A stretch of 64,000 bases of DNA. It comes from Leisingera sp. ANG1. GTDB lineage: Bacteria; Pseudomonadota; Alphaproteobacteria; Rhodobacterales; Rhodobacteraceae. A program made the position numbers and the translations under genes. How positions within the stretch are numbered: the stretch's first letter is position 1; each line of letters opens with the position of its first letter. This document shows positions 1 through 64,000 of this stretch, one piece after another. The notes under the pieces are model-generated. The model saw nothing but the letters and a program-made list of their open reading frames with translations. It did not search any database and had not been told where the DNA came from. The DNA lies in the NCBI RefSeq assembly GCF_000203975.2, contig NZ_AFCF02000008.1, positions 186,001 to 250,000 of the forward strand, read 5' to 3'.

Positions 1-439
1 GTTTCAGCAGCCGGATCTGGTCGTCGGTGTCGAGAATGGTGAAATTCGATTTCAGCCCCGCCAGTTCCGCATGGCGGCGCAGGAGTTTGACGCAGATCGA
101 GTGGAAGGTGCCGAGCCAGGGCATGCCTTCGACCGCCTGGCCGAGCATGCCTGCCACCCGCTCCTTCATCTCGCGGGCGGCCTTGTTGGTGAAAGTGACC
201 GACAGGATCTCGTTCGGGCGCGCGCGGCCGGTGCTGAGGAGATGCACGATGCGGGTGGTCAGCGCCTTGGTCTTGCCGGTTCCGGCGCCGGCCAGCATCA
301 GCACCGGTCCGTCGAGGCATTCCACCGCCTCCCGCTGGGCGGGATTCAGCGTGTCCAAATAGGGCATCACCCGCGCGCCCATGGCGCGGGACGACAGCGA
401 TGCGCCCTCAAAGGCGTCCATTTCGTCAAAACTGCTCAT
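1..439 (-). CDS. uvrD: UvrD/PcrA-type ATP-dependent DNA helicase, N-terminal part (cut by window edge)
   Basis: The first 146 residues of a superfamily 1A DNA helicase are visible; the rest lies left of the window. Seen: the Q motif region LNPAQREAV (about residues 31-39), Walker A AGAGTGKT (about 50-57), motif Ia VTFTNKAAREMKERV and motif Ib GTFHSICVKLLRR. These place it in the UvrD/PcrA/Rep group, which unwinds DNA 3'-5' in nucleotide-excision and mismatch repair and clears proteins from replication forks. The start ATG at 439-437 begins MSSFDEMDAF. An unstructured stretch of about 25 residues before the helicase core is usual for alphaproteobacterial UvrD. It diverges from the GGDEF gene across a 206-bp gap. 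UvrD versus PcrA cannot be settled without the C-terminus. Confidence 0.9.
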   Translation of the reverse strand, partial: MSSFDEMDAFEGASLSSRAMGARVMPYLDTLNPAQREAVECLDGPVLMLAGAGTGKTKALTTRIVHLLSTGRARPNEILSVTFTNKAAREMKERVAGMLGQAVEGMPWLGTFHSICVKLLRRHAELAGLKSNFTILDTDDQIRLLK

Positions 440-645
440 GGCCGTGATCCTAGCGTGATTCAGGTCCGGCGGAAAGAGGACGTTCACAGTCTGTTCACTT
501 GTCCGCCCCTAGTATCCGCACCCGGCGTCAAGGCCTGCTTTTGCTTGCATTTTGCCTATTCGGCACAAGCGCAGACCGGTGTCTTCATGTTCTGTAAAGG
601 CTAACGCGCAATTCTAGCGCAAACGCCCAATGCCAGAGGACCACC

Positions 646-2445
646 ATGACACAGGGGACGGCCCGGAAGCTGATATCCAAGCTCAAAACATTTTCGATGC
701 TGCCGCTGCTGCTGGCGGCGGCCGGCCTGAGCGCCTGGGCGGTCTATTCTGTGCCGGCACCTATTGTGGACCGGATGCTGGAAGCGGACCTGCGAAAGCA
801 GGCCGACACCTGGCGGCGGGCGGTTCTGCTGCATCTTGATAACAGCAAGGATGCCTTTGTGCTGGGTGATCTGGATGAGCACGACCAGGAATACCTGGGC
901 CTGGTGCCGGAAACCTCGGATGTGTACCGGCTGAAACTGTTTGAGGCGGATGGCACTATCTTCTGGTCGACGCGGCCCGAGGAAATCGGTGAGCGCAACA
1001 CCAAGCCGTATTTTCAGTCCGTCGTCTCGCAAGGGCTGGTTTATTACAAGCATGAGGAAAAGCCCGCGACAGAGGTGGACGGGCTGCGCACCGCGGCCAA
1101 TGCGGACGGGTCGATCCCGGAGCGCGAGGTGGCAGAGGTTTATTCCCCGGTGCTGCACGACGGCATTTTCATTGGCGCCATTGAGTTCTATTCGGACATC
1201 ACCGATATCCGGAACACCTTCATCACCCGCGTCCGGATCTCGCTGGCGCTGATTTCGCTGGTGACAGTGGCGGCGATGACCATCGTGTCGGTTGTCGTCT
1301 TCAAGGCCAACCGCCGCAGCCTGCGCCAGGTTGAGGAACGCTCTGCCCGCGATCAGGAGGCAATGGCGAACCAGCTGCAACTGGCGCGGGAGGTGAAGCT
1401 GCTGGGCGAACTGAACGAGTGGCTGCAATCCTGCCGCTCGCTGGGTGAGCTGTTTGACATGGTGTCGGAGTTCATGGGCCATCTGCTGCCGGATGCAGAA
1501 GGCAGCATCTATGTGTTCTCTAATTCGCGTGATGTGCTGGATGGATGCTCCAGCTGGAACGGCGGCAGCCACAAGGACCATATCCAGCCAGGCGAGTGCT
1601 GGGGCCTGCGCCGCGGGCGGACCTATGAGTTCGGCGCCTCGGAAGTCGAGTTCACCTGTGCCCATGCAGAACCGCACGACGGGCGCCCCTATTTCTGCTT
1701 TCCGATTCTGGCGCATGGCGAGACGGTGGGCCTGATGCATCTGCGGGCGCGTCCCAGCCGGGCCGGGGATTTTGCCGGCTGCAAGCAATTGGCGCAGATG
1801 TGCGCCGAGCAGATCAGCATGGCGATTGCCAACGTGAAGATGCGCGATCAGCTGCACGACCAGTCGGTGCGCGATTCGCTGACCGGGCTGTTCAACCGCC
1901 GCCACATGACCGAATCCCTGCGCAAGTTCGTGGGGGCCAGCCAGAACAGCGGCAAGCCGCTGAGCGTGGTGTCGATCGACGTCGATCACTTCAAGAAATT
2001 CAATGACAACCACGGCCATGATGCCGGCGACATGGTGCTGCGCGCGGTTGGCGCCGCGATGGAGCAGGCCTGCGATGGCGATGAGGTGGCCTGCCGCCCC
2101 GGCGGCGAGGAGTTCGCGCTGCTGCTGCCGGGCGTGAGCCCGGAAGATGCGGTCACCAAGGCGGAACTGCTGCGCCAGGCCATTGAGGACGTGGTGGTGC
2201 GCTACGGCGAAAAGGCGCTGCCGCGGATCTCGATCTCGCTGGGGGTGGCCCATTACCCGGCGCATGGCACCATGCCGCAGGATCTGCTGCGCGCCTCGGA
2301 CGAGGCGCTCTATGAGGCGAAGGCCAAGGGCCGCAACCAGGTCTGCATCGCCGAGGGCGCGAGCCCCCTGCCCCGCAATCCTGCGGCGCTGCCTGCCGCC
2401 GGCAGTGCAGAGGATGCAGAGGACCGGAAGAAAGGCGCGGCATAA
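646..2445 (+). CDS. Membrane-bound diguanylate cyclase with GAF-like and GGDEF domains
   Basis: 599 residues, predicted to make cyclic di-GMP from two GTP at the inner membrane. Seen: a transmembrane segment near residues 17-37, an extracytoplasmic sensor stretch of about 160 residues, a second membrane segment near 198-222, a cytoplasmic GAF-like region (about 245-400) and a C-terminal GGDEF domain. The active-site loop is GGEEF at residues 486-490, a catalytically competent variant. The four residues where the RxxD product-inhibition site normally sits read DGDE, so allosteric feedback is probably absent. There is no EAL domain. The start ATG at 646 follows an AGAGGA-like ribosome-binding stretch. 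It is monocistronic, with a strong terminator right after the stop. The sensed signal is unknown. Confidence 0.9.
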   Translation: MTQGTARKLISKLKTFSMLPLLLAAAGLSAWAVYSVPAPIVDRMLEADLRKQADTWRRAVLLHLDNSKDAFVLGDLDEHDQEYLGLVPETSDVYRLKLFEADGTIFWSTRPEEIGERNTKPYFQSVVSQGLVYYKHEEKPATEVDGLRTAANADGSIPEREVAEVYSPVLHDGIFIGAIEFYSDITDIRNTFITRVRISLALISLVTVAAMTIVSVVVFKANRRSLRQVEERSARDQEAMANQLQLAREVKLLGELNEWLQSCRSLGELFDMVSEFMGHLLPDAEGSIYVFSNSRDVLDGCSSWNGGSHKDHIQPGECWGLRRGRTYEFGASEVEFTCAHAEPHDGRPYFCFPILAHGETVGLMHLRARPSRAGDFAGCKQLAQMCAEQISMAIANVKMRDQLHDQSVRDSLTGLFNRRHMTESLRKFVGASQNSGKPLSVVSIDVDHFKKFNDNHGHDAGDMVLRAVGAAMEQACDGDEVACRPGGEEFALLLPGVSPEDAVTKAELLRQAIEDVVVRYGEKALPRISISLGVAHYPAHGTMPQDLLRASDEALYEAKAKGRNQVCIAEGASPLPRNPAALPAAGSAEDAEDRKKGAA

Positions 2446-2457
2446 GCCGCGGCTGGC

Positions 2458-2490
2458 CGCCGGCGCCCGATGCAGGCGCCGGCGCTTTTC
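2458..2490 (+). terminator. Intrinsic terminator after the GGDEF gene
   Basis: A perfect 10-bp stem (2458-2467 CGCCGGCGCC with 2475-2484 GGCGCCGGCG) encloses a 7-nt loop and is followed by CTTTTCC. It lies between the cyclase stop codon and the next gene, so the two are separate transcription units. Confidence 0.75.
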
Positions 2491-2526
2491 CTTGCACAAT
2501 CCCTTGCGGCGCGTACCAATGCGCAG

Positions 2527-3672
2527 ATGGATCAGCATCAGACATACCCGGGCCTAGATGACCTGAAACGCCGCGCCCGGCAACGGCTGCCCAAGTTTGT
2601 CTGGGAGTATCTGGACAGCGGCACAGGTATTGAATCCGCCAAGGCGCAGAACCGTGCCGGGCTGGACCGGATCGGCATGCTGCCCTCGGTGCTGCACGGG
2701 CCGCTGGAGACGGACCTGTCTGCCGAACTGCTGGGTACGAAGCACGCTTTCCCGTTCGGGGTCGCTCCGGTCGGCATGTCGGGGCTGATCTGGCCGGATG
2801 CGGAGGGCATCCTGGCCCGCAGCGCTGCTGCCGCGGGCATTCCCTATTGCCTGTCCACCGTGGCCAGCCAATCGCCTGAGGACCTAGCGCCGCATTTGGG
2901 GGCGGATGCCTGGTTCCAGCTGTACCCGCCCAAGGATGAAGGCATCCGTGCCGATATGCTGGCGCGGGCGAAGGACGCCGGGTTCCGCACGCTGGTGCTG
3001 ACGGTGGATGTGCCGGTGGCTTCGCGCCGGGAACGGCAGACGCGTTCCGGTCTGACGCAGCCGCCGCGGCTGACCCCGCGTCTGCTGGCCCAGATCGCGA
3101 TGCGGCCCGCCTGGGCGCTGGGAATGGCACAGGCCGGAATGCCGCATATGCGGACGCTGGACAAATACATCAGCGGCGAGCAGGCCAACCTGCCGCCAAC
3201 GGCACATATAGGATACCTGCTGCGCACCTCTCCCGACTGGGAGTATGTGCACTGGCTGCGGCGCAACTGGGACGGACCGTTTATCATCAAGGGGGTGCAG
3301 CGGGCTGCGGATGCGCAGCGGCTGCAGGAAGCCGGCGCGGATGCGATCTGGCTGTCGAACCACGGCGGCCGCCAGTTCGACGGCTGCCCGCCCGCCATCA
3401 GCCTGCTGCCGGAGATCCGCAATTCCGTCACCGTGCCAGTGATCTTTGACAGCGGCATCGGGGGCGGGCTGGACATCCTGCGGGCGCTGGCGCTGGGGGC
3501 GGATTTCGTCATGCTGGGGCGTGCCTTCCACTATGCGCTGGCGGCCCTGGGAAGTGCCGGACCGGCGCATCTGATCAGCATCCTCGCCAAGGATCTGGAG
3601 GCCAATATGGGCCAGCTGGGCCTGTCCAGCCTGGCCGGGGCATGCGGATTGCAAACCCGTCAACTGGGCTGA
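2527..3672 (+). CDS. lldD: FMN-dependent alpha-hydroxy-acid dehydrogenase (L-lactate dehydrogenase-like)
   Basis: 381 residues with the TIM-barrel fold of the glycolate oxidase / L-lactate dehydrogenase (cytochrome) family, which oxidises L-2-hydroxy acids with FMN. Family landmarks seen: the opening YPGLDDLKRRARQRLP, SGTGIES, the substrate/FMN segment PFGVAPVGMSGL, VLTVDVPVASRRERQ, the FMN lysine in FIIKGVQ, and the active-site LSNHGGRQFDG with the catalytic His plus Arg, then IFDSGIGGGLDILRALALGAD. An in-frame ATG at 2470 lies inside the preceding terminator stem, so the ATG at 2527 is chosen. Substrate (lactate, glycolate or mandelate) cannot be read from sequence; lldD is the best guess. 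It is monocistronic, upstream of pyc. Confidence 0.82.
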   Translation: MDQHQTYPGLDDLKRRARQRLPKFVWEYLDSGTGIESAKAQNRAGLDRIGMLPSVLHGPLETDLSAELLGTKHAFPFGVAPVGMSGLIWPDAEGILARSAAAAGIPYCLSTVASQSPEDLAPHLGADAWFQLYPPKDEGIRADMLARAKDAGFRTLVLTVDVPVASRRERQTRSGLTQPPRLTPRLLAQIAMRPAWALGMAQAGMPHMRTLDKYISGEQANLPPTAHIGYLLRTSPDWEYVHWLRRNWDGPFIIKGVQRAADAQRLQEAGADAIWLSNHGGRQFDGCPPAISLLPEIRNSVTVPVIFDSGIGGGLDILRALALGADFVMLGRAFHYALAALGSAGPAHLISILAKDLEANMGQLGLSSLAGACGLQTRQLG

Positions 3673-3994
3673 TTGCGCACCCGGCCGGCGCTTTTTGCGC
3701 GAATTCGCACGAATTGCGCCAAAATGACGCACACGCAGCGTCACTTTGCGCTGCACCGCAACAAAAAAAGTTACAAAATCATGCTGCATGTGCAGAATTT
3801 CTGCAGAATCTGCAAATGTTAGCGCCGAGCAATGCGGTAAATTGCAAAGTCAGGAACCCCCAAAAACGAGGCCAGAAAGGAAAGGACAAGCCGCTTGAGA
3901 GCGCAATCATGCCGGAAATACCCAGAACTACTGTTGTGCGGTTCGATAATATCCGCCTAACACTGCACCAACTTGCACGGACCCCGAGGGTGAC
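3673..3994 (+). promoter_or_regulatory. 322-bp leader of pyruvate carboxylase with repeats
   Basis: No gene is credible here. The segment is AT-richer than its surroundings and should carry the pyc promoter. Visible elements are: an imperfect inverted repeat at 3692-3724 (arms TTTTTGCGCGAATTC and GAATTGCGCCAAAA); a perfect 6-bp inverted repeat TGACGC/GCGTCA at 3725-3743; and near-repeats TGCAGAAT at 3791 and 3802 followed by TGCAAATG at 3811, spaced 9-11 bp, close to one helical turn. These could be regulator sites; no protein can be assigned from sequence alone. Confidence 0.4.
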
Positions 3995-6900
3995 ATGACC
4001 GACTTCAAAAAAATCCTGATTGCCAACCGTGGCGAGATCGCGATCCGCGTGATGCGCGCCGCCAACGAAATGGGCAAACGCACCGTCGCCGTCTATGCCG
4101 AGGAGGACAAGCTCGGCCTGCACCGGTTCAAAGCGGACGAAGCCTACCGGATCGGCGAAGGCATGGGGCCGGTTGCGGCGTACCTGTCGATCGACGAGAT
4201 CATCCGCGTTGCCAAGGAAAGCGGCGCTGACGCGATCCACCCCGGCTACGGCCTGCTGTCGGAAAACCCGGAGTTCGTGGACGCCTGCGCCCGCAACGGC
4301 ATCACCTTTATCGGCCCCAAGGCCGAAACCATGCGCGCGCTGGGTGACAAGGCCTCGGCCCGCAAGGTGGCGATTGCGGCCGGCGTGCCGGTCATTCCGG
4401 CAACCGAGGTGCTGGGCGACGACATGGACGCGATCCGCAAGGAAGCGGCCGAAATCGGCTATCCCTTGATGCTGAAGGCCTCCTGGGGCGGCGGCGGCCG
4501 CGGCATGCGTCCGATCCACGCCGAGAAAGAGCTGGAAGAAAAGGTGCTGGAAGGCCGCCGCGAGGCGGAAGCCGCCTTTGGCAACGGCGAGGGCTACCTG
4601 GAAAAGATGATCACCCGCGCCCGCCACGTCGAGGTGCAGATTCTGGGCGACAAGCACGGTGAGATCTACCACCTCTATGAACGCGACTGCTCGGTGCAGC
4701 GCCGCAACCAGAAAGTGGTTGAGCGCGCCCCTGCCCCGTACCTGAGCGAAGAACAGCGCGCCGAGCTGTGCGACCTGGGCCGCAAGATCTGCCAGCATGT
4801 GAACTATGAATGCGCGGGCACCGTCGAATTCCTGATGGATATGAACGACGGCAAGTTCTACTTCATCGAGGTGAACCCGCGGGTGCAGGTGGAGCATACC
4901 GTGACTGAAGAGGTCACCGGCATCGACATCGTGCAGGCGCAGATCCTGATCGCCGAAGGCAAGACCATTGCTGAGGCAACCGGCAAGGCCAGCCAGGGCG
5001 ACATCCGCCTGAATGGCCACGCGCTGCAGACCCGCGTCACCACCGAAGATCCGCTGAACAACTTCATCCCGGACTACGGCCGCATCACCGCCTACCGTTC
5101 CGCCACCGGCATGGGCATCCGCCTGGACGGCGGCACCGCATATGCGGGCGGCGTGATCACCCGCTATTATGACTCGCTGCTGACCAAAGTGACCGCCTGG
5201 GCACCGACCCCGGAAAAGGCGATTGCCCGCATGGACCGCGCGTTGCGCGAATTCCGGGTGCGTGGTGTCAGCACCAACATCGCCTTTGTCGAGAACCTGC
5301 TGAAGCACCCGACCTTCCTGTCGAATGAATACACCACCAAGTTCATCGACGAAACGCCGGACCTGTTCCAATTCAAGAAACGGCGCGACCGCGGCACCAA
5401 GGTGCTGACTTATATCGCGGATATCTCCGTGAACGGCCACCCGGAGACAGAAGGCCGGGCGGCCCCCGCTGCCGACCTGAAGGAGCCGCGCGCACCGAAG
5501 GCGGATGTGGGCAACCTGCCTTATGGCACCCGCAATCTGCTGGAGCAGAAAGGCGCGCAGGCCGTGGCCGACTGGATGAAGGCGCAGCGCCAGCTGCTGC
5601 TGACCGACACCACCATGCGCGACGGCCACCAGTCGCTGCTGGCGACCCGGATGCGCTCGATCGACATGATCAAGGTGGCGCCGGCCTATGCGCAGCACCT
5701 GAACCAGCTGTTCTCGGTTGAATGCTGGGGCGGTGCGACCTTTGACGTGGCCTACCGCTTTTTGCAGGAATGTCCCTGGCAGCGCCTGCGCGACCTGCGC
5801 GAGCGGATGCCGAACCTGATGACCCAGATGCTGCTGCGCGCGTCCAACGGCGTCGGCTACACCAACTATCCGGACAATGTGGTGCAGGAGTTCGTGCGCC
5901 AGGCGGCGGAGACCGGCGTCGACGTGTTCCGCGTCTTCGACTCGCTGAACTGGGTCGAGAACATGCGCGTTGCGATGGATGCAGTGGTCGAGAGCGGCAA
6001 GGTCTGCGAAGGCACCATCTGCTACACCGGCGATATCCTGGATCCGAACCGCGCCAAGTACGACCTCAAGTATTATGTCGGCATGGCGAAGGAGATGGAG
6101 GCCGCCGGTGCCCACATCCTGGGCCTGAAGGACATGGCGGGCCTGTTGAAACCCGCCGCGGCCCGCCAGCTGGTCAAGGCGCTGAAGGAAGAGGTCGGCC
6201 TGCCGGTCCACTTCCACACCCACGACACCTCCGGCGTGGCCGGTGCCACCATCCTGGCGGCGGCGGATGCCGGCGTGGATGCGGTGGATGCGGCGATGGA
6301 CGCCTTCTCCGGCGGCACCTCGCAGCCCTGCCTGGGTTCGATAGTCGAGGCCCTGCGCAACACCGACCGCGACACCGGCATCGACATTGCCAAAGTGCGC
6401 GAGATCTCCGGCTACTGGGAACAGGTGCGGGCGCAGTATGCGGCGTTTGAAAGCGGCCTCGCAGCCCCGGCTTCGGAAGTGTACCTGCACGAGATGCCGG
6501 GCGGCCAGTTCACCAACCTGAAGGCGCAGGCGCGCTCCTTGGGTCTGGAAGAGAAATGGGCCGACGTGGCGCAGACCTATGCTGACGTGAACCAGATGTT
6601 CGGCGATATCGTGAAGGTGACTCCGTCGTCCAAGGTGGTTGGCGACATGGCGCTGATGATGGTCTCCCAGGGCCTGACCCGTGATGAGGTCGAGGATCCC
6701 AAGACCGACGTGGCCTTCCCCGACTCGGTCGTCGACATGATGCGCGGCAACCTGGGCCAGCCCCCGGGCGGCTTCCCGGACGGCATCGTCGCCAAGGTGC
6801 TGAAGGGCGAAGCGCCCAACACCGAGCGCCCCGGCGCGCATCTGGAGCCGGTTGACCTGGAGGCGGTCCGTGCGGATCTCTCCAAGCAGCTGGAAGGCTT

Positions 6901-7438
6901 CACCGTCGATGACGAGGACCTGAACGGCTACCTGATGTACCCCAAGGTGTTCCTCGACTACATGGGCCGCCACCGCCAGTACGGCCCGGTGCGCACCCTG
7001 CCGACCAAGACCTTCTTCTATGGCATGGAGCCGGGCGAGGAGATCACCGCCGAGATTGATCCGGGCAAGACCCTGGAAATCCGCCTGCAGGCGATTTCCG
7101 AAACCGACGAGAAGGGCGAAGTGAAGGTCTTCTTCGAGCTGAACGGCCAGCCGCGGGTGATCCGGGTGCCGAACCGTCTGGTGAAGGCCTCAACCCAGGC
7201 CAACCCCAAGGCGGAAGCGGGCAACCCGAACCACGTCGGCGCACCGATGCCCGGTGTTGTGGCATCTGTCGCGGTTCAGGTGGGCCAGCAAGTGCATGAA
7301 GGTGATATGCTGCTGACCATCGAAGCGATGAAGATGGAGACCGGCATCCACGCCGAGCGCGACGCGGTGGTGAAGGCGGTGCATGTTCAGGCCGGCGGCC
7401 AGATTGACGCCAAGGACCTGCTGGTCGAGCTGGAATAA
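3995..7438 (+). CDS. pyc: Pyruvate carboxylase
   Basis: 1147 residues, the full length of a single-chain pyruvate carboxylase, which makes oxaloacetate from pyruvate, bicarbonate and ATP. Domain order seen: an N-terminal biotin carboxylase (KILIANRGEIAIRV at the start, ATP-grasp loop KASWGGGGRGMR), the carboxyltransferase TIM barrel beginning LLTDTTMRDGHQSLLATRMR, the PYC/OADA domain, and a C-terminal biotinyl domain with EAMKMETG, whose biotinylated Lys is at about residue 1113. The ATG at 3995 is preceded by a GAGG ribosome-binding site. A strong terminator follows the stop, so it is monocistronic. It replenishes the TCA cycle during growth on C3 compounds and depends on biotin, whose biosynthetic operon is at 29-34.5 kb. 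Confidence 0.98.
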   Translation: MTDFKKILIANRGEIAIRVMRAANEMGKRTVAVYAEEDKLGLHRFKADEAYRIGEGMGPVAAYLSIDEIIRVAKESGADAIHPGYGLLSENPEFVDACARNGITFIGPKAETMRALGDKASARKVAIAAGVPVIPATEVLGDDMDAIRKEAAEIGYPLMLKASWGGGGRGMRPIHAEKELEEKVLEGRREAEAAFGNGEGYLEKMITRARHVEVQILGDKHGEIYHLYERDCSVQRRNQKVVERAPAPYLSEEQRAELCDLGRKICQHVNYECAGTVEFLMDMNDGKFYFIEVNPRVQVEHTVTEEVTGIDIVQAQILIAEGKTIAEATGKASQGDIRLNGHALQTRVTTEDPLNNFIPDYGRITAYRSATGMGIRLDGGTAYAGGVITRYYDSLLTKVTAWAPTPEKAIARMDRALREFRVRGVSTNIAFVENLLKHPTFLSNEYTTKFIDETPDLFQFKKRRDRGTKVLTYIADISVNGHPETEGRAAPAADLKEPRAPKADVGNLPYGTRNLLEQKGAQAVADWMKAQRQLLLTDTTMRDGHQSLLATRMRSIDMIKVAPAYAQHLNQLFSVECWGGATFDVAYRFLQECPWQRLRDLRERMPNLMTQMLLRASNGVGYTNYPDNVVQEFVRQAAETGVDVFRVFDSLNWVENMRVAMDAVVESGKVCEGTICYTGDILDPNRAKYDLKYYVGMAKEMEAAGAHILGLKDMAGLLKPAAARQLVKALKEEVGLPVHFHTHDTSGVAGATILAAADAGVDAVDAAMDAFSGGTSQPCLGSIVEALRNTDRDTGIDIAKVREISGYWEQVRAQYAAFESGLAAPASEVYLHEMPGGQFTNLKAQARSLGLEEKWADVAQTYADVNQMFGDIVKVTPSSKVVGDMALMMVSQGLTRDEVEDPKTDVAFPDSVVDMMRGNLGQPPGGFPDGIVAKVLKGEAPNTERPGAHLEPVDLEAVRADLSKQLEGFTVDDEDLNGYLMYPKVFLDYMGRHRQYGPVRTLPTKTFFYGMEPGEEITAEIDPGKTLEIRLQAISETDEKGEVKVFFELNGQPRVIRVPNRLVKASTQANPKAEAGNPNHVGAPMPGVVASVAVQVGQQVHEGDMLLTIEAMKMETGIHAERDAVVKAVHVQAGGQIDAKDLLVELE

Positions 7439-7461
7439 GCTGCAAGGCTGAACTCAACAGA

Positions 7462-7500
7462 GGGCGTCCCGCCGGATGGCGGGGCGCCCTTTTCTTTTTT
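7462..7500 (+). terminator. Intrinsic terminator of pyc
   Basis: A 12-bp stem with one G-U pair (7462-7473 with 7478-7489) and a GGAT tetraloop is followed by TTTTCTTTTTT. It is a textbook Rho-independent terminator 24 bp after the pyc stop. Confidence 0.93.
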
Positions 7501-7547
7501 TCAGGAGGCGGAATTCGGCGCGTTTTCAGGAGGCGGAATTCGGCGCG
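7498..7547. repeat. Perfect 25-bp tandem direct repeat
   Basis: The 25-bp unit beginning TTTTCAGGAGGCGG and ending ATTCGGCGCG occurs twice head to tail, 7498-7522 and 7523-7547, with no mismatch. It starts inside the T-run of the pyc terminator. It looks like a recent slippage or duplication event. Confidence 0.9.
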
Positions 7548-7639
7548 AATTCCGGCCAATTTACCGGCGCGGAAAACCGGCGTCGCCGGCAGCCGAAAAT
7601 CCTCGCAGGATTTTGGCCGTTTCCCGCGCCGGGAAACGG
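7534..7639. repeat. Series of intergenic hairpins (REP-like)
   Basis: Three inverted repeats follow one another: CGGAATTC/GAATTCCG (7534-7541 with 7547-7554), AAAATCC/GGATTTT extended by GCC/GGC (7592-7617), and CCGTTTCCCG/CGGGAAACGG (7617-7626 with 7630-7639, 3-nt loop, perfect). None is followed by a clear T-run on the plus strand, so they are not simple terminators of pyc. They may be a REP-like element or a terminator region for the small minus-strand gene that follows. Confidence 0.6.
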
Positions 7640-7651
7640 ATTGCTTCGCTG

Positions 7652-7837
7652 TCAGGCCTTTAAGGCGGCTGGAGCCGGCAGGGTCATGGTTTCAACCTGC
7701 ACTGGCTTAACCGCCTCGAACTGCCCCGCCCAGCTGTCCGCCTGAGGTGTGCTGAAGTGATGATCACTGTGCACAAATAGCCCCAGGGCAATCGCGGCCG
7801 CCAAGCTGGCGATCCGCAGGTAATCCTTGCACGGCAT
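7652..7837 (-). CDS. Small hypothetical membrane protein
   Basis: 61 residues starting MPCKDYLRIASLAAAIALGLF, with one hydrophobic segment at about residues 6-20 and a Pro/Ala-rich tail. The start at 7837 is chosen because AGGGAG lies about 9 nt upstream; a longer in-frame start at 7873 has no such site. I do not recognise a family. The hydrophobic N-terminus suggests a membrane-anchored or exported small protein. It stands alone between pyc and the first tRNA-Gly. Confidence 0.5.
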   Translation of the reverse strand: MPCKDYLRIASLAAAIALGLFVHSDHHFSTPQADSWAGQFEAVKPVQVETMTLPAPAALKA

Positions 7838-7992
7838 GGGCTCAATCTCCCTGAAAATCTTCTTCTTCGCCAATCAAACGCACGTCCTTTGGCTTTCCGT
7901 CGCTGCCGATGCAGATTTTTTTCTTCCATTGCCGATTTTCCTCTTGCAGCTTAGCCCCCGAGACCCTATTTCACCGCTCACCGGATGGCAGC

Positions 7993-8067
7993 GCGGGCGT
8001 AGCTCAGGGGTAGAGCATTACCTTGCCAAGGTAAGGGTCGTGAGTTCGAATCTCATCGCCCGCTCCA
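7993..8067 (+). tRNA. tRNA-Gly (GCC), copy 1
   Basis: 75 nt including encoded CCA. Acceptor arms GCGGGCG (7993-7999) and CGCCCGC (8057-8063) pair perfectly, discriminator T, CCA at 8065-8067. The anticodon loop TTGCCAA carries GCC at 8025-8027, and the T-loop is TTCGAAT. Identical in sequence to the copies at 10610 and 10829. Confidence 0.97.
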
Positions 8068-8081
8068 TCGGGAAACGGACA

Positions 8082-8110
8082 GGCCGCCCTTAGGGCGGCC
8101 TTTCGCTTTT
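8082..8110 (+). terminator. Terminator of tRNA-Gly copy 1
   Basis: A perfect 8-bp stem GGCCGCCC/GGGCGGCC with a TTA loop (8082-8100) is followed by TTTCGCTTTT. Near-identical hairpins follow the other two tRNA-Gly copies, so the tRNA and terminator were duplicated as a unit. Confidence 0.85.
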
Positions 8111-8210
8111 CGGCATTTCCGCATAGTCTGGCCGGGTGCAGAAAACCTTGTGCGGAATCGCTTTACCGCTTAGGAACAGAGCGAGAACAGAAACGGGCGG
8201 GCAGAGCAGA

Positions 8211-9170
8211 ATGCTGACATCGGTAGAACTATGCGCAGGTGCGGGCGGCCAGGCCCTCGGTCTCGAGGCGGCGGGCTTTGACCACACGGCGCTGGTTGAG
8301 ATCGACAAGCACTGCTGCGCCACCCTGCGCCACAACCGCCCCGCGTGGAACGTGCTGGAAGAGGACGTGCGCAAGTTCAAGGACGTCGCGGGCGACTACA
8401 AAGGCATCGACCTGTTGGCCGGCGGCCTGCCCTGCCCGCCGTTTTCGGTCGCGGGCAAGCAGCTGGGCGAGAAGGACGAGCGCAACCTGTTCGATGATGC
8501 GATTGAGATCGTCGATGCCACCCGCCCTCGCGCGGTGATGATTGAAAACGTGCGCGGCTTTCTGGATGCGGTGTTTCATGACTACCGCGAAAAGCTGAAG
8601 AAACAGCTCTCGAAACTGGGCTATGAAACCGACTGGCGCTTGCTCAATGCCTCCGATTTCGGCGTGCCGCAGCTGCGGCCACGGGTGGCAATTGTTGCCC
8701 TGCGCAAGGAATTTGCCAGCCAGTTCAACTGGCCTGAGCCGCTGCCGCACAATCCGCCGACCGTGGGCGCAACCCTAGTGGACCTGATGAAGGAGCGCGG
8801 CTGGCGCGGGGCGGATGACTGGGCTGCCAAGGCGGATGAGATTGCGCCGACCATCGTGGGCGGCTCCAAGAAACACGGGGGGCCCGATCTGGGTCCGACC
8901 CGCGCGCGGCGCGCCTGGGCGGCGCTGGGGGTTGAAGGACGCACCATTGCGAATGAGGCGCCGGATCCCTTCCACAACGACATGCCGCGTCTGACGGTGC
9001 GGATGGTCGCGCGTATCCAGGGGTTTCCGGACTCATGGCATTTCACCGGCGCCAAGACCAATGCCTACCGCCAGGTGGGCAACGCCTTCCCGCCGCCGGT
9101 GGCAGAGGCGGTGGCGCGGGAGTTGAAGGCGGCGATTGCCAAGCCGAAGCTGCATGCCGTGCGGGCGTAA
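8211..9170 (+). CDS. DNA (cytosine-5) methyltransferase of a type II restriction-modification system
   Basis: 319 residues; transfers methyl from S-adenosylmethionine to carbon 5 of cytosine at a specific site. Conserved C5-MTase motifs in order: I VELCAGAGG (residues 5-13), IV GLPCPPFS with catalytic Cys75, VI ENVRGF, VIII QLRPRVAI, and X RQVGNAFPPPVAEAVA at the C-terminus. The target-recognition region lies between VIII and IX. The ATG at 8211 starts directly before motif I; an in-frame ATG at 8136 would add 25 unconserved residues. It is followed by a NaeI-like endonuclease and Vsr on the same strand, so its job is to protect the host from that endonuclease. The recognition site is unproven; GCCGGC (that of NaeI) is the first hypothesis. 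Confidence 0.92.
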   Translation: MLTSVELCAGAGGQALGLEAAGFDHTALVEIDKHCCATLRHNRPAWNVLEEDVRKFKDVAGDYKGIDLLAGGLPCPPFSVAGKQLGEKDERNLFDDAIEIVDATRPRAVMIENVRGFLDAVFHDYREKLKKQLSKLGYETDWRLLNASDFGVPQLRPRVAIVALRKEFASQFNWPEPLPHNPPTVGATLVDLMKERGWRGADDWAAKADEIAPTIVGGSKKHGGPDLGPTRARRAWAALGVEGRTIANEAPDPFHNDMPRLTVRMVARIQGFPDSWHFTGAKTNAYRQVGNAFPPPVAEAVARELKAAIAKPKLHAVRA

Positions 9171-9218
9171 TCCGTTTCCTACCCCCACTGTCTTGCGGAT
9201 CGTTGGACAGCAGCAGCC

Positions 9219-10121
9219 ATGAAACAGAACATTCCCGACAGCCTTGTTGATTTCGACCACCAGGATTTCAACGTTCTGCTCCACCTTGAGATGGAGATCA
9301 CCCAGCGCGCCGGCGGGTTGCTGGCACTTGAGCATGACGTGGCCTTCATGCTGCGCGACTGCATCGACGATGTGATCATGACGCCCAAGACCGGGCGGCG
9401 GTCCTACGAAGAGCTGGAGAAGACCGAGAAGACATACATCGGCACCCGGGTGGAGATTGAACTGCGGGCGCTGCTGGGCCTGCGGAAGGGACGGCTGGAT
9501 ACCGTGATCCTGGGCCATGACGTGGACATCAAGCACACCATGGGCAGCAACTGGATGATCCCAACTGAAGCGGTGGGCAGCGCCTGCCTGCTGGTGGCCG
9601 CGGACGAGGCGCGGGCGCGCTGTTATCTGGGGCTGATCGTGGCGCGGCCCGAGTATCTGACCGCAGGCCAGAACAAGGATGCTAAGCGCACCATTTCTGC
9701 CGAAGGGTTCAAGCACATCCAATGGCTGCTGAAGGACCACCCCTACCCCGCCAACTTCTGGCGCACTGCAGATGCGGATGCAGTCGAGGAGATATTTGGC
9801 TGCGACACAGGCAACGCCCGCATGGCCACACTGTTCCGGCTGATGCAGCGCCGCCCGATTCCCCGCGCTGCGGTGGAGGCGGTGGCGCAGCAGAAGGATT
9901 TCATGCGCCGCATCCGCGCCGACGGCGGCCATGGCACCCGCGACATTCTGGGGCGGGAGCAGATTGTGGTGCTGGAGGGGCGCAAGGATGCCCAGCTGAT
10001 CAAGGCGCTGGATCTGCCGCCCTGTGCGGCCAGCGAATTCATTTCCTGCCGGATTGAAACGGAGTACCATGCCCGCCTGGCCGGACAATCAGGGCATCCC
10101 ATCGCGTGGCCGACAAGCTGA
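9219..10121 (+). CDS. NaeI-like type II restriction endonuclease
   Basis: 300 residues, matched from memory to NaeI, the type IIE enzyme that cuts GCCGGC and needs a second, effector copy of the site. Seen: EKTEKTYIGTRVEI (residues 67-80), then the catalytic-core pattern Glu79, Asp94, Asp103-x-Lys105 (HDVDIKH). The spacing resembles the NaeI residues Glu70, Asp86, Asp95, Lys97, with one residue fewer between the first two. Further family-like stretches are MIPTEAVGSACLL, KDAKRTISAEG, and the C-terminal RRPIPRAAVEAVAQQKDFMRRIR. The last resembles the DNA-binding (Topo) domain segment of NaeI. It lies 48 bp after the methyltransferase and overlaps vsr by 16 bp, so the three form one operon. Specificity needs experiment. 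Confidence 0.85.
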   Translation: MKQNIPDSLVDFDHQDFNVLLHLEMEITQRAGGLLALEHDVAFMLRDCIDDVIMTPKTGRRSYEELEKTEKTYIGTRVEIELRALLGLRKGRLDTVILGHDVDIKHTMGSNWMIPTEAVGSACLLVAADEARARCYLGLIVARPEYLTAGQNKDAKRTISAEGFKHIQWLLKDHPYPANFWRTADADAVEEIFGCDTGNARMATLFRLMQRRPIPRAAVEAVAQQKDFMRRIRADGGHGTRDILGREQIVVLEGRKDAQLIKALDLPPCAASEFISCRIETEYHARLAGQSGHPIAWPTS

Positions 10122-10519
10122 CACCGGAACGGCGCAGCGCCAATATGGCCAAGATCCGCGCCAAGAACACCAAGCCGGAAATGCTGGTGCGGCGGATGGT
10201 GCATGGGATGGGCATCCGATACCGCCTGCACCGCAAAGACCTGCCGGGCAAGCCAGATCTGGTGTTCGGGCCGCGCTGCAAGGTGATCTTTGTGCATGGC
10301 TGCTTCTGGCATCTGCATGACTGCCGCGACGGGCGCATCCCGGCAACGCGCCGCGACTATTGGGAACCCAAGCTGCTGCGCAATGCGGAACGTGACGCGG
10401 AGCATCTGGCCGCGCTGCAGGCGGCAGGCTGGCAGGTGCTGACCATCTGGGAATGCGAGAGCAAGGATCTTGCTGCCTTGGAAAAACGCCTCACGCAGTT
10501 CCTTAAAACGGAAGAATAA
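10106..10519 (+). CDS. vsr: Very short patch repair (Vsr) T:G mismatch endonuclease
   Basis: 137 residues, full length for Vsr. It nicks 5' of the T in T:G mismatches left by deamination of 5-methylcytosine in the companion methyltransferase's site, starting repair back to C:G. Catalytic residues fall at the numbers known for E. coli Vsr: Asp51 in GKPDLVF, and His64 and His69 in FVHGCFWHLH. The N-terminal RSANMAKIRAKNTKPEMLVRR and the Trp-rich end of the core also match. The start is GTG at 10106, inside the endonuclease gene, which implies translational coupling. Its presence supports a C5 (not N4 or N6) modification by the neighbour. Confidence 0.95.
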   Translation: MADKLTPERRSANMAKIRAKNTKPEMLVRRMVHGMGIRYRLHRKDLPGKPDLVFGPRCKVIFVHGCFWHLHDCRDGRIPATRRDYWEPKLLRNAERDAEHLAALQAAGWQVLTIWECESKDLAALEKRLTQFLKTEE

Positions 10520-10609
10520 TGCTTATCCACAGATACTTGCCAGGTTTCGGAATTTTCCACTTGCGGCCCGTTTGGGAAATCCCTAAACACCGCCTCACCG
10601 AATGGCAGC

Positions 10610-10684
10610 GCGGGCGTAGCTCAGGGGTAGAGCATTACCTTGCCAAGGTAAGGGTCGTGAGTTCGAATCTCATCGCCCGCTCCA
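10610..10684 (+). tRNA. tRNA-Gly (GCC), copy 2
   Basis: Identical 75-nt tRNA-Gly(GCC) with encoded CCA. The upstream flank CACCGAATGGCAGC differs by one base from those of copies 1 and 3, which read CACCGGATGGCAGC. It marks the right edge of the segment that carries the restriction-modification cassette. Confidence 0.97.
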
Positions 10685-10699
10685 TTCGAAAGCCGAAAA

Positions 10700-10729
10700 G
10701 GCCGTCCTCCGGGGCGGCCTTTCGCTTTT
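10700..10729 (+). terminator. Terminator of tRNA-Gly copy 2
   Basis: An 8-bp stem with one G-U pair (10700-10707 with 10712-10719) and a TCCG loop is followed by TTTCGCTTTT, homologous to the terminators of copies 1 and 3. Confidence 0.85.
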
Positions 10730-10828
10730 CTGCGCCGCGGCATCGGCGGCATTTTCTTCACCATCCTTTCATTTTCCGCTTGCGGGTTGCGCGCGGATTT
10801 CCTATTCACCGCGTCACCGGATGGCAGC

Positions 10829-10903
10829 GCGGGCGTAGCTCAGGGGTAGAGCATTACCTTGCCAAGGTAAGGGTCGTGAGTTCGAATCTCATCGCCCGCT
10901 CCA
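10829..10903 (+). tRNA. tRNA-Gly (GCC), copy 3
   Basis: Third identical tRNA-Gly(GCC), 75 nt with CCA, 219 bp after copy 2. Its upstream flank (CCTATTCACCGCGTCACCGGATGGCAGC spread over 10801-10828) closely resembles that of copy 1, so promoter, tRNA and terminator were copied together. Confidence 0.97.
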
Positions 10904-10917
10904 TCGGGAAACGAAAA

Positions 10918-10947
10918 GGCCGCCTTCCAGGGCGGCCTTTCGCTTTT
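10918..10947 (+). terminator. Terminator of tRNA-Gly copy 3
   Basis: A 7-bp stem GGCCGCC/GGCGGCC (10918-10924 with 10931-10937) is followed by TTTCGCTTTTT. It has the same architecture as the terminators of the other two copies. Confidence 0.85.
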
Positions 10948-10963
10948 TCTAGCGCCCTTGTGA

Positions 10964-10977
10964 AATTTGATCAAATT
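10964..10977. promoter_or_regulatory. Perfect 14-bp palindrome, likely operator of the aminotransferase gene
   Basis: AATTTGATCAAATT is a perfect palindrome 4 bp upstream of a TTGACG (10981-10986) that fits a -35 element; the start codon is at 11056. Position beside a promoter suggests a dimeric regulator site. No regulator can be named from sequence. Confidence 0.45.
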
Positions 10978-11055
10978 CCTTTGACGCGGGCTGAAAAACA
11001 GGCCAATGCTACTGCCAAACAATGCTCACGGGCAGATCATCGCAGGAGTTTGGCC

Positions 11056-12408
11056 ATGGCCCCAGTCATCTACCCCACCACCAATTTCACCGCGACCGAA
11101 CAGCTGTGCCTGGACCGCGGCGAAGGCATCCATGTCTATGACACGGACGGTAACAAATACATCGAAGGGCTGGCAGGCCTGTGGTGCACCTCGCTGGGCT
11201 ACAGCAATACTGAGGTGATGGACGCGATCACCGAGCAGCTGCACAAGCTGCCGTTCACCCACACATTCGGCGGCAAGACCCACAAGCCGATCATGGAGCT
11301 GGCCGAGAAACTGAAGGCGATGGTGCCGGTGGAGGATGCCTATATCTTCTTTGGCAACTCGGGTTCGGACGCCAATGACACCCACTACAAGATGCTGCGC
11401 TATTACTTCAACGCCATCGGCAAGCCGGAGAAGCGCAAGATCATCACCCGCGAGCGCGGCTATCACGGGGTGACCGTCGCGGCGGGCTCGCTGACCTCCC
11501 TGCCCGCGAATCTGGCGCATTTCGATGCGCCGCTGGAAGCGCTGCACATTCTGCGTTCTGACGCGCCGCATTATTACACCGGTCGCCAGGGCAATGAGAC
11601 CGAGGAGCAGTTTGTCGACCGGATCATCCATAACCTGGAAGAGCAGATCCTGGCCGAGGACCCCGACACCATCGCAGCGATGATTGTCGAGCCGATCACT
11701 GGCGCGTCCGGCGTGATCGTGCCGCCGGAAGGCTATTACGAGAAGCTGCAGGCGCTGTTGCGCAAGCATGGCATTCTAGTCTGGGCCGATGAGGTGATCT
11801 GCGGCTTTGGCCGGACCGGCGCCGATTTCGGCTGCACCACCATGGGCATCAAGCCGGACTTGATGACATTCGCCAAGCAGCTGAGCTCTGCCTATTTCCC
11901 GATCTCCGCCTCGGTCATTCCCGGTTACATGTACGAGGCGATGATCGACCAGACCAATGAGGTCGGCGTCTTCGGCCACGGCTACACCTACTCGGGCCAC
12001 CCGGCGGCCTGCGCTGCGGCGCTGAAGACGCTTGAAATCTATGAGCGTGACAACCTGTTCGAGCACGCCGCCGAAGTGGGTGCCTATATGCAGGCGCAGT
12101 TGCGCGAGGTTTTCACTGATCATCCGCTGGTCGGCGAAGTTCGCGGCAAGGGCTTGATTGCGGCGCTGGAGCTGGTGTCGAACAAGACCACCGGCGCCAG
12201 CTTTGACAAAGGGGCCGCAGGCGCCGCCGCGCAGAAGGCCTGCCAGGAAAACGGGCTGATCCTGCGGGCGGTGGCTGGCAACGCGCTGGCGCTGTGCCCG
12301 CCGATCATTATTACCAAGGAAGAGGTCAATGACATGCTGGTGCGGATGAAAACCGCGGTCGACAGCGCCTATGAGGAGCTGAAGGCGCAGGGGCTGATTG
12401 CAGGCTGA
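11056..12408 (+). CDS. Class III (omega-amino acid:pyruvate-type) aminotransferase
   Basis: 450 residues, pyridoxal-phosphate fold type I, subgroup III. It transfers an amino group from an omega-amino acid or amine, usually to pyruvate. Seen: LAGLWCTSLGYS near the N-terminus, FFGNSGSDANDTHYK (phosphate-binding region), the GYHG aromatic stacking motif, EPITGASGVIVPPEGYY, WADEVICGFGRTG with the cofactor Asp, and the Schiff-base Lys at about residue 274 in FAKQLSSAYFP. Start ATG at 11056 has AGGAG 8 nt upstream; the open frame extends upstream through two tRNA genes, which is an artefact. Roseobacter homologues are annotated as taurine, beta-alanine or putrescine transaminases; the substrate is undetermined. 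Monocistronic, with its own terminator. Confidence 0.88.
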   Translation: MAPVIYPTTNFTATEQLCLDRGEGIHVYDTDGNKYIEGLAGLWCTSLGYSNTEVMDAITEQLHKLPFTHTFGGKTHKPIMELAEKLKAMVPVEDAYIFFGNSGSDANDTHYKMLRYYFNAIGKPEKRKIITRERGYHGVTVAAGSLTSLPANLAHFDAPLEALHILRSDAPHYYTGRQGNETEEQFVDRIIHNLEEQILAEDPDTIAAMIVEPITGASGVIVPPEGYYEKLQALLRKHGILVWADEVICGFGRTGADFGCTTMGIKPDLMTFAKQLSSAYFPISASVIPGYMYEAMIDQTNEVGVFGHGYTYSGHPAACAAALKTLEIYERDNLFEHAAEVGAYMQAQLREVFTDHPLVGEVRGKGLIAALELVSNKTTGASFDKGAAGAAAQKACQENGLILRAVAGNALALCPPIIITKEEVNDMLVRMKTAVDSAYEELKAQGLIAG

Positions 12409-12436
12409 AGCCAGCGACCTGACAAATTTCCGTGAG

Positions 12437-12464
12437 ACGCCCCGGCCTGTCCGGGGCGTTTTCC
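12437..12464 (+). terminator. Intrinsic terminator of the aminotransferase gene
   Basis: A perfect 9-bp stem ACGCCCCGG/CCGGGGCGT (12437-12445 with 12451-12459) with a 5-nt loop is followed by TTTTCC. Confidence 0.88.
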
Positions 12465-12544
12465 GTTAAGTGTCTGCTGCGCAAGAGGTTAATCACCCCT
12501 CGTCAAGCGGGTCGATTTTTCTGCTCAAATCCGCTACACTTCAC

Positions 12545-12773
12545 ACAGTTTGTTTCAGACCGAGATTTTAATTATGACACGCCGCACCGGCATTGCCGGT
12601 CCATCTGCCAGAGATACCACTGCAAGGGTCCGTTTTGTGACCGCTTAAGCGCTCTGCGCCGAATCTCAGCCTGCTGACAGCAGACCGGGCACCTGTTCCG
12701 GTCACGAGTTCCGTTGGGGACCGGGGACCCTCAATGCCCCTCGCAGCCCGGGCAGCTGCGGGGGGCTTTCTTT
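12545..12773 (+). ncRNA. Candidate orphan transcript (small RNA or leader-like) with 24-residue ORF
   Basis: Between two intrinsic terminators on the plus strand lies a stretch that must be its own transcription unit if it is expressed. It contains a short ORF at 12574-12648 starting MTRRTGIAGPSARDTTARV (24 residues), with only a weak ribosome-binding site. A hairpin GACCGG/CCGGTC follows (12683-12703), then a strong terminator. The next genes are a minus-strand gene and, 440 bp on, hisB, so this is not an attenuator for an adjacent gene. A TACACT at 12535-12540 could be a -10 element; no good -35 is seen. It matches none of the known RNAs I can recall (6S, SRP, tmRNA). Confidence 0.4.
12736..12773 (+). 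terminator. Strong intrinsic terminator of the orphan transcript
   Basis: A 12-bp stem with one G-U pair (12736-12747 with 12755-12766) and a 7-nt loop is followed by TTTCTTT. The T-run is on the plus strand only. Confidence 0.8.
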
Positions 12774-12779
12774 GACCTT

Positions 12780-13019
12780 TCAGAACACCTTGTAGGTCAT
12801 GGTGGTCAGCGACCGTTCGATCCCGTCGATCTGCAACAGCTGGTCGTTTATGTATTTGCCGACGTCCTCCCCCGAGGGGATGTAGAGCTTCATCAGCAGG
12901 TCGAAATTGCCGCTGGTGGAGTAAAGCTCCGAATGGATTTCGCGCAGGGCAATCTCCTCGGCCACCTTGTAAGTGGTGCCGGGTTTGCAGCGGATCTGGA
13001 CAAAGACGCAGGTGGACAT
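12780..13019 (-). CDS. Stand-alone Lrp/AsnC ligand-binding (RAM) domain protein
   Basis: 79 residues, matching only the C-terminal effector-binding (RAM/ACT-like) half of Lrp/AsnC regulators, with no helix-turn-helix. Seen: beta strand CVFVQIRC, helix around KVAEEIALREI, SGNFDLLMKLYIPS (the conserved G-x-D-L turn) and DGIERSLTTMTYKVF at the C-terminus. Such free RAM proteins form oligomers that bind amino acids and may modulate full-length Lrp partners; the role here is unknown. Start ATG at 13019 follows AAAGGGCC; a longer frame to 13121 has no conserved residues. Divergent from hisB, with about 190 bp between. Confidence 0.8.
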   Translation of the reverse strand: MSTCVFVQIRCKPGTTYKVAEEIALREIHSELYSTSGNFDLLMKLYIPSGEDVGKYINDQLLQIDGIERSLTTMTYKVF

Positions 13020-13211
13020 GGGCGGCCCTTTTGAATGGTCACGGATTTTCGCCCAAGCTCGCACGCGGCGCAGGCGGGCGCAAGAGACCGGGATTGCTGC
13101 AACAGGTTGCCCCCCTTGCACAATGCCGCACTTGAGCCATGCCCCCTGCCCGCCCTATAAGCGCCCAGGCAGAATTGAAGTTCTTGCAGCATGACGAAGG
13201 ATAAGCCGCTG

Positions 13212-13799
13212 ATGCGTACCGCCAAAGTGACCCGCAAGACCGCGGAGACCGAAATCTCTGTCGAGATCAACCTCGACGGCACCGGGGTTTACGACAACCA
13301 GACCGGGGTTGGCTTTTTCGACCACATGCTGGACCAGCTGGCGCGTCATTCGCTGATCGACATGACCATTCGCGCCAAGGGCGATTACCACATCGACGAC
13401 CACCACACGGTGGAGGACACCGGCATCGCGCTGGGTCAGGCGCTGGTGCAAGCGCTGGGGGACAAGAAAGGCATCCGCCGTTACGGCGAGTGCCACCTGC
13501 CGATGGATGACGCCCAAGTGCGCTGTGCGCTGGACCTGTCGGCGCGCCCCTTCCTGATCTGGAATGTGGAGCTGCCGACCCAGAAAATCGGCACCTTTGA
13601 CACCGAGCTGGTGCGCGAGTTTTTCCAGGCGCTCAGCACCCACGGCGGCATCACCCTGCATATCGACCAGATCCACGGATTCAACAGCCACCACATCGCC
13701 GAGGCGGGCTTCAAGGCAGTGGCCCGCGCGCTGCGGCTGGCGGTGGAGACCGATCCGCGCAAGGCGGATGCGATTCCGTCGACCAAGGGTGCGCTGTAA
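13212..13799 (+). CDS. hisB: Imidazoleglycerol-phosphate dehydratase
   Basis: 195 residues, the sixth step of histidine synthesis (imidazoleglycerol phosphate to imidazoleacetol phosphate). Seen: [16 protein letters not shown], the metal-binding [17 protein letters not shown], and the second His cluster [26 protein letters not shown] (split here by residue positions about 142-168). It is monofunctional, as in most alphaproteobacteria. Start ATG 13212 is preferred over 13191 because AAGGA lies 9 nt upstream and 195 residues is the usual length. The hisH start follows immediately after the stop, so hisB-hisH are an operon. Confidence 0.96.
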
Positions 13800-14438
13800 A
13801 TGCTGACCGCAATTATCGATTACGAGTCCGGCAACCTGCACTCGGCCGAGAAGGCGTTCCAGCGCATGGCGCGGGAGACGGATGCGGGAGAGGTCGTGGT
13901 AACCTCTGATGCCGATGTGGTGGCCCGCGCCGACCGGCTGGTGCTGCCCGGCGATGGCGCCTTCCCTGCCTGCGCGGCTGAACTGCGCGGCCACAAGGGC
14001 ATCTATGACGCTCTGGTCGAGGCGGTGGAGCAGAAGGGCCGTCCGTTCCTGGGTATCTGCGTCGGCATGCAGCTGATGGCGACCACCGGGCATGAGTATC
14101 AGGAGACACCGGGCCTCGGCTGGGTTGGTGGTGATGTGGTGAAGATCACGCCCGCGGATGCCTCCCTGAAGGTGCCGCATATGGGCTGGAACGATCTGGT
14201 AATCGATCACTCCCACCCGGTGTTTGACGGCATCCAGAGCGGTGATCACGTTTATTTCGTGCATTCCTACCATTTCCGGGTGGCGAACCCGGCGGAACGG
14301 CTGGCGCATGTGGATTACGCCGGCGACGTGACCGCGGTCATCGGCCGCGACACGATGGTGGGAATGCAGTTCCACCCGGAGAAAAGCCAGACCACCGGCC
14401 TGCGGATGATCGGCAACTTCCTGACCTGGAAACCGTAA
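13800..14438 (+). CDS. hisH: Imidazole glycerol phosphate synthase, glutaminase subunit
   Basis: 212 residues; class I glutamine amidotransferase that feeds ammonia to HisF (encoded at 18474). Seen: IIDYESGNLHSAEKAF, the nucleophile elbow GICVGMQLMA with catalytic Cys, and FHPEKSQ with the catalytic His-Glu pair; HVYFVHSYHF is also typical. The start codon follows directly after the hisB TAA. The heterodimer partner hisF lies 4 kb downstream, with hisA between. Confidence 0.96.
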   Translation: MLTAIIDYESGNLHSAEKAFQRMARETDAGEVVVTSDADVVARADRLVLPGDGAFPACAAELRGHKGIYDALVEAVEQKGRPFLGICVGMQLMATTGHEYQETPGLGWVGGDVVKITPADASLKVPHMGWNDLVIDHSHPVFDGIQSGDHVYFVHSYHFRVANPAERLAHVDYAGDVTAVIGRDTMVGMQFHPEKSQTTGLRMIGNFLTWKP

Positions 14439-14503
14439 GGGGACGGCGCTGATGCGCCGTTGCCTCCGGCGGGAGTATTAGAGCAAAGGTGAAGTTAGGG
14501 GCG

Positions 14504-15235
14504 CTATGCAGCAGCCGTCCTCAGCGAAACCGGCGCGACGCCATAGGCCTTGCGGAAGGCGCGGGTAAAGCCCTCGGGGCTGGTATAGGCATAGCGGCGT
14601 GCCACCGCCTCCACCCTATCGCCGCGCGCAAGGTCCTGGTGCGCCAGGATCAGCCGCCAGCGGCGCAGGTAGCCGATCGGGGTTTCGCCCACCTCTGCCG
14701 CGAAGAGTTCCGCAAAGCGCGACAGCGACAACCCCGCCTCCTGCGCCAGATCGGCATTGGTCCAGAGCCTGCCGGGGTGATCATGCATCGCCACGATGGC
14801 GCGGCTGAGGCGCGGATCGGCGAGGCCCGCCAGCAGCCCCGGCTCTGTCGCGCCTTTCTGGATCTGGTTGCGCAACAGGCGCACCATCAGAACCTCGCCC
14901 AGCCGGTTGATCACCGATTGCGCGCCGCAGTGCTGGCCCTCTGCCTCGTCCCGCATCAGCCTAACCAGCCCCTGCGCCTCGGCATTGCCGGACACGTCAT
15001 ACTCCACCACCGGCGGCAGGGCGGCCAGGAACGGGTTGCTTTGCCCCGACCATTCCACCCGCGCCGCCCACATGACCGCACCCGGAGCAGGCTCCGACAG
15101 CGGGCTGCGGGTGCGGTAGAGGATCCGCACAGGCTCTCCTGCCGCGTTTGCCAGGGCGATCAGGTTGGCGCGGCCCGGGACGGCGGCCTGCACGGCGAGC
15201 TGAAAACGGTCCATTAAAGTCGTGAGGCGGTCCAT
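14504..15235 (-). CDS. AraC-family transcriptional regulator with N-terminal cupin-type domain
   Basis: 243 residues. The N-terminal half looks like the cupin_6 sensor common in this subgroup (MDRLTTLMDRF start, GRANLIAL, PPVVEYDVSG), the linker is rich in Leu, and the C-terminal AraC DNA-binding domain has two helix-turn-helix units: NADLAQEAGLSLSRFAELF and VEAVARRYAYTSPEGFTRAFRKAYGVAP. Start ATG at 15235 is preferred over upstream frames because the family begins at MDRL. It is divergent from a peroxiredoxin-like gene across 103 bp, the usual arrangement of an AraC regulator and its target; regulation of that gene by a redox or electrophile signal is a reasonable inference. Confidence 0.88.
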   Translation of the reverse strand: MDRLTTLMDRFQLAVQAAVPGRANLIALANAAGEPVRILYRTRSPLSEPAPGAVMWAARVEWSGQSNPFLAALPPVVEYDVSGNAEAQGLVRLMRDEAEGQHCGAQSVINRLGEVLMVRLLRNQIQKGATEPGLLAGLADPRLSRAIVAMHDHPGRLWTNADLAQEAGLSLSRFAELFAAEVGETPIGYLRRWRLILAHQDLARGDRVEAVARRYAYTSPEGFTRAFRKAYGVAPVSLRTAAA

Positions 15236-15338
15236 GCTTTCGGTGTTTCCATCATGTTTTTCGGATTTTCCGGACATTAAACTGCGCAATACATTCAGGC
15301 AAGCACCACCACTCACACCGCTCACAAGGACCAATCAC

Positions 15339-15875
15339 ATGCTGATCCCCCGCCAGAAGACCCCGGACCTGACCCTGCCGACGCTGGACCACGGCCAGTT
15401 TGACCTGTCCTCGGAAACGGCCGAGCGCGGCACCGTGATCTGTTTCTACCGCGGTCTGCACTGCCCGATCTGCGCCACCTATCTGAAGGAATTCGAGAAG
15501 AAGGTTGCCGCCTTTGCCGAGCGCGGCGTCAACTGCATCGCGATCAGCTCCGACGGCGAGGAGCGCACCCGCGCGATGGCCGACAAGATCGAGGCCAAGG
15601 AACTGCGGTTCGGCTATGACCTGCCGCTGTCCGTGGCCAAGGAATGGGGGCTTTATATCTCAACCTCGCGCGGCAAGACCTCGATCGGGATCGAGGAGCC
15701 GGCGCTGTTCTCCGAGCCCGGCCTGTTCATGGTGACGCCGGAGCAGACGCTCTATTACGGGTCTGTGCAAACGATGCCGTTTGTGCGCCCGCATTTCGCC
15801 GAGCTGGTGGCGGCGCTGGATTTTGCCATCCCCAACAACTACCCGGCGCGCGGCGAATACACAGGTGAGGTGTAA
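15339..15875 (+). CDS. Peroxiredoxin-like (AhpC/TSA family) protein
   Basis: 178 residues with a thioredoxin fold. The redox site is GLHCPICATYLKEF (Cys-x-x-Cys at the position of the peroxidatic Cys), preceded by VICFYRG and followed by ISSDGEERTRAMADKI. It is probably a thiol peroxidase or disulfide reductase in the cytoplasm; no signal peptide is seen. Start ATG 15339 has AAGGA 8 nt upstream. An in-frame upstream ATG at 15222 overlaps the divergent regulator and is not used. Likely controlled by the adjacent AraC-type regulator. Confidence 0.85.
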   Translation: MLIPRQKTPDLTLPTLDHGQFDLSSETAERGTVICFYRGLHCPICATYLKEFEKKVAAFAERGVNCIAISSDGEERTRAMADKIEAKELRFGYDLPLSVAKEWGLYISTSRGKTSIGIEEPALFSEPGLFMVTPEQTLYYGSVQTMPFVRPHFAELVAALDFAIPNNYPARGEYTGEV

Positions 15876-15982
15876 GCGTCACAGCTGCCGCCGGGGCCGG
15901 TGCAATTCGCCGGATTGAACAATAGACAAGGGGTCCGCTTCGAGGCATACGGGGCGGACCTCTTGTCACTGCGGCAGCCCCC

Positions 15983-16234
15983 TTGCACATCCGTTTCGAG
16001 AAATACGACCACGCCGAAGGCAAGCACCGGTATTGCTTGCTGAGCCTGACGCCGACGCTGTTCGGCGACTGGTGTGTTGAGCGTGTCTCGGGGCCTCTGA
16101 ATGCTCCGGGCGGCGTACAGAAGCGGACCTATTTCGCGGCGCAGGCCGAGGCGCAAGCAGTATTCGAGCGCTTCCGGGACCGGCAGCTGAAACGCGGCTA
16201 TGCGCCGATCCCGGTGCAGCTGGGGCTGCTGTAG
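15983..16234 (+). CDS. WGR-domain small protein
   Basis: 83 residues beginning with TTG ([17 protein letters not shown]). The core [16 protein letters not shown] resembles the WGR fold found in PARPs and in stand-alone bacterial proteins, where it is thought to bind nucleic acid. The tail [17 protein letters not shown] fits the family. No upstream ATG in frame is plausible; the TTG has only a weak ribosome-binding site. Convergent with the DUF2147 gene. Function unknown; other WGR proteins occur near DNA-repair genes, which is not the case here. Confidence 0.7.
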
Positions 16235-16251
16235 CGGCAGCCTTCAGGTGC

Positions 16252-16638
16252 TTACTGGACCCGGGTCCAGGTTTGCTTGGAGCAGATCAGCCCGCCCGCG
16301 ACGCAGCCGCGCAAGGCCAGAGAGCTGCCCGACAGATCCATCTTGCCGGTGTAGATCTTGTCGTTGGACGGGCGCCATACCTTGCCCTCATAGGAGCCGT
16401 CGCCGTTCGGCACCATGTCGATCACCAGCGTCTTGCCGATGTTCGGAGATTTGTACTCGCCTTCGCTGTTGAAGGTACGGGCGATCTTGCCGCAGACCGC
16501 TGCGCCGCATTTCGCCATCTGGATATGAGCATAGGAGCCGTCATCTGCTTCCGTCTTCCAGACGCCCAGAACCGGGTCCGCCGCTGCGGCGCCTGCCAGT
16601 CCCAAGGCGACAGCAATGCCTGCCAGAAGATGTTTCAT
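16252..16638 (-). CDS. DUF2147 family exported protein
   Basis: 128 residues with a signal peptide ([20 protein letters not shown], cleavage after AAA-D). The mature part [31 protein letters not shown] and [18 protein letters not shown] is characteristic of DUF2147, a small beta-rich periplasmic family with conserved Cys pairs. Start ATG at 16638 has a good GGAGGA site. The precise role is unknown; homologues are often expressed in biofilm or envelope stress. Divergent from hisA. Confidence 0.85.
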
Positions 16639-16773
16639 TCCATTTCCTCCCTGTTTTTCAGGCAGCCTGTCCCTGATGCCGTCTTTGAGGCAAGGTTGAC
16701 TTCGGGTCGCGTTGCAATCTGCCCTTACGTTGTGCAAAACACCGCCAGCTTGATTTCACGAAGGACCGCCCGG

Positions 16774-17496
16774 ATGATCCTCTACCCCGCGATTGACCTC
16801 AAAGACGGCCAGGCCGTGCGCCTGCTGCATGGCGAGATGGACAAGACCACTGTGTTCAATGACAACCCCGCCGCGCAGGCGCTGGAGTTTGTCGAGGCGG
16901 GTTGCGAGTGGCTGCATCTGGTGGACCTGAACGGCGCCTTTGCTGGCGAGCCGGTGAATGCGGCACCGGTGGAGGAGATCCTGAAGCAGACCAAGGTGCC
17001 CGCACAGCTGGGCGGCGGCATCCGCGACATGGCGACCATCGAGCGCTGGATCAGCAAGGGCCTGGCCCGGGTCATCCTGGGCACCGTGGCGGTGGAGAAC
17101 CCGGAGCTGGTGCGCGAGGCTGCGCGGGAGTTCCCCGGCAAGGTTGCTGTTGGCATCGATGCCCGCAACGGCAAGGTCGCAACCAAGGGCTGGGCCGAGG
17201 AGACCGACGTGATGGTCACCGACCTCGCCAAATCCTTTGAGGACGCGGGCGTTGCCGCGATCATCTATACCGACATCCTGCGCGACGGTGCGATGAAGGG
17301 CCCGAATGTGGAAGCCACCGCCGATCTGGCCAATGCGGTCAGCATTCCGGTGATTGCCTCCGGCGGCGTGTCATCGCTGGATGACCTCAGAGCGCTGAAA
17401 TCCTGCGGCGCGCCTCTCAATGGTGCGATTTCAGGCCGGGCGCTCTATGATGGCGCCATTGACCTGAAAGAGGCGCTGGCGGTTCTGAAAGCCTGA
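16774..17496 (+). CDS. hisA: Phosphoribosylformimino-5-aminoimidazole carboxamide ribotide isomerase
   Basis: 240 residues, (beta/alpha)8 barrel; opens the ribose ring of ProFAR to give PRFAR, the substrate of HisFH. Seen: [17 protein letters not shown] with catalytic Asp, [59 protein letters not shown] (second catalytic Asp), [13 protein letters not shown] and [11 protein letters not shown]. The open frame runs 500 bp upstream across the DUF2147 gene, so the ATG at 16774, where the family begins, is used. It is followed by a small membrane-protein gene. Confidence 0.97.
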
Positions 17497-17521
17497 CACC
17501 TTACTGGCGAAGGGAAAACCC

Positions 17522-17809
17522 ATGCGCCTTGTCCGCCGAGTTCTGGCCATCCTGACCATTGGGCCGATTGTCCTGTGGCTCTTGTGCATTGCCTTTGTGA
17601 TGCTGCTGGGGTTTGGCTTTGATTGCGAAATTCACGAAGGGTTTGCCAACCCCTGCGTGGTGCTGGGCCAGGACCTGGGTGAGACCGCCTATACCATGGG
17701 GGTCCTTGCCGCCTGGGGGCCGCTGATTTTTGGCCCGGTCTCCATGGGGGCCGGGCTGCTGTGGGGGCTGGCGATTGCGCTGTCACGCTATCTGGCAGCG
17801 CGGCGCTGA
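17522..17809 (+). CDS. Small hypothetical inner-membrane protein in the his region
   Basis: 95 residues with two hydrophobic segments (about residues 8-32 and 62-86) joined by a loop containing FDCEIHEGFANPCVVLG with two Cys. Basic ends (MRLVRR, RYLAARR) favour both termini inside. No family recognised. It starts 25 bp after hisA on the same strand with AAGGGAAA upstream and may be cotranscribed with it. Confidence 0.65.
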   Translation: MRLVRRVLAILTIGPIVLWLLCIAFVMLLGFGFDCEIHEGFANPCVVLGQDLGETAYTMGVLAAWGPLIFGPVSMGAGLLWGLAIALSRYLAARR

Positions 17810-17811
17810 GG

Positions 17812-18258
17812 CTACTCGGCTGCTTTTGCGGTCAGCTTGCCCAAGGCGCCCTGCATCTTGGCGATAAACGCCGCGTCAGCCGGGATGTCGAGGCCAGAGA
17901 GCATTTCGCCTGGATCCTGATAAGTCAGCCAGACCTGGCCGTCCCCATCCTCATACGCCAGCACCTTGAGCGGCAGGTAGAGCCCCGCCCGCATGTCTGC
18001 CTGCATCGCCGGAGTGCCGAGTTTCGGATTGCCGAAGATCAGGAGCTGGGACGGGCTCAGCTCCAGTGCTGCATTCTGCGCTCCTGCGGCATGGTCCACC
18101 CGGGCAAAGACAGTCGCGCCCGCACCCTCCACCGCGGCCTGCAGCGCATCCATGGTTTCACCGACGGATTTCTGGCTTTGCACAGTCACCAGTTCAGCGG
18201 CGGCGGGGAGTGCAGAGGCGAGCGCAACGGCGCCTGCAAGAACAAGGGATTTTGTCAT
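17812..18258 (-). CDS. DUF302 family periplasmic protein
   Basis: 148 residues with a signal peptide (MTKSLVLAGAVALASALPAAAE). The mature part contains SVGETMDALQAAVEGAGATVFARVDHA, LLIFGNPKLGTP and LPLKVLAYEDGDGQVWLTYQDP, all typical of DUF302, a small alpha/beta family of unknown function whose structural relatives bind lipid-like ligands. The start at 18258 has GGAGA 7 nt upstream, and the extra 10 codons upstream are not used. Convergent with the small membrane protein gene, 2 bp apart. Confidence 0.87.
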   Translation of the reverse strand: MTKSLVLAGAVALASALPAAAELVTVQSQKSVGETMDALQAAVEGAGATVFARVDHAAGAQNAALELSPSQLLIFGNPKLGTPAMQADMRAGLYLPLKVLAYEDGDGQVWLTYQDPGEMLSGLDIPADAAFIAKMQGALGKLTAKAAE

Positions 18259-18473
18259 AACGAAGTCTCCAAATGTCACGGCGTCCATCCATGATCCGGG
18301 CAGGCAGGCCGGGCAGGCAACTCAAATCTGCGAGACCAGCCCGTTCCGGCGGTTCCACGCGGATGCTTCCTCCGCCGACAGTCAGGACCAAAACGCGCAT
18401 CCCCCGCTATATTTGTTGCGCTTACGGCAGTCATTTCGTACCCACGGGGCAAGCAGCTTGAAAGGCACGATCC

Positions 18474-19235
18474 ATGCTGAAAACCCGCATCATCCCCTGT
18501 CTCGACGTCGCTGACGGGCGCGTGGTCAAGGGCGTCAACTTTGTCGGCCTGCGTGATGCGGGCGACCCGGTGGAATGCGCCAAGGCCTATGATGCGGCGG
18601 GCGCGGATGAGATCTGCTTTCTGGATATTCACGCAACCCATGAAAACCGAGGCACCATGTTCGACATGGTCCAGCGCACCGCCGAGCAGTGTTTCGTGCC
18701 GCTTACCGTGGGCGGCGGCGTCAGGACCAAGGAAGATGTGCGCGCGCTGCTGCTGGCGGGTGCTGACAAGGTCTCTTTCAACTCGGCCGCAGTGGCAAAC
18801 CCGGACGTGATTGCCGAAGCCGCAGACCAGTTCGGCAGCCAGTGCATTGTCTGCGCCATTGATGCCAAGACGGTGGAGCCGGGCCGCTGGGAGATTTTCA
18901 CCCACGGCGGCCGCAAGCCCACCGGCATCGACGCGGTGGAATTTGCCAGGCTGGTGACAGCCAAAGGCGCCGGTGAAATCCTGCTGACCTCGATGGACCG
19001 CGACGGCACCAAGTCCGGTTTCAATCTGCCGCTGACAAAGGCGATTTCCGATGCGGTGGACGTGCCGGTGATCGCCTCGGGCGGCGTCGGCAACCTGGAT
19101 CACCTCGTAGAAGGCGTGACCAAGGGAGGCGCCAGCGCGGTGCTGGCGGCCTCGATCTTCCACTTCGGCGAATACACCATTCAGGAAGCCAAGGACCACA
19201 TGGCCGCCGCCGGCATCCCGATGCGGTTGAACTGA
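18474..19235 (+). CDS. hisF: Imidazole glycerol phosphate synthase, cyclase subunit
   Basis: 253 residues, (beta/alpha)8 barrel that closes the imidazole ring with ammonia from HisH. Seen: [19 protein letters not shown] with catalytic Asp11-type residue, [43 protein letters not shown] with the second catalytic Asp, and [12 protein letters not shown]. The start ATG is preceded by AAAGGCACG. The stop is followed after 11 bp by hisE, so the two are an operon. Confidence 0.97.
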
Positions 19236-19246
19236 AGGGGCATGTG

Positions 19247-19564
19247 ATGAGCCTGCTGCACGATCTCGAAGCCACCATCCTGTCCCGCAAGGGCACCGAC
19301 CCGGAGACCAGCTGGACGGCCAAGCTGCTGGCCAAAGGGCCGGAGAAATGCGCCGAGAAATTCGGCGAGGAAGCCATTGAGGCGATCATCGAGGCGGCGA
19401 AGGATAACAAGGCAGGGCTCGCGTCCGAAGGTGCCGATGTTCTGTATCATTTCCTGGTGATGCTGGCCGCCCGTGATGTGGCGCTGGACGACGTGCTGCA
19501 GGTGCTGGCCGAGCGGCAAGGTCTCAGCGGCATTGCCGAGAAGGCCAGCCGCCCCAAGGACTGA
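19247..19564 (+). CDS. hisE: Phosphoribosyl-ATP pyrophosphatase
   Basis: 105 residues, all-alpha MazG-like fold; hydrolyses phosphoribosyl-ATP to PR-AMP, the second step of histidine synthesis. Seen: SLLHDLEATILSRK, SWTAKLLAKGPEKCAEKFGEEAIEAI (metal-binding Glu residues) and EGADVLYHFLVML. A GTG at 19244 precedes the ATG; the ATG at 19247 has better spacing (6 nt) to AAGGGG. It is a stand-alone hisE, not fused to hisI, as expected for alphaproteobacteria. Confidence 0.95.
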   Translation: MSLLHDLEATILSRKGTDPETSWTAKLLAKGPEKCAEKFGEEAIEAIIEAAKDNKAGLASEGADVLYHFLVMLAARDVALDDVLQVLAERQGLSGIAEKASRPKD

Positions 19565-19657
19565 CAAACGGGTCCGGCGGCGGGTCAAGGGAGGCGCAGC
19601 CTCCGCGCGGCACGCGCGGCTTGTCCTTGACGCGCCTTTAAAACCACAATCAGCAAC

Positions 19658-19688
19658 GCCCTTGAGGGCAAACCTGCCCCTCAAGGGC
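19658..19688. terminator. 11-bp hairpin downstream of hisE
   Basis: GCCCTTGAGGG (19658-19668) and CCCTCAAGGGC (19678-19688) form a perfect 11-bp stem with a 9-nt loop between the convergent hisE and CoA-binding genes. It lacks a T-run on either strand, so termination is plausible but not certain. Confidence 0.45.
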
Positions 19689-19793
19689 TTCTCAGCAAAT
19701 CCTTTGCGCCGCGCAGCGGCGCCGGGCCCAACCGCGAAGGCTGTCCGGCAGGACGGCAGCAGCGGGCGGGAGCGCCTTGCCCCGCGCCAGCCG

Positions 19794-20264
19794 TCAGAGT
19801 TTCGAGGAAATGATCCCGGTGGCAAAGCCACCCATGCGCAGCTCACCAAACAGGCGCTGGTATTCGATTTTGGGGCAGCGGTTCTGGATCACGGTGACGC
19901 CGCGCGCCTCGGCCTTGGCGGCGGCCTCTGTGTGTTCAACCCCGATCTGCATCCAAATGGTCTGCAGCTTGGGAAAGGCCTCCAGCGCCTCATCGACAAT
20001 GGGCGGCACTGCCTCTGAGCGGCGGAAGATGTCGACCATGTCCACAGGCAGATCAATATCCGAAAGGCTGGACCGTACCGCCTCTCCAAACAGCATCTTG
20101 CCGGCATGGCCGGGGTTCACCGGAATCACACGGTAGCCCTTGAGGCCCAGATAGCGCGCCACATAGTAGCTGGGACGCACCGGGTTCATCGACACGCCCA
20201 CCACGGCCACTGTCTTGGCACGCTGCAGGACCTTCTTGAGATGCTCATCGCTGTAATCTGTCAT
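19794..20264 (-). CDS. CoA-binding-domain protein (YccU-like)
   Basis: 156 residues forming a Rossmann CoA-binding domain like that of succinyl-CoA synthetase alpha subunits. Seen: VAVVGVSMNPVRPSYYVARYL (nucleotide loop), YRVIPVNPGHAG, VDMVDIFRRSEAVPPIVDEAL, WMQIGVEHTEAAAKAEARGV and NRCPKIEYQRLFG. It is the single-domain YccU family, of unknown physiological role. Start MTDYSDEHLKK at 20264 is where the family starts; the longer frame upstream is unconserved. Confidence 0.87.
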   Translation of the reverse strand: MTDYSDEHLKKVLQRAKTVAVVGVSMNPVRPSYYVARYLGLKGYRVIPVNPGHAGKMLFGEAVRSSLSDIDLPVDMVDIFRRSEAVPPIVDEALEAFPKLQTIWMQIGVEHTEAAAKAEARGVTVIQNRCPKIEYQRLFGELRMGGFATGIISSKL

Positions 20265-20323
20265 ACCGCGTACCCTAGCTGCGGTGCCACCCGCCGCAAA
20301 GCCGGATTCGGAGCTGAGCAAAC

Positions 20324-20351
20324 AAAAAAGCGCCCGGAAGAACCGGGCGCT
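20324..20351 (-). terminator. Intrinsic terminator of the YHS gene
   Basis: A 9-bp perfect stem AGCGCCCGG/CCGGGCGCT with an AAGAA loop on the plus strand. On the minus strand it is followed by a T-run (complement of A at 20324-20329). It ends the transcript of the minus-strand gene at 20471-20932. Confidence 0.85.
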
Positions 20352-20470
20352 AGGTATGGAACGAGGGACAGTGAAAAAGATCTGCGGTGGTTCCACTCCG
20401 CAGTCTGTATTGAATATGGGTCACACATTGAAAAATAAAAGGGGCTGTCACGCAATTGTGAGGTGACAAG

Positions 20471-20932
20471 CTATTTTCGCAGGATTGCAGGCCAGTGGAT
20501 GTGCCCGGCGGCAATCATCTGGGCGGTATCTGCCTGCCACAGAACGAGCACCCGCCTGTTATTCAGCAGATACAGGTCTCCATCAACGATCGCCCACAGC
20601 TGCGGATTGCCTTCGTGCAGCTGCCCCCTGGACATGGCATAGGCGCAGTAGCCGCCAAAGGCGGGGGCATAGGCGCGCGGGTTGGCCTCAAACAGCGCCT
20701 GGTTGCGGGAGGAGGCAAAGCGCCAGACGACTCCCTTCCACATTACAGCATGGCTGCGCCGCCCCTGCTCAGCCGCGCCGCGTTCAAAGAAGGCAACCGC
20801 ATCATATCCGCCAATGGCCACCCCTGAGCGGGAGGAAAACACCGCTGGTTCGGCCCGCACCGTATCCGGCATGGACAAGAACAGCACCGCGGCAGCCATC
20901 AGGACCAGACGCAGGATCACATTGCACTCCAT
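20471..20932 (-). CDS. Exported YHS-domain protein
   Basis: 153 residues, signal peptide at about residues 1-27 (hydrophobic LRLVLMAAAVLFLSM, then RAEP). The mature part has GGYDAVAFFERGAAEQGRRS, WRFASSRNQALFEANPRAYAPAFGGYCAYAMSRG, the YHS-type core, with a single Cys in GGYCAYA. The YHS fold is linked to metal (copper, mercury) binding in other proteins; homologues of this type are common near oxidative or heavy-metal functions in proteobacteria. The ligand here is unknown. Transcribed alone. Confidence 0.85.
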   Translation of the reverse strand: MECNVILRLVLMAAAVLFLSMPDTVRAEPAVFSSRSGVAIGGYDAVAFFERGAAEQGRRSHAVMWKGVVWRFASSRNQALFEANPRAYAPAFGGYCAYAMSRGQLHEGNPQLWAIVDGDLYLLNNRRVLVLWQADTAQMIAAGHIHWPAILRK

Positions 20933-21026
20933 TCACTACTTGCAGCAACCCTGCGAGTCTGCCGCACAGGCCGCGCTTTGCAAAGGCAGCATACGCAGAT
21001 GTGAACAGGGTGTGACGCGGGTCGCG

Positions 21027-21803
21027 TCAGCGGGCGATGGAGGCGTAAAGGGCGATGGCGGCTGCGTTGGAGACATTGAGCGATCCAAAACCGCCCGCAG
21101 CGTCGATCTTGACCAGGCCATCGACGGTTTCCTTGGTCTTCTGGCGCAGGCCCGGCCCTTCGGCCCCTAGCACCAGCGCCACCGGCAGGTGCTGCTTACC
21201 CGCCAGCGCGGTTTCGATGGTCTGCTCCGCCTCGCCATCCAGACCCAGCACGACAAAGCCCATATTCTGCAGTTCGGTGATGGTGTCGGCGAGGTTGCGC
21301 ATCCGCAGATAAGGCTGGCGCTCCAGCGCGCCGCTGGCTGTTTTGGCCAGCGCGCCGGTTTCCGGTGCCGAATGGTGGCGGGTGCCAATGACCGCGCTGG
21401 CGCCCAGCACCTCGGCAGAGCGCAGAATGGCGCCGACGTTGTGCGGGTCGGTGACCCGGTCCAGCAGCAGCACGCGGGGCGCTTCACGGCCAATGCAGTT
21501 CTCTGCCAGCCCGCCCCAATTCAAGGATTTCACTTCTAGCGCCGCCCCCTGGTGCACCGACTGCGGGTCGATTGGCGGGTTGAACTTTCGCGGGTCGATG
21601 ACCTCTGCCTCGATGCCGGAGTCAGAAATGGCATCTGCCAGTTTCGCCTGCGCGTTCATGGTCACCATCAGCCGCAATTTTTCACGCTTGGGATTGAGCA
21701 GCGCATCGCGCACCGCATGCAGCCCGAACAGCCATACGGTTTCTGCCGCGGCGGCCTTCTTGGACTGTTCTTTTTCGACGACCCATTTGGGTTTCTTGGA
21801 CAT
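21027..21803 (-). CDS. rlmB: 23S rRNA (guanosine-2'-O-)-methyltransferase RlmB-type (TrmH/SpoU family)
   Basis: 258 residues. The N-terminal substrate-binding part begins with a Lys-rich tail (MSKKPKWVVEKEQSKKAAA) then WLFGLHAVRDALLNPKRE. The SPOUT catalytic part has the three SpoU motifs: LLLDRVTDPHNVGAILRSAEVLGA, VALVLGAEGPGLRQKT and GSLNVSNAAAIALY. It methylates a ribose 2'-OH in 23S rRNA (G2251 for E. coli RlmB) or possibly tRNA. Start ATG at 21803 has GGAGAG 9 nt upstream; the longer frame is not used. Divergent from tRNA-Tyr with about 120 bp between. Confidence 0.9.
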   Translation of the reverse strand: MSKKPKWVVEKEQSKKAAAAETVWLFGLHAVRDALLNPKREKLRLMVTMNAQAKLADAISDSGIEAEVIDPRKFNPPIDPQSVHQGAALEVKSLNWGGLAENCIGREAPRVLLLDRVTDPHNVGAILRSAEVLGASAVIGTRHHSAPETGALAKTASGALERQPYLRMRNLADTITELQNMGFVVLGLDGEAEQTIETALAGKQHLPVALVLGAEGPGLRQKTKETVDGLVKIDAAGGFGSLNVSNAAAIALYASIAR

Positions 21804-21923
21804 TTTGCTCTCCGGCAGAAAGAAATTTCGAGGCACGCGAAAAACTTGCGTTTTTCCGGTTGACGCCCCTTTGGCCTGCTTGTAATCACGCCTCCACATC
21901 AGGTGCAACAAGCAACTGACAGT

Positions 21924-22007
21924 GGGCGACAGGCCGCAAGGTGTGGCAGGGGACTGTAACTCCCTCGCGGAGACGCACGCCTGGTTCGATTCCAGGGTCG
22001 CCCACCA
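21924..22007 (+). tRNA. tRNA-Tyr (GTA)
   Basis: 84-nt type II tRNA with encoded CCA. Acceptor GGGCGAC pairs with GTCGCCC, discriminator A, CCA at 22005-22007. The anticodon stem GGGGA/TCCCT encloses CTGTAAC, anticodon GTA. A long variable arm (CGCGGAGACGCACG region) and a 3-bp D stem are as expected for Tyr. T arm CCTGG/CCAGG with TTCGATT. Confidence 0.93.
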
Positions 22008-22080
22008 TCTTCTCTCTATTTCAGAAATGACGATGGTGGTTCAGCAGCAGGCTGGACAGGCCGCGCGCTGTGCGCACAGC

Positions 22081-22109
22081 AAAAAGCCCGCGTGAGCTTC
22101 GCAGGCCTT
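22081..22109 (-). terminator. Intrinsic terminator downstream of the DUF2478 gene
   Basis: On the minus strand GCCTGC and GCGGGC form a 6-bp stem with a 9-nt loop, followed by TTTTT. It lies 30 bp past the stop of the DUF2478 gene. Confidence 0.65.
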
Positions 22110-22138
22110 TACTTTGATTTGAATAGAGAATCCGCCAC

Positions 22139-22657
22139 TCAGGCAGTTTCGGCCACGGCCTGTTCTGCCCATTCGGCCAGTGCATCCAGATCCGGGCCTG
22201 CCGCGACCGCCATGCCGTCGGCAAACGCCTGGAACGGCTCCACGTTCATCTTGTTGACACCGGAAATAACCGGGATGCCCAGCGCCAGCGCCTCGCCGAT
22301 GATGGGCCGCATGCCGCGCCCGTCGGCTTCATGCTTGCCGAATTTGTTGACGATCATCAGCTGCGGTGCCGGGTCCGTCTGCAGGGTGGCAGAGACCTGC
22401 CCGACCGCCTGTTCCAGCGCCTCCGGGTTCAGGCGGCAGCCGCGGGCGCCAGCGCCAAGGGATTGCGAAATGCGGATGGTCTCGCCTGCGGGCAGCACCC
22501 GCACATCCATGTCGCACAGCTCCTTGTCGTAGCATTCCACATTGGTCTGCACGATGCCGGCCAGGCGGATCCCCTTGGCCTGCAGCCGTTCGGCCAGCTC
22601 GCTCAGCAAGCGGTCCGTGGCACCGCGTTCTTCGGTCATCACATAGGCCAGGTGCAT
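22139..22657 (-). CDS. DUF2478 domain protein (P-loop-like)
   Basis: 172 residues beginning MHLAYVMTEERGATDRLLSEL. Family features: IVQTNVECYDKELCDMDVRVL, ISQSLGAGARGCRLNPEALE, LMIVNKFGKHEADGRGM (an NKFG nucleotide-type motif), and ALGIPVISGVNKMNVEPF. DUF2478 proteins are found near molybdenum-cofactor or molybdate genes and are assumed to be small nucleotide-binding proteins; no such genes are visible next to it here. Start ATG at 22657 is preceded by GGAGAA. Confidence 0.82.
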   Translation of the reverse strand: MHLAYVMTEERGATDRLLSELAERLQAKGIRLAGIVQTNVECYDKELCDMDVRVLPAGETIRISQSLGAGARGCRLNPEALEQAVGQVSATLQTDPAPQLMIVNKFGKHEADGRGMRPIIGEALALGIPVISGVNKMNVEPFQAFADGMAVAAGPDLDALAEWAEQAVAETA

Positions 22658-22719
22658 CGGTCTTATTCTCCAGTCTCGTGTCGTTTCATAGGTGGTCATG
22701 CGGGCGCCGGGGTCAACCC

Positions 22720-23382
22720 CTACCAGGGCAGCGGGTTGTAGCCGATGACAGGGGCGTGCAGCAGCAAAAGCGCCAGGAACACCGCAGCGGCCAGCGCGGC
22801 TTCACTAGCCTTTGGGCGCATCCGCAGCAGGTTCAGCCGTGCGGTATCGCGGCTGAGGCGGCGCCATTCCCCCTGCCCCATTTGACGCTGCTTGCGCTTG
22901 TCGATCAGCGCCATACCCATCCAGGCAAAGCCCGCAAAGAGGCCGAACAGGATCACATGCGCCAGGTCGCCGTTTGCCAGCAGGTGCGCCCCGGCCCAAA
23001 GCGCCATCGCCGCCAGGAGCGGATGGCGGCTTACAGCCAAGATACCGGGGGCTGCCGGATCAAAGGGCTTGATGCCAAGCCCGCCAAAGCTGAAGGGGTT
23101 CTGCCGCATCATGCCACCCACAGCCAGCAGGCAGGCCAGCGGCATCACCAAGAGCGGCACCCAGCGGAAGCCCTCCCAATAGGGCAAAACGCCAACAAAA
23201 GGCGCGCGAGCGGCGGCGGCGACCAGCCAAGCGAGGATCATCAGCGACAGCAGGCTGTAGGCGATGATATAGACGCGCAGGCCGAGGCGGCTGACCAGCC
23301 AGGGCCGCACCGGCGGGCGCACGGGGATGGCATGGCTGGCCAGGAACAGCAACAGCGCGGCGGTGAATTCAAGCCAGCCCAT
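22720..23382 (-). CDS. NnrU family membrane protein
   Basis: 220 residues with about six hydrophobic segments: FTAALLLFLASHAIP at the N-terminus, YSLLSLMILAWLVAAAA, WVPLLVMPLACLLAVGG, HPLLAAMALWAGAHLLANG, VILFGLFAGFAWMGMALI and a C-terminal AALAAAVFLALLLL. The SRHP histidine segment after PGILAV is characteristic of NnrU, named from denitrifier clusters, and related to isoprenylcysteine methyltransferase-like membrane enzymes. No denitrification genes are seen nearby, so the link to nitrogen oxides is not supported here. Confidence 0.85.
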   Translation of the reverse strand: MGWLEFTAALLLFLASHAIPVRPPVRPWLVSRLGLRVYIIAYSLLSLMILAWLVAAAARAPFVGVLPYWEGFRWVPLLVMPLACLLAVGGMMRQNPFSFGGLGIKPFDPAAPGILAVSRHPLLAAMALWAGAHLLANGDLAHVILFGLFAGFAWMGMALIDKRKQRQMGQGEWRRLSRDTARLNLLRMRPKASEAALAAAVFLALLLLHAPVIGYNPLPW

Positions 23383-23458
23383 CAGGGTCTCTCCGGATAT
23401 AGATCAGTCTTCTGTGCAGCTATAGGCGGGCTGGCAGTATAAAACGTTGCCCCAGATC

Positions 23459-23486
23459 AAAAAAGGGCGCCGCTTGGGCGCCCTTT
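23459..23486 (-). terminator. Intrinsic terminator of the betaine-type ABC operon
   Basis: GGGCGCC (23465-23471) and GGCGCCC (23477-23483) form a perfect 7-bp stem with a 5-nt loop. On the minus strand it is followed by six T residues. It lies 20 bp after the permease stop; its symmetry suggests it may work in both directions. Confidence 0.85.
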
Positions 23487-23505
23487 CTATTGGCTTCTTG
23501 GGCCG

Positions 23506-25542
23506 TTACAGACCCAACGCCTTACGCCGCTCCTCAGCAAAACCTTGCACCATGCGGTCGGCGATCAGGGCGAGGATCGCCATCGCCGCGCCTGCAGAGA
23601 TGCCCAGCCCCACATCCGCCTGCCCGAGCGCCAAATAGATCGACTGGCCGAGGCCGGTGGTGCCGATCAAGGCCGCAATGACCAGCATCGCAAAGGCATA
23701 GAGGATGGTCTGATTGAGGCCAAGCAGGATCGACGGCGCCGCATAGGGCGCGCGGATGTCCTTGAGCATCTGCCATGTGGTGGCGCCGGAGGCGGTCGCA
23801 GCCTCGATCATCTCCTCCGGAGTGGAGACCAGCCCGTGCCGCGTGTAGCGGATCATCGGCACGATGGCATAGGCGATGATCGCCAGGAAGGCGGAGAATT
23901 CGCCGATCTGGAACACCATCAGCACCGGGATCAGGAACACGAACAACGGAATGGTCTGCAGCATGTCGCAGACCGGGCGCACCACACGCCAGACACCGGG
24001 TGAGACCGCAGAGGCCAGACCGATGGCGCCGCCCATCACCGCGCAGGCAAAGACTGCAGCGCCAGAAAGGTAGAGCGACAGCAGCGCCCGCTCCCACAGG
24101 CCGGACAGCAGGATGGTGCCCAGCAGAACCACAGTCAGGACGGCCAAATTGCGGCCGCCTGCAACCCAGGCCAGCGCGCCGGCACCCACCAGCACAAAGG
24201 GCCAAGGCAGCTGCGAAATGCCTGTTTCGAGCATTCCGGCAGCAATCAGCAGCATGATACCGAGCGCTACCTGTCCGCGCAGTGCAAAGACTACGCCTGC
24301 AGCGGCACCCGCCGCAAACAGCGCCGCACTCATCGCCGGGGTCCAGGCAAAACCCCAAGTGAAGGGCAGAACCGCCTGGTCCAGCCCGATCCGCATCGGC
24401 AGCAGCACATAGAACAGCACGTTGTTCTTGAGCGCGGTCAGGAACTCCGCATTGGCGCTGGTAAAGGACGACAGCCCCCGGTCGACACTGTCCGCCACCG
24501 GGTTGAACAAGCCGTAGTTGCCGGGCTGCTGAACGCTGCCCCAGAAGGCCGCGCTGACCAGGACGCCCAGCGCCAGGATGCCCCAGGCAACGCGCGGGTC
24601 ATGCCTGTCGCGCCGGTCCTGGGTCAGGGTGCCGCTCATCCGGTCGATCAGGATCGCGAAGATCACGATCACCAGGCCTGCCAGCAGGCTCTGCCCGAAC
24701 TGGGCCTTGCGCATGGTCAAGAGGACCTCCCAGCCGATGTCGTCAAAGCCGCCGATCACGGCGGCGATGATCACCATCGACAGCGCCGCCATCAGGCACT
24801 GGTTGACACCAACCATGATCTGCTGCCCGGCCGAAGGGATCTCGCACTGGAACAGCTGCTGCAGGCGGGTGCCGCCGGCCATGATCGCAGCTTCCTTGAT
24901 CTCCGGCTCCACCCGTTCGAGGCCAAGGAGCACATTGCGCGCCATCGGCGGCGCTGCGTAGATGGCAGAGGCGATGAGACCCACCACAGGGCCAAAACCG
25001 AACAGCACCAGCAGCGGCGTCAGGTAAGCAAAGGTCGGCACCGTCTGCATGATGTCGAGCACCGCCTGCACCGGTTGGCGGATGCGGGGGTATTCATTGG
25101 CAAGGATGCCTATACCGCCGCCGATGATCAGCGCCAACGGCACCGAGACAGCAACCAGCGCCAGGGTGTTCATGCTTTCGGGCCAGTAGCCGGAAGCGAG
25201 CACAAAGCCGAGGCCCACCACCGCCATCAGCGCCATCCGCACGCCGCCCAGGGTCCAAGCCAGCGCCGTGGTGGCGCAGATGACCAGCGGCCAGGGCGTA
25301 TGGCTCAGCACGTAATTCGCGGCTTCCATCGGGTAGAACATCAGCGCAGAGAAGGCCCGTGCCGTTGGTTTGATCAGCGCCAGGAACCACTCCATGAAGG
25401 CCCCAACCCAGCCGGTGGCGGGCAGCACCCAGGCGGCGGGAAACTTGACCAGCCAAGGCAGGCTGCTTTCCAAGAGAAGGCACAAGGCACCCACAACAGC
25501 TGCGATCAGCGCCGCAACCGAGCCTTTTGAGAGAGACGCCAT
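23506..25542 (-). CDS. Quaternary-amine ABC transporter permease, two fused permease domains
   Basis: 678 residues, about twice a normal ProW-type permease. Two binding-protein-dependent permease domains are visible: the first with NEYPRIRQPVQAVLDIMQTVPTFAYLTP (EAA-type loop GLERVEPEIKEAAIMAGG), the second with VSPGVWRVVRPVCDMLQTIPLFVFLIP (loop STPEEMIEAATASGATTWQ). Each half has several membrane segments, and the halves are clearly related, so this arose by duplication and fusion, giving a complete heterodimer-like channel in one chain. Start ATG 25542 overlaps the stop of the ATPase gene (TGATG), which implies translational coupling. Role: inner-membrane channel of a glycine betaine/proline/choline-type importer. 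Confidence 0.92.
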   Translation of the reverse strand: MASLSKGSVAALIAAVVGALCLLLESSLPWLVKFPAAWVLPATGWVGAFMEWFLALIKPTARAFSALMFYPMEAANYVLSHTPWPLVICATTALAWTLGGVRMALMAVVGLGFVLASGYWPESMNTLALVAVSVPLALIIGGGIGILANEYPRIRQPVQAVLDIMQTVPTFAYLTPLLVLFGFGPVVGLIASAIYAAPPMARNVLLGLERVEPEIKEAAIMAGGTRLQQLFQCEIPSAGQQIMVGVNQCLMAALSMVIIAAVIGGFDDIGWEVLLTMRKAQFGQSLLAGLVIVIFAILIDRMSGTLTQDRRDRHDPRVAWGILALGVLVSAAFWGSVQQPGNYGLFNPVADSVDRGLSSFTSANAEFLTALKNNVLFYVLLPMRIGLDQAVLPFTWGFAWTPAMSAALFAAGAAAGVVFALRGQVALGIMLLIAAGMLETGISQLPWPFVLVGAGALAWVAGGRNLAVLTVVLLGTILLSGLWERALLSLYLSGAAVFACAVMGGAIGLASAVSPGVWRVVRPVCDMLQTIPLFVFLIPVLMVFQIGEFSAFLAIIAYAIVPMIRYTRHGLVSTPEEMIEAATASGATTWQMLKDIRAPYAAPSILLGLNQTILYAFAMLVIAALIGTTGLGQSIYLALGQADVGLGISAGAAMAILALIADRMVQGFAEERRKALGL

Positions 25543-26594
25543 CACCCCTGCTCCACCTGCAGCGCGGCAGCGAGGTCAGCAGGGTTCACCACGCCGACCA
25601 GCTTGCCGTCATCCGTGCGGACCGGCACCGGTTCGTACAGCTCCATGCAGCGCGCAAGGGCTGCATCCAGCGTCATGTCCTGGCGCAGGCCGGGATCGTC
25701 GGCGCCGTAGACATGGTGTTCGCCGGGCTGCATCACCGAGGACACATGCGCATGCTGGCCTTTGGCCACATCCTTGGAGAATTCGCGCACATAGTCATCG
25801 ACCGGACGCAGCACGATGTCGGCGGGGGTGCCGATCTGCACCACCTTGCCGTCGCGCATGATGGCGATCCGGTCAGCCAGCTTCAGCGCCTCGTTGATGT
25901 CGTGGGTAATGAAAACGATGGTGGTCCTAAGTTTGGCCTGGATTTCCAGGAACTCATCCTGCAACTGCCGCCTGATCAGCGGGTCCAGCGCCGAGAACGG
26001 CTCATCCAGGAACCAGACCGAGCAATCGGCCACCAGAGAACGGGCGATGCCGACGCGCTGGCGCTGACCGCCGGAGAGTTCACGCGGGAAGTTCTTTTCA
26101 CGCCCGCCAAGGCCAACGAGTTCGATCACCTCCTGCGCCTTGGCAAGGCGCTGCTTCTTCTTCACCCCCTGCACCCGCAGCGGGTAGGCGACGTTTTCGG
26201 CCACGGTCATATGCGGGAACAGGCCGAAATGCTGGAACACCATGCCCAGCTTCTTGCGGCGCAGCTCGATCAGCCGCTTGGGGCTGGCCTCGACGATGTT
26301 TTCGCCGTCGATGCGGATCTCGCCGCCGGTGGCGTGCAGCAAATGCGAGATGCATCGGATCAGGGTCGACTTACCAGAACCCGACAACCCCATGATCACA
26401 AACAGCTCCCCCTCCTTCACGTCAAAGGAAGCGTCCTGCACGGCGGGGATCAGCCCCTTGCCGCGCAAGTCCTGCGCAGCAGCTTCGGGTGTTTCGTGCC
26501 GCGACAGCGCCTCCTTCAAGGCGCTGTCTGCATTGTTGCCAAACACCTGCCAGACATTCCGGCAGGTGATGGCTGGCGTCTCAGAGCCGCTCAC
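25542..26594 (-). CDS. Quaternary-amine ABC transporter ATP-binding protein (ProV-like)
   Basis: 350 residues. Walker A GLSGSGKST, Q-loop VFQHFGLFPHMT, signature ELSGGQRQRVGIARSL, Walker B SVWFLDEPFSALDP and switch ITHDINEALKLADRIAIM. The long N-terminal lead RNVWQVFG and the C-terminal CBS-like tail after DYVREFSKDV (VRTDDGKLVGVV) identify the ProV/OpuAA glycine-betaine subfamily; the tail senses ionic strength in characterised relatives. The start is taken as GTG 26594, 10 bp after the stop of the binding-protein gene, because upstream frames overlap that gene and are unconserved. Middle gene of the operon. Confidence 0.9.
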   Translation of the reverse strand: MSGSETPAITCRNVWQVFGNNADSALKEALSRHETPEAAAQDLRGKGLIPAVQDASFDVKEGELFVIMGLSGSGKSTLIRCISHLLHATGGEIRIDGENIVEASPKRLIELRRKKLGMVFQHFGLFPHMTVAENVAYPLRVQGVKKKQRLAKAQEVIELVGLGGREKNFPRELSGGQRQRVGIARSLVADCSVWFLDEPFSALDPLIRRQLQDEFLEIQAKLRTTIVFITHDINEALKLADRIAIMRDGKVVQIGTPADIVLRPVDDYVREFSKDVAKGQHAHVSSVMQPGEHHVYGADDPGLRQDMTLDAALARCMELYEPVPVRTDDGKLVGVVNPADLAAALQVEQG

Positions 26595-26604
26595 TTGGGT
26601 CAGC

Positions 26605-27570
26605 TCAGTTAATGGCGGCGTCGACAACCGGGCGCCACTTGTCCTCATTGGCGGCCATCCATTCGGCAACCACCTCTTCGACCTTGCCGCCATCCACGTC
26701 GACCGCGCCCATCATCGGCTGCTGGTCTTCCACGGCCAGGGTGTAGTTCGACAGGATCTCAAACGCCGCGGGCCAGGTTTCCGCGGTGCCGGACCAGGCG
26801 GCCTTGAAGATGCGCGAGGGTGAGAAGTCGCAGTCGTTGACAGCATCCGGGTTCGGGCCCCAGGCCGGATCGGAGAAGCAGGCGTCCTCGCCCGGCGGCA
26901 GATCGACGAATTTCACGTCATATGCCGACATCGCCCAATGCGGCTGCCAGAAGGTGATCAGGAGCGGCGTCTTGCGTTCGGTCGCGGCACGCAGCTCGAC
27001 GATCAACGCTGCCTCGGAACCCGCAGGCACGGCCTTGAACGGCAGCGCCAGGCCGGTCATGCGATCGGCCCCCGGGGTGCCCCAATCTGCCGGATAGTCA
27101 ACCAGGCGGCCTTCGGGCAGGGTTTCGGCGGTGGCGAATTGCGCGGCACAGTCCTTCAGCGCCTCCCAGGCCGGCAGGCCGGGGCAGATCTCGGCCACAT
27201 GCGCCGGATAGGCAATGCCTTCGCGGGCGTTCAGCTCCAGGTCACCCAGCTCGACGACGGTGCCTTCTTCGACCTTCTTGGCGTATTCATCGGAGACATT
27301 GGAGGACCAGATTTCCAGCGTCGCATGGATGTCGCCATCTGCAATCGCCTGGAACTGGTTCATCATCCCAGCAGAGACATATTCCACATCATAGCCCGCA
27401 GCCTTGAGCATCTCGCCCGCGATGTGGGTGGTCACATGCTGGCCGGTCCATTCGTTCACCGCCAGCTTGATCGGCTTGCTGGTGTCGCCCAGCTCGGCGG
27501 CGGAGGCGATGCCCGCGGCAACCGTCATTGTTGCGGCGCCCAGCGCCAGCGCAAATCCCTTGAAGTTCAT
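26605..27570 (-). CDS. Quaternary-amine ABC transporter substrate-binding protein 1 (ProX/OpuAC-like)
   Basis: 321 residues, signal peptide MNFKGFALALGAATMTVAAG... cleaved before AELGD. Mature protein: IKLAVNEWTGQHVTTHIAGEML (class 2 opening with the conserved Trp), WQPHWAMSAYDVKFVDLPP (ligand-pocket Trp residues for quaternary ammonium caging) and WSGTAETWPAAFEILSNYTL. Family: glycine betaine/choline/carnitine-type binding protein. Start ATG 27570 has AGGGAG 8 nt upstream. First gene of the binding protein-ATPase-permease operon. Which ligand (betaine, choline, DMSP) cannot be read reliably. Confidence 0.92.
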   Translation of the reverse strand: MNFKGFALALGAATMTVAAGIASAAELGDTSKPIKLAVNEWTGQHVTTHIAGEMLKAAGYDVEYVSAGMMNQFQAIADGDIHATLEIWSSNVSDEYAKKVEEGTVVELGDLELNAREGIAYPAHVAEICPGLPAWEALKDCAAQFATAETLPEGRLVDYPADWGTPGADRMTGLALPFKAVPAGSEAALIVELRAATERKTPLLITFWQPHWAMSAYDVKFVDLPPGEDACFSDPAWGPNPDAVNDCDFSPSRIFKAAWSGTAETWPAAFEILSNYTLAVEDQQPMMGAVDVDGGKVEEVVAEWMAANEDKWRPVVDAAIN

Positions 27571-27814
27571 CCTTCTACTCCCTGTCATTGTTGTTGCGCC
27601 GCCGGTTGTCCGGCTTGGCGCGTCATTGGAACCCGGCGGTTCATGGCGCCTGGCCAGCCTTTTGGCCGGCCGTTCTGTTACTTGCAGACGCCGATGCCCC
27701 AAGTGTGGCCGGGGATAATGCAAGTATTGGAACATATTACGACCGCTTGTCGAGCAAATGCGACGCAAATGGCAAAAAATTTTGATTGACGGTTTAAGTT
27801 TTTGTGCAAACACA

Positions 27815-27935
27815 CAAGTTCCGGAATCAACCGGCGTGCCCGCTGGACTTAGCCCGGGGGCTCTTCAGACCGCAAGCCGGATGCGATGAAACGGGACGAG
27901 CGCCCCCGCATCGCGGGAGCGCTGTCTTTTTTTTT
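27815..27935 (+). ncRNA. Candidate intergenic small RNA opposite the ABC operon
   Basis: A strong plus-strand terminator (27899-27935, nine T) lies in a gap between two minus-strand genes, and no plus-strand gene is present upstream for several kb. A TTGACG at 27786-27791 could be a -35 box. A transcript from about 27815 would be about 120 nt. It would be encoded between the two betaine-type binding-protein genes. No -10 of good quality is seen. Length, promoter and function are inference. Confidence 0.4.
27899..27935 (+). terminator. Intrinsic terminator on the plus strand, no upstream gene
   Basis: A 10-bp stem with one mismatch (AGCGC-c-CCCGC with GCGGG-a-GCGCT), loop ATC, then GTCTTTTTTTTT. 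The T-run lies only on the plus strand, so it does not serve the minus-strand genes around it. Confidence 0.8.
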
Positions 27936-27956
27936 AGCAGTTAAGAGCAGCCCGGC

Positions 27957-28925
27957 TCAGGAACGGCCCTTGCCCGTCGCCTCCTCGACAATGGGCATCC
28001 ATTTGGCCCGGTTCACCGCCAGCCAGCCGCGGGCCGCACCCTGCGGGGTTTCGCCGCGGACATCCACCAGCCCGATCAATGGTTGCTGGTCCCAGATGCT
28101 CAGCTGGTAGTTCTTCAAGATCTCATAGGCGGCAGGCCAGCGCTCCTTAAACCCCGGCCAGCTCGCCTTGACCACGCCGCCGCGGTAAAAATCGCAGTCG
28201 CCAGTGGCCTTGGGGTTCGGCCCCCAGGACGGGTCTGTGTAGCAGGCGGGCTCCGGCTTGGGCAGGCGCACAAACTGCAGCGCATACGAAGACATTGCCC
28301 AATGCGGCGCCCAGAAGGTGGAGATCACCGGGCGTTTCTCGCGATAAGCCGCCTGGAAGGCTTCGATCATCGCCGCCTCCGACTCAGCCGCGACCACGTC
28401 AAACGGCAATTCCAGCGCGCGGATCCGGTCAGCACCGGGCGAACCCCAGGATTCCGGGTAGGCCAAGTAAATGCCACGTTTGCCCTTGCCGTCCTCTGAG
28501 AAGATGCCTGCGCAGTCGCGCAGCGCCTCCCAATTGGGCAGCCCAGGACACATCTGCGCCACGTAGGGCGGGAACACCACGCCGTTGCGCGCATCCAGCC
28601 CCATGTCGCCCAGGTTCTCCAGACGGCCCGCATCCACCAGATCGAAGTACTCAGCAGGATCGCTGCTGGTCCAGACCTCCACCATTGCATGCATATCGCC
28701 GTCGGCGATTTCACCGTACAGGTTGCTCTGGTCCGCCTCGGCATATTCGACGGTATAGCCCGCCTCCTCCAGCAGTCCGCCAGCGATATAAGTCGACAGG
28801 TGCTGGCCGGTCCAGTTGTTCAGCGACAGCCGGATCGGAGTTCCCATATCCCCCATATCTGCAGCTTCGGCGGCCCCCGTAGCCGCCAGTGCCGCAAAAG
28901 CTGCGGCAATCACATTGATTTTCAT
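27957..28925 (-). CDS. Quaternary-amine ABC transporter substrate-binding protein 2 (paralogue)
   Basis: 322 residues, signal peptide ending at about residue 21 (AAEAADMGD). Same fold and motifs as the protein at 26605-27570: IRLSLNNWTGQHLSTYIAGGLLEEAGY, WAPHWAMSSYALQFVRLP, SWPGFKERWPAAYEILKNYQLS. Clear paralogue, but a different set of pocket-lining and surface residues (LNNW for VNEW, for example). Not cotranscribed with an ATPase of its own; it lies upstream of the operon on the same strand, so it may deliver a second ligand to the same ATPase and permease. Start ATG 28925 has a GGGAG site. Confidence 0.9.
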   Translation of the reverse strand: MKINVIAAAFAALAATGAAEAADMGDMGTPIRLSLNNWTGQHLSTYIAGGLLEEAGYTVEYAEADQSNLYGEIADGDMHAMVEVWTSSDPAEYFDLVDAGRLENLGDMGLDARNGVVFPPYVAQMCPGLPNWEALRDCAGIFSEDGKGKRGIYLAYPESWGSPGADRIRALELPFDVVAAESEAAMIEAFQAAYREKRPVISTFWAPHWAMSSYALQFVRLPKPEPACYTDPSWGPNPKATGDCDFYRGGVVKASWPGFKERWPAAYEILKNYQLSIWDQQPLIGLVDVRGETPQGAARGWLAVNRAKWMPIVEEATGKGRS

Positions 28926-29087
28926 TGGCGTAACTCCCGTTCTGCCAGTCGTCCCACGCGCCGCGCCTCAGCGCAGCTCCGCGGACCGGCATATCAGGCG
29001 GGAGTTGACAAAGATTAACGGCTTGCGGGAACAGCTGCGCCTTTGAATAGGAAAAAGCCTAAAACTTGCTTCAAGCATCCGCCCGGA

Positions 29088-29879
29088 TCAGCCAGCACGA
29101 CGGGCAACCAGAAGCACCGGATCATAGGTCAGCGGCAGCTTGCAGCCCCGGCCAAACCGCTCGCGGTAGTCATCCTCGAACGAACACAGTTTCCTGCGGC
29201 TCCACCCCTGCTGAGCATTGCCGTTCACCCCGGTCTGGCGCAGATGCTTCAGCAGCTCTACCGCAGAGCCGAACTCCAGAACGGAGGGATGCTGGGCGAT
29301 TTGCTGGACTTCCAAACCATCCGGCAGCACCGAGCACCATTCATCCGCATCAAGGTAACTGGGTGCAGCGGCGGCGGACCCCAACGCTGCCAGCTCGCGG
29401 AACTGGCTGCGGCCGAAACCCGATAGCGCCAGCCAGCCGCCGGGTTTCAGTTGCATTGCCAGCCGGGAAAGCAGCGCCGGCAAGTCAGGTATCCACTGCA
29501 CGGTCGAGGCAGAAGCGATCAAATCCAGCTGATACGGCAGCGGCAAGCTCTCCACCGGACCGGCCTCGAACCTGGCGTTCAGCCGGGTCTCCTCATCCAG
29601 TGCCTGCAACACCTGTCCCGCCTCCGGCACAAGGTCATTGAGGATCAAACGGTCCGCCCGGAACCGCTGCATAAGCTGCCGCGTCAAATGGCCGGTTCCG
29701 CAGCCGAACTCGAGAACACTGCCGAAGCGCCGCGCCCCCGCCTGATCCTGCAGCATCCGGGCCAATTGGCGGGCAGTTTCCGCCTGTACCGATGCGGCGT
29801 CGTGATAACTCTCCAGCCCGCGCCGGAAGCTTTTCCGCACACGTGACTGATCCGGATGCTGGGGCTGCATGTCTTTCAT
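29088..29879 (-). CDS. bioC: Malonyl-[acyl-carrier protein] O-methyltransferase
   Basis: 263 residues, class I SAM methyltransferase. It caps malonyl-ACP as a methyl ester so that fatty acid synthesis can elongate it to pimeloyl-ACP. Seen: the N-terminal VRKSFRRGLESYHDAASVQAETA, motif I VLEFGCGTGHLTRQL, LNDLVP, ASASTVQWIPDLPALLSRL and LKPGGWLALSGF, all typical of BioC. Start ATG at 29879 overlaps the bioG stop by 1 nt. Last gene of bioBFDAGC; its partner BioG removes the ester. Confidence 0.93.
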   Translation of the reverse strand: MKDMQPQHPDQSRVRKSFRRGLESYHDAASVQAETARQLARMLQDQAGARRFGSVLEFGCGTGHLTRQLMQRFRADRLILNDLVPEAGQVLQALDEETRLNARFEAGPVESLPLPYQLDLIASASTVQWIPDLPALLSRLAMQLKPGGWLALSGFGRSQFRELAALGSAAAAPSYLDADEWCSVLPDGLEVQQIAQHPSVLEFGSAVELLKHLRQTGVNGNAQQGWSRRKLCSFEDDYRERFGRGCKLPLTYDPVLLVARRAG

Positions 29880-30493
29880 CAGAACAGCGCCTCCCACTGC
29901 GCAAACCGGTCAAATGGCGCATGCGGCGCGTCCAGGTTCGCAACGTTCTGCCCCGCCCAGGCACGCGCCAGATTGGCTGGCGGAAAAATCTTGTCGCCGG
30001 AGCAAATCCAGACCTTGTCAAAGCGCATTTGAGGCGCGTCCCCGCGGCGCTCCACCGCCAGCAGTTCTGCCCGGCGCGCTTCCACATCCAGAGCTTCGGC
30101 GTCCTGCCGGGCGCCAAACACCCGGCCTAGGAATTGCTGATAGCTGTCAAGGCTCAGGGTTTCCACAGTGCGGCGGAACACGGCCGGCGGTATGCCCGCC
30201 CCGCGGTTCACCGGCTGCAGGCTGCCGTTCACTGCCGTCTTGCGGCTGAACGGGTCCGGACGCCCCTGCTGCCAATGCGCATAGGCAGCCACGCCAAACG
30301 ACCAGGCCAGCAGGCTGACCCGCTCATAGCCGGAAAGGTCCGGCAGCTCTGCATCCAGATCGGTGTACCCGCTGGCAAACAGGATGTCCTGGGGGCCATC
30401 CAGGTGCCAGAACACCTCCGGCCCCACAGCCCAGCCGCCGAAAACCACGATGGCCTCGGCTGCCTGGATCTGTTTGAGCCAGCGGAACTCCAT
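29879..30493 (-). CDS. bioG: Pimeloyl-ACP methyl ester esterase, BioG (DUF452) type
   Basis: 204 residues, short alpha/beta hydrolase. Seen: VFGGWAVGPEVFWHL near the N-terminus, nucleophile elbow LAWSFGVAAYAHW with the catalytic Ser, a catalytic Asp in the WICSGDKIFPP turn, and His in DAPHAPFDRF. It hydrolyses the methyl ester of pimeloyl-ACP to stop elongation. This is the BioG solution, not BioH, BioK, BioV or BioZ. 3 bp after bioA and 1-bp overlap with bioC, so operon member. Confidence 0.9.
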   Translation of the reverse strand: MEFRWLKQIQAAEAIVVFGGWAVGPEVFWHLDGPQDILFASGYTDLDAELPDLSGYERVSLLAWSFGVAAYAHWQQGRPDPFSRKTAVNGSLQPVNRGAGIPPAVFRRTVETLSLDSYQQFLGRVFGARQDAEALDVEARRAELLAVERRGDAPQMRFDKVWICSGDKIFPPANLARAWAGQNVANLDAPHAPFDRFAQWEALF

Positions 30494-30496
30494 GGC

Positions 30497-31795
30497 TTAC
30501 AGCTCCCGCGCCAGCCGCAGCATACCTGCGGTGATTTCGCTCAGCTGATCCGGCGAGGTGATGAAGGGCGGCATTGTGTAGATGTTGGTGCCGAAGGGGC
30601 GCAGAAACACGCCCATTTCATGCGCCCGGGCATGCGCCTCGTCGGCTGAGACGCGGTGCTTCATCTCAATGACTCCAATGGCGCCCAGTACCCGCACGTC
30701 CGCCACGTTGGGCAGATCGCGCGCCGGGGCCAGTTCTGCCTGCATCTGTTTGCCGATTGCCGCCACCGTGCCGCGCCAGTCCTGCCCCGTCAGCAGGTCC
30801 AGCGACGCCTTGGCAGCGGCACAGGCCAGCGGGTTGCCCATATAGGTCGGCCCGTGCATGAACAGGCCGGGATTGCCGCCGCCGATGCCCTCTGCCACCC
30901 GATCATTGGTCATGGTGCAGGCAAAAGAGATATGGCCGCCGGTCAGCCCCTTGCCGAGGCAGATGATATCCGGCTCAACCGAACAGGAATTGGTGGCGAA
31001 CAGTTCGCCTGTGCGGCCAAAGCCGGTGGCGATCTCGTCGAAGATCAGGAGGATACCCAGCTCATCACAGAGCGCGCGCGCCTGATTGAGATATTCGGGG
31101 TGATAGAAATACATCCCGCCGGTGCCCTGCACCACGGGCTCCAGTATGAAGGCGGCGATCCTCTTGGCGTTGGCCTCCAGCACTGCCCGCAGCTCGCCCA
31201 GGCCGTTCTGCGCCGGGTCGTCGATCCAATCCTCATGAATGCGGACTGGCGGGCGGGAGACGAAGTGCTGCACGCTCAGCGCGCCCTGGAACAGGTGGTG
31301 CATGCCGGTATCCGGGTCGCAGACGCTCATCGCCTTCCAAGTGTCGCCGTGATAGCCGGAGCGGATGGTGGCAAATTCCTTGCGCCCCGCCTGGCCGATG
31401 GCGTGCTGGTATTGCACCGCCATCTTCATCGCCACTTCGACCGAGACGGACCCGCTGTCGCAATAGAAGATGCGCGTCAGGCTTTCGGGTGTGATCTCCA
31501 AGAGCTTGCGGCCCAGGTCGATGGCCGGGTCATGGGTCAGCCCGCCGAACATCACATGCGGCAGGGTGTCAAGCTGGTCGTGAATGGCTTTGGTGATCGC
31601 CGGGTTATTGTGCCCGTGCATCATGCACCACCAGGACGACATGGCATCTATCAGACGGGTGCCGTCGTCCAGGGTGATGTACATGCCTTTGCTTTCCTTC
31701 ACGACGAAGGTCGGGCCGGGTTTGGCGACATTGGTGTAGGGATGCCAGAGGTGCTGTTGATCAAACTCCAGCTGGGTGAGGTCTGCGGCACTCAT
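30497..31795 (-). CDS. bioA: Adenosylmethionine-8-amino-7-oxononanoate aminotransferase
   Basis: 432 residues, class III PLP aminotransferase using S-adenosylmethionine as amino donor to make 7,8-diaminopelargonate. Seen: LWHPYTNVAKPGPTFVV, SSWWCMMHGHNNPAI, FYCDSGSVSVEVAMKMA, GYHGDTWKAMSVCDP, FDEIATGFGRTGELFA, and the Schiff-base Lys in ICLGKGLTGGHISFA. The ATG at 31795 overlaps the bioD stop (ATGA), indicating translational coupling. Confidence 0.97.
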   Translation of the reverse strand: MSAADLTQLEFDQQHLWHPYTNVAKPGPTFVVKESKGMYITLDDGTRLIDAMSSWWCMMHGHNNPAITKAIHDQLDTLPHVMFGGLTHDPAIDLGRKLLEITPESLTRIFYCDSGSVSVEVAMKMAVQYQHAIGQAGRKEFATIRSGYHGDTWKAMSVCDPDTGMHHLFQGALSVQHFVSRPPVRIHEDWIDDPAQNGLGELRAVLEANAKRIAAFILEPVVQGTGGMYFYHPEYLNQARALCDELGILLIFDEIATGFGRTGELFATNSCSVEPDIICLGKGLTGGHISFACTMTNDRVAEGIGGGNPGLFMHGPTYMGNPLACAAAKASLDLLTGQDWRGTVAAIGKQMQAELAPARDLPNVADVRVLGAIGVIEMKHRVSADEAHARAHEMGVFLRPFGTNIYTMPPFITSPDQLSEITAGMLRLAREL

Positions 31796-32433
31796 GCCAT
31801 CTCTCCTTGGGCCAAGGCCTCCTTGATCAGATCCACCCGGATGCTGGCCTGAAAGGCCACGGCCAGCGCGTCAGAGGTCAGCTCGCCCAGCACCGGCAGC
31901 CGCCCCAGGTGCGCCACCTGGCCGAACTGGCAGATGGTTTCCTCAACCGCCGGCTCCGCGTCGCCGATGAAGGCCACGCCCGCAACCGGGCAGCCCGCAT
32001 CGCGCAGGGCTTTCAGCGACAGCAGCGTGTGGTTGATCGTGCCCAGCTGGGTCCGCGCGCAGAGGATCACGGGGGCGCCCCAGCGGGCGAACAGATCGAT
32101 ATACAGCACCTTGCGGTTCAGCGGCACCATCAGCCCGCCTGCGCCTTCGGCCACCAGCACGCCATCAACCTCAGGCAAAGACAGCGAATCCGGGTCGATC
32201 TCCGCGCCTTCGGCCTCTGCTGACAGGTGCGGCGAAGCGGGCAGTTGCAGAAGGTAGCCCTCGGCCAGCGCCGGGCGGCCCGACAGGCGGGAGACGATTT
32301 GGCTGTCGGTCTCCTCTTCCAGCCCCGATTGCACCGGCTTCCAATAGGTGGCGCCCAGCGCCTGCACCAAGCCGGCCGAGAAGATGGTCTTGCCGATACC
32401 GGTATCGGTTCCGGTGACGATCAGCGCGCTCAT
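31792..32433 (-). CDS. bioD: Dethiobiotin synthetase
   Basis: 213 residues, P-loop NTPase that carboxylates diaminopelargonate to dethiobiotin with ATP and CO2. Seen: VTGTDTGIGKTIFSAGLVQAL (Walker A GTDTGIGKT), YWKPVQSGLEEETDS with catalytic Lys, EGAGGLMVPLN and the base-recognition ARTQLGTINHTLLS. Overlaps bioF by 4 bp upstream and bioA by 4 bp downstream. Confidence 0.96.
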   Translation of the reverse strand: MSALIVTGTDTGIGKTIFSAGLVQALGATYWKPVQSGLEEETDSQIVSRLSGRPALAEGYLLQLPASPHLSAEAEGAEIDPDSLSLPEVDGVLVAEGAGGLMVPLNRKVLYIDLFARWGAPVILCARTQLGTINHTLLSLKALRDAGCPVAGVAFIGDAEPAVEETICQFGQVAHLGRLPVLGELTSDALAVAFQASIRVDLIKEALAQGEMA

Positions 32434-33569
32434 GCTGCACTCTCCATTTCCCGGGCGAGGTCTTCGAACATCCGGGTGATGACCTCTGCCCCCGTATTCA
32501 GTGTGATCGACAGCCGCAGCCGCGAGGTGCCGCGCGGCACTGTCGGCGGGCGGATGCCGCGGATGTCGTAGCCGCGCGCCTGCATGGCCGCGGCCAGCGC
32601 CATGGTGCTCTTGTCGTCACCGATCACCACCGGCAGGATTTGGCTTTGGAAACCATCCAGCCCGCACAGGCGCTTGGCCTCATCTTGGGCATGGGTAATT
32701 CCCTGCCACGCCTGTTCGCGGCGGCCCGGGTTCTGCTGAAGTTCCTGCAAAGCTGCGCGCACCAGGGCCGCGTTCAGCGGCGACGGCGCGGTGGCAAAGA
32801 TGAACCCGCGCGCCTTGTTGATCAGTGCCTCGATCAAAACCTTCTGGCCGCAGATCAGCGCGCCCGAGGCGCCCAGCGCCTTGCCGCAGGTGTGCAGGGA
32901 CAGGACATTGGGGCGGTGGGCGATGCCGTGTGCCAGCCCGCGGCCCAGATCGCCGAACACGCCGGAGGAATGCGCTTCGTCCACCACCAGCACGGCGCCC
33001 TCGGCGTCTGCCACCGCCATCAGCGCATCCAGCGGCGCCAGATCCCCATCCATCGAATAGACCGCCTCAACCGCGAACCAGACCTGGCCCTCGCCGCCTG
33101 TCGAGCGCCAGTCCTTCAGCACCCGTGCCGCGTCCTCCGCATCGCTGTGGGCAAAGCTGCGGGTCTCTGCCCGGCCCAGCCGCATCCCGTCATGGGTGCT
33201 GGCATGGATCAGCGCATCATAGAGCACCAGATCGCCCTGCTGCGGCAGGGTGGAGAAGATCGCCTGATTGGCGTTGAAACCGCCGCCCATGAACAACGCG
33301 GCCTCAGTGCCGAAAAACGCAGCCGCCTCAGCCTCCAGCAGCTGATGTTCTGCATCGTTGCCGCGCAGCAGGCGCGAGCCGCCTGCCCCCACCGGCACCC
33401 CGCGCGCCAGCGCGTCTGCGGCGGCGGCGCGCAGCACATCGCTGCCCGCCAGCCCGAGGTAGTCGTTGGAGGCAAAGTCATGCCCGTCCCGCGGCATCAG
33501 CTGCCGGTAGCGTCCGCGCGTGCGCAGCGCTTCCAGCGATTTCTCATGCCGCGGAAAGGCGCCCGCCAT
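32430..33569 (-). CDS. bioF: 8-amino-7-oxononanoate synthase
   Basis: 379 residues, alpha-oxoamine synthase family (PLP). It joins pimeloyl-ACP and L-alanine. Seen: DFASNDYLGLAG, GVPVGAGGSRLLRGNDAEH, EAALFMGGGFNANQAI, ALIHASTHDGMRLG, DEAHSSGVFGDLGRGLA and LHTCGKALGASGA with the Schiff-base Lys. The start ATG 33569 overlaps the bioB stop by one base (TGATG). Upstream in-frame starts lie inside bioB and are rejected. Confidence 0.97.
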   Translation of the reverse strand: MAGAFPRHEKSLEALRTRGRYRQLMPRDGHDFASNDYLGLAGSDVLRAAAADALARGVPVGAGGSRLLRGNDAEHQLLEAEAAAFFGTEAALFMGGGFNANQAIFSTLPQQGDLVLYDALIHASTHDGMRLGRAETRSFAHSDAEDAARVLKDWRSTGGEGQVWFAVEAVYSMDGDLAPLDALMAVADAEGAVLVVDEAHSSGVFGDLGRGLAHGIAHRPNVLSLHTCGKALGASGALICGQKVLIEALINKARGFIFATAPSPLNAALVRAALQELQQNPGRREQAWQGITHAQDEAKRLCGLDGFQSQILPVVIGDDKSTMALAAAMQARGYDIRGIRPPTVPRGTSRLRLSITLNTGAEVITRMFEDLAREMESAA

Positions 33570-34546
33570 CAGCGGCTGCCGTCGCAGCCTGCCGCCATCG
33601 CGGTGATGCCCAGACGGTCGAACAGCTGCTGGTCCTTGTCCTCTTCGGGGTTGTCCGCGGTCAGCAGCGTGTCGCCCACAAAGATCGAGTTGGCACCGGC
33701 AAAGAAGCACATCGCCTGCATCTCGTCCGACATATCGGTGCGGCCCGCGGACAGGCGCACGTGGGACTTCGGCATCAGGATGCGGGCCAGCGCCACCGAG
33801 CGGACGAATTCGATCGGGTCCAGCTTCTCGACATTGGCCAGCGGCGTGTCGGCGATCGGGATCAGCATGTTGACCGGCACCGAATCCGGGTGCACCTCCA
33901 GCGTGGCCAGCGCCAGCATCATGTCGATGCGGTCCAGCTGCTTTTCCCCCATGCCAACGATGCCGCCGGAGCAGACCTTGATGCCCGCCTCACGCACCCG
34001 GTTCAGGGTGTCGATCCGGTCGGCAAAGGTGCGGGTGGTGATGATCTCGGAATAGTAACGCTCCGAGGTGTCGATGTTGTGGTTATAGTAATCCAGACCG
34101 GCATCGCGCAGGCGGAACACCTGTTCCTCGTCCAGCATGCCCAGGGTCATGCAGGTTTCCATGCCCAGGTCCTTGACGCCCTGCACCATCGCCTCAAGTG
34201 CGGCCATGTCTCGGTCCTTGGGCGAGCGCCAGGCGGCCCCCATGCAATAGCGCGTCGCGCCGCCTTCCTTGGCTTTCTTGGCCTCGGCGATCACCCGCTG
34301 CACCTCGATCAGCTTGGAGGCAGAAAGCTGCGCGCCGTTGCGCGCCGACTGAGAGCAATAGGCGCAATCCTCGGCGCAGCCGCCGGTCTTGATGCTGAGC
34401 AGCTTGGATTTCTGCACCTGGTTGGGATCGAAATACTGCCGGTGCACGGTGTGCGCCTGAAACAGCAAGTCCATGAAAGGTTTGTTATAAATCGCTTCCG
34501 CTTCCTCGCGGGTCCAGTCGGTGCGGATGGGTGCAGCGTCCAGCAT
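33569..34546 (-). CDS. bioB: Biotin synthase
   Basis: 325 residues, radical SAM enzyme that inserts sulfur into dethiobiotin. CxxxCxxC motif at Cys57, Cys61, Cys64 ([14 protein letters not shown]) binds the [4Fe-4S] cluster; other family marks are [13 protein letters not shown] and ICSGGI-like [11 protein letters not shown]. First gene of bioBFDAGC; a BioR palindrome lies 54 bp upstream of its start. The ATG at 34546 is preceded by AGGAGA. Confidence 0.97.
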
Positions 34547-34599
34547 GCTGTCTCCTGTTCTCTATACCTGTTGGCCATGCGCGGATGGCGTTTCCGGTT

Positions 34600-34609
34600 T
34601 TATAGATAA
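34600..34609. promoter_or_regulatory. BioR operator in front of bioB
   Basis: TTATAGATAA (reverse complement TTATCTATAA) matches exactly the alphaproteobacterial BioR consensus TTATMTATAA or TTATCTATAA. It lies between the start of bioB and the thiC side. BioR, a GntR-family repressor, binds biotinoyl-AMP or a similar signal in related bacteria. No bioR gene is visible in this window, so the regulator is encoded elsewhere. Confidence 0.85.
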
Positions 34610-34763
34610 TTTTGCAGCCTTCGATCAAGCATCAAAGCTGCGCTGCAGCGATTTGCCCCAACCCGGTGCCAATAAGGCCAATACTGAACTGATATTAATG
34701 CCAAAAAATAATCTACAAAGATTCCGGTTGACGCAAACCCCGCACCTCCCCTAGCCCTATAGG

Positions 34764-34876
34764 CACGCAGGGGAGTCCCGCCCAAGGGACTGAGAGGCGT
34801 CATGGTGCGGAGGATCCCGGACCGGCGGCGCGACCCTTTGAACCTGACCCAGTTGATACTGGCGTAGGAAGCAAGA
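34764..34876 (+). promoter_or_regulatory. TPP riboswitch (THI element) of the thi operon
   Basis: Conserved THI-box parts in order: a GGGGAGTCCCGCC lead, CTGAGAGG (canonical CUGAGA), then ACCCTTTGAACCTGACC and GTTGATACTGGCGTAGGAA (canonical ACCUGA ... GAUAAUACCAGCGNAGGGA). Bound TPP would reduce translation or transcription of thiC 150 nt downstream. No clear T-run terminator follows; sequestration of the AGG-AGG site near 35014 is possible. Confidence 0.95.
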
Positions 34877-35002
34877 AGCATCGCACGGCGCCCCGGCGGC
34901 AAGCGGTGTTTCGGACAGGCAGCATGCGTGCACCGGCCGTACACCGGCTGTACACCCCCCCCTGCCCGTTTTCCTCCGTCCCGGCTCAATTGGTGTTTTT
35001 GA

Positions 35003-37806
<2,804 letters not shown>

Positions 37807-37973
37807 GGTTTCGGCAAGTGACCTGCAATCTGCCCTGCGGGAACTCGGCTTTGCCTGTTCCTCTGTTGCGACCGCTCTGAACGGCACATTTGTTGCCCGC
37901 GGCCAGCGGGCAGAGGTGCAACTGGCGGAGGGCGACCAGTTGGAAGTCCTGGCCCCGATGCAGGGAGGCTGAG

Positions 37974-38741
37974 ATGGAATTCTACGGAACAGAGATCACC
38001 TCGCGGCTGCTGTTGGGCACCGCGCAATACCCCTCGCCCGCGGTGCTGGCAGAGGCGGCAAAATCAAGCGGCACGGAGATTATCACCGTCAGCTTGCGCC
38101 GGGAGACCGCCGACGGATCCGGCACCGCCTTTTGGCAGGAGCTGCAGAAGACCGGCTGCCGCATCCTGCCGAACACAGCGGGCTGCCATTCGGTGCAGGA
38201 GGCGGTGACAACGGCCCGTATGGCGCGGGAGCTGTTTGATACGCCATGGATCAAGCTGGAGGTGATCGGCCATTCCGACACGCTGCAGCCGGATGTATTC
38301 GGGCTGGTGGAGGCCGCGCGCATCCTGAGCAGTGAAGGCTTCCAGGTCTTCCCCTATACCACCGATGATCTGGTGGTGGGTGAGAAACTCTTGGAGGCGG
38401 GCTGCGAGGTGCTGATGCCCTGGGGCGCGCCGATCGGCTCCGGCCAGGGGCTGCGCAACCCGGATGCCTTGCGCGCGATGCGGGGGCATTTCCCGGGGGT
38501 GCCGCTGATTGTTGATGCCGGGATCGGGCGGCCCTCGGATGCTGCCCAGGCGATGGAGCTGGGGATGGATGCGGTGCTGCTGAACACTGCCGTGGCCAAG
38601 GCCGGCGACCCTGCGGGCATGGCCCGTGCAATGGCGCTGGCGGTTGAGGCGGGCCGTGCGGGCTTTGCTGCCGACCCGATGGAGCGGCGCGACATGGCGG
38701 TGCCCTCAACCCCGGTTCTGGGAATGGCGGAGTTTGCTTGA
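37974..38741 (+). CDS. thiG: Thiazole synthase
   Basis: 255 residues, (beta/alpha)8 barrel. It condenses 1-deoxyxylulose 5-phosphate, dehydroglycine (from ThiO) and the sulfur of ThiS thiocarboxylate into the thiazole. Seen: [56 protein letters not shown] with the Schiff-base Lys, [47 protein letters not shown] at 37974 comes one base after the thiS stop. Confidence 0.97.
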
Positions 38742-39346
38742 TGGAACGGTTTTATCTGATCACAGGCCATGTGGGACGGCTGGAGCTGCTGGTGCCGCAT
38801 GGGGTCAAGCTGGTGCAGCTGCGGATCAAGGACCAGCCGGAGGCTGAAGTCCGCCGTCAGATTGCCCGGGCGCGGGATTTCTGCGCGGTGCATGATTGCC
38901 AGCTGGTGGTCAATGACTACTGGCAGGCGGCTTTGGACCTGAACTGCGGCTTTGTGCACCTGGGACAGGAAGACATGGACACCGCCGACTTTGCCGCGCT
39001 GCGCCGCAAAGGGGTCCGCTTCGGCCTGTCGACCCATGACGAAGCGGAACTGGACCGTGCCCTGTCCCTTGGGCCCGCGTATGTGGCGCTGGGGCCGGTC
39101 TATCCGACACTCCTGAAGAAGATGAAATGGGGGCCGCAGGGGCTGGAGCGGGTCACGCGCTGGAAGCAGATGACAGGCGATGTGCCGCTGGTTGCCATCG
39201 GCGGGCTGACCCCGGAGCGGCTGCCGGGGGTTTTTGCAGCGGGCGCCGACAGCGCGGCGGTGGTGACGGACATCCAGCTGGCAGACGATCCTGAGGCCCG
39301 CACCCGCGAATGGGTGCAGGCTTGCCGGATCCGGGAGGACGCATGA
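38741..39346 (+). CDS. thiE: Thiamine-phosphate synthase
   Basis: 201 residues; couples HMP-PP and thiazole phosphate to thiamine phosphate. Seen: FYLITGHVGRLELLVPHGVKLVQLRIKDQP (the QLRxK phosphate motif), CQLVVNDYWQAALDLNCGFVHLGQED, GLSTHDEAELDRALSLGPAYVALGPVYPT and LVAIGGLTPERLPGVFAAGAD. TTG at 38738 is an alternative, but ATG 38741 overlaps the thiG stop (TGATG) and is preferred. Its N-terminus is compact, but catalytic segments are complete. Confidence 0.93.
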   Translation: MERFYLITGHVGRLELLVPHGVKLVQLRIKDQPEAEVRRQIARARDFCAVHDCQLVVNDYWQAALDLNCGFVHLGQEDMDTADFAALRRKGVRFGLSTHDEAELDRALSLGPAYVALGPVYPTLLKKMKWGPQGLERVTRWKQMTGDVPLVAIGGLTPERLPGVFAAGADSAAVVTDIQLADDPEARTREWVQACRIREDA

Positions 39347-40311
39347 GCCGCTATGCGCGTCAGATGGTCCTGCCGGAAGTAGGTGCGGAGGGCCAGGCAC
39401 GCCTCGCCCGCGCCCATGTGCTGGTGGTTGGTGCCGGGGGGCTGGGCTGTCCGGTGCTGCAATACCTGGGCGGTGCCGGTGTCGGGCGGATCACCATCAT
39501 GGACGGGGATGTGGTAGAGGAAAGCAACCTGCACCGGCAGGTGCTCTATTCCATGGCGGACATCGGTTTGCCCAAGGCGGAAGCGGCCCGGCAGCACCTG
39601 CTGGCGGCCAATCCGGGCCTGCAGATCACAGCGCAAGTCCGGCGCCTTGATGCGGCCAGCGCAGAGCAGATGGTGGCTGACGCCGCTGTGGTGGTGGATG
39701 CGGCGGACAGTTTTGCGGTGTCTTATATCCTCTCTGACGAGTGCCTCAGGCAAGGTAAGGTGCTGATTTCAGCCTCCGCATTGGGGCAGTCGGGCTATGC
39801 CGGGGGCTTCTGCGGCGGCGCACCGTCGCTGCGTGCCATTTTCCCGGACTTGCCTGCACAGGCCGCGACCTGCGCAACCGCCGGTGTGATGGGGCCGGTG
39901 GTGGGCATGATCGGCGCCCTGCAGGCGCAACTGGTGCTGAAGGCGCTGCTGGGTCATCAGCCCTCGCCGCTGGGGCAGCTGTTTGTTTTCCGGATGGGAG
40001 AAATGCAGGTCAGCACTTTCCGCTTTGACGAAGCCGAAGAGCCGGGGGAGGCCCTGCCCTTCATTGCAGCGGCTCATATCTCGCCTGACGACACGGTGGT
40101 TGAACTGCGGGACACCGCTGAGGCGCCCAAGTTGCTGGCTCCGCAGGCCCGCCGGATCGCGCGTGCGGAGCTAACAGCAGCGGGGCTACCAAGGGAGAGC
40201 CGGATCGTGCTGTGCTGCCGCAGCGGGTTGCGGGCCTGGGGTGCGGCACAGGATCTGCGGCAAGCGGGATACCGCAACCTGGCCTTGCTGGCCGCCGGGG
40301 ACAGCGCATGA
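39343..40311 (+). CDS. thiF: ThiF-type adenylyltransferase fused to a C-terminal rhodanese-like domain
   Basis: 322 residues. The E1-like part (about 1-240) has SRYARQMVLPEVGAEGQARL, VLVVGAGGLGCPVLQYL nucleotide loop, NLHRQVLYS and DAADSFAVSYILSDECL; it adenylates ThiS. The C-terminal part (about 245-322) resembles a rhodanese with active-site CCRSGLRAWGAA, where the Cys can carry persulfide sulfur to ThiS. CxxC zinc pairs of classical ThiF/MoeB are not evident, which fits the subset of family members without zinc. MoeB-like activity toward MoaD cannot be excluded. Starts within the thiE stop (ATGA). Confidence 0.88.
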   Translation: MSRYARQMVLPEVGAEGQARLARAHVLVVGAGGLGCPVLQYLGGAGVGRITIMDGDVVEESNLHRQVLYSMADIGLPKAEAARQHLLAANPGLQITAQVRRLDAASAEQMVADAAVVVDAADSFAVSYILSDECLRQGKVLISASALGQSGYAGGFCGGAPSLRAIFPDLPAQAATCATAGVMGPVVGMIGALQAQLVLKALLGHQPSPLGQLFVFRMGEMQVSTFRFDEAEEPGEALPFIAAAHISPDDTVVELRDTAEAPKLLAPQARRIARAELTAAGLPRESRIVLCCRSGLRAWGAAQDLRQAGYRNLALLAAGDSA

Positions 40312-41012
40312 CGGTGATCCTGGCCATTGGCGGCACCGACAGCAGCGGCGGTGCGGGGCTGACACGGGATACGGCGATGGCCGCAGAGCTGGGCGTGACT
40401 GTCCGCCCGGTGGTGACAGCCGTCACGGCGCAAACAGACGAGGCAGTTCTGGGTGTTCACCCCTGCCCGCTTGAGGCGGTGGCGGATCAGATCCGCGCGT
40501 CGCTGGCAACATCCCCGGCGCCGGGTGCTGTGAAGATCGGCATGCTCGGTTCTGCCGCAGTCGCGGAGGCTGTGGCGGCCGCCCTGCCAGCCGGGCTGCC
40601 CATTATCCTGGACCCGGTCCTGAAAGCGAGTTCCGGCGGCACGCTGATGGACGCGGACGGGTTTGGCACCTTGCTGCGCCGTGCGGCGCTGGTCACGCCC
40701 AATCTGGCGGAGCTGAAAGTGCTGGCAGGCGTCGGCGGCTCAGTTGAAGTGAAGGCTGCGGCGCTGCTGGCCCAAGGCGCGCAGGCGGTGTTGGTCAAGG
40801 GCGGGCACGGCACCGGCACCAAGAGCACCGACCTGTTGTTCACGCCGCAAGGGTCAGCCAAGCGGTACACGGCGCAGCGGCTGCCTGTTGCGAAACGCGG
40901 CACCGGATGCAGCCTCGCCACCGCAATTGCCTGCCATCTGGCGCGGGGCGCTGATTTGGACAGCGCTTGCGGTCAAGCCAAGCTCTCTGTCCACCGCTGG
41001 CTGCGCCGCTGA
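40308..41012 (+). CDS. thiD: Hydroxymethylpyrimidine (phosphate) kinase
   Basis: 234 residues, ribokinase-like fold. Seen: ILAIGGTDSSGGAGLTRDT (substrate loop), VKIGMLGSAA, LDPVLKASSGGTLMD, LVTPNLAELKVL, VLVKGGHGTGTKSTDLLF and the anion-hole RGTGCSLATAIACHLARG. It phosphorylates HMP-P to HMP-PP for ThiE. ATG overlaps the thiF stop by 4 bp. Last gene of the thi operon. Confidence 0.93.
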   Translation: MTVILAIGGTDSSGGAGLTRDTAMAAELGVTVRPVVTAVTAQTDEAVLGVHPCPLEAVADQIRASLATSPAPGAVKIGMLGSAAVAEAVAAALPAGLPIILDPVLKASSGGTLMDADGFGTLLRRAALVTPNLAELKVLAGVGGSVEVKAAALLAQGAQAVLVKGGHGTGTKSTDLLFTPQGSAKRYTAQRLPVAKRGTGCSLATAIACHLARGADLDSACGQAKLSVHRWLRR

Positions 41013-41127
41013 CCGCGGCAAGGTCGCTGGCAGGCCGCTTTCAGGCCGGTTTCAGGACGGAGCGAAGCGTTCAGTCTCCCTAGGGTCGCGGCAGCACCGC
41101 TGCCATCTTAACCGGGAGACTTGCCGC

Positions 41128-42486
41128 ATGGCCGATATAACCGCGCTTAGCGCCGAAACGATGGCTGCCAAACTGCGGGCGCGGGAGCTGAGTGCCCGCG
41201 AAGTGCTGGAGGCCCACCAAGCGCGGACCGAAGTACAGGAACCCACGGTCAACGCTTTCATCACCCTGGACTGGGAGGCAGCAGAGGCGCGGGCGGCGGA
41301 GCTGGATGCAATGGCGACACGCGGGGATTTTGCCGGCCCGCTGCACGGTCTGCCCGTTGCCATCAAGGATTGCTTTGAAACCAAGGGGCTGCGCACCACC
41401 TGGGGGTCCAAGAGTTTTGAGACCTTTGTGCCGGATTACGACGCGCTGCATGTGGCCCGGCTGCGCGCAGCCGGTGCGGTGATCACCGGCAAGACCAATA
41501 CACCGGAGTTCACCCTGTCGGGCCAAACCGCCAACCTGGTCTCCGGCACCACCCGCAATCCGCTGAACCCGCAAAAATCCGTTGCGGGAAGCTCCGGCGG
41601 CGCGGCAGCGGTACTGGCGGCAAACATGGCGGCGCTGGCCGACGGCTCCGACCTGGGCGGCAGCACCCGCACCCCTGCCGCCTGGTGCGGTGTGGTGGGG
41701 ATGCGCCCTTCCTCCGGCCTGATCCCCTATGATCCGAACCCGGCGCCTTTTGACGGGCTGTCGGTGCCGGGGCCGATGGCGCGGACGGTGCGGGACCTGG
41801 TGCTGATGCTGGAGGTGATGCAGGGCAATGCGGCTTGCCAGCCGCTGGGGTACTGGCAGGCGCTGCCGCGGCTGGCGGAGCTGGAAGAGGCCCCTGCACC
41901 GCGCTCTGGCCGGGTGGCGCTGTCACTGTCCCCGTTTGGCTCCAGCGTGGAGCCATCCGTGCAGGCGGCGATTGCCCCGGTGGAGGCGCTGTGCCGCGAG
42001 CTGGGCTGGCAGGTCGCGGAAGACACGCCGCCTCTGGAGCCGCTGCTGGCGCATCAGGACATCATCCGGGGCCAATGCGCGCTGCAGCTCCGGTCTGCAT
42101 TGCAGCCGGATATGGCGCTGGCGGGCGAAAGCTACCGCACCGCTTGCGCCCAGGCCGAGGGGCGCAGCCTAGCGGAGCTGATCGCCTATCAGACCACCCG
42201 CGCCAAGGTCTGGGCAAATGTCTGCGCCTTTTTCGAGCGTTACGACTTTGCCCTCTGGCCCACTGCGACGGGGATGCCGTTTTCCGCTGACCTGCGCGAC
42301 GGGGAGATCACTGAGGACTGGCGCACGGTGACGCTGACGCCGCCGATGGAGCTGCCCTCTGCCTCCATCCCCTTTGGCAATTCAGCTGACGGGATGCCGA
42401 CGGGGTTGCATATCACCGGGCCGAAAGGGTCGGATGCGCGGCTGCTGCAGTTTGCCCGCAGCATTGAGCGGGCGCTTCAGGGCTGA
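41128..42486 (+). CDS. Amidase signature enzyme
   Basis: 452 residues of the amidase signature family, which cleaves amide bonds with a Ser-cisSer-Lys triad. Seen: catalytic Lys in GLPVAIKDCFETKG, cis-Ser and nucleophile region KSVAGSSGGAAAVLAANMAALADGSDLGGSTRTPAAWCGVVG. The rest is a typical 450-residue amidase such as those acting on short aliphatic or aryl amides. Substrate not predictable. Start ATG 41128 has GGGAG 9 nt upstream; the open frame continues into thiD and is an artefact. Monocistronic, perhaps with read-through from thiD. Confidence 0.88.
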   Translation: MADITALSAETMAAKLRARELSAREVLEAHQARTEVQEPTVNAFITLDWEAAEARAAELDAMATRGDFAGPLHGLPVAIKDCFETKGLRTTWGSKSFETFVPDYDALHVARLRAAGAVITGKTNTPEFTLSGQTANLVSGTTRNPLNPQKSVAGSSGGAAAVLAANMAALADGSDLGGSTRTPAAWCGVVGMRPSSGLIPYDPNPAPFDGLSVPGPMARTVRDLVLMLEVMQGNAACQPLGYWQALPRLAELEEAPAPRSGRVALSLSPFGSSVEPSVQAAIAPVEALCRELGWQVAEDTPPLEPLLAHQDIIRGQCALQLRSALQPDMALAGESYRTACAQAEGRSLAELIAYQTTRAKVWANVCAFFERYDFALWPTATGMPFSADLRDGEITEDWRTVTLTPPMELPSASIPFGNSADGMPTGLHITGPKGSDARLLQFARSIERALQG

Positions 42487-42492
42487 CGCGCC

Positions 42493-43482
42493 TCAGCGCA
42501 TCCAGAAGCCTTCGGATTTGATCCGGTTGCGGATCGCCTGTTCGCGCCGGGGCAGGTTTTCGCGGTCAAACAGCGCCCGCACCTTGTCGCCGCGGCCCTG
42601 GTAGACCATGCGCTTGATCGGCTCGTAGCCTTTCAGCACCTTTTTGATCCTGTTTGGTGCGGCAACCTCCTGCAGCACTTCCACCACGCGGTCGCTTTCG
42701 CGCGCGTAAAGCAGCGGGAACAGCCGGTAGTGGCAGCTGACCTCGCCGTCGAGATAGCCTGCGGGCAGCGCATCGCGGCCGCCGCCAAAAGAATGGATCA
42801 CCAGCGGCAGCACGATCTGGTCCAGCCAGGGGTCCAGGCTTTGGCCCGCCAGTTCCTGCGGCGGGTCGTTCCGAACAGATTGCGCATAAACCAGAAAGCG
42901 TTTGCCAAAGGCCCGCGGGCAGGCGCCATAGAAAAAGCCCGCGTTGAAATAGAGGTAACGCTTCCAGTATTCATCCGGCTGGCTGAGATCGAGGCTGGAC
43001 AGAAAATCAAGGCCGAAGCGGTCATAGAGCACCTGCCAGATGCCCGCGTAGCCCGGACCGTACAGCGTCGGCTTCGGCCAGGTGCCCTCAACCCGCAGCG
43101 AGGCGCTGGGGCGGGAGAAGTCAAACGGCACCTCTGCCAGCTCGCCGGTGATCAGCGTGTCGGTGTCAAAGAACACAAACGGCTCCCCCTCGGGCAGCGC
43201 CTGCAGCGCCTCGATCTTGTTGCCATAGGGGTAGGCCGCGCCGAACAGCTTGCTTTCGAACGGCAGGATCTCTGCGCCCAGATCCGCAAGGGCCTGCAGG
43301 ACATCCTGATTGCGGATGCCGGGATCTTTGTCCCACAGCGGCCCCGGCTGCGGCACGGCCACGAACAGGCGGCCGGAAAATCCCGGGGAACAGTGGCGCA
43401 GCGAGGCAGCAAACAGCAGCGCCTCATACTGCAGCCGGCCCGCTTGGCCGACGATCATCACATTGAAGGGGGCATTTGCCAT
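42493..43482 (-). CDS. Putative GT-A fold glycosyltransferase-like protein
   Basis: 329 residues, cytoplasmic, no signal peptide. Features: NVMIVGQAGRLQYEALLFAASLRH near the N-terminus, YGNKIEAL followed by FVFFDTDTLI (a DxD-type metal-binding motif for nucleotide-sugar enzymes), YLYFNAGFFYGACPRAFG, LDPWLDQIVLPLVIHSFGGG, and a basic C-terminus KVLKGYEPIKRMVYQGRGDKVRALF. The layout resembles single-domain glycosyltransferases, but I do not recognise a named family. It is convergent with the amidase and divergent from the next gene. Confidence 0.55.
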   Translation of the reverse strand: MANAPFNVMIVGQAGRLQYEALLFAASLRHCSPGFSGRLFVAVPQPGPLWDKDPGIRNQDVLQALADLGAEILPFESKLFGAAYPYGNKIEALQALPEGEPFVFFDTDTLITGELAEVPFDFSRPSASLRVEGTWPKPTLYGPGYAGIWQVLYDRFGLDFLSSLDLSQPDEYWKRYLYFNAGFFYGACPRAFGKRFLVYAQSVRNDPPQELAGQSLDPWLDQIVLPLVIHSFGGGRDALPAGYLDGEVSCHYRLFPLLYARESDRVVEVLQEVAAPNRIKKVLKGYEPIKRMVYQGRGDKVRALFDRENLPRREQAIRNRIKSEGFWMR

Positions 43483-43649
43483 TGTTTTCCCCGTTTTCCG
43501 TCTCTGCCGGGCGGTTAGGACTGCGCGTTAAGGCAGCAAAGAGAATTGCCTGCTAAGCTAGCTATAAGCCGGCAGGAAGCCGCGCAACCGGCCTTAGGAA
43601 TTTCAGGGCGCCTTGTGACGCAAAAGGCGCCCGAGAGTGGAGAGAGACG

Positions 43650-44141
43650 ATGTTTGACGTAATCCTGGCCATCATTGCTGCCTCGGCCCGGCCCGGGGTG
43701 GACAGCGGCGCGCCGGCAGCTGCCGCAGCGGCACCCGCCGCGGAAGCGGCGCAGACCGCCCTGACCGCGGAACCGCAAGAGGCGACTGGCAGCTTTACGA
43801 CTGCGCTTGAGGTCAAGCCGATCCTGGCGGCGACGCAGGCCAACTGGATCCATGTGCGCGAGTTTGATGGGCAGGATCTGCTCTATGTGACCCACCTGTG
43901 GTCCTGGCGCTGTGGCCTGGCGCAGATCAAGCTGGGGGTGAACGGCCAGGCGCCGGAAATCTGGCCGCTGCCGGACTGCCATCTGGACGAAGGCTTTCCC
44001 AACATGATCAAGGAAGAAGACGGCCTGCCCTACCGCAGCTACCCGCTGGGCTCGATCCAGCAGATCGCGGTTGAGGTGACCTATGATGACCTGACCTCCG
44101 AAAGCCTGACCTTCGGCCGCAACGGCCAGCCGGTGCAGTAA
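43650..44141 (+). CDS. Hypothetical roseobacter-type protein with Ala-rich N-terminus
   Basis: 163 residues. An N-terminal hydrophobic MFDVILAIIAASARPG may be a membrane anchor or short signal. An Ala-rich linker (about residues 24-45) follows, then a conserved-looking globular part: LYVTHLWSWRCGLAQIKLGVNG, LPDCHLDEGFPNMIKEEDGLPYRSYPLGSIQQIAVEVTYDD. The two Cys flanking the region could form a disulfide. Family unknown to me. The start ATG has GGAGAGAG 6-12 nt upstream. Alone on its strand. Confidence 0.6.
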   Translation: MFDVILAIIAASARPGVDSGAPAAAAAAPAAEAAQTALTAEPQEATGSFTTALEVKPILAATQANWIHVREFDGQDLLYVTHLWSWRCGLAQIKLGVNGQAPEIWPLPDCHLDEGFPNMIKEEDGLPYRSYPLGSIQQIAVEVTYDDLTSESLTFGRNGQPVQ

Positions 44142-44184
44142 TACAGAGCAGCTGCGGCCTGCAATCCGCGCGGCAAACGGGCTG

Positions 44185-45060
44185 TTACGGGGAAATGAGA
44201 GACACGCCGGGCAGACGCTGGATGGAATAGAGATCCTCCTCATAGGCCTCACTCATTTCCGCGACCAGCCCTGCAGTCCAGCCGGGGAAATCCAGCTCCT
44301 CCTCGAGCGCATCCTCCCTTGCGAATTTTTCGAGAAAGGCTGCGCAGACCCGGCGCTTGTGGATCTCTGTCATATCCGGGTGTGCGTCCAGATAGGCGCG
44401 CAATCGCTCAACCCCTGCGGGCTGCATGAGCGACGCCAGCAGGTCGAACCCGCCCTTGACCGGCGCTGACATTTCCAGCCCCGCGAGGTCACGCAAAACC
44501 TGGCCCCAGATCAGTGGCAAATCCTCGTAACACCAGACCGTGATTGGCATCTGCGGCACCGCCTGCCGCATCCGCTGCAGCAGGCCGGACCAGCGCAGCT
44601 GCAACGGATCGCATCCCTGGAGAGCTTCGCGCACGGTGCCGCGGGCGGATTTTGCAAACAGCGCAGGCAGAAAGGCCGCCGGGTTGCGCAGCGCCATGAA
44701 GATTTCCAGCTGATCATAGGGAAACAGCTGCTGCAGCCCTTGCAGCCGCTGCTCTGCGTCCGGATAAAAACTGCTGCCCCGCAGCGCATGCCGCGGCGAA
44801 CCGAAGAAATGCGGGTTAGAAAACACTACCCGGCTGGCCGGGCTGTCATCCAGAATGGCATCCCACAGGACATCAGGCGCCTCTGCTGCGGCGGTGCCGC
44901 TTTTCATGGCGGCCAGGCAATCCTTCAGCAAACTGCGGTATTTTCCGGGACCGGGTACAGCGACGCCTTGCCGTGACAGCGCGCCTGTGTTCTTCAACAG
45001 CGCCTTCAGCAACAGGTCCTCCTCAGTGGCATGCGCGCCGCAGTGAATGATGACCTGCAT
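44185..45060 (-). CDS. Hypothetical protein, possibly sulfotransferase-like
   Basis: 291 residues beginning MQVIIHCGAHATEEDLLLKALLKN. The start resembles the phosphosulfate-binding strand-loop of sulfotransferase-type proteins in roseobacters (IIHCGAHAT), and FYPDAEQRLQGL, IFMALRNPAAFLPALFAK and WSGLLQRMRQAVPQMPITVWCYEDLPLIW fit the general layout. I cannot prove the PAPS motifs, so the function is open. The start is the first Met with strong similarity at position 45060; the longer frame is unconserved. It ends about 45 bp after the upstream convergent gene. Confidence 0.5.
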   Translation of the reverse strand: MQVIIHCGAHATEEDLLLKALLKNTGALSRQGVAVPGPGKYRSLLKDCLAAMKSGTAAAEAPDVLWDAILDDSPASRVVFSNPHFFGSPRHALRGSSFYPDAEQRLQGLQQLFPYDQLEIFMALRNPAAFLPALFAKSARGTVREALQGCDPLQLRWSGLLQRMRQAVPQMPITVWCYEDLPLIWGQVLRDLAGLEMSAPVKGGFDLLASLMQPAGVERLRAYLDAHPDMTEIHKRRVCAAFLEKFAREDALEEELDFPGWTAGLVAEMSEAYEEDLYSIQRLPGVSLISP

Positions 45061-45263
45061 GAGCGGACCCGTGTTTGCCTGTTGCCTGTGTCCAGACCTA
45101 CTGCGGCGCGGCCGCCAGGTCAAACCAGAGGCCAGGCACCTGCCCGGTCTGCAACGGATATTCATCAGGTTTTCCCCACATGAGAGCAGGCCTGTCCGCT
45201 TGTTGAAAAAGACCTCTTGCGACCGACCCGCGAACGATGCTAAGCGCGGTTTCACAGCTCAGC

Positions 45264-45339
45264 GCCCCTATAGCTCAGCTGGTAGAGCAACTGATTTGTA
45301 ATCAGTAGGTCCGCGGTTCGAGTCCGTGTGGGGGCACCA
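45264..45339 (+). tRNA. tRNA-Thr (TGT)
   Basis: 76 nt with encoded CCA. Acceptor GCCCCTA pairs with TGGGGGC (one G-U), discriminator A. Anticodon stem ACTGA/TCAGT with loop TTTGTAA, anticodon TGT at 45297-45299; T arm with TTCGAGT. Directly upstream of the change to accessory, AT-richer sequence. Confidence 0.96.
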
Positions 45340-45919
45340 TTTTCCCGGATGTCAGTTATTCCGAAGCAACCAGGTTGCGGTCTGCACAGGCGGATGAAAA
45401 TACCTGCGGCAAAACTGCTCTGTATTTCGCTGCGGCGGGAAAAGACTTCAATTGCCTGCGCAGATGCGGGCAGCTTGCCGGCACAGTTTACCCAAGGCGT
45501 TTCTACAAAATGCTGGCTTCGATCGCCAGGCCTCAGATGCGGAACGTGCTCCCGGCCCTCGCGCCGAGCTGCGGTTTTTGCTGAGCACTGGTCGCCAGCT
45601 TCAATGGCCAAAGTGTAACTTGGCACTCGAAAAAGTGAACTGGAGCTAGACTCCAATTGATGCTGGGAAATTCAAAATGATACCCGATCCGCGCTAGTGT
45701 GGCGGGTCCGCATTTCAAATAATTTCTTGAAAATTTCGTAAAAATGACATAAGCTGATACTGCCATGCAACAGTGAGTGGTTAAATTATCCTAACATGGT
45801 AAACCGTGGACTTGATGCGTTCATCCGGGATCACGGAGAGCGTTGAATAGCAATTTGCTATTCTTCTCATTTGCTAATGGAGCAAAACTAGGGGGTTTAT
45901 TTACTAGGGGGGGTATCAA
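45340..45919. other. 580-bp gene-free segment after tRNA-Thr
   Basis: No credible gene. ORFs here are short, overlap each other on both strands, and lack ribosome-binding sites and family features. Base composition drops, especially 45640-45900, which is clearly AT-rich. No integrase remnant and no repeat of the tRNA-Thr 3' end could be found by eye. The segment includes the palindrome at 45845 and a CTAGGGGG repeated at 45888 and 45905. Likely promoter and regulatory space for the downstream biosynthetic cluster. Confidence 0.5.
45845..45863. promoter_or_regulatory. 19-bp perfect palindrome, probable operator
   Basis: GAATAGCAATTTGCTATTC is a perfect inverted repeat (9-bp arms around one T). 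A second inverted pair, TTTGCT/AGCAAA, follows at 45870-45886, sharing the TTGCTA core. The location, about 60 bp before a small gene and 490 bp before the aminotransferase, fits a regulator site. No T-run follows, so not a terminator. Confidence 0.5.
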
Positions 45920-46240
45920 ATGATTGTTAGGCCAGAATTGCGCTGCGAAACACAAAGCAGCGCAAGCGTCCGTTCTGCACCTAAAAGCCTGCTTTCCTCT
46001 CGTGGAGAGCGTGCGGCCATCCGCAAGGACGCCGCCACCGGGCATGTGGGCAATTCTCCGAAGGCAGACCTGAAATTCCAGCTTGCAAAGACGAAAACCG
46101 GCTTGTGGCAAGTTCTGGATGCCAGGTTTGCTTGCGGCGGAGTGTTTCAGGACCGCGTGTCTGCCACGCGGTTTATCCGCCAGGAACTTGCCGGCTGCAG
46201 GGCGCCCCTTGTGTACGTGCTGATTGGGTCCTCAGAATAG
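45920..46240 (+). CDS. Small hypothetical protein
   Basis: 106 residues. The first 45 residues look unstructured; the second half KFQLAKTKTGLWQVLDARFACGGVFQDRVSATRFIRQELAG has a plausible alpha-beta pattern resembling DUF2188-like small proteins, but I cannot name it. Start ATG 45920 has AGGGGGGG 8-15 nt upstream. It precedes the aminotransferase by 98 bp on the same strand, in the same apparent transcription unit. Could be a regulator or accessory protein of the cluster; a chance ORF is not excluded. Confidence 0.45.
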   Translation: MIVRPELRCETQSSASVRSAPKSLLSSRGERAAIRKDAATGHVGNSPKADLKFQLAKTKTGLWQVLDARFACGGVFQDRVSATRFIRQELAGCRAPLVYVLIGSSE

Positions 46241-46338
46241 GCGCCCCTCCTGCACGGCCCCGAACCGGGCTGCCACACAACTTCAAATACAGTTAATTTC
46301 CCCGGCCAGACCTGTGTCTGGGGTGTGCTGCGTTAGAT

Positions 46339-47691
46339 ATGGAGAATACCATGGAACACGTGCAGCAATTCGGATCGGAAAATGTCCAATTTTCCGAAAC
46401 CGGACTATTTGCGAGATATGAATCCAATGTGCAATCCTATGCCAGGTCAATGCCTGCAGTTTTTGCAAAAGCCGTCGGCTGTGAAATCTGGAGCGAGGCG
46501 GGAGACCGCTATCTCGATTTTCTATCAGGTGCAGGATCACTGAATTACGGGCACAACAACCCCGTTCTGAAAACGGCACTGACCGAATATGTGAATTCGG
46601 ATGGCATCGTTCACAGCCTTGACCTGCACACAGAGGCCAAGGCGTTCTTTCTGGCGGAACTTGCGGACACTATCTTGCGGCCCCGCGGGCTGGATTATGT
46701 TACTCAGTTCACCGGGCCGACCGGCACAAACGCGGTGGAAGCGGCGTTGAAACTTGCCAGAAAAGTGACCGGCCGGACCACTGTTGTGCACTTTACCAAC
46801 AGCTTCCACGGTGTTTCGCTTGGCTCGCTTTCCATGACCGGCAATCAGACCCTGCGCAAGGCGGCCGGCGTGCCGCTGCAGGGGGCGGTTTGCATGCCAT
46901 TCGACGGCTATCTCGGGGACGGCGTGGATACGATCGCCATTCTGGACCGGATGCTTTGCGACAACTCCAGCGGCATCGACCTGCCAGCGGCGGTGCTTGT
47001 TGAAACCGTTCAAGGGGAAGGCGGCCTCAACCCCGCAAGCCGGGAGTGGCTGCGCAAGCTTGAGGCGCTGTGCAACCGCCTGGAGATCCTGCTTATTGTC
47101 GACGACATTCAGGCCGGCTGCGGACGCACCGGCACGTTCTTCAGCTTTGAGGCGGCGGGCATTGTTCCGGATATCGTCACGCTGTCGAAATCCCTCTCCG
47201 GCTATGGGCTGCCGCTGGCGATAGTCCTGCTGAAACGGGAACTGGATCAATGGGAGCCCGGTGAGCACAACGGAACCTTCCGCGGCAATAACCATGCCTT
47301 CGTGACCGCCGCTGCAACGCTGCGCCACTATTGGCGGACAAAGGACTTCTCCCGGGATGTCATGCGGAAGGCTGAATATCTCGAGGGACGCCTGCAGGGC
47401 ATCGTCGCCCGGTTCCCCGGGCATCTGGAGAGGGTCAAGGGGCGCGGGTTCATGCGGGGCATCAGCTTTGCGAACGCAGGCAAGGCCGGTCAGGTGCGCG
47501 ACCGCTGCTTCGCCCTTGGGCTGATCTGCGAGCGCTGCGGACCGGATGACGAAGTCGTCAAATGCATGTCGCCTCTGACGATCACCGACGGGGAACTGGC
47601 CGAGGGACTGGACATCCTGGAGCGCGCCACCGCTGATATTCTGGGTGCGCGAGGCAGATCCGGCCCGAAAATCCGCATCGCGAAGTCCTGA
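46339..47691 (+). CDS. EctB-like diaminobutyrate-2-oxoglutarate aminotransferase
   Basis: 450 residues, class III PLP aminotransferase closest to EctB/DABA aminotransferase, which turns aspartate-4-semialdehyde into L-2,4-diaminobutyrate with glutamate as donor. Seen: SYARSMPAVFAKAVG, FTGPTGTNAVEAALKLARK, HVSLGS-like NSFHGVSLGSLSMTGN, VETVQGEGGLNPAS, DDIQAGCGRTGTFFSFE, Schiff-base Lys284 in VTLSKSLSGYGLPLA, and EHNGTFRGNNHAFVT, a hallmark of EctB. ectA and ectC are not present, so the product is not destined for ectoine. The next gene is a single-module synthetase, so diaminobutyrate is its likely building block. Start taken as ATG 46339; ATG 46351 (MEHVQQ) is an alternative. Confidence 0.9.
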   Translation: MENTMEHVQQFGSENVQFSETGLFARYESNVQSYARSMPAVFAKAVGCEIWSEAGDRYLDFLSGAGSLNYGHNNPVLKTALTEYVNSDGIVHSLDLHTEAKAFFLAELADTILRPRGLDYVTQFTGPTGTNAVEAALKLARKVTGRTTVVHFTNSFHGVSLGSLSMTGNQTLRKAAGVPLQGAVCMPFDGYLGDGVDTIAILDRMLCDNSSGIDLPAAVLVETVQGEGGLNPASREWLRKLEALCNRLEILLIVDDIQAGCGRTGTFFSFEAAGIVPDIVTLSKSLSGYGLPLAIVLLKRELDQWEPGEHNGTFRGNNHAFVTAAATLRHYWRTKDFSRDVMRKAEYLEGRLQGIVARFPGHLERVKGRGFMRGISFANAGKAGQVRDRCFALGLICERCGPDDEVVKCMSPLTITDGELAEGLDILERATADILGARGRSGPKIRIAKS

Positions 47692-47757
47692 CCCGGCAAC
47701 TGTGCATCAGCTTTCCTAACCGCTGGACAGCGCTGTTGAGGGACGTTTGCATGAGAA

Positions 47758-47836
47758 TTCCGGCTCAAAGTCTGCCGTTCTGCGACCCTTGAGCCGGAAA
47801 GGTTGGGAAGGGGGGGCACAGTTTTCCTTCCCAACC
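47758..47836. repeat. Two consecutive perfect 11-bp inverted repeats
   Basis: TTCCGGCTCAA/TTGAGCCGGAA (47758-47768 with 47789-47799, 20-nt loop) and GGTTGGGAAGG/CCTTCCCAACC (47801-47811 with 47826-47836, 14-nt loop) lie side by side in the 294-bp gap between the aminotransferase and the synthetase. No T-run follows. They may be a structured RNA leader controlling the synthetase, or the remnant of a small mobile element. Confidence 0.6.
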
Positions 47837-47985
47837 GGACTGCGGGCACCGCATTTGCGAGCCTGCAGCCGCATCCATCCACGCAAACCCCGCCAGGGCG
47901 ACGGAAAGCACAGAGCACAGCACCACCACGCAACGACGCCTGAACAGCCCGCGCTGCACGGCGTTCCGGCCAATGGAGCTCAAAA

Positions 47986-50900
47986 GTGCTTACGTGTCAT
48001 TCAGCAGTGAACTCTGTCCGCTGGCAGCCCGGTGAACGGCTGCACCACCTGTTCGAAAGACGCTGCGATGAATTCGAGGCCTCCGGCGACAGTGACCACC
48101 TTGCAGTCATTTCCAGGGACGCCACGCTGACCTTCCGGGATTTGGACAACTGTGCCAATCAGCTGGCCCGCTACCTGCTGTCAAACGGGCTGGGACCGGG
48201 CAACCGCATTGGCCTGATGTTCGACAAATCCGCGGCATCCTATACCGCCCTTCTGGCGGTGCAGAAGATACACGCCGCATATGTGCCGCTGGATGAAGGT
48301 TTCCCCCGCGAGCGCATAGCCTTCATTCTGGAAGACGCGGGCGTCGACGCGGTTCTTTCGCTTGAGCGGTATGCCGGCTGCTTTAGCGGAATTGATCTTC
48401 CCGCACATTTTCTGGACTTCGCTGCGCCGCAAATCGAAGCCTGCAGCACGGCCCGGCTGAGCCCCGCTGAACTGACAGGCAAAGGCGACGAGGTTGCCTA
48501 TCTCATCTACACGTCAGGCACGACAGGGAAGCCGAAGGGCGTCGTGATTGAACAGGCGAGTATCTGCAATTTTGTGCGGGTCGCAGCCGAGACCTATGGC
48601 TACCGGCCCGACGACCGGGTGTATCAGGGCATGACGATTGCGTTCGACTTTTCCGTCGAAGAGCTTTGGGTGCCGCTATTGGCCGGGGCGGCACTTGTTC
48701 CCACCAAGCAGGGAGTGAGTCTGGTCGGAGAAGAACTGGCAGATTTTCTGCGCCGGCGCCAGGTCACTGCGATGTGCTGCGTGCCGACGCTGCTGGCGAC
48801 ATTGGAAGAAGAATTGCCAGACCTGCGGCTGCTGCTTGTTTCGGGAGAGGCATGTCCGCAAGGCCTGATCTCTCGCTGGCACCGGGATGGCCGCACGATC
48901 CTGAATGCCTATGGACCAACGGAAGCGACCGTTACATGCACCATAACTGAACTGCACCCGGACAAGCCGGTCACCATCGGCGGCCCGCTGCCCAGTTATT
49001 CGATTGCCATCCTCGACCCGGACGAGGACACCGAGCTGGCAGATGGCGAGCTGGGGGAAATAGCCGTCGCAGGCGTTGGCTTGGCCGCCGGCTATCTCAA
49101 CCGTCCGAATCTGACCGCCAGGAAATTTGTTCCCGATTGCCTGAACGGCCCCAACAACCCTTCCCGCCGGCTTTACCGCACGGGCGATCTGGGCCGTATC
49201 AACGCCGATGGCGAAATCGAATTTCACGGCCGGATAGACACCCAGGTCAAACTGCGGGGGTACCGTATCGAGCTGACGGAAATCGAGTCGGTGCTGCTTG
49301 AACTTCCTGAAATCTCTCAAGCCGTCGTCGACACCTGGGAAACCGAACCCGGCACGCGGGAGCTGGTTGCCTACTACGCCCTTAACCAAGGTGTTGCAGC
49401 GCTGGACAAGGAAACCGTCGCCCGGAAGCTGAAGGAGCGGCTGCCGGCCTATATGATCCCTTCATATCTGGAGGAGCTGAAACACATTCCAATGACCGTC
49501 AACAACAAGGCGGACCGGAAGCAGCTGCCGGCCCCGGCCGGGCCGCGATTCATTGTCAGCAGCAAGAATGCGGTTGCCCTGCAGGGCGAAGTGGAGGAAT
49601 TGCTCGCCGGGCAGCTTTACCCGATCCTGGATGTTGAACAGATTTCGGCGGACGACCATTTTTTTGATGATCTTGGAGCCCATTCCCTGCTGATGGCGCG
49701 CTATTGCGCGGCACTGCGCAAATGCCCCGAGCTGCCGAGCATCTCGATGCGCGATATCTACCTTAACCCGACAATCCGTAAGCTGGGCGATTTTGCAAAG
49801 GCCGCAGCACCTGCCCCGCAGGTCCGCAAACCGCCGCAGGCGCCCAAACCCGCACACATCGCAAGCGACCGCGCGTACCTTCTTTGCGGAGCTGCGCAAG
49901 CCGCCTGGATGATGGCCTATGGGCTGGCGGGCTTGTGGCTGATTGTCAAATCCATTGAATGGGCGCTGTCGGGCAGCCCCACCGCCGTAGAGGCGGGCGG
50001 GCGCATGATGCTCGCCGGTTTTGGTCTGTTTGTGCTGTTCAGCCTGCTACCGATTGCCGCGAAATGGACGCTGATCGGCCGTTGGAAGCCAGGGCGTTTT
50101 CCGATTTGGAGCATGGCGTATTTCCGGTTCTGGCTGGTCAAGGGACTGGTGCGCAGCGCTCCGCCGGCCCTGCTCGCCGGCACGCCGGTCTACAATGTCT
50201 ATTTGCGCGCCCTTGGTGCCAGGATCGGACGCGGCACTGTTATCCACTCCGCCACGCCGGTCTGTACCGATCTGCTGTCAATCGGCAGCAACACAATCCT
50301 GCGCCGCGAAACGGTTGCACTTGGTTACCAGGCCGAAGCCGGCTTCATCGAGACCGGGCCAGTCACAATCGGAGATGATGTGTTCATCGGCGAGGCCAGC
50401 ATTCTTGAAATCGGCTCGTCAATGGAAGACGGAACCCAGCTTGGCCACGCGTCGAGCCTGGAAAGGGATCAAGTTGCACTTTCCGGCAAGCGCTATCACG
50501 GCACCCCTGCTGTCGAAACAAATGATGACTATTGCAGGATCGAACCGCGCCGCTGCAGCGAACTGCGCCGGTGGGCCTATACGCTCGGCGGACTGACCTT
50601 CGGCTTCCTGATGTTAGGGCTGATGTCCAGCGTCTTGGGCGCGGTCATTCTGGGCGGTCATGTGAATGAAATCGCCGCTGTCACTGACCTGCGGGAGATG
50701 GCAATCCTCGCCGTGCAAGTCACGCTTGTCCTTTACCTCGTGGCCTTTCCTGCCGGGCTTCTGTTCATCGGTATCATGCCCCGCATTGCACATAAATTCG
50801 TGGAGCCCGGACGGGTCTATACGCTGTATGGTTTTCACTATTTCATGCACGGCCTTGTTGCCCGCTGGTCGAATTCGCGCTTCTACAATCTGATTTTCGG

Positions 50901-52071
50901 CGACAGCTCGGCAATTGTCTATTACCTGCGGTATGTCGGCTACAACCTGAACAAGGTGGTGCAGACCGGGTCGAATTTCGGGATCAATCACCGCCACACC
51001 GATCCGTTCCTTTGCGACATTGGCAGCGGAACAATGGTTTCGGACGGGCTGTCCATGATCAACACAGAGTATTCGGCCTCGTCCTTCCGCGTGCTGCCCG
51101 TGAAGATCGGTGCGCAGAACTATCTGGGCAACAACATCCACTATCCTGCCGGCGGGCGTACGGGTGAAAACTGCCTGATCGGGACCAAAACGATGATACC
51201 TGTCGAAGGACCGGTATTGGAGAATACAGGCCTTTTGGGTTCACCCCCGTTTGAGATTCCCAGGGCCGTGCAGCGTGACACAGAGATGGCAAGCCAACTT
51301 GAAGATGCAGCCCGTGCCGGCCGGCTAAAGGAGAAGAATTATCACAACCTGATCACGGCCCTGATCTATCAGGCAGCTATGCTTGTGCTTGTCTGTATCA
51401 TGCTGTTCTCGGCTCAAATCGCCTGGCAGGGCTATCTTGCGGTTGGTTTTCCGGCCTTTGCAGTCCTGGCCATTTGCCTGAGCTTCTTCACCATCGGCTA
51501 TTTTGTCTTCTGCGAACGGGCCAGTCTTGCTTTCGGCAGGCTGAAACCCCGTCAGGTGATCGTGCTTGATGATTATTTCTGGTCGCACGAACGGCATTGG
51601 AAAATGTCCGAACATCCAGTCCCTGCCCTATTTGCAGGAACGCCAATGCGCGGTCTCCTTGGCCGCCTGCTGGGCATGCGTATCGGCCGCAAGCTGTTTG
51701 ATGATGGCGCCCAGTTCGTGGAACGAACACTTATCAGCATCGGCGACAATGCAACTCTTAACTACAGGGCGACGCTGCAGTGCCACTCCCTGGAGGAAGG
51801 CGTGTTCAAATCGGACCGCATCTCAGTGGGCAGCGGGGCCACAGTAAGCGTTGGCGGCTTTGTCCATTACGGTGCCAGCGTTGGTGACAAGGCGGTCTTG
51901 GGAGCCAACGCCTTCCTTATGAAAGGTGAAGAAGTCGGTGCAGGCGATGTGTGGTGCGGCAACCCGGCCTGCCCGCCGCCGCATACCGAAGCAGAAAGCG
52001 CACTGAACTTCGGCCACCGCGACGCAGAGGTGCGAGTAAACGCTTGCCAGCAGCCGCTTTGTGCCGAATGA
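47986..52071 (+). CDS. Pls/PosA-type single-module nonribosomal peptide synthetase (candidate poly-diaminobutyrate synthetase)
   Basis: 1361 residues. Layout: adenylation domain about 30-510 (A3 YTSGTTGKPKG near 174, NAYGPTE, YRTGDLGR, A10 NNKADRK), carrier domain about 525-605 (LGAHSLL, phosphopantetheine Ser567), then a membrane part with six hydrophobic segments (about 630-655, 672-696, 863-890, 900-930, 1118-1140, 1148-1175) separating three soluble domains with hexapeptide-like repeats. This matches epsilon-poly-lysine synthetase Pls and its relatives (poly-ornithine PosA), which polymerise one basic amino acid through side-chain amides with no condensation domain. Read-off pocket residues: D-F-E-C-L-S-A-V-T-K; the Glu at the third site suits a basic side chain. 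Start GTG 47986 with GGAG 7 nt upstream. Confidence 0.85.
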   Translation: MLTCHSAVNSVRWQPGERLHHLFERRCDEFEASGDSDHLAVISRDATLTFRDLDNCANQLARYLLSNGLGPGNRIGLMFDKSAASYTALLAVQKIHAAYVPLDEGFPRERIAFILEDAGVDAVLSLERYAGCFSGIDLPAHFLDFAAPQIEACSTARLSPAELTGKGDEVAYLIYTSGTTGKPKGVVIEQASICNFVRVAAETYGYRPDDRVYQGMTIAFDFSVEELWVPLLAGAALVPTKQGVSLVGEELADFLRRRQVTAMCCVPTLLATLEEELPDLRLLLVSGEACPQGLISRWHRDGRTILNAYGPTEATVTCTITELHPDKPVTIGGPLPSYSIAILDPDEDTELADGELGEIAVAGVGLAAGYLNRPNLTARKFVPDCLNGPNNPSRRLYRTGDLGRINADGEIEFHGRIDTQVKLRGYRIELTEIESVLLELPEISQAVVDTWETEPGTRELVAYYALNQGVAALDKETVARKLKERLPAYMIPSYLEELKHIPMTVNNKADRKQLPAPAGPRFIVSSKNAVALQGEVEELLAGQLYPILDVEQISADDHFFDDLGAHSLLMARYCAALRKCPELPSISMRDIYLNPTIRKLGDFAKAAAPAPQVRKPPQAPKPAHIASDRAYLLCGAAQAAWMMAYGLAGLWLIVKSIEWALSGSPTAVEAGGRMMLAGFGLFVLFSLLPIAAKWTLIGRWKPGRFPIWSMAYFRFWLVKGLVRSAPPALLAGTPVYNVYLRALGARIGRGTVIHSATPVCTDLLSIGSNTILRRETVALGYQAEAGFIETGPVTIGDDVFIGEASILEIGSSMEDGTQLGHASSLERDQVALSGKRYHGTPAVETNDDYCRIEPRRCSELRRWAYTLGGLTFGFLMLGLMSSVLGAVILGGHVNEIAAVTDLREMAILAVQVTLVLYLVAFPAGLLFIGIMPRIAHKFVEPGRVYTLYGFHYFMHGLVARWSNSRFYNLIFGDSSAIVYYLRYVGYNLNKVVQTGSNFGINHRHTDPFLCDIGSGTMVSDGLSMINTEYSASSFRVLPVKIGAQNYLGNNIHYPAGGRTGENCLIGTKTMIPVEGPVLENTGLLGSPPFEIPRAVQRDTEMASQLEDAARAGRLKEKNYHNLITALIYQAAMLVLVCIMLFSAQIAWQGYLAVGFPAFAVLAICLSFFTIGYFVFCERASLAFGRLKPRQVIVLDDYFWSHERHWKMSEHPVPALFAGTPMRGLLGRLLGMRIGRKLFDDGAQFVERTLISIGDNATLNYRATLQCHSLEEGVFKSDRISVGSGATVSVGGFVHYGASVGDKAVLGANAFLMKGEEVGAGDVWCGNPACPPPHTEAESALNFGHRDAEVRVNACQQPLCAE

Positions 52072-52204
52072 TTCAACCGGGCATTGCTTGCCCGCCGTGT
52101 TGCAGACGGCAATTGAGTGCGTCATGTTCGACCGGCAGGGATGCTCTGCTTTGGGCAGTATCTTGAGCACGGACCGGGCAGGACCTCAGGAGGACCGCAA
52201 GGAA

Positions 52205-53329
52205 ATGAAATCCATTGTTGTGACATGCGCGGCGTGCGCCTTGGCGCTTGCGGTGCCTGCGGGTGGCTGGGCCGAAGAAAACCGTCTGGTTCTTCTGGAT
52301 GGAGCAGACGGGCCAGAAGACGAAAGCTATGATCCAGCCGCGCCCTTTCTGGCTGAACTGACATTGGAATATCTCCACAACGACAGTGATGATCCGGACG
52401 ATCAGGAAGACGAATACACAGCTACGCTGGATCTCGAATTTTACTTGAACGAGAACGTCTTGCTGGTTGGCACCTTGCTTGGCACATCGGTGAAAGGTGA
52501 GGGAACATTTCCGAACGACTACGATTTCTATTTTGAAGAGTTGTACCTGAATGCAGAGATTGACAGCGTTGGTGTCTTCGGCGGCAAGTTCAACCCGGTG
52601 TTCGGAATAGGTTTTGATGACGTGGCCGGAGAGCTCTACGGTGCGGGCTATCACGACGATTATGAACTGACTGAGCGGCTTGGAGCAGGTGTCTACTATT
52701 CCTTTGAGGATGCTTCGGGCGGTGAACACACCCTAGGCGCCAGCGCCTTTCAGCTGGATACCAGCTTCCTCGCCAAGAGCTTTTTGCGCGGTGAGCGGCT
52801 TGCGTCCCGTGCCGACGGCGGGCTGAGCAACACTGGCGGCCTGAATTCCTACAACATCTGGCTGGAAGGCGAAGATGCCTTTGGCATCGAGGATTCCCGC
52901 TACAACATCACTTACCGCTCGCAAGAGGGCGGGCTTCCGGGAGAGGCAACGGAAACCGGCTTTGCCGCTGGCGCCAGCAAGCTGTTCGAGCTTGCCAACG
53001 GCAATGAGCTGGAAGTGTTCGCCGAACTGGTCAGCCTGGACAACTCGCAAGACGACGGCGTGTCCTTTGATCAGGAAACCTTGATGGCGAACGCCGCATA
53101 TTATTTCGGCGCCGACTGGGTCGCCACACTTGGCGGCGGCGTGCAGGACATCGGCAACAGCAGCGACACAACCGAAATTGCCAATGGCAGCAACCGCTTT
53201 GCCACCGCGTCTGTGGGCAAGACTTTTTTTGACAGCCTGTATGTGGAGCTGGCATACAAACGCGAAAAGACGAGCGGCAGCTACGAAAACTCCGCTGGCG
53301 TTTTGTTCTCCTATAGCGTTGATTTTTAA
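52205..53329 (+). CDS. Outer-membrane beta-barrel protein of the synthetase cluster
   Basis: 374 residues. Signal peptide MKSIVVTCAACALALAVPAGGWAEEN, then a run of amphipathic beta strands with many Tyr/Phe/Gly and acidic loops (DSDDPDDQEDEY), ending in Phe (FSYSVDF), the usual C-terminal signature of outer-membrane barrels. The Asp/Glu-rich surface is notable next to a proposed cationic polymer. Resembles LbtU-like porin families; exact family uncertain. Start ATG 52205 has AAGGA and AGGAGG upstream; 133 bp after the synthetase stop on the same strand, so likely cotranscribed. Proposed role: polymer export, retention at the surface, or self-protection (inference). Confidence 0.75.
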   Translation: MKSIVVTCAACALALAVPAGGWAEENRLVLLDGADGPEDESYDPAAPFLAELTLEYLHNDSDDPDDQEDEYTATLDLEFYLNENVLLVGTLLGTSVKGEGTFPNDYDFYFEELYLNAEIDSVGVFGGKFNPVFGIGFDDVAGELYGAGYHDDYELTERLGAGVYYSFEDASGGEHTLGASAFQLDTSFLAKSFLRGERLASRADGGLSNTGGLNSYNIWLEGEDAFGIEDSRYNITYRSQEGGLPGEATETGFAAGASKLFELANGNELEVFAELVSLDNSQDDGVSFDQETLMANAAYYFGADWVATLGGGVQDIGNSSDTTEIANGSNRFATASVGKTFFDSLYVELAYKREKTSGSYENSAGVLFSYSVDF

Positions 53330-53547
53330 GTAAGGCTGGAAAACTGCGCGAATTTTGGCGGTTTCAATTGTCCCCCGTCAGCCAGCCGGAAACCTGCGGC
53401 GCCCTGCCTGATGCCTGGTTGTGCAGTTTGGCAAAGATCTCAAGCGGCTCCGAAATCATGCCAAGCGGCAGTTTAACCAGATACCGGCTTGGAAGACTGG
53501 CTCCTTCAGGAAGAACTACACAACCAAATCAGGCGTTCCAGCACCAA

Positions 53548-54552
53548 TCAGGACACTTTGAAAATATTGCCATTGGTGATTTGGCGCACTGCCCGGTCCA
53601 TGCGGAATTGATTGCCCCGATCGGTGTGCTCATCCGCCAGCAGATCCTCGTATCTATCGGCCACGGCACGCAAGTGTTCCAGAGCGTCATTCTTGCGGTC
53701 CTTCAGTGCCATCAGGTAGCCGCGCGACAACTCCAGGAAATACTCGTACTTGCGCTCAATACCCGGGAAGGCAACAGCGTCGTGATATGCCAAGCATTCT
53801 TCGTAGCTGCCTTGGGTGAAAGGATCATAGTCAGCTACTTCCTGCGGTACGTCCTTGATGCTGGTATAAATTGATGACGTGAAGACCTGGCCCTCCCAGC
53901 GGTAGTAATCCCTGAGGTAGCCCATCGTGACCTTGATCCAGGGCAGCCGGTCAAAGAAGAAGTCCTGATTGATCAATACAGAGTTCCCACCGATCATCGA
54001 GGGGTAAAACTGTTTCGAGACATGGGCGTTCAAGCGCATGGTTTTGCAGACATCTATGAACGCTATCTCGATAGGAGCGCCCTCCCACACTTCTTCGTTC
54101 AAGTCACCGATGTGAAGCGAGATCAGGTCTCTGTAGGGGTCTACGTTCTTTTCCAAAATGGGAACAAAGCTCTCCCCGAGAACGTAGGGTGTGCCATGGA
54201 AGACCCTGTTTTTGTCGATCTTGTCGCTGGCAGGCGCAGGCAGGAACCCCAGTTCGTAACCATGCAGAGGCCTGGCATCGGGAAAACCCGAGAAATCCAT
54301 TCTGGCAAAGTCCGGGTTGGTTTGGAGACCAGAAGCACTGGCAACCAGGGAAGATCCAAAGAAGCTGCCACCGTCGATGATGGCCCCATCACCGCGGTAC
54401 AGCTTGCTGGTCAGAGCAGCCAGCATTGCCCGTTCCATATATGACAGCATGCCCGGTGCGCCGCCCTGGCGTTGGCTAAGCACTAGGTTGGGAAGGTCAA
54501 GTTTTTCTACAAACGAGCTGCCGACGACCCCCGCCGCAATCACTGAATACAT
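53548..54552 (-). CDS. SAM methyltransferase-like protein of unknown function
   Basis: 334 residues. GAIIDGGSFFGSSLVASASGL resembles a motif I with a modified loop, and APIEIAFIDVCKTMRLNAHVSKQFYPSMIGGNSVLINQDFF resembles the IGAHFIDG-to-beta5 part of class I methyltransferases (TylF/Methyltransf_24-type). The C-terminal half is helical with Glu/Arg-rich segments. No signal peptide. Catalytic residues are not certain. Minus strand, facing the beta-barrel gene; the gap 53330-53547 holds no gene. Probably part of the sugar cluster to the right. Confidence 0.5.
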   Translation of the reverse strand: MYSVIAAGVVGSSFVEKLDLPNLVLSQRQGGAPGMLSYMERAMLAALTSKLYRGDGAIIDGGSFFGSSLVASASGLQTNPDFARMDFSGFPDARPLHGYELGFLPAPASDKIDKNRVFHGTPYVLGESFVPILEKNVDPYRDLISLHIGDLNEEVWEGAPIEIAFIDVCKTMRLNAHVSKQFYPSMIGGNSVLINQDFFFDRLPWIKVTMGYLRDYYRWEGQVFTSSIYTSIKDVPQEVADYDPFTQGSYEECLAYHDAVAFPGIERKYEYFLELSRGYLMALKDRKNDALEHLRAVADRYEDLLADEHTDRGNQFRMDRAVRQITNGNIFKVS

Positions 54553-54661
54553 ATCAAATCACCCTTTTCTGTTCTGGCGCGCCACAAACAACCGGTAGCA
54601 GTTCAAGCCAGCCGAGGAGAGGCTTAGGTCTGATGCCTACAGCGGCAGTTACGAGCAAGGA

Positions 54662-54693
54662 GGCGGCCGGGAGAAGCAATCCGCCCGGCCGCC
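54662..54693. terminator. 10-bp perfect hairpin between methyltransferase-like and sqdB genes
   Basis: GGCGGCCGGG (54662-54671) and CCCGGCCGCC (54684-54693) with a 12-nt loop, in the gap downstream of the minus-strand sqdB gene. No T-run on either side, so termination is possible but unproven. Confidence 0.4.
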
Positions 54694-54775
54694 GTCTATG
54701 CTTATAAGAAGTCAGCTGCCGGAAAGGCCCAGAAGGGTCCCTTGGGGGTCAGCCGCTGTGTCTCCTTACCGCTGT

Positions 54776-55933
54776 TTACTTCCAAAGCGATACACAAGGG
54801 ATTTTAGATGTGTCGCAGCGCGTAGCGTACTTCTGAGCGATCTCGCGCACTTCTTCCATCAGGTTTTCTTTCAGCCTGACGGGCTCAAGGCCAAGATACA
54901 TGAAGCCTTCGTTGTTCACTTTCAGCTCATTCTCGGCCATTTCGTTCCGCGGGTTTTCGAGATAGGAAATTTCAGCTCCCATCATGGTGCGAAGCATTTG
55001 AGCCAGGTCGCGAACACGGTGTGTCTCCGTCATCTGGTTCAGGATCCGGACACGTTCACCATCCTCTGGCGGGCTTTCCAGTACCAGTTCAATACAGCGG
55101 CAGGTGTCCTGGATATGGATGAAGGCGCGCGTTTGACCGCCTGTCCCGTGCACAGTGACAGGATAATTGACCGCCGCTTGCATGATGAAGCGGTTCAGAA
55201 CCGTGCCGTAGTCTCCGTCGTAGTCGAAACGGTTGATCAGCCGTTCGTCCAGCTTGGTCTCCGGCGTTTGCGTTCCCCACACGATACCCTGGTGCAGGTC
55301 GGTGACCCTGACACCGTCATTCTTGTTGTAGAAGGCGAACAGGAGCTGATCCTGGCATTTGGTCATGTGGTAAATCGACCCCGGGTTCGGCGGGTACAGG
55401 ATGTCCTGTTCGATGTCGCCCGAAGGAGTTTCGATTTTCACATTCAAATAACCCTCTGGGATCTCAATCCCGGCGGTGCCATATCCATAGACCCCCATGG
55501 TCCCGAGATGGATCAGATGGGCATCCGAACCAGCCTCGACCAGAGCCGCCAGAACATCGTTGGTCGCATTGAGGTTGTTTGAGACTGTATAGCGTTTGTG
55601 CGCCGCGCTTTTCATGGAGTAAGGCGCAGCCCGCTGTTCCGCAAAATGGATTACGGCATCCGGCCGCTCTTCACGGATCAGAGTGAGCAGCCGTTCATAA
55701 TCCTGCCCCACCGTCAGGTTTTCAAAGCGGATCGTTTTGCCGGTCAGCTCCTTCCAGACACGCAAGCGCTCGCCGATCGGCCGGATGGGGGTGAGGCTTT
55801 CAACCTCAAGCTCTACGTCGATTTTCCGGCGGGAAAGGTTGTCAACGATAACAACGTCATGCCCACGGTTTGAAAGATAGAGACTGGTCGGCCAACCGCA
55901 GAACCCGTCTCCTCCAAGAATGAGAACTTTCAT
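54776..55933 (-). CDS. sqdB: UDP-sulfoquinovose synthase
   Basis: 385 residues, extended SDR. It converts UDP-glucose and sulfite to UDP-sulfoquinovose. Nucleotide motif [17 protein letters not shown] (as in SQD1/SqdB), [13 protein letters not shown], catalytic triad Thr145 (LGTMG), Tyr188 and Lys192 (SIYHMTK), and substrate strand [31 protein letters not shown]. The family is used for sulfolipid SQDG in phototrophs and some roseobacters, and for sulfoquinovose in surface glycans elsewhere. Neighbouring genes are glycosyltransferases and an epimerase, with no sqdA, sqdC or sqdD in view. Start ATG 55933 with GGGGA upstream. Confidence 0.92.
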
Positions 55934-56026
55934 CCAAAATTCCCCTTATGATTGTTTTGAGTGGAGATTAATACCGCTTAGATTTCTTTCGCAAGCGGAA
56001 ATGCGCATTTGAAACTGGAGCACTTT

Positions 56027-58630
56027 TTACTGCTGGAGCTGCCTGAATGAACTCTCCGGCAGGGCGGCCGCCTTGCCGTGGTCTTCCTCCAAGTCAGCAC
56101 CAGACGTCTGCCCGCACTCAGCTGACAGCGGTGTTGATATTGCCTTGGCAAGCGCCAATGCGTGTGAGGCCTCTGTCCGCTCCTGTAACAGAGCGTCGCG
56201 CAATTGCAGCGCATTTGCGCGCGCCTTCGCGGGATCAGCCAGGACTTTCCGAAGGACGGCGGCCCATTGATCAGCAGGCGCATCCGCGGGCAGGCAATGG
56301 GACAGCCCGGGACGCAGCACTTCCCGTGTCCCGCCGGCATCCGCCCCCACAAGCGGAATGCCCGTCATGCCAGCCTCCAGCAGTTGCACTGGCACCCCAT
56401 CCCACGCGGAGGTATAGAGCCACACGTCGGCTTCCCCCAGCGGCAGGCTGGCAAAATGCTCATATTCCCCTTCCAGGCATACATTGGCAGGGCGATCCGG
56501 AAGCGGCGGCCCTCCTTCCAGCACACTGGAACCCCACATCCGGAAGTCCGCTTCCGGCAGGCTGCGGGCAATCTCATATACCAACCCGGCTCTCTTTTGC
56601 GGATCCATCCGCCCGCCCCAAAAGATCTGGGGACGCCGGCCCGTGCCGGATGGCGGCGCTGGCGCGGCCGGGATCGAGCTGTCTGCCGGACTCGGCAGAA
56701 CATGCACCCGCTCAGCCAACTGGCGCGGCAGCATAAAGCGTTCACAAAGTTCGCTGGCCAGGAACTGGCTGTCCGTGAGAATTCCCGCCAGTTTCTGGAA
56801 ATGCGGATAGACACGCCGAAGCGGATACCCCGTCCAATATCCATACGGGGTTTGCTCGTTGCAGAACAGGCAGGCAAACAGGCGAGCTGAAGACGCAAGC
56901 GCGGTTCCGAAAGGGGGCATCGCGTCCCACAGAAGCCGGGAATTCACATTGAAGACACATTCCGGATGCAGAGCCCGCAAAAACTCCACCAGAACCCGCA
57001 GCCGTGCCTCCTTTTCCAGACCGGACGTCAGTGCTGCGAAGTCCACCACGCGAACGCCCGGCGGCAGCTTGCCTTCTGGCATGGTTCCGGATTGATCCGT
57101 CAGGATGACCAGCACTTCGTTCGCATCACCGTCTGCCAGCACCCGGGCAATATGACCTTCGAAGCGTGGTGCAGCACCGAAACGCGGACGGTTCACGCAA
57201 ATCACATGGCGCGCGCGCCGGTGGCCTGCAGCGCCATTCAAGCGCCACATCGCCGCCGTGCGTTCCGATACTGCATCCGTGTGGAACGGCGGAATCTTAA
57301 TCTGCAGAGCCTGCATCCACCCTTGCTCAACCAAGGGTTCGTGCTGAGCGGCACGCGCCACCTGTGCACCCAGCTCTCCAAACTCCAGCCGCTGGCGGAG
57401 CCCGCCGTACCGGGACCTCCACAATTTAAATGCATCCCCTGCGGAACAGCCGAGCATCTCGGCAATTGTGCCGAACGCAGTTACCGGGCGGGGCACATAT
57501 CCCTCATGCTCGCCTTTTTCCAGCCAGTGCAAAAACGGGTTCATCCCGCTGCGGGCCACATCCGGATAGCTTTTCAGGTAGGCTTTGGTGGAAAACCAAG
57601 GAGCCGGATTACGGCCTTCTTTCCAGCCGGCTCGGACATAATGCGCTACCGGGTCAAAGTTTTCGAGAGCGGCAATGTCCGGGTAAGAAGCAAGGTAGAA
57701 AGCGTAGTCAAACTTGGCCCGTATAACCTTGTAAGCCCGCCGGTCGCGCCAAGAAATTCTCCTCTTGTGCGCCCGGGCACGTTCCACCCGCGCTGCAAAT
57801 GCAGCGCCGTAATGCGGAACCTGCTCAAGCTGCTGACCTGGGGGCACGTGCGGGCTTTCCGGAGGAAGTGCAACCTGACCGCAAGCGCCAAGGTCTGCAA
57901 CCCGGTCCACGGCCATTGGCTCCAGCTGCCGGACAACTGCCTTGCGCGCACGGCTCTGAGTAACCAGAGACGCGTCGCGCCGCCGCTTGAAGATAATTGT
58001 GTCAGGCGCGTTCAGGTGCAGCCAGCCGCCCGCCATTGTTTCGATAGAAAACTGCCAGTCCTGAAACGACAGCCCCGCCGGAATATCACGTGCAGAATAT
58101 TGAAACTCCAAATGTGCCTCGCGCGGAGCAAGGCACAGGCTGTCGTAGTAATTCATGCAATAGAAGTGATACGGCGAGAACAAAGGGTCTGTCTGGTCTG
58201 GCTTCAAGAACACCGAATGCGCCCCGTCAAAGAGCCAGTTGAGTTCAGGGTGCACGATCACCCGGTGCCCTGCCCGCTCAGCTTGGCGCAAGCGGTCCAT
58301 CCCGTCGCTGAGCCAGTTTTCCGAAAAAAGGTCATCAGCATCCAGGAAGGCAATGCTGCGCCCCTTTGCCAAACGCACGGCGGCATTGCGCACCCTTCCC
58401 AGGTCACCCTCTTCGAAACTGATTTTCCGCCAATTCAGAAGTTGAGGCTGCGAGAACCACTGGCAGGTTTCTTCAGTCGCATTGTCCAGCGCGACAAGGC
58501 GCTCAACTGAGTATCCCTTGGCTTCGGCAGCACGGATCGCATCATCAGCTGCCCTGATCGTTGGCCCGCAGACCAGCGTTTCATCGTGCGCCGTGAGAAT
58601 TACAGACAAATCAAAACTGATGCCCGGCAC
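56027..58630 (-). CDS. Large bifunctional glycosyltransferase (GT2-like plus GT4-like)
   Basis: 867 residues. N-terminal GT-A domain (about 8-230): LSVILTAHDETLVCG, VRNAAVRLAKGRSIAFLDADDLFSENWL with DxD-type DADD. Middle: two copies of a ~40-residue pattern, YPDIAALENFDPVAHYVRAGWKEGRNPAP and YPDVARSGMNPFLHWLEKGEHEGY, a linker repeat seen in many alphaproteobacterial glycosyltransferases. C-terminal GT-B domain (about 470-830): FWGGRMDPQKRAGLVYEIARSL and LYTSAWDGVPVQLLEAGMTGIPLVGADAGGTREVL. Start is GTG 58630, 10 bp after a CAGGGG; the N-terminus begins where the GT2 fold begins. Likely builds a glycan chain; donor sugar unknown. Confidence 0.85.
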   Translation of the reverse strand: MPGISFDLSVILTAHDETLVCGPTIRAADDAIRAAEAKGYSVERLVALDNATEETCQWFSQPQLLNWRKISFEEGDLGRVRNAAVRLAKGRSIAFLDADDLFSENWLSDGMDRLRQAERAGHRVIVHPELNWLFDGAHSVFLKPDQTDPLFSPYHFYCMNYYDSLCLAPREAHLEFQYSARDIPAGLSFQDWQFSIETMAGGWLHLNAPDTIIFKRRRDASLVTQSRARKAVVRQLEPMAVDRVADLGACGQVALPPESPHVPPGQQLEQVPHYGAAFAARVERARAHKRRISWRDRRAYKVIRAKFDYAFYLASYPDIAALENFDPVAHYVRAGWKEGRNPAPWFSTKAYLKSYPDVARSGMNPFLHWLEKGEHEGYVPRPVTAFGTIAEMLGCSAGDAFKLWRSRYGGLRQRLEFGELGAQVARAAQHEPLVEQGWMQALQIKIPPFHTDAVSERTAAMWRLNGAAGHRRARHVICVNRPRFGAAPRFEGHIARVLADGDANEVLVILTDQSGTMPEGKLPPGVRVVDFAALTSGLEKEARLRVLVEFLRALHPECVFNVNSRLLWDAMPPFGTALASSARLFACLFCNEQTPYGYWTGYPLRRVYPHFQKLAGILTDSQFLASELCERFMLPRQLAERVHVLPSPADSSIPAAPAPPSGTGRRPQIFWGGRMDPQKRAGLVYEIARSLPEADFRMWGSSVLEGGPPLPDRPANVCLEGEYEHFASLPLGEADVWLYTSAWDGVPVQLLEAGMTGIPLVGADAGGTREVLRPGLSHCLPADAPADQWAAVLRKVLADPAKARANALQLRDALLQERTEASHALALAKAISTPLSAECGQTSGADLEEDHGKAAALPESSFRQLQQ

Positions 58631-58789
58631 TACTCTGCTTCACCCCTGAACGGATTTTTTGTTTTCAACGCCCGTCCACAGGACCGAAGCACCGCTGCAG
58701 CCCCTGGTATTAGAAGCACGCCATCAATAATTTCGCCTTTTATCGCGCAGCGATTGCGGGTACGCAACCCTCAGACGAAAGGATTTTTC

Positions 58790-59770
58790 ATGAAGAACAG
58801 CTCTGCATTTATCCTGATTGGCGGCTATGGTTTCGTGGGCCGCAACATCCTGGATGTTGTCCAGAACGGCCCTGAATTCGCCGGGCTGTCCCCCGCTGTG
58901 ATCGACAACATGTCCAATGCGGCACCGGGCCATGAAACAATCGACGTTCCAGCCTTTTGCGGCGGCTATGAGGAGCCAGGTGCCAAAGATTTCCTGGCTG
59001 ATCTGGACAAGCAAGAGTTCAACGGCCGCATCTTTGTGTTCCTGGCTGGGGAGACCCGGGTCGCTGAATCCAAGGACAGACCCCTTGATTTCATTGAGGC
59101 AAATATCAGCCAGCCGGCCGGTTTCGTTCTGGATGCCGTGAAACCCGGCGACCACTTCATCTTGATCTCAACGGCTGGTGCTCTCTTCGACGGCACCTTC
59201 GAGGTCCGCAACACCTCTGCGTACTGTCCCAAGAATTTCTACGGCGCCACAAAGGCAGCTGAAGAAATGATTCTGGAAAAGCTGGTCGAGCTGCGCGGCG
59301 GCACATTCTCGGTTATCCGGATGACTAACGTTTATGGCTGCTATTCCGAAAACAAAAAAAGCGCCATCCACGCCTTCACCCGCGCAGCACTGGAAGAAAC
59401 GGATGTGTTTATTAACGGCGACGGCGAGCAGCGGCGCGATTTCATCTATGCCGGGGATGTCGGCCGTGGCATTGCTACCCAAGCGTTGAGGGTTCAAAAC
59501 GGCGCAGAAACGTCCCGCGTGAACACGCTGGGCGCCGGAGTTTCAACTTCGCTGATGGATGTTGTCAGTGCGATTGAGGCTGCAACCGGCAAGACGCTGA
59601 GCTACACGAAAATTCCAGCCGAAGAACTTCTGAAAACCGAACCCCGGGATGTCATCGCGTCACGCGAAGATACTGCGGTGCTGCTCGGGGGGGAGTTCAC
59701 CCCATTGGTCGAAGGAATTCGAAGCACACACGCCTATTATGCGCGCCGGAGCGCTGGGGCTGACACCTGA
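58790..59770 (+). CDS. NAD-dependent sugar epimerase/dehydratase
   Basis: 326 residues, extended SDR. Nucleotide loop LIGGYGFVGRNILDVV (GGYGFVG), VFLAGETRVAESKDRPLDFIEANISQP, HFILISTAGALFDGTFEVRN, YxxxK site in CPKNFYGATKAAEEMI, and VIRMTNVYGCYSENKKSAIHAF. Likely acts on an NDP-sugar for the adjacent glycosyltransferases; the exact product is unresolved. Start ATG 58790 with AAAGGA 7 nt upstream. The stop overlaps the next start (TGATG), so the two are coupled. Confidence 0.87.
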   Translation: MKNSSAFILIGGYGFVGRNILDVVQNGPEFAGLSPAVIDNMSNAAPGHETIDVPAFCGGYEEPGAKDFLADLDKQEFNGRIFVFLAGETRVAESKDRPLDFIEANISQPAGFVLDAVKPGDHFILISTAGALFDGTFEVRNTSAYCPKNFYGATKAAEEMILEKLVELRGGTFSVIRMTNVYGCYSENKKSAIHAFTRAALEETDVFINGDGEQRRDFIYAGDVGRGIATQALRVQNGAETSRVNTLGAGVSTSLMDVVSAIEAATGKTLSYTKIPAEELLKTEPRDVIASREDTAVLLGGEFTPLVEGIRSTHAYYARRSAGADT

Positions 59771-61602
59771 TGAAAACGGCCCTTTATGTCGCCTATCATA
59801 AACCGGCACCGCGCCTTCAGAGCACCTGCGTGCTCCCTGTTCAGGCAGGCAGGGCGCTGACCCGGTCTCCGATCCCCGGAATGATCGGCGACGAAACCGG
59901 CAAAAACATCTCGGAAAAAAACGAAACCTGGTGCGAACTAACCGTACTCTACTGGGCTTGGAAGAACCATACGGGAAATGACCTGACCGGACTTATGCAC
60001 TACCGTCGGCTGCTGGATTTTTCGGGCCGCGTTTCATCCGGTCCGGTGGAGACATTTCCGAACGAATTCGACACGCGTGCCTGGTGCCGTGAGGCCGAAG
60101 AGTGGATCATGCAGGAAGGTGCGAATTGGGACATCGTGCTGCCGCGGCCGCACCGGATGGGCAAAACAGTAGAAGAAAACTACCGGTCCGGCCACAATGC
60201 GCAGGACTGGGAAGAGATGTGCCGCATAATCCGGCGCGACCACCCGGAATATTCCGCCAGCCTGGATGCCGTGGCTTCCGGCTACGAGGTGCGGCTGGGC
60301 AATCTGGCCCTCATGGCCAAGCCTGTACTCGACAGGTATTGCAGCTGGCTGTTCGACATTCTTTTCAAAGTTGAGGCCGCTCCTGTAAACCGTGACACCT
60401 ACAGCCCTTACCAGGCTCGATATCCCGGGTTCCTGTCGGAACGGCTGCTAACCGTTTTTGTCCACCACGAAGCCAAGACAAACCCGTCGGCACGCATCAA
60501 GGAAGTGTCGGTCCTGAACCTCAGCCGCGCGGCGGTGTCTCCGTTCTTGGTATCTGCAGACTGCCGGGGGCAAAGCGCCGTTAATATTGCCTGTTCGGCA
60601 GACCGGGCTTACCTTCCCCACGCAGCTGCAATGCTGCGCTCGGTACTGGATCATGCAGACCCGTCGCGGCCGCTGAATTTCTTCTTCCTGCATTCGAATA
60701 TCGACAATTGCGACCTGTCACTCTTGCAGGCAATGATGGATGAGCGGCCAGGCACCAGCTTTCACCCGATCAATGCCAATGGCATTTTCGAATCCAGTTA
60801 CCGGTCTGCATCACGCGCACCTTCCAATGCCACTTACAACAGGTTCCTGCTCCCGTCTCTGTTTCCTGAGCTCAATCGCCTGCTTTACCTGGATGCGGAC
60901 CTCATCGTCAGGGCTGACATCGGCAAACTGTTTGATGCAGATATGGGTTCAGCAGAAATCGCTGCTGTTCCCGACTGGATTATGACGCGTACCTTGTCCG
61001 GCCCGACCAGAACAATCGATCCCGAAGTCCCGGATCTGACCAAGTACCAGCGGGAAACTCTTGGACTAACAGAAGCTGAGATCGGGCGGTATTTTAATGC
61101 AGGGGTTCTGCTGTTCGATTTCGCTGCAATGAAGAACCCCGAAGCGATAGGCGGGAAGCTCCGCCGGATGGCCAGCGAGCGCCGGTATCTATTCAGGGAT
61201 CAGGACATCCTGAATGTGTATTTCAAGGACAAGGTTTGCCTTCTTGATGCACGGTGGAACGTCTTCAACGCGCCGGAGCAGGCCTATGCCCGAGTACCGA
61301 GAAACAACCATGTGCAAGCAATGGCGGCCCGCCGCAGCCCTTGGATCACTCATTACGCCGACCGGGACTTCAAACCCTGGCTGGGCCATGCGGTCCCCGA
61401 AGCGCAGCACTACTGGCAGGCGCTGATCCGCACGCCATTCTATGGCGAGGTGGTAAGCGGACTGGCAAGGAAGGGCAGCCGCCGCAAGCGCAGGCTGGCC
61501 CCCTTGCTCGTGAGCGCTGGCCGCAAAACCGCAGAACGTATTCCCTTTTTGAAAGTTCCAATGCTGAAGCTCTACCATGCCTGTTCGGGCATCCGTCTCT
61601 GA
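59770..61602 (+). CDS. DUF4422 plus GT8 glycosyltransferase
   Basis: 610 residues. N-terminal DUF4422 (about 1-250): LYVAYHKPAPRLQSTCVLPVQAG, SEKNETWCELTVLYWAWKNH, LTGLMHYRRLLDFSGR. C-terminal GT8 domain (about 270-560): VNIACSADRAYLPHAAAMLRSVLDHAD, FHPINANGIFESSYRSASRA, LLYLDADLIVRADIG with the DxD motif, FNAGVLLFDFAAMK and FRDQDILNVYFKDKVCLLDARWNVF. Typical of LPS or capsule galactosyl/glucosyltransferase proteins. Coupled to the epimerase by a 1-bp overlap. Same direction as the following glycosyltransferase. Confidence 0.87.
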   Translation: MKTALYVAYHKPAPRLQSTCVLPVQAGRALTRSPIPGMIGDETGKNISEKNETWCELTVLYWAWKNHTGNDLTGLMHYRRLLDFSGRVSSGPVETFPNEFDTRAWCREAEEWIMQEGANWDIVLPRPHRMGKTVEENYRSGHNAQDWEEMCRIIRRDHPEYSASLDAVASGYEVRLGNLALMAKPVLDRYCSWLFDILFKVEAAPVNRDTYSPYQARYPGFLSERLLTVFVHHEAKTNPSARIKEVSVLNLSRAAVSPFLVSADCRGQSAVNIACSADRAYLPHAAAMLRSVLDHADPSRPLNFFFLHSNIDNCDLSLLQAMMDERPGTSFHPINANGIFESSYRSASRAPSNATYNRFLLPSLFPELNRLLYLDADLIVRADIGKLFDADMGSAEIAAVPDWIMTRTLSGPTRTIDPEVPDLTKYQRETLGLTEAEIGRYFNAGVLLFDFAAMKNPEAIGGKLRRMASERRYLFRDQDILNVYFKDKVCLLDARWNVFNAPEQAYARVPRNNHVQAMAARRSPWITHYADRDFKPWLGHAVPEAQHYWQALIRTPFYGEVVSGLARKGSRRKRRLAPLLVSAGRKTAERIPFLKVPMLKLYHACSGIRL

Positions 61603-61651
61603 GGGACGGTCAGAGGCAGCAGACGACAGCATCGAAACACATGGAGATTTC

Positions 61652-64000
61652 ATGCAGATCGACAATTTTAAGACCAAGAGCTTCCCTGCGATTTCGTCAC
61701 TCGGCCTGAGCAGTTCGAACCACAAGCTCCGCGTTTGCATTGTTACCGAAGAAATCATCGGACCGGTCCGTAATGGCGGTATTGCCTCTACCTATTACCA
61801 CCTGTCCAAGGGGCTGGCTGCGCATGGGCATGAGGTGCATGTTCTGTTCCTAAAAGGACCCGTGGTTCAGGATGAAACACCTGAACACTGGGTAGAGCAT
61901 TTCGCCGCTTTCGGGGTCACTCTGCACTACCTCGATATTCCAAGCGATTCAGCCTGGAGCAGTGCTCCGAACTGGCAGCCCCGGTACGCCGCTGCCTACC
62001 AATGGCTGAGAGATCAGGAACGGTTTGATGTGGTTCATACATCGGAATGGCGCGGGGGCATGTTCTATGCGCTGATGGCCAAGCGCCTGGGCCTTGCCTT
62101 TCAGGATACGCTTTTCCTGGTAAAAACCTCTTCGCCGCACATCTGGAACCGCCACTACCAGATGCAGCCGATTGAGCGGCGCGATCTGGTTCTTGCCGCC
62201 TATGCGGAACAAAAGTGTGTAGAACTGGCCGACGCAGTCATTGGGGGCTCCGCCCATCTGATCACCTTCATGGAGCAAATCGGCTACCGGATACCGGATG
62301 CCAATGTTTTCGTGCAGCCCAACATCGTAGATTTTTCCAAGGTGCCAGTCACCGATCAGCGCCCGCCGCGCCAGCCGGGTGACGTTGTAAAATCACGTGA
62401 ACTGATCTTTTTTGGCCGCTTGGAAGGGCGCAAAGGTGTCGAACTGATGTGCAACGCGCTCGATATTCTGCGCGAGCGCCAGATCTCTCCGTCCAGCGTG
62501 ACGTTCATGGGGAAATGGGGTGGCGCCCTGGCCACTCAGGGCGGTATGAAGGTGCAGGATTATATCGAGGAAAAGGCGCGGGATTGGGATTTCCCGGTTT
62601 CCTACATCACCGATAAGAACCAGCCTGAAGCGCTCAGCCACATGTGTTCGCGCGATATGATCGCAGTGATGCCGTCGCTGATCGAAAACTCCACTATGGC
62701 AGTCTATGAAACGCTGGAATGCAACATTCCATTCATTGCGACCGATGTTGGCGGCACCGCTGAACTGATTGACCAAAGGGACCACGCCAGTTGCTTGGTT
62801 GAGCCTATTTCCACAGCGCTCGCGGACCGGTTGGAACAGGTGTTGGAACACGGCCAGCGTATCGCAAGGCCGGGGTTCTCCAATGATGAGAACCTGCAGG
62901 TCTGGTATGGCTTCCACGCCTATCTCGGTGAACAGATCGAACAGCTCGGCGCACGGCAAGCTATTTCAGCCATTACAGCTGAAATTGACGCGCCCGGCCA
63001 GCCCGTCGACACGATCCGTTATGCTGTGCTGTTGCGCAACGGCGATGACGTGGAAGCCCTGGCACAAGCCTTGCTGAGTGAACGCCCTGACAGCGTGGCC
63101 CTCGCCTACAACGACGCGAAACTGCAAAGTGCCGTTGCCAAGGCGAAGACTACCCTGCAGGATGCCGGACACGAAGTAATCGAGCTTTCCTGTATCGGTC
63201 AGGCAGCTGGCAGCACGCTGCATGCGCTGGCGAACCTGCCAGGGGCAGACGCCATCGTAATCGCGCATGGAGCCTCTGTGAGGCCGGCTCCGGGCTTCCT
63301 TGCTGCTGCCCGCACGGCGCTGAAACACCGGCCGGCCAGCCTGTTCACCAGCTTCTTCAGTGCCGCAGGAGATCTCCGGGGACTGCCAGCAGGCAGCGAT
63401 GTGGCCTCGCAGCTGCTGTCCCCGCGCGCCTACGGGCCAGAGGTTTTCGCCATGCTGCGCACCACCTATGACAAGGTCGGTCAATTCGAGCCCTACGACG
63501 TTCAACGGGGGATCCTGCACGAGTTTGTCACCCGGGCTGCTGTGCAGTTCAATGACGATCTTCTGGTCTGCCCCGAAGAGCTGCTTGATTGGCCGCAGGC
63601 GCTGGAAGAAGCGCAGGCGATGGCAGACGATACTGTGTATGCCTACCTCAAATCCAAACCACTGCTTGATGAGTCAGGGTTGGCCCAGCGGAAATTTCTG
63701 CTGAGCGCTCTGCATATGGTCAACGGCAGCAACCGGTCCGTCGGCAGCAATTCCCTTCGCGATGGAGGACGCCCCGCGGAGAGCCCGCTGTGGTTGACAC
63801 CGGCTGACTGGAACCGGGAAGAAATCCGGGGTGCGCTGAAACGGAAACTTGTAGCCGGCCTTGATGAAGAGTCCAACACGCTTTGGCTGTTCGCACGGGG
63901 CTCTGGCAGCCGCCGTCTCATAGCACGCGACGCTGATCAGCCGATTGAACTGGTGGAAGAACATCTGAGCCCGGACGGGAAGGATCACCTCACCCTATAC
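61652..64000 (+). CDS. Large glycosyltransferase with GT4-like domain (cut by window edge)
   Basis: 783 codons without a stop up to the window edge. GT-B domain at about 25-420: LRVCIVTEEIIGPVRNGGIASTYYHLSKGLAAHGHEVHVLFLKGP, FDVVHTSEWRGGMFYALMAKRL, LIFFGRLEGRKGVELMCNALDIL (donor-binding), VMPSLIENSTMAVYETLECNIPFIATDVGGTAELID. From about 450 a second region (LRNGDDVEALAQALLSERPDSVAL, AIVIAHGASVRPAPGFLAAARTAL) suggests a further GT-A-like domain. Start ATG 61652 with GGAG 5 nt upstream. Part of the sugar cluster. Confidence 0.85.
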   Translation, partial: MQIDNFKTKSFPAISSLGLSSSNHKLRVCIVTEEIIGPVRNGGIASTYYHLSKGLAAHGHEVHVLFLKGPVVQDETPEHWVEHFAAFGVTLHYLDIPSDSAWSSAPNWQPRYAAAYQWLRDQERFDVVHTSEWRGGMFYALMAKRLGLAFQDTLFLVKTSSPHIWNRHYQMQPIERRDLVLAAYAEQKCVELADAVIGGSAHLITFMEQIGYRIPDANVFVQPNIVDFSKVPVTDQRPPRQPGDVVKSRELIFFGRLEGRKGVELMCNALDILRERQISPSSVTFMGKWGGALATQGGMKVQDYIEEKARDWDFPVSYITDKNQPEALSHMCSRDMIAVMPSLIENSTMAVYETLECNIPFIATDVGGTAELIDQRDHASCLVEPISTALADRLEQVLEHGQRIARPGFSNDENLQVWYGFHAYLGEQIEQLGARQAISAITAEIDAPGQPVDTIRYAVLLRNGDDVEALAQALLSERPDSVALAYNDAKLQSAVAKAKTTLQDAGHEVIELSCIGQAAGSTLHALANLPGADAIVIAHGASVRPAPGFLAAARTALKHRPASLFTSFFSAAGDLRGLPAGSDVASQLLSPRAYGPEVFAMLRTTYDKVGQFEPYDVQRGILHEFVTRAAVQFNDDLLVCPEELLDWPQALEEAQAMADDTVYAYLKSKPLLDESGLAQRKFLLSALHMVNGSNRSVGSNSLRDGGRPAESPLWLTPADWNREEIRGALKRKLVAGLDEESNTLWLFARGSGSRRLIARDADQPIELVEEHLSPDGKDHLTLY

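Follow-up and report, generated by a model that had tools for sequence, protein, structure and literature searches.

A candidate poly-diaminobutyrate pathway in Leisingera sp. ANG1: an EctB-type transaminase gene beside a gene for a Pls/PosA-family synthetase

We analysed a 64,000-nucleotide stretch of DNA (the window) from the 4.59 Mb assembly of Leisingera sp. ANG1. On its forward strand, a tRNA-Thr (TGT) gene identified by ARAGORN (45264–45339) forms the left edge of a variable region. This region carries a gene for an EctB-type L-2,4-diaminobutyrate (Dab)–2-oxoglutarate transaminase of 450 aa (46339–47691), a gene for a single-module homopolymer synthetase of the Pls/PosA family, 1361 aa long (47986–52071), and a neighbour encoding a secreted-looking acidic protein, a candidate outer-membrane barrel (52205–53329). 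The transaminase and synthetase genes are 294 bases apart and may or may not share a transcript.

The transaminase exceeded the curated cut-offs of three profiles, NF006733 (644 bits, cut-off 438), TIGR02407 ectB (628 bits, cut-off 552) and TIGR00709 (452 bits, cut-off 402). Its top match in the PDB was 6rl5, a diaminobutyrate–2-oxoglutarate transaminase (E 1.1e-155), and the closest solved relatives, 6rl5 and 9s1q, are both diaminobutyrate transaminases. The enzyme keeps 126 of the 149 columns that are invariant across 28 ectoine-labelled EctB rows, and its Lys284, a position occupied by K in 38 of 38 aligned rows, would by family likeness be the PLP-binding lysine. We infer that this enzyme is the Dab supplier of the cluster.

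In the synthetase, Pfam searches at E ≤ 0.001 returned AMP-binding, AMP-binding_C, PP-binding and Hexapep_2 matches only, with no condensation or thioesterase domain at that threshold. The A domain core (residues 32–371; 48079–49098) has the usual A-domain motifs, and the carrier domain (residues 538–603; 49597–49794; PF00550) has Ser567 within an LGAHSL motif; the genome has two members of the phosphopantetheinyl transferase family. The remainder, a predicted membrane-bound polymerisation domain (residues 634–1328; 49885–51969), is delimited by the TIGR02353 'Pls/PosA family' profile, which matched at 629 bits (cut-off 423) over positions 2–695 of its 695, and by hydrophobic stretches. Synthetases of this family are expected to have three soluble parts and three transmembrane helix pairs in this domain; a 19-residue hydropathy scan with a threshold of 1.6 gave five separate stretches, at approximately 670–697, 867–890, 912–930, 1122–1140 and 1145–1176. 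In the PDB the C-terminal part had no close solved relative and no more than weak hexapeptide-type matches (best E 0.0008); such matches fit the left-handed beta-helices predicted for this domain in PMC10522769. Structure prediction of this part gave a pLDDT of 33. The original prediction, made from the sequence alone, had proposed an EctB-like diaminobutyrate aminotransferase and a 1361-residue synthetase with an A domain and a carrier serine at 567, and had staked itself on a C-terminal part related to Pls/PosA. The first two proposals agree with the profiles and domains found here, and the third passed its profile search strongly; the hydropathy scan counted five hydrophobic segments where six had been claimed.

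For the third gene, ATG 52205, which is preceded by AGGAGG, is a more likely start than GTG 52061. Its product has a signal-like N-terminus and a C-terminal Phe, and the mature part is strongly acidic (pI 4.05, with 67 D+E and 16 K+R). It matched no family in Pfam or NCBIfam and gave a single PDB match (E 0.85); a single-sequence structure prediction had a pLDDT of 33. An outer-membrane barrel with acidic loops, as had been predicted, is plausible, but no more than a candidate. Homologues occur in eight of 41 genomes, comprising its own, G005 and G020 (65–66% identity) and five with weaker matches. The predicted membership of the barrel in the pathway was not supported, because G005 and G020 carry the homologue and no synthetase, and G001, the other Leisingera with the synthetase, gave no match to the third gene; past the synthetase, the contig of G001 continues into an IS-type ORF. 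The neighbourhoods of the remaining synthetases gave no match at thresholds of 50–60 bits or E 1e-5. We rejected a role for this protein as exporter or pathway component as unsupported.

The substrate pocket of the A domain was read from a MAFFT alignment, at columns that we take to be the Stachelhaus positions in 1AMU numbering. In the window these are D221, F222, E225, C264, L284, S286, A308, V316 and T317, giving DFECLSAVT. As a control, the extraction recovered residues known from the literature: other loci read DMEHNGTVS, in agreement with D217, M218, E221, H260, N280, T304, V312 and S313 of PosA, or DSECYGGVT, which is the published Bdellovibrionales code minus its last letter (PMC10522769). 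According to the same source, the pocket Asp and Glu of PosA bind the two amines, and the residue at position 2 is suggested to determine the chain length of the substrate, Ala going with Lys, Met with Orn and Phe with PDAP or PDAB. The window A domain keeps both acidic residues and has Phe at position 2. It thus has the Asp/Phe/Glu at positions 1–3 of a poly-Dab synthetase, a combination common to PDAP synthetases and so not diagnostic alone; indeed, PDAP and PDAB synthetases, both with Phe, are described as hard to separate by alignment (PMC10522769). This shared Phe gives some support to an alternative reading, in which the synthetase polymerises another diamino acid, either 2,3-diaminopropionate or D-Dab after racemisation, and L-Dab is only a side substrate or precursor. 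So does the report that the A domain of a PDAP synthetase also has weaker activity with L-Dab (PMC4668381), as does the existence of poly-D-Dab, which uses a DapF-like racemase, PddB (PMC8225329). The window pocket is identical in all nine letters to those of a Streptomyces locus (L058) and of locus L067. The comparison of pocket residues with those of Dab synthetases, which the original prediction had proposed, indicates Dab; it rests on gene context, to which we now turn.

The comparison covered 54 synthetase loci. These were the window, L030, L061 (from G001), 19 loci on plasmids that we picked by hand from the best 40 of 500 records, and the loci of other genomes matched in samples of the family, class and phylum. 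Each matched genome contributed one locus, a second partial match in G935 and L212 (G462) being left out, as were L031–L042, which were mainly A-domain matches. A pocket could be read in 51 of the 54 rows (L059, L060 and L092 were left out). The fetched stretches were unequal in length; that of L098 ends within the synthetase and that of L061 1.3 kb past it. An EctB/Dat gene was scored as present above 150 bits by phmmer in one comparison and above 120 bits in another.

Eleven of the 51 loci had a pocket of the type DFEC(L/V/I)S(A/V)VT, and nine of these 11 had an adjacent EctB/Dat gene; loci with other pockets had no such neighbour within the stretches fetched (0/40). The association is strong if the kinship of the loci is ignored (Fisher p 1.8e-8). 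In all seven alphaproteobacterial loci with this pocket type (the window, L061, L030, L050, L066, L063 and L064), EctB lies directly 5' of the synthetase on the same strand, and in L030, where the contig ends within EctB, 7 bases are common to the reading frames of both genes. The gene is downstream instead in L058, where the annotated order is synthetase, diaminobutyrate transaminase and aspartate kinase, and in L067, where an EctB/Dat-like ORF follows the synthetase. It was absent from the fetched stretches of two loci with DFEC-type pockets, L052 (Paenarthrobacter) and L068 (Streptomyces). L052 is a plasmid locus. A tree of 30 synthetases has four changes in pocket type and four in the presence of an EctB neighbour, and among four independent pairs an average of 2.7 agree, none oppose and 1.3 do not differ; the corresponding sign test gives p 0.25 at best, which puts significance out of reach. 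Plasmid searches with the synthetase C-terminal domain gave 21 records, none from Leisingera, and the picture was unchanged by the best 60 of 137 records found with EctB.

Gene context of this kind supports a preference of the A domain for Dab. In a figure legend of PMC8117764, dat and ask are listed for the gene neighbourhoods of pldA and pddA, which encode the L- and D-Dab synthetases; the legend leaves open which of the two they flank, and the context consequently argues for Dab and not for its handedness. The L form is suggested instead by the configuration of the Dab that EctB makes and by the lack of an epimerase among the neighbours tested. The presence of EctB next to the synthetase in seven of seven alphaproteobacterial loci of this pocket type also argues against polymerisation of another diamino acid; for D-Dab in particular, the cluster neighbours tested with Pfam included nothing DapF-like, and L058 has no epimerase among its annotated neighbours. 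We consider that alternative unlikely. More generally, the data suggest a rule in which a DFEC(L/V/I)S(A/V)VT pocket goes with an EctB/Dat neighbour, and this rule could separate Dab synthetases from other members of the family that contain Phe. We also sought self-protection genes. S41 peptidases are encoded near the synthetase in Skermanella (L050 and L066) and in L030, those of L066 and L030 being identical at 129 of 426 aligned residues; none was found among the window neighbours tested with Pfam.

We believe, with a probability of roughly 0.8, that the EctB–synthetase pair produces Dab and links it into a polymer, probably gamma-poly-L-Dab. The EctB-type transaminase would convert aspartate semialdehyde and glutamate to Dab; the A domain would adenylate Dab and transfer it to the phosphopantetheine arm on Ser567, and the membrane domain at the C-terminus would then join the gamma-amine of one Dab to the carboxyl of the next. 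The product would be an isopeptide-linked cationic homopolymer, as expected of this family, in the form of a short gamma-poly-Dab, probably L, at the cell envelope. Substrate, linkage, stereochemistry and export, like any antimicrobial or biofilm role, are features that we infer. What was observed is the family membership of both enzymes, the pocket residues, the association of pocket type with EctB/Dat genes and the lack of an ectoine synthase match in this genome. These favour the predicted synthesis and polymerisation of Dab by the cluster, and we treat the barrel as a neighbour.

The synthetase is uncommon among relatives of the strain. It scored above the cut-off in three of 61 relatives, in two of 21 members of the genus, and in 3/394, 10/385 and 26/398 genomes of the family, class and phylum samples respectively. 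The closest named relative to carry it is Leisingera daeponensis DP1N14-2 (L029; 86% identity over the best segment). The pair starts 1 kb after the tRNA-Thr gene in the window and 1.6 kb after it in L061, and the same tRNA gene precedes the cluster in the contig of L. daeponensis. In two of seven congeners compared (G004 and G011), DNA matching the window-equivalent position 76475 onward starts 177 and 269 bases past the tRNA match, from which it follows that approximately 31 kb, visibly missing there, is extra here and extends beyond the end of the window. The other five (G002, G003, G006, G008 and G010) have no match of more than 100 bases after the tRNA and speak neither for nor against this. 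The variable stretch has a GC content of 0.577, lower than the 0.623 of the DNA beyond, and four further ORFs tested within it encode epimerases and glycosyltransferases. A repeat of the tRNA end was sought as the right island boundary and was not found. The pair was probably acquired laterally beside the tRNA-Thr gene.

Such a setting raises the possibility, compatible with a Dab-polymer pathway, that the cluster encodes this pathway as a silent or decaying acquired element from which the strain makes no product. Its position at the edge of a tRNA-linked variable region would suit such an element, as would the arrangement in L. daeponensis DP1N14-2, in which a DUF6538 ORF follows the tRNA-Thr on one side of the cluster and an IS-type integrase-core ORF follows the synthetase on the other. 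Nevertheless, both genes are open and retain their core motifs, and between two Leisingera genomes 389 of 450 EctB residues and 1145 of 1344 aligned synthetase residues are identical. A silent or decaying cluster seems to us quite unlikely.

An EctB gene could instead serve ectoine synthesis. The claim that the locus lacks ectC proved true of the entire assembly: ectoine synthase (PF06339) gave no match in the genome of the window, and the same search found it in five of five other genomes. Identity to the next-best EctB-like protein of this genome falls to 36%. An ectoine synthase is present in G001, the second Leisingera that carries the pair, and in G068 and G083 a second EctB lies beside the ectoine synthase, which indicates that the synthetase-linked copy is separate. 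EctB scored above the cut-off in 30 of 120 family genomes; at the 30 EctB loci read, the synthetase was next in three and an EctC-like start was among the listed ORFs in 22. The synthetase-linked EctBs fall, with moderate support (89/75), outside a branch of 28 ectoine-labelled Rhodobacteraceae EctBs. These 28 rows comprise 22 with an EctC-like start (MIVRD..., backed by PF06339 in L100 and L101), four labelled as ectoine with no such start listed (L107, L108, L116 and L127) and two second copies beside PF06339 matches (L131 and L132); the EctB set left out one further EctB of G111. The synthetase-linked EctBs do not form one clade, and the EctB tree neither establishes nor excludes a single origin for them. 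The case warns against equating the presence of EctB by itself with ectoine.

At one Rhodobacteraceae EctB locus (L128), the start of the next ORF resembles by eye, from what we take to be the motif, a lysine/ornithine monooxygenase of the kind found in siderophore pathways, which would suit a different use of Dab. The notion that EctB of the window makes Dab for such an end (siderophore or ectoine), with the synthetase an unrelated neighbour, is nonetheless hardly credible, for although solitary ectC genes, reported for 13% of 457 genomes, show that ectoine-pathway genes can stand alone (PMC5924519), the genome lacks an ectoine synthase match, and EctB–synthetase adjacency is repeated in several genera, with overlapping frames in L030.

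Taken together, a precursor gene and a synthetase gene side by side make for a testable cationic homopolymer pathway in a marine alphaproteobacterium. The rarity expected by the original prediction is seen in the family sample, but PMC10522769 had already described Pls-like synthetases from Proteobacteria and predicted PDAP/PDAB-like ones for many organisms. In the literature that we searched, which covered few subscription papers and no supplements, we found no description of an EctB-fed poly-Dab synthetase or of a poly-Dab pathway in Rhodobacteraceae. A wider reading, which we think less likely than not, is that the Alphaproteobacteria have a poly-Dab lineage of their own with a dedicated EctB, distinct from ectoine EctBs, and that this lineage has travelled on tRNA-linked islands and plasmids; within Leisingera, beside surface-polysaccharide genes, the polycation might then be an envelope or biofilm component and not only a secreted antimicrobial.

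Cationic polymers of this kind have so far been demonstrated mainly in actinobacteria, and the synthetases described make poly-Lys, poly-Dap, L- and D-poly-Dab, poly-beta-Lys and poly-Orn. The pair in the window resembles ectoine-pathway EctB systems in the reaction family of its transaminase, which exceeds the TIGR02407 cut-off, but it differs from them in the missing ectoine synthase match and in the position of its EctB outside the ectoine-labelled branch. Pls, the epsilon-poly-L-lysine synthetase of Streptomyces albulus, has the same architecture as the window synthetase, whose A domain matches the solved chain 7wew; Pls differs in its second pocket residue, Ala (PMC10522769), and in having a peptidase gene next to it (PMC8117764). 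PosA, the delta-poly-L-ornithine synthetase of Acinetobacter baumannii, is likewise from a Gram-negative organism, with an A domain, carrier and terminal domain and the pocket Asp and Glu, but its Met, His, Asn, Thr and Ser stand at positions occupied in the window by Phe, Cys, Leu, Ala and Thr (PMC10522769). The actinobacterial gamma-poly-Dab synthetases PldA and PddA, a likeness drawn from the Streptomyces loci L058 and L067, similarly combine a Pls-type synthetase with a Dab transaminase. In the window, however, the transaminase is EctB-type and upstream, no aspartate kinase is adjacent, and the C-terminal domain is distant from that of L058 (184 bits, against 1403 to L061). What is new here relative to the Streptomyces case is a different type of precursor gene, EctB, beside a synthetase of known kind.

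Immediately 5' of the window's ectB lies a small open reading frame of 106 residues (45920-46240), for which no Pfam match was found. It is retained in L. daeponensis, a congener with the same EctB-synthetase pair, where 78 of the 106 aligned residues are identical and the C-terminal half is almost unchanged.

Ten synthetases from other genomes and plasmids (L049, L051, L053, L054, L191-L194, L197 and L199) have the A-domain specificity pocket DFEALGTVT in common, and no EctB neighbour was found beside them in the stretches fetched. In the synthetase tree, the four plasmid-borne members of this set form the sister group to the branch that contains the window synthetase.

A phosphopantetheinyl transferase gene follows the synthetase directly or at a short distance at four loci (L030:5130-5867, L051:12423-13076, L053:11927-12592 and L071:11909-12466). 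In the window's genome, both matches to this family are located away from the synthetase. That genome has a second NRPS-type locus outside the window, a further A-domain gene in a 1559-residue frame (G000:C19:583075-586643); about 1 kb behind this gene lies one of the phosphopantetheinyl transferase family. In another genome, a TIGR02353 polymerase domain at G462:C2:562146-564230 (L092) falls within an open frame of 3474 residues, far above the usual 1300-1400, and this is possibly a multi-module version.

S41 peptidase genes adjoin the EctB-linked synthetases of two Skermanella loci (L050 and L066) and of a Hyphomicrobiaceae MAG (L030); they are possible candidates for self-protection through polymer cleavage. 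At a Rhodobacteraceae locus (L128), EctB is followed by an open reading frame whose start, read by eye, resembles lysine/ornithine monooxygenase, and this resemblance suggests that the diaminobutyrate there may serve a siderophore.
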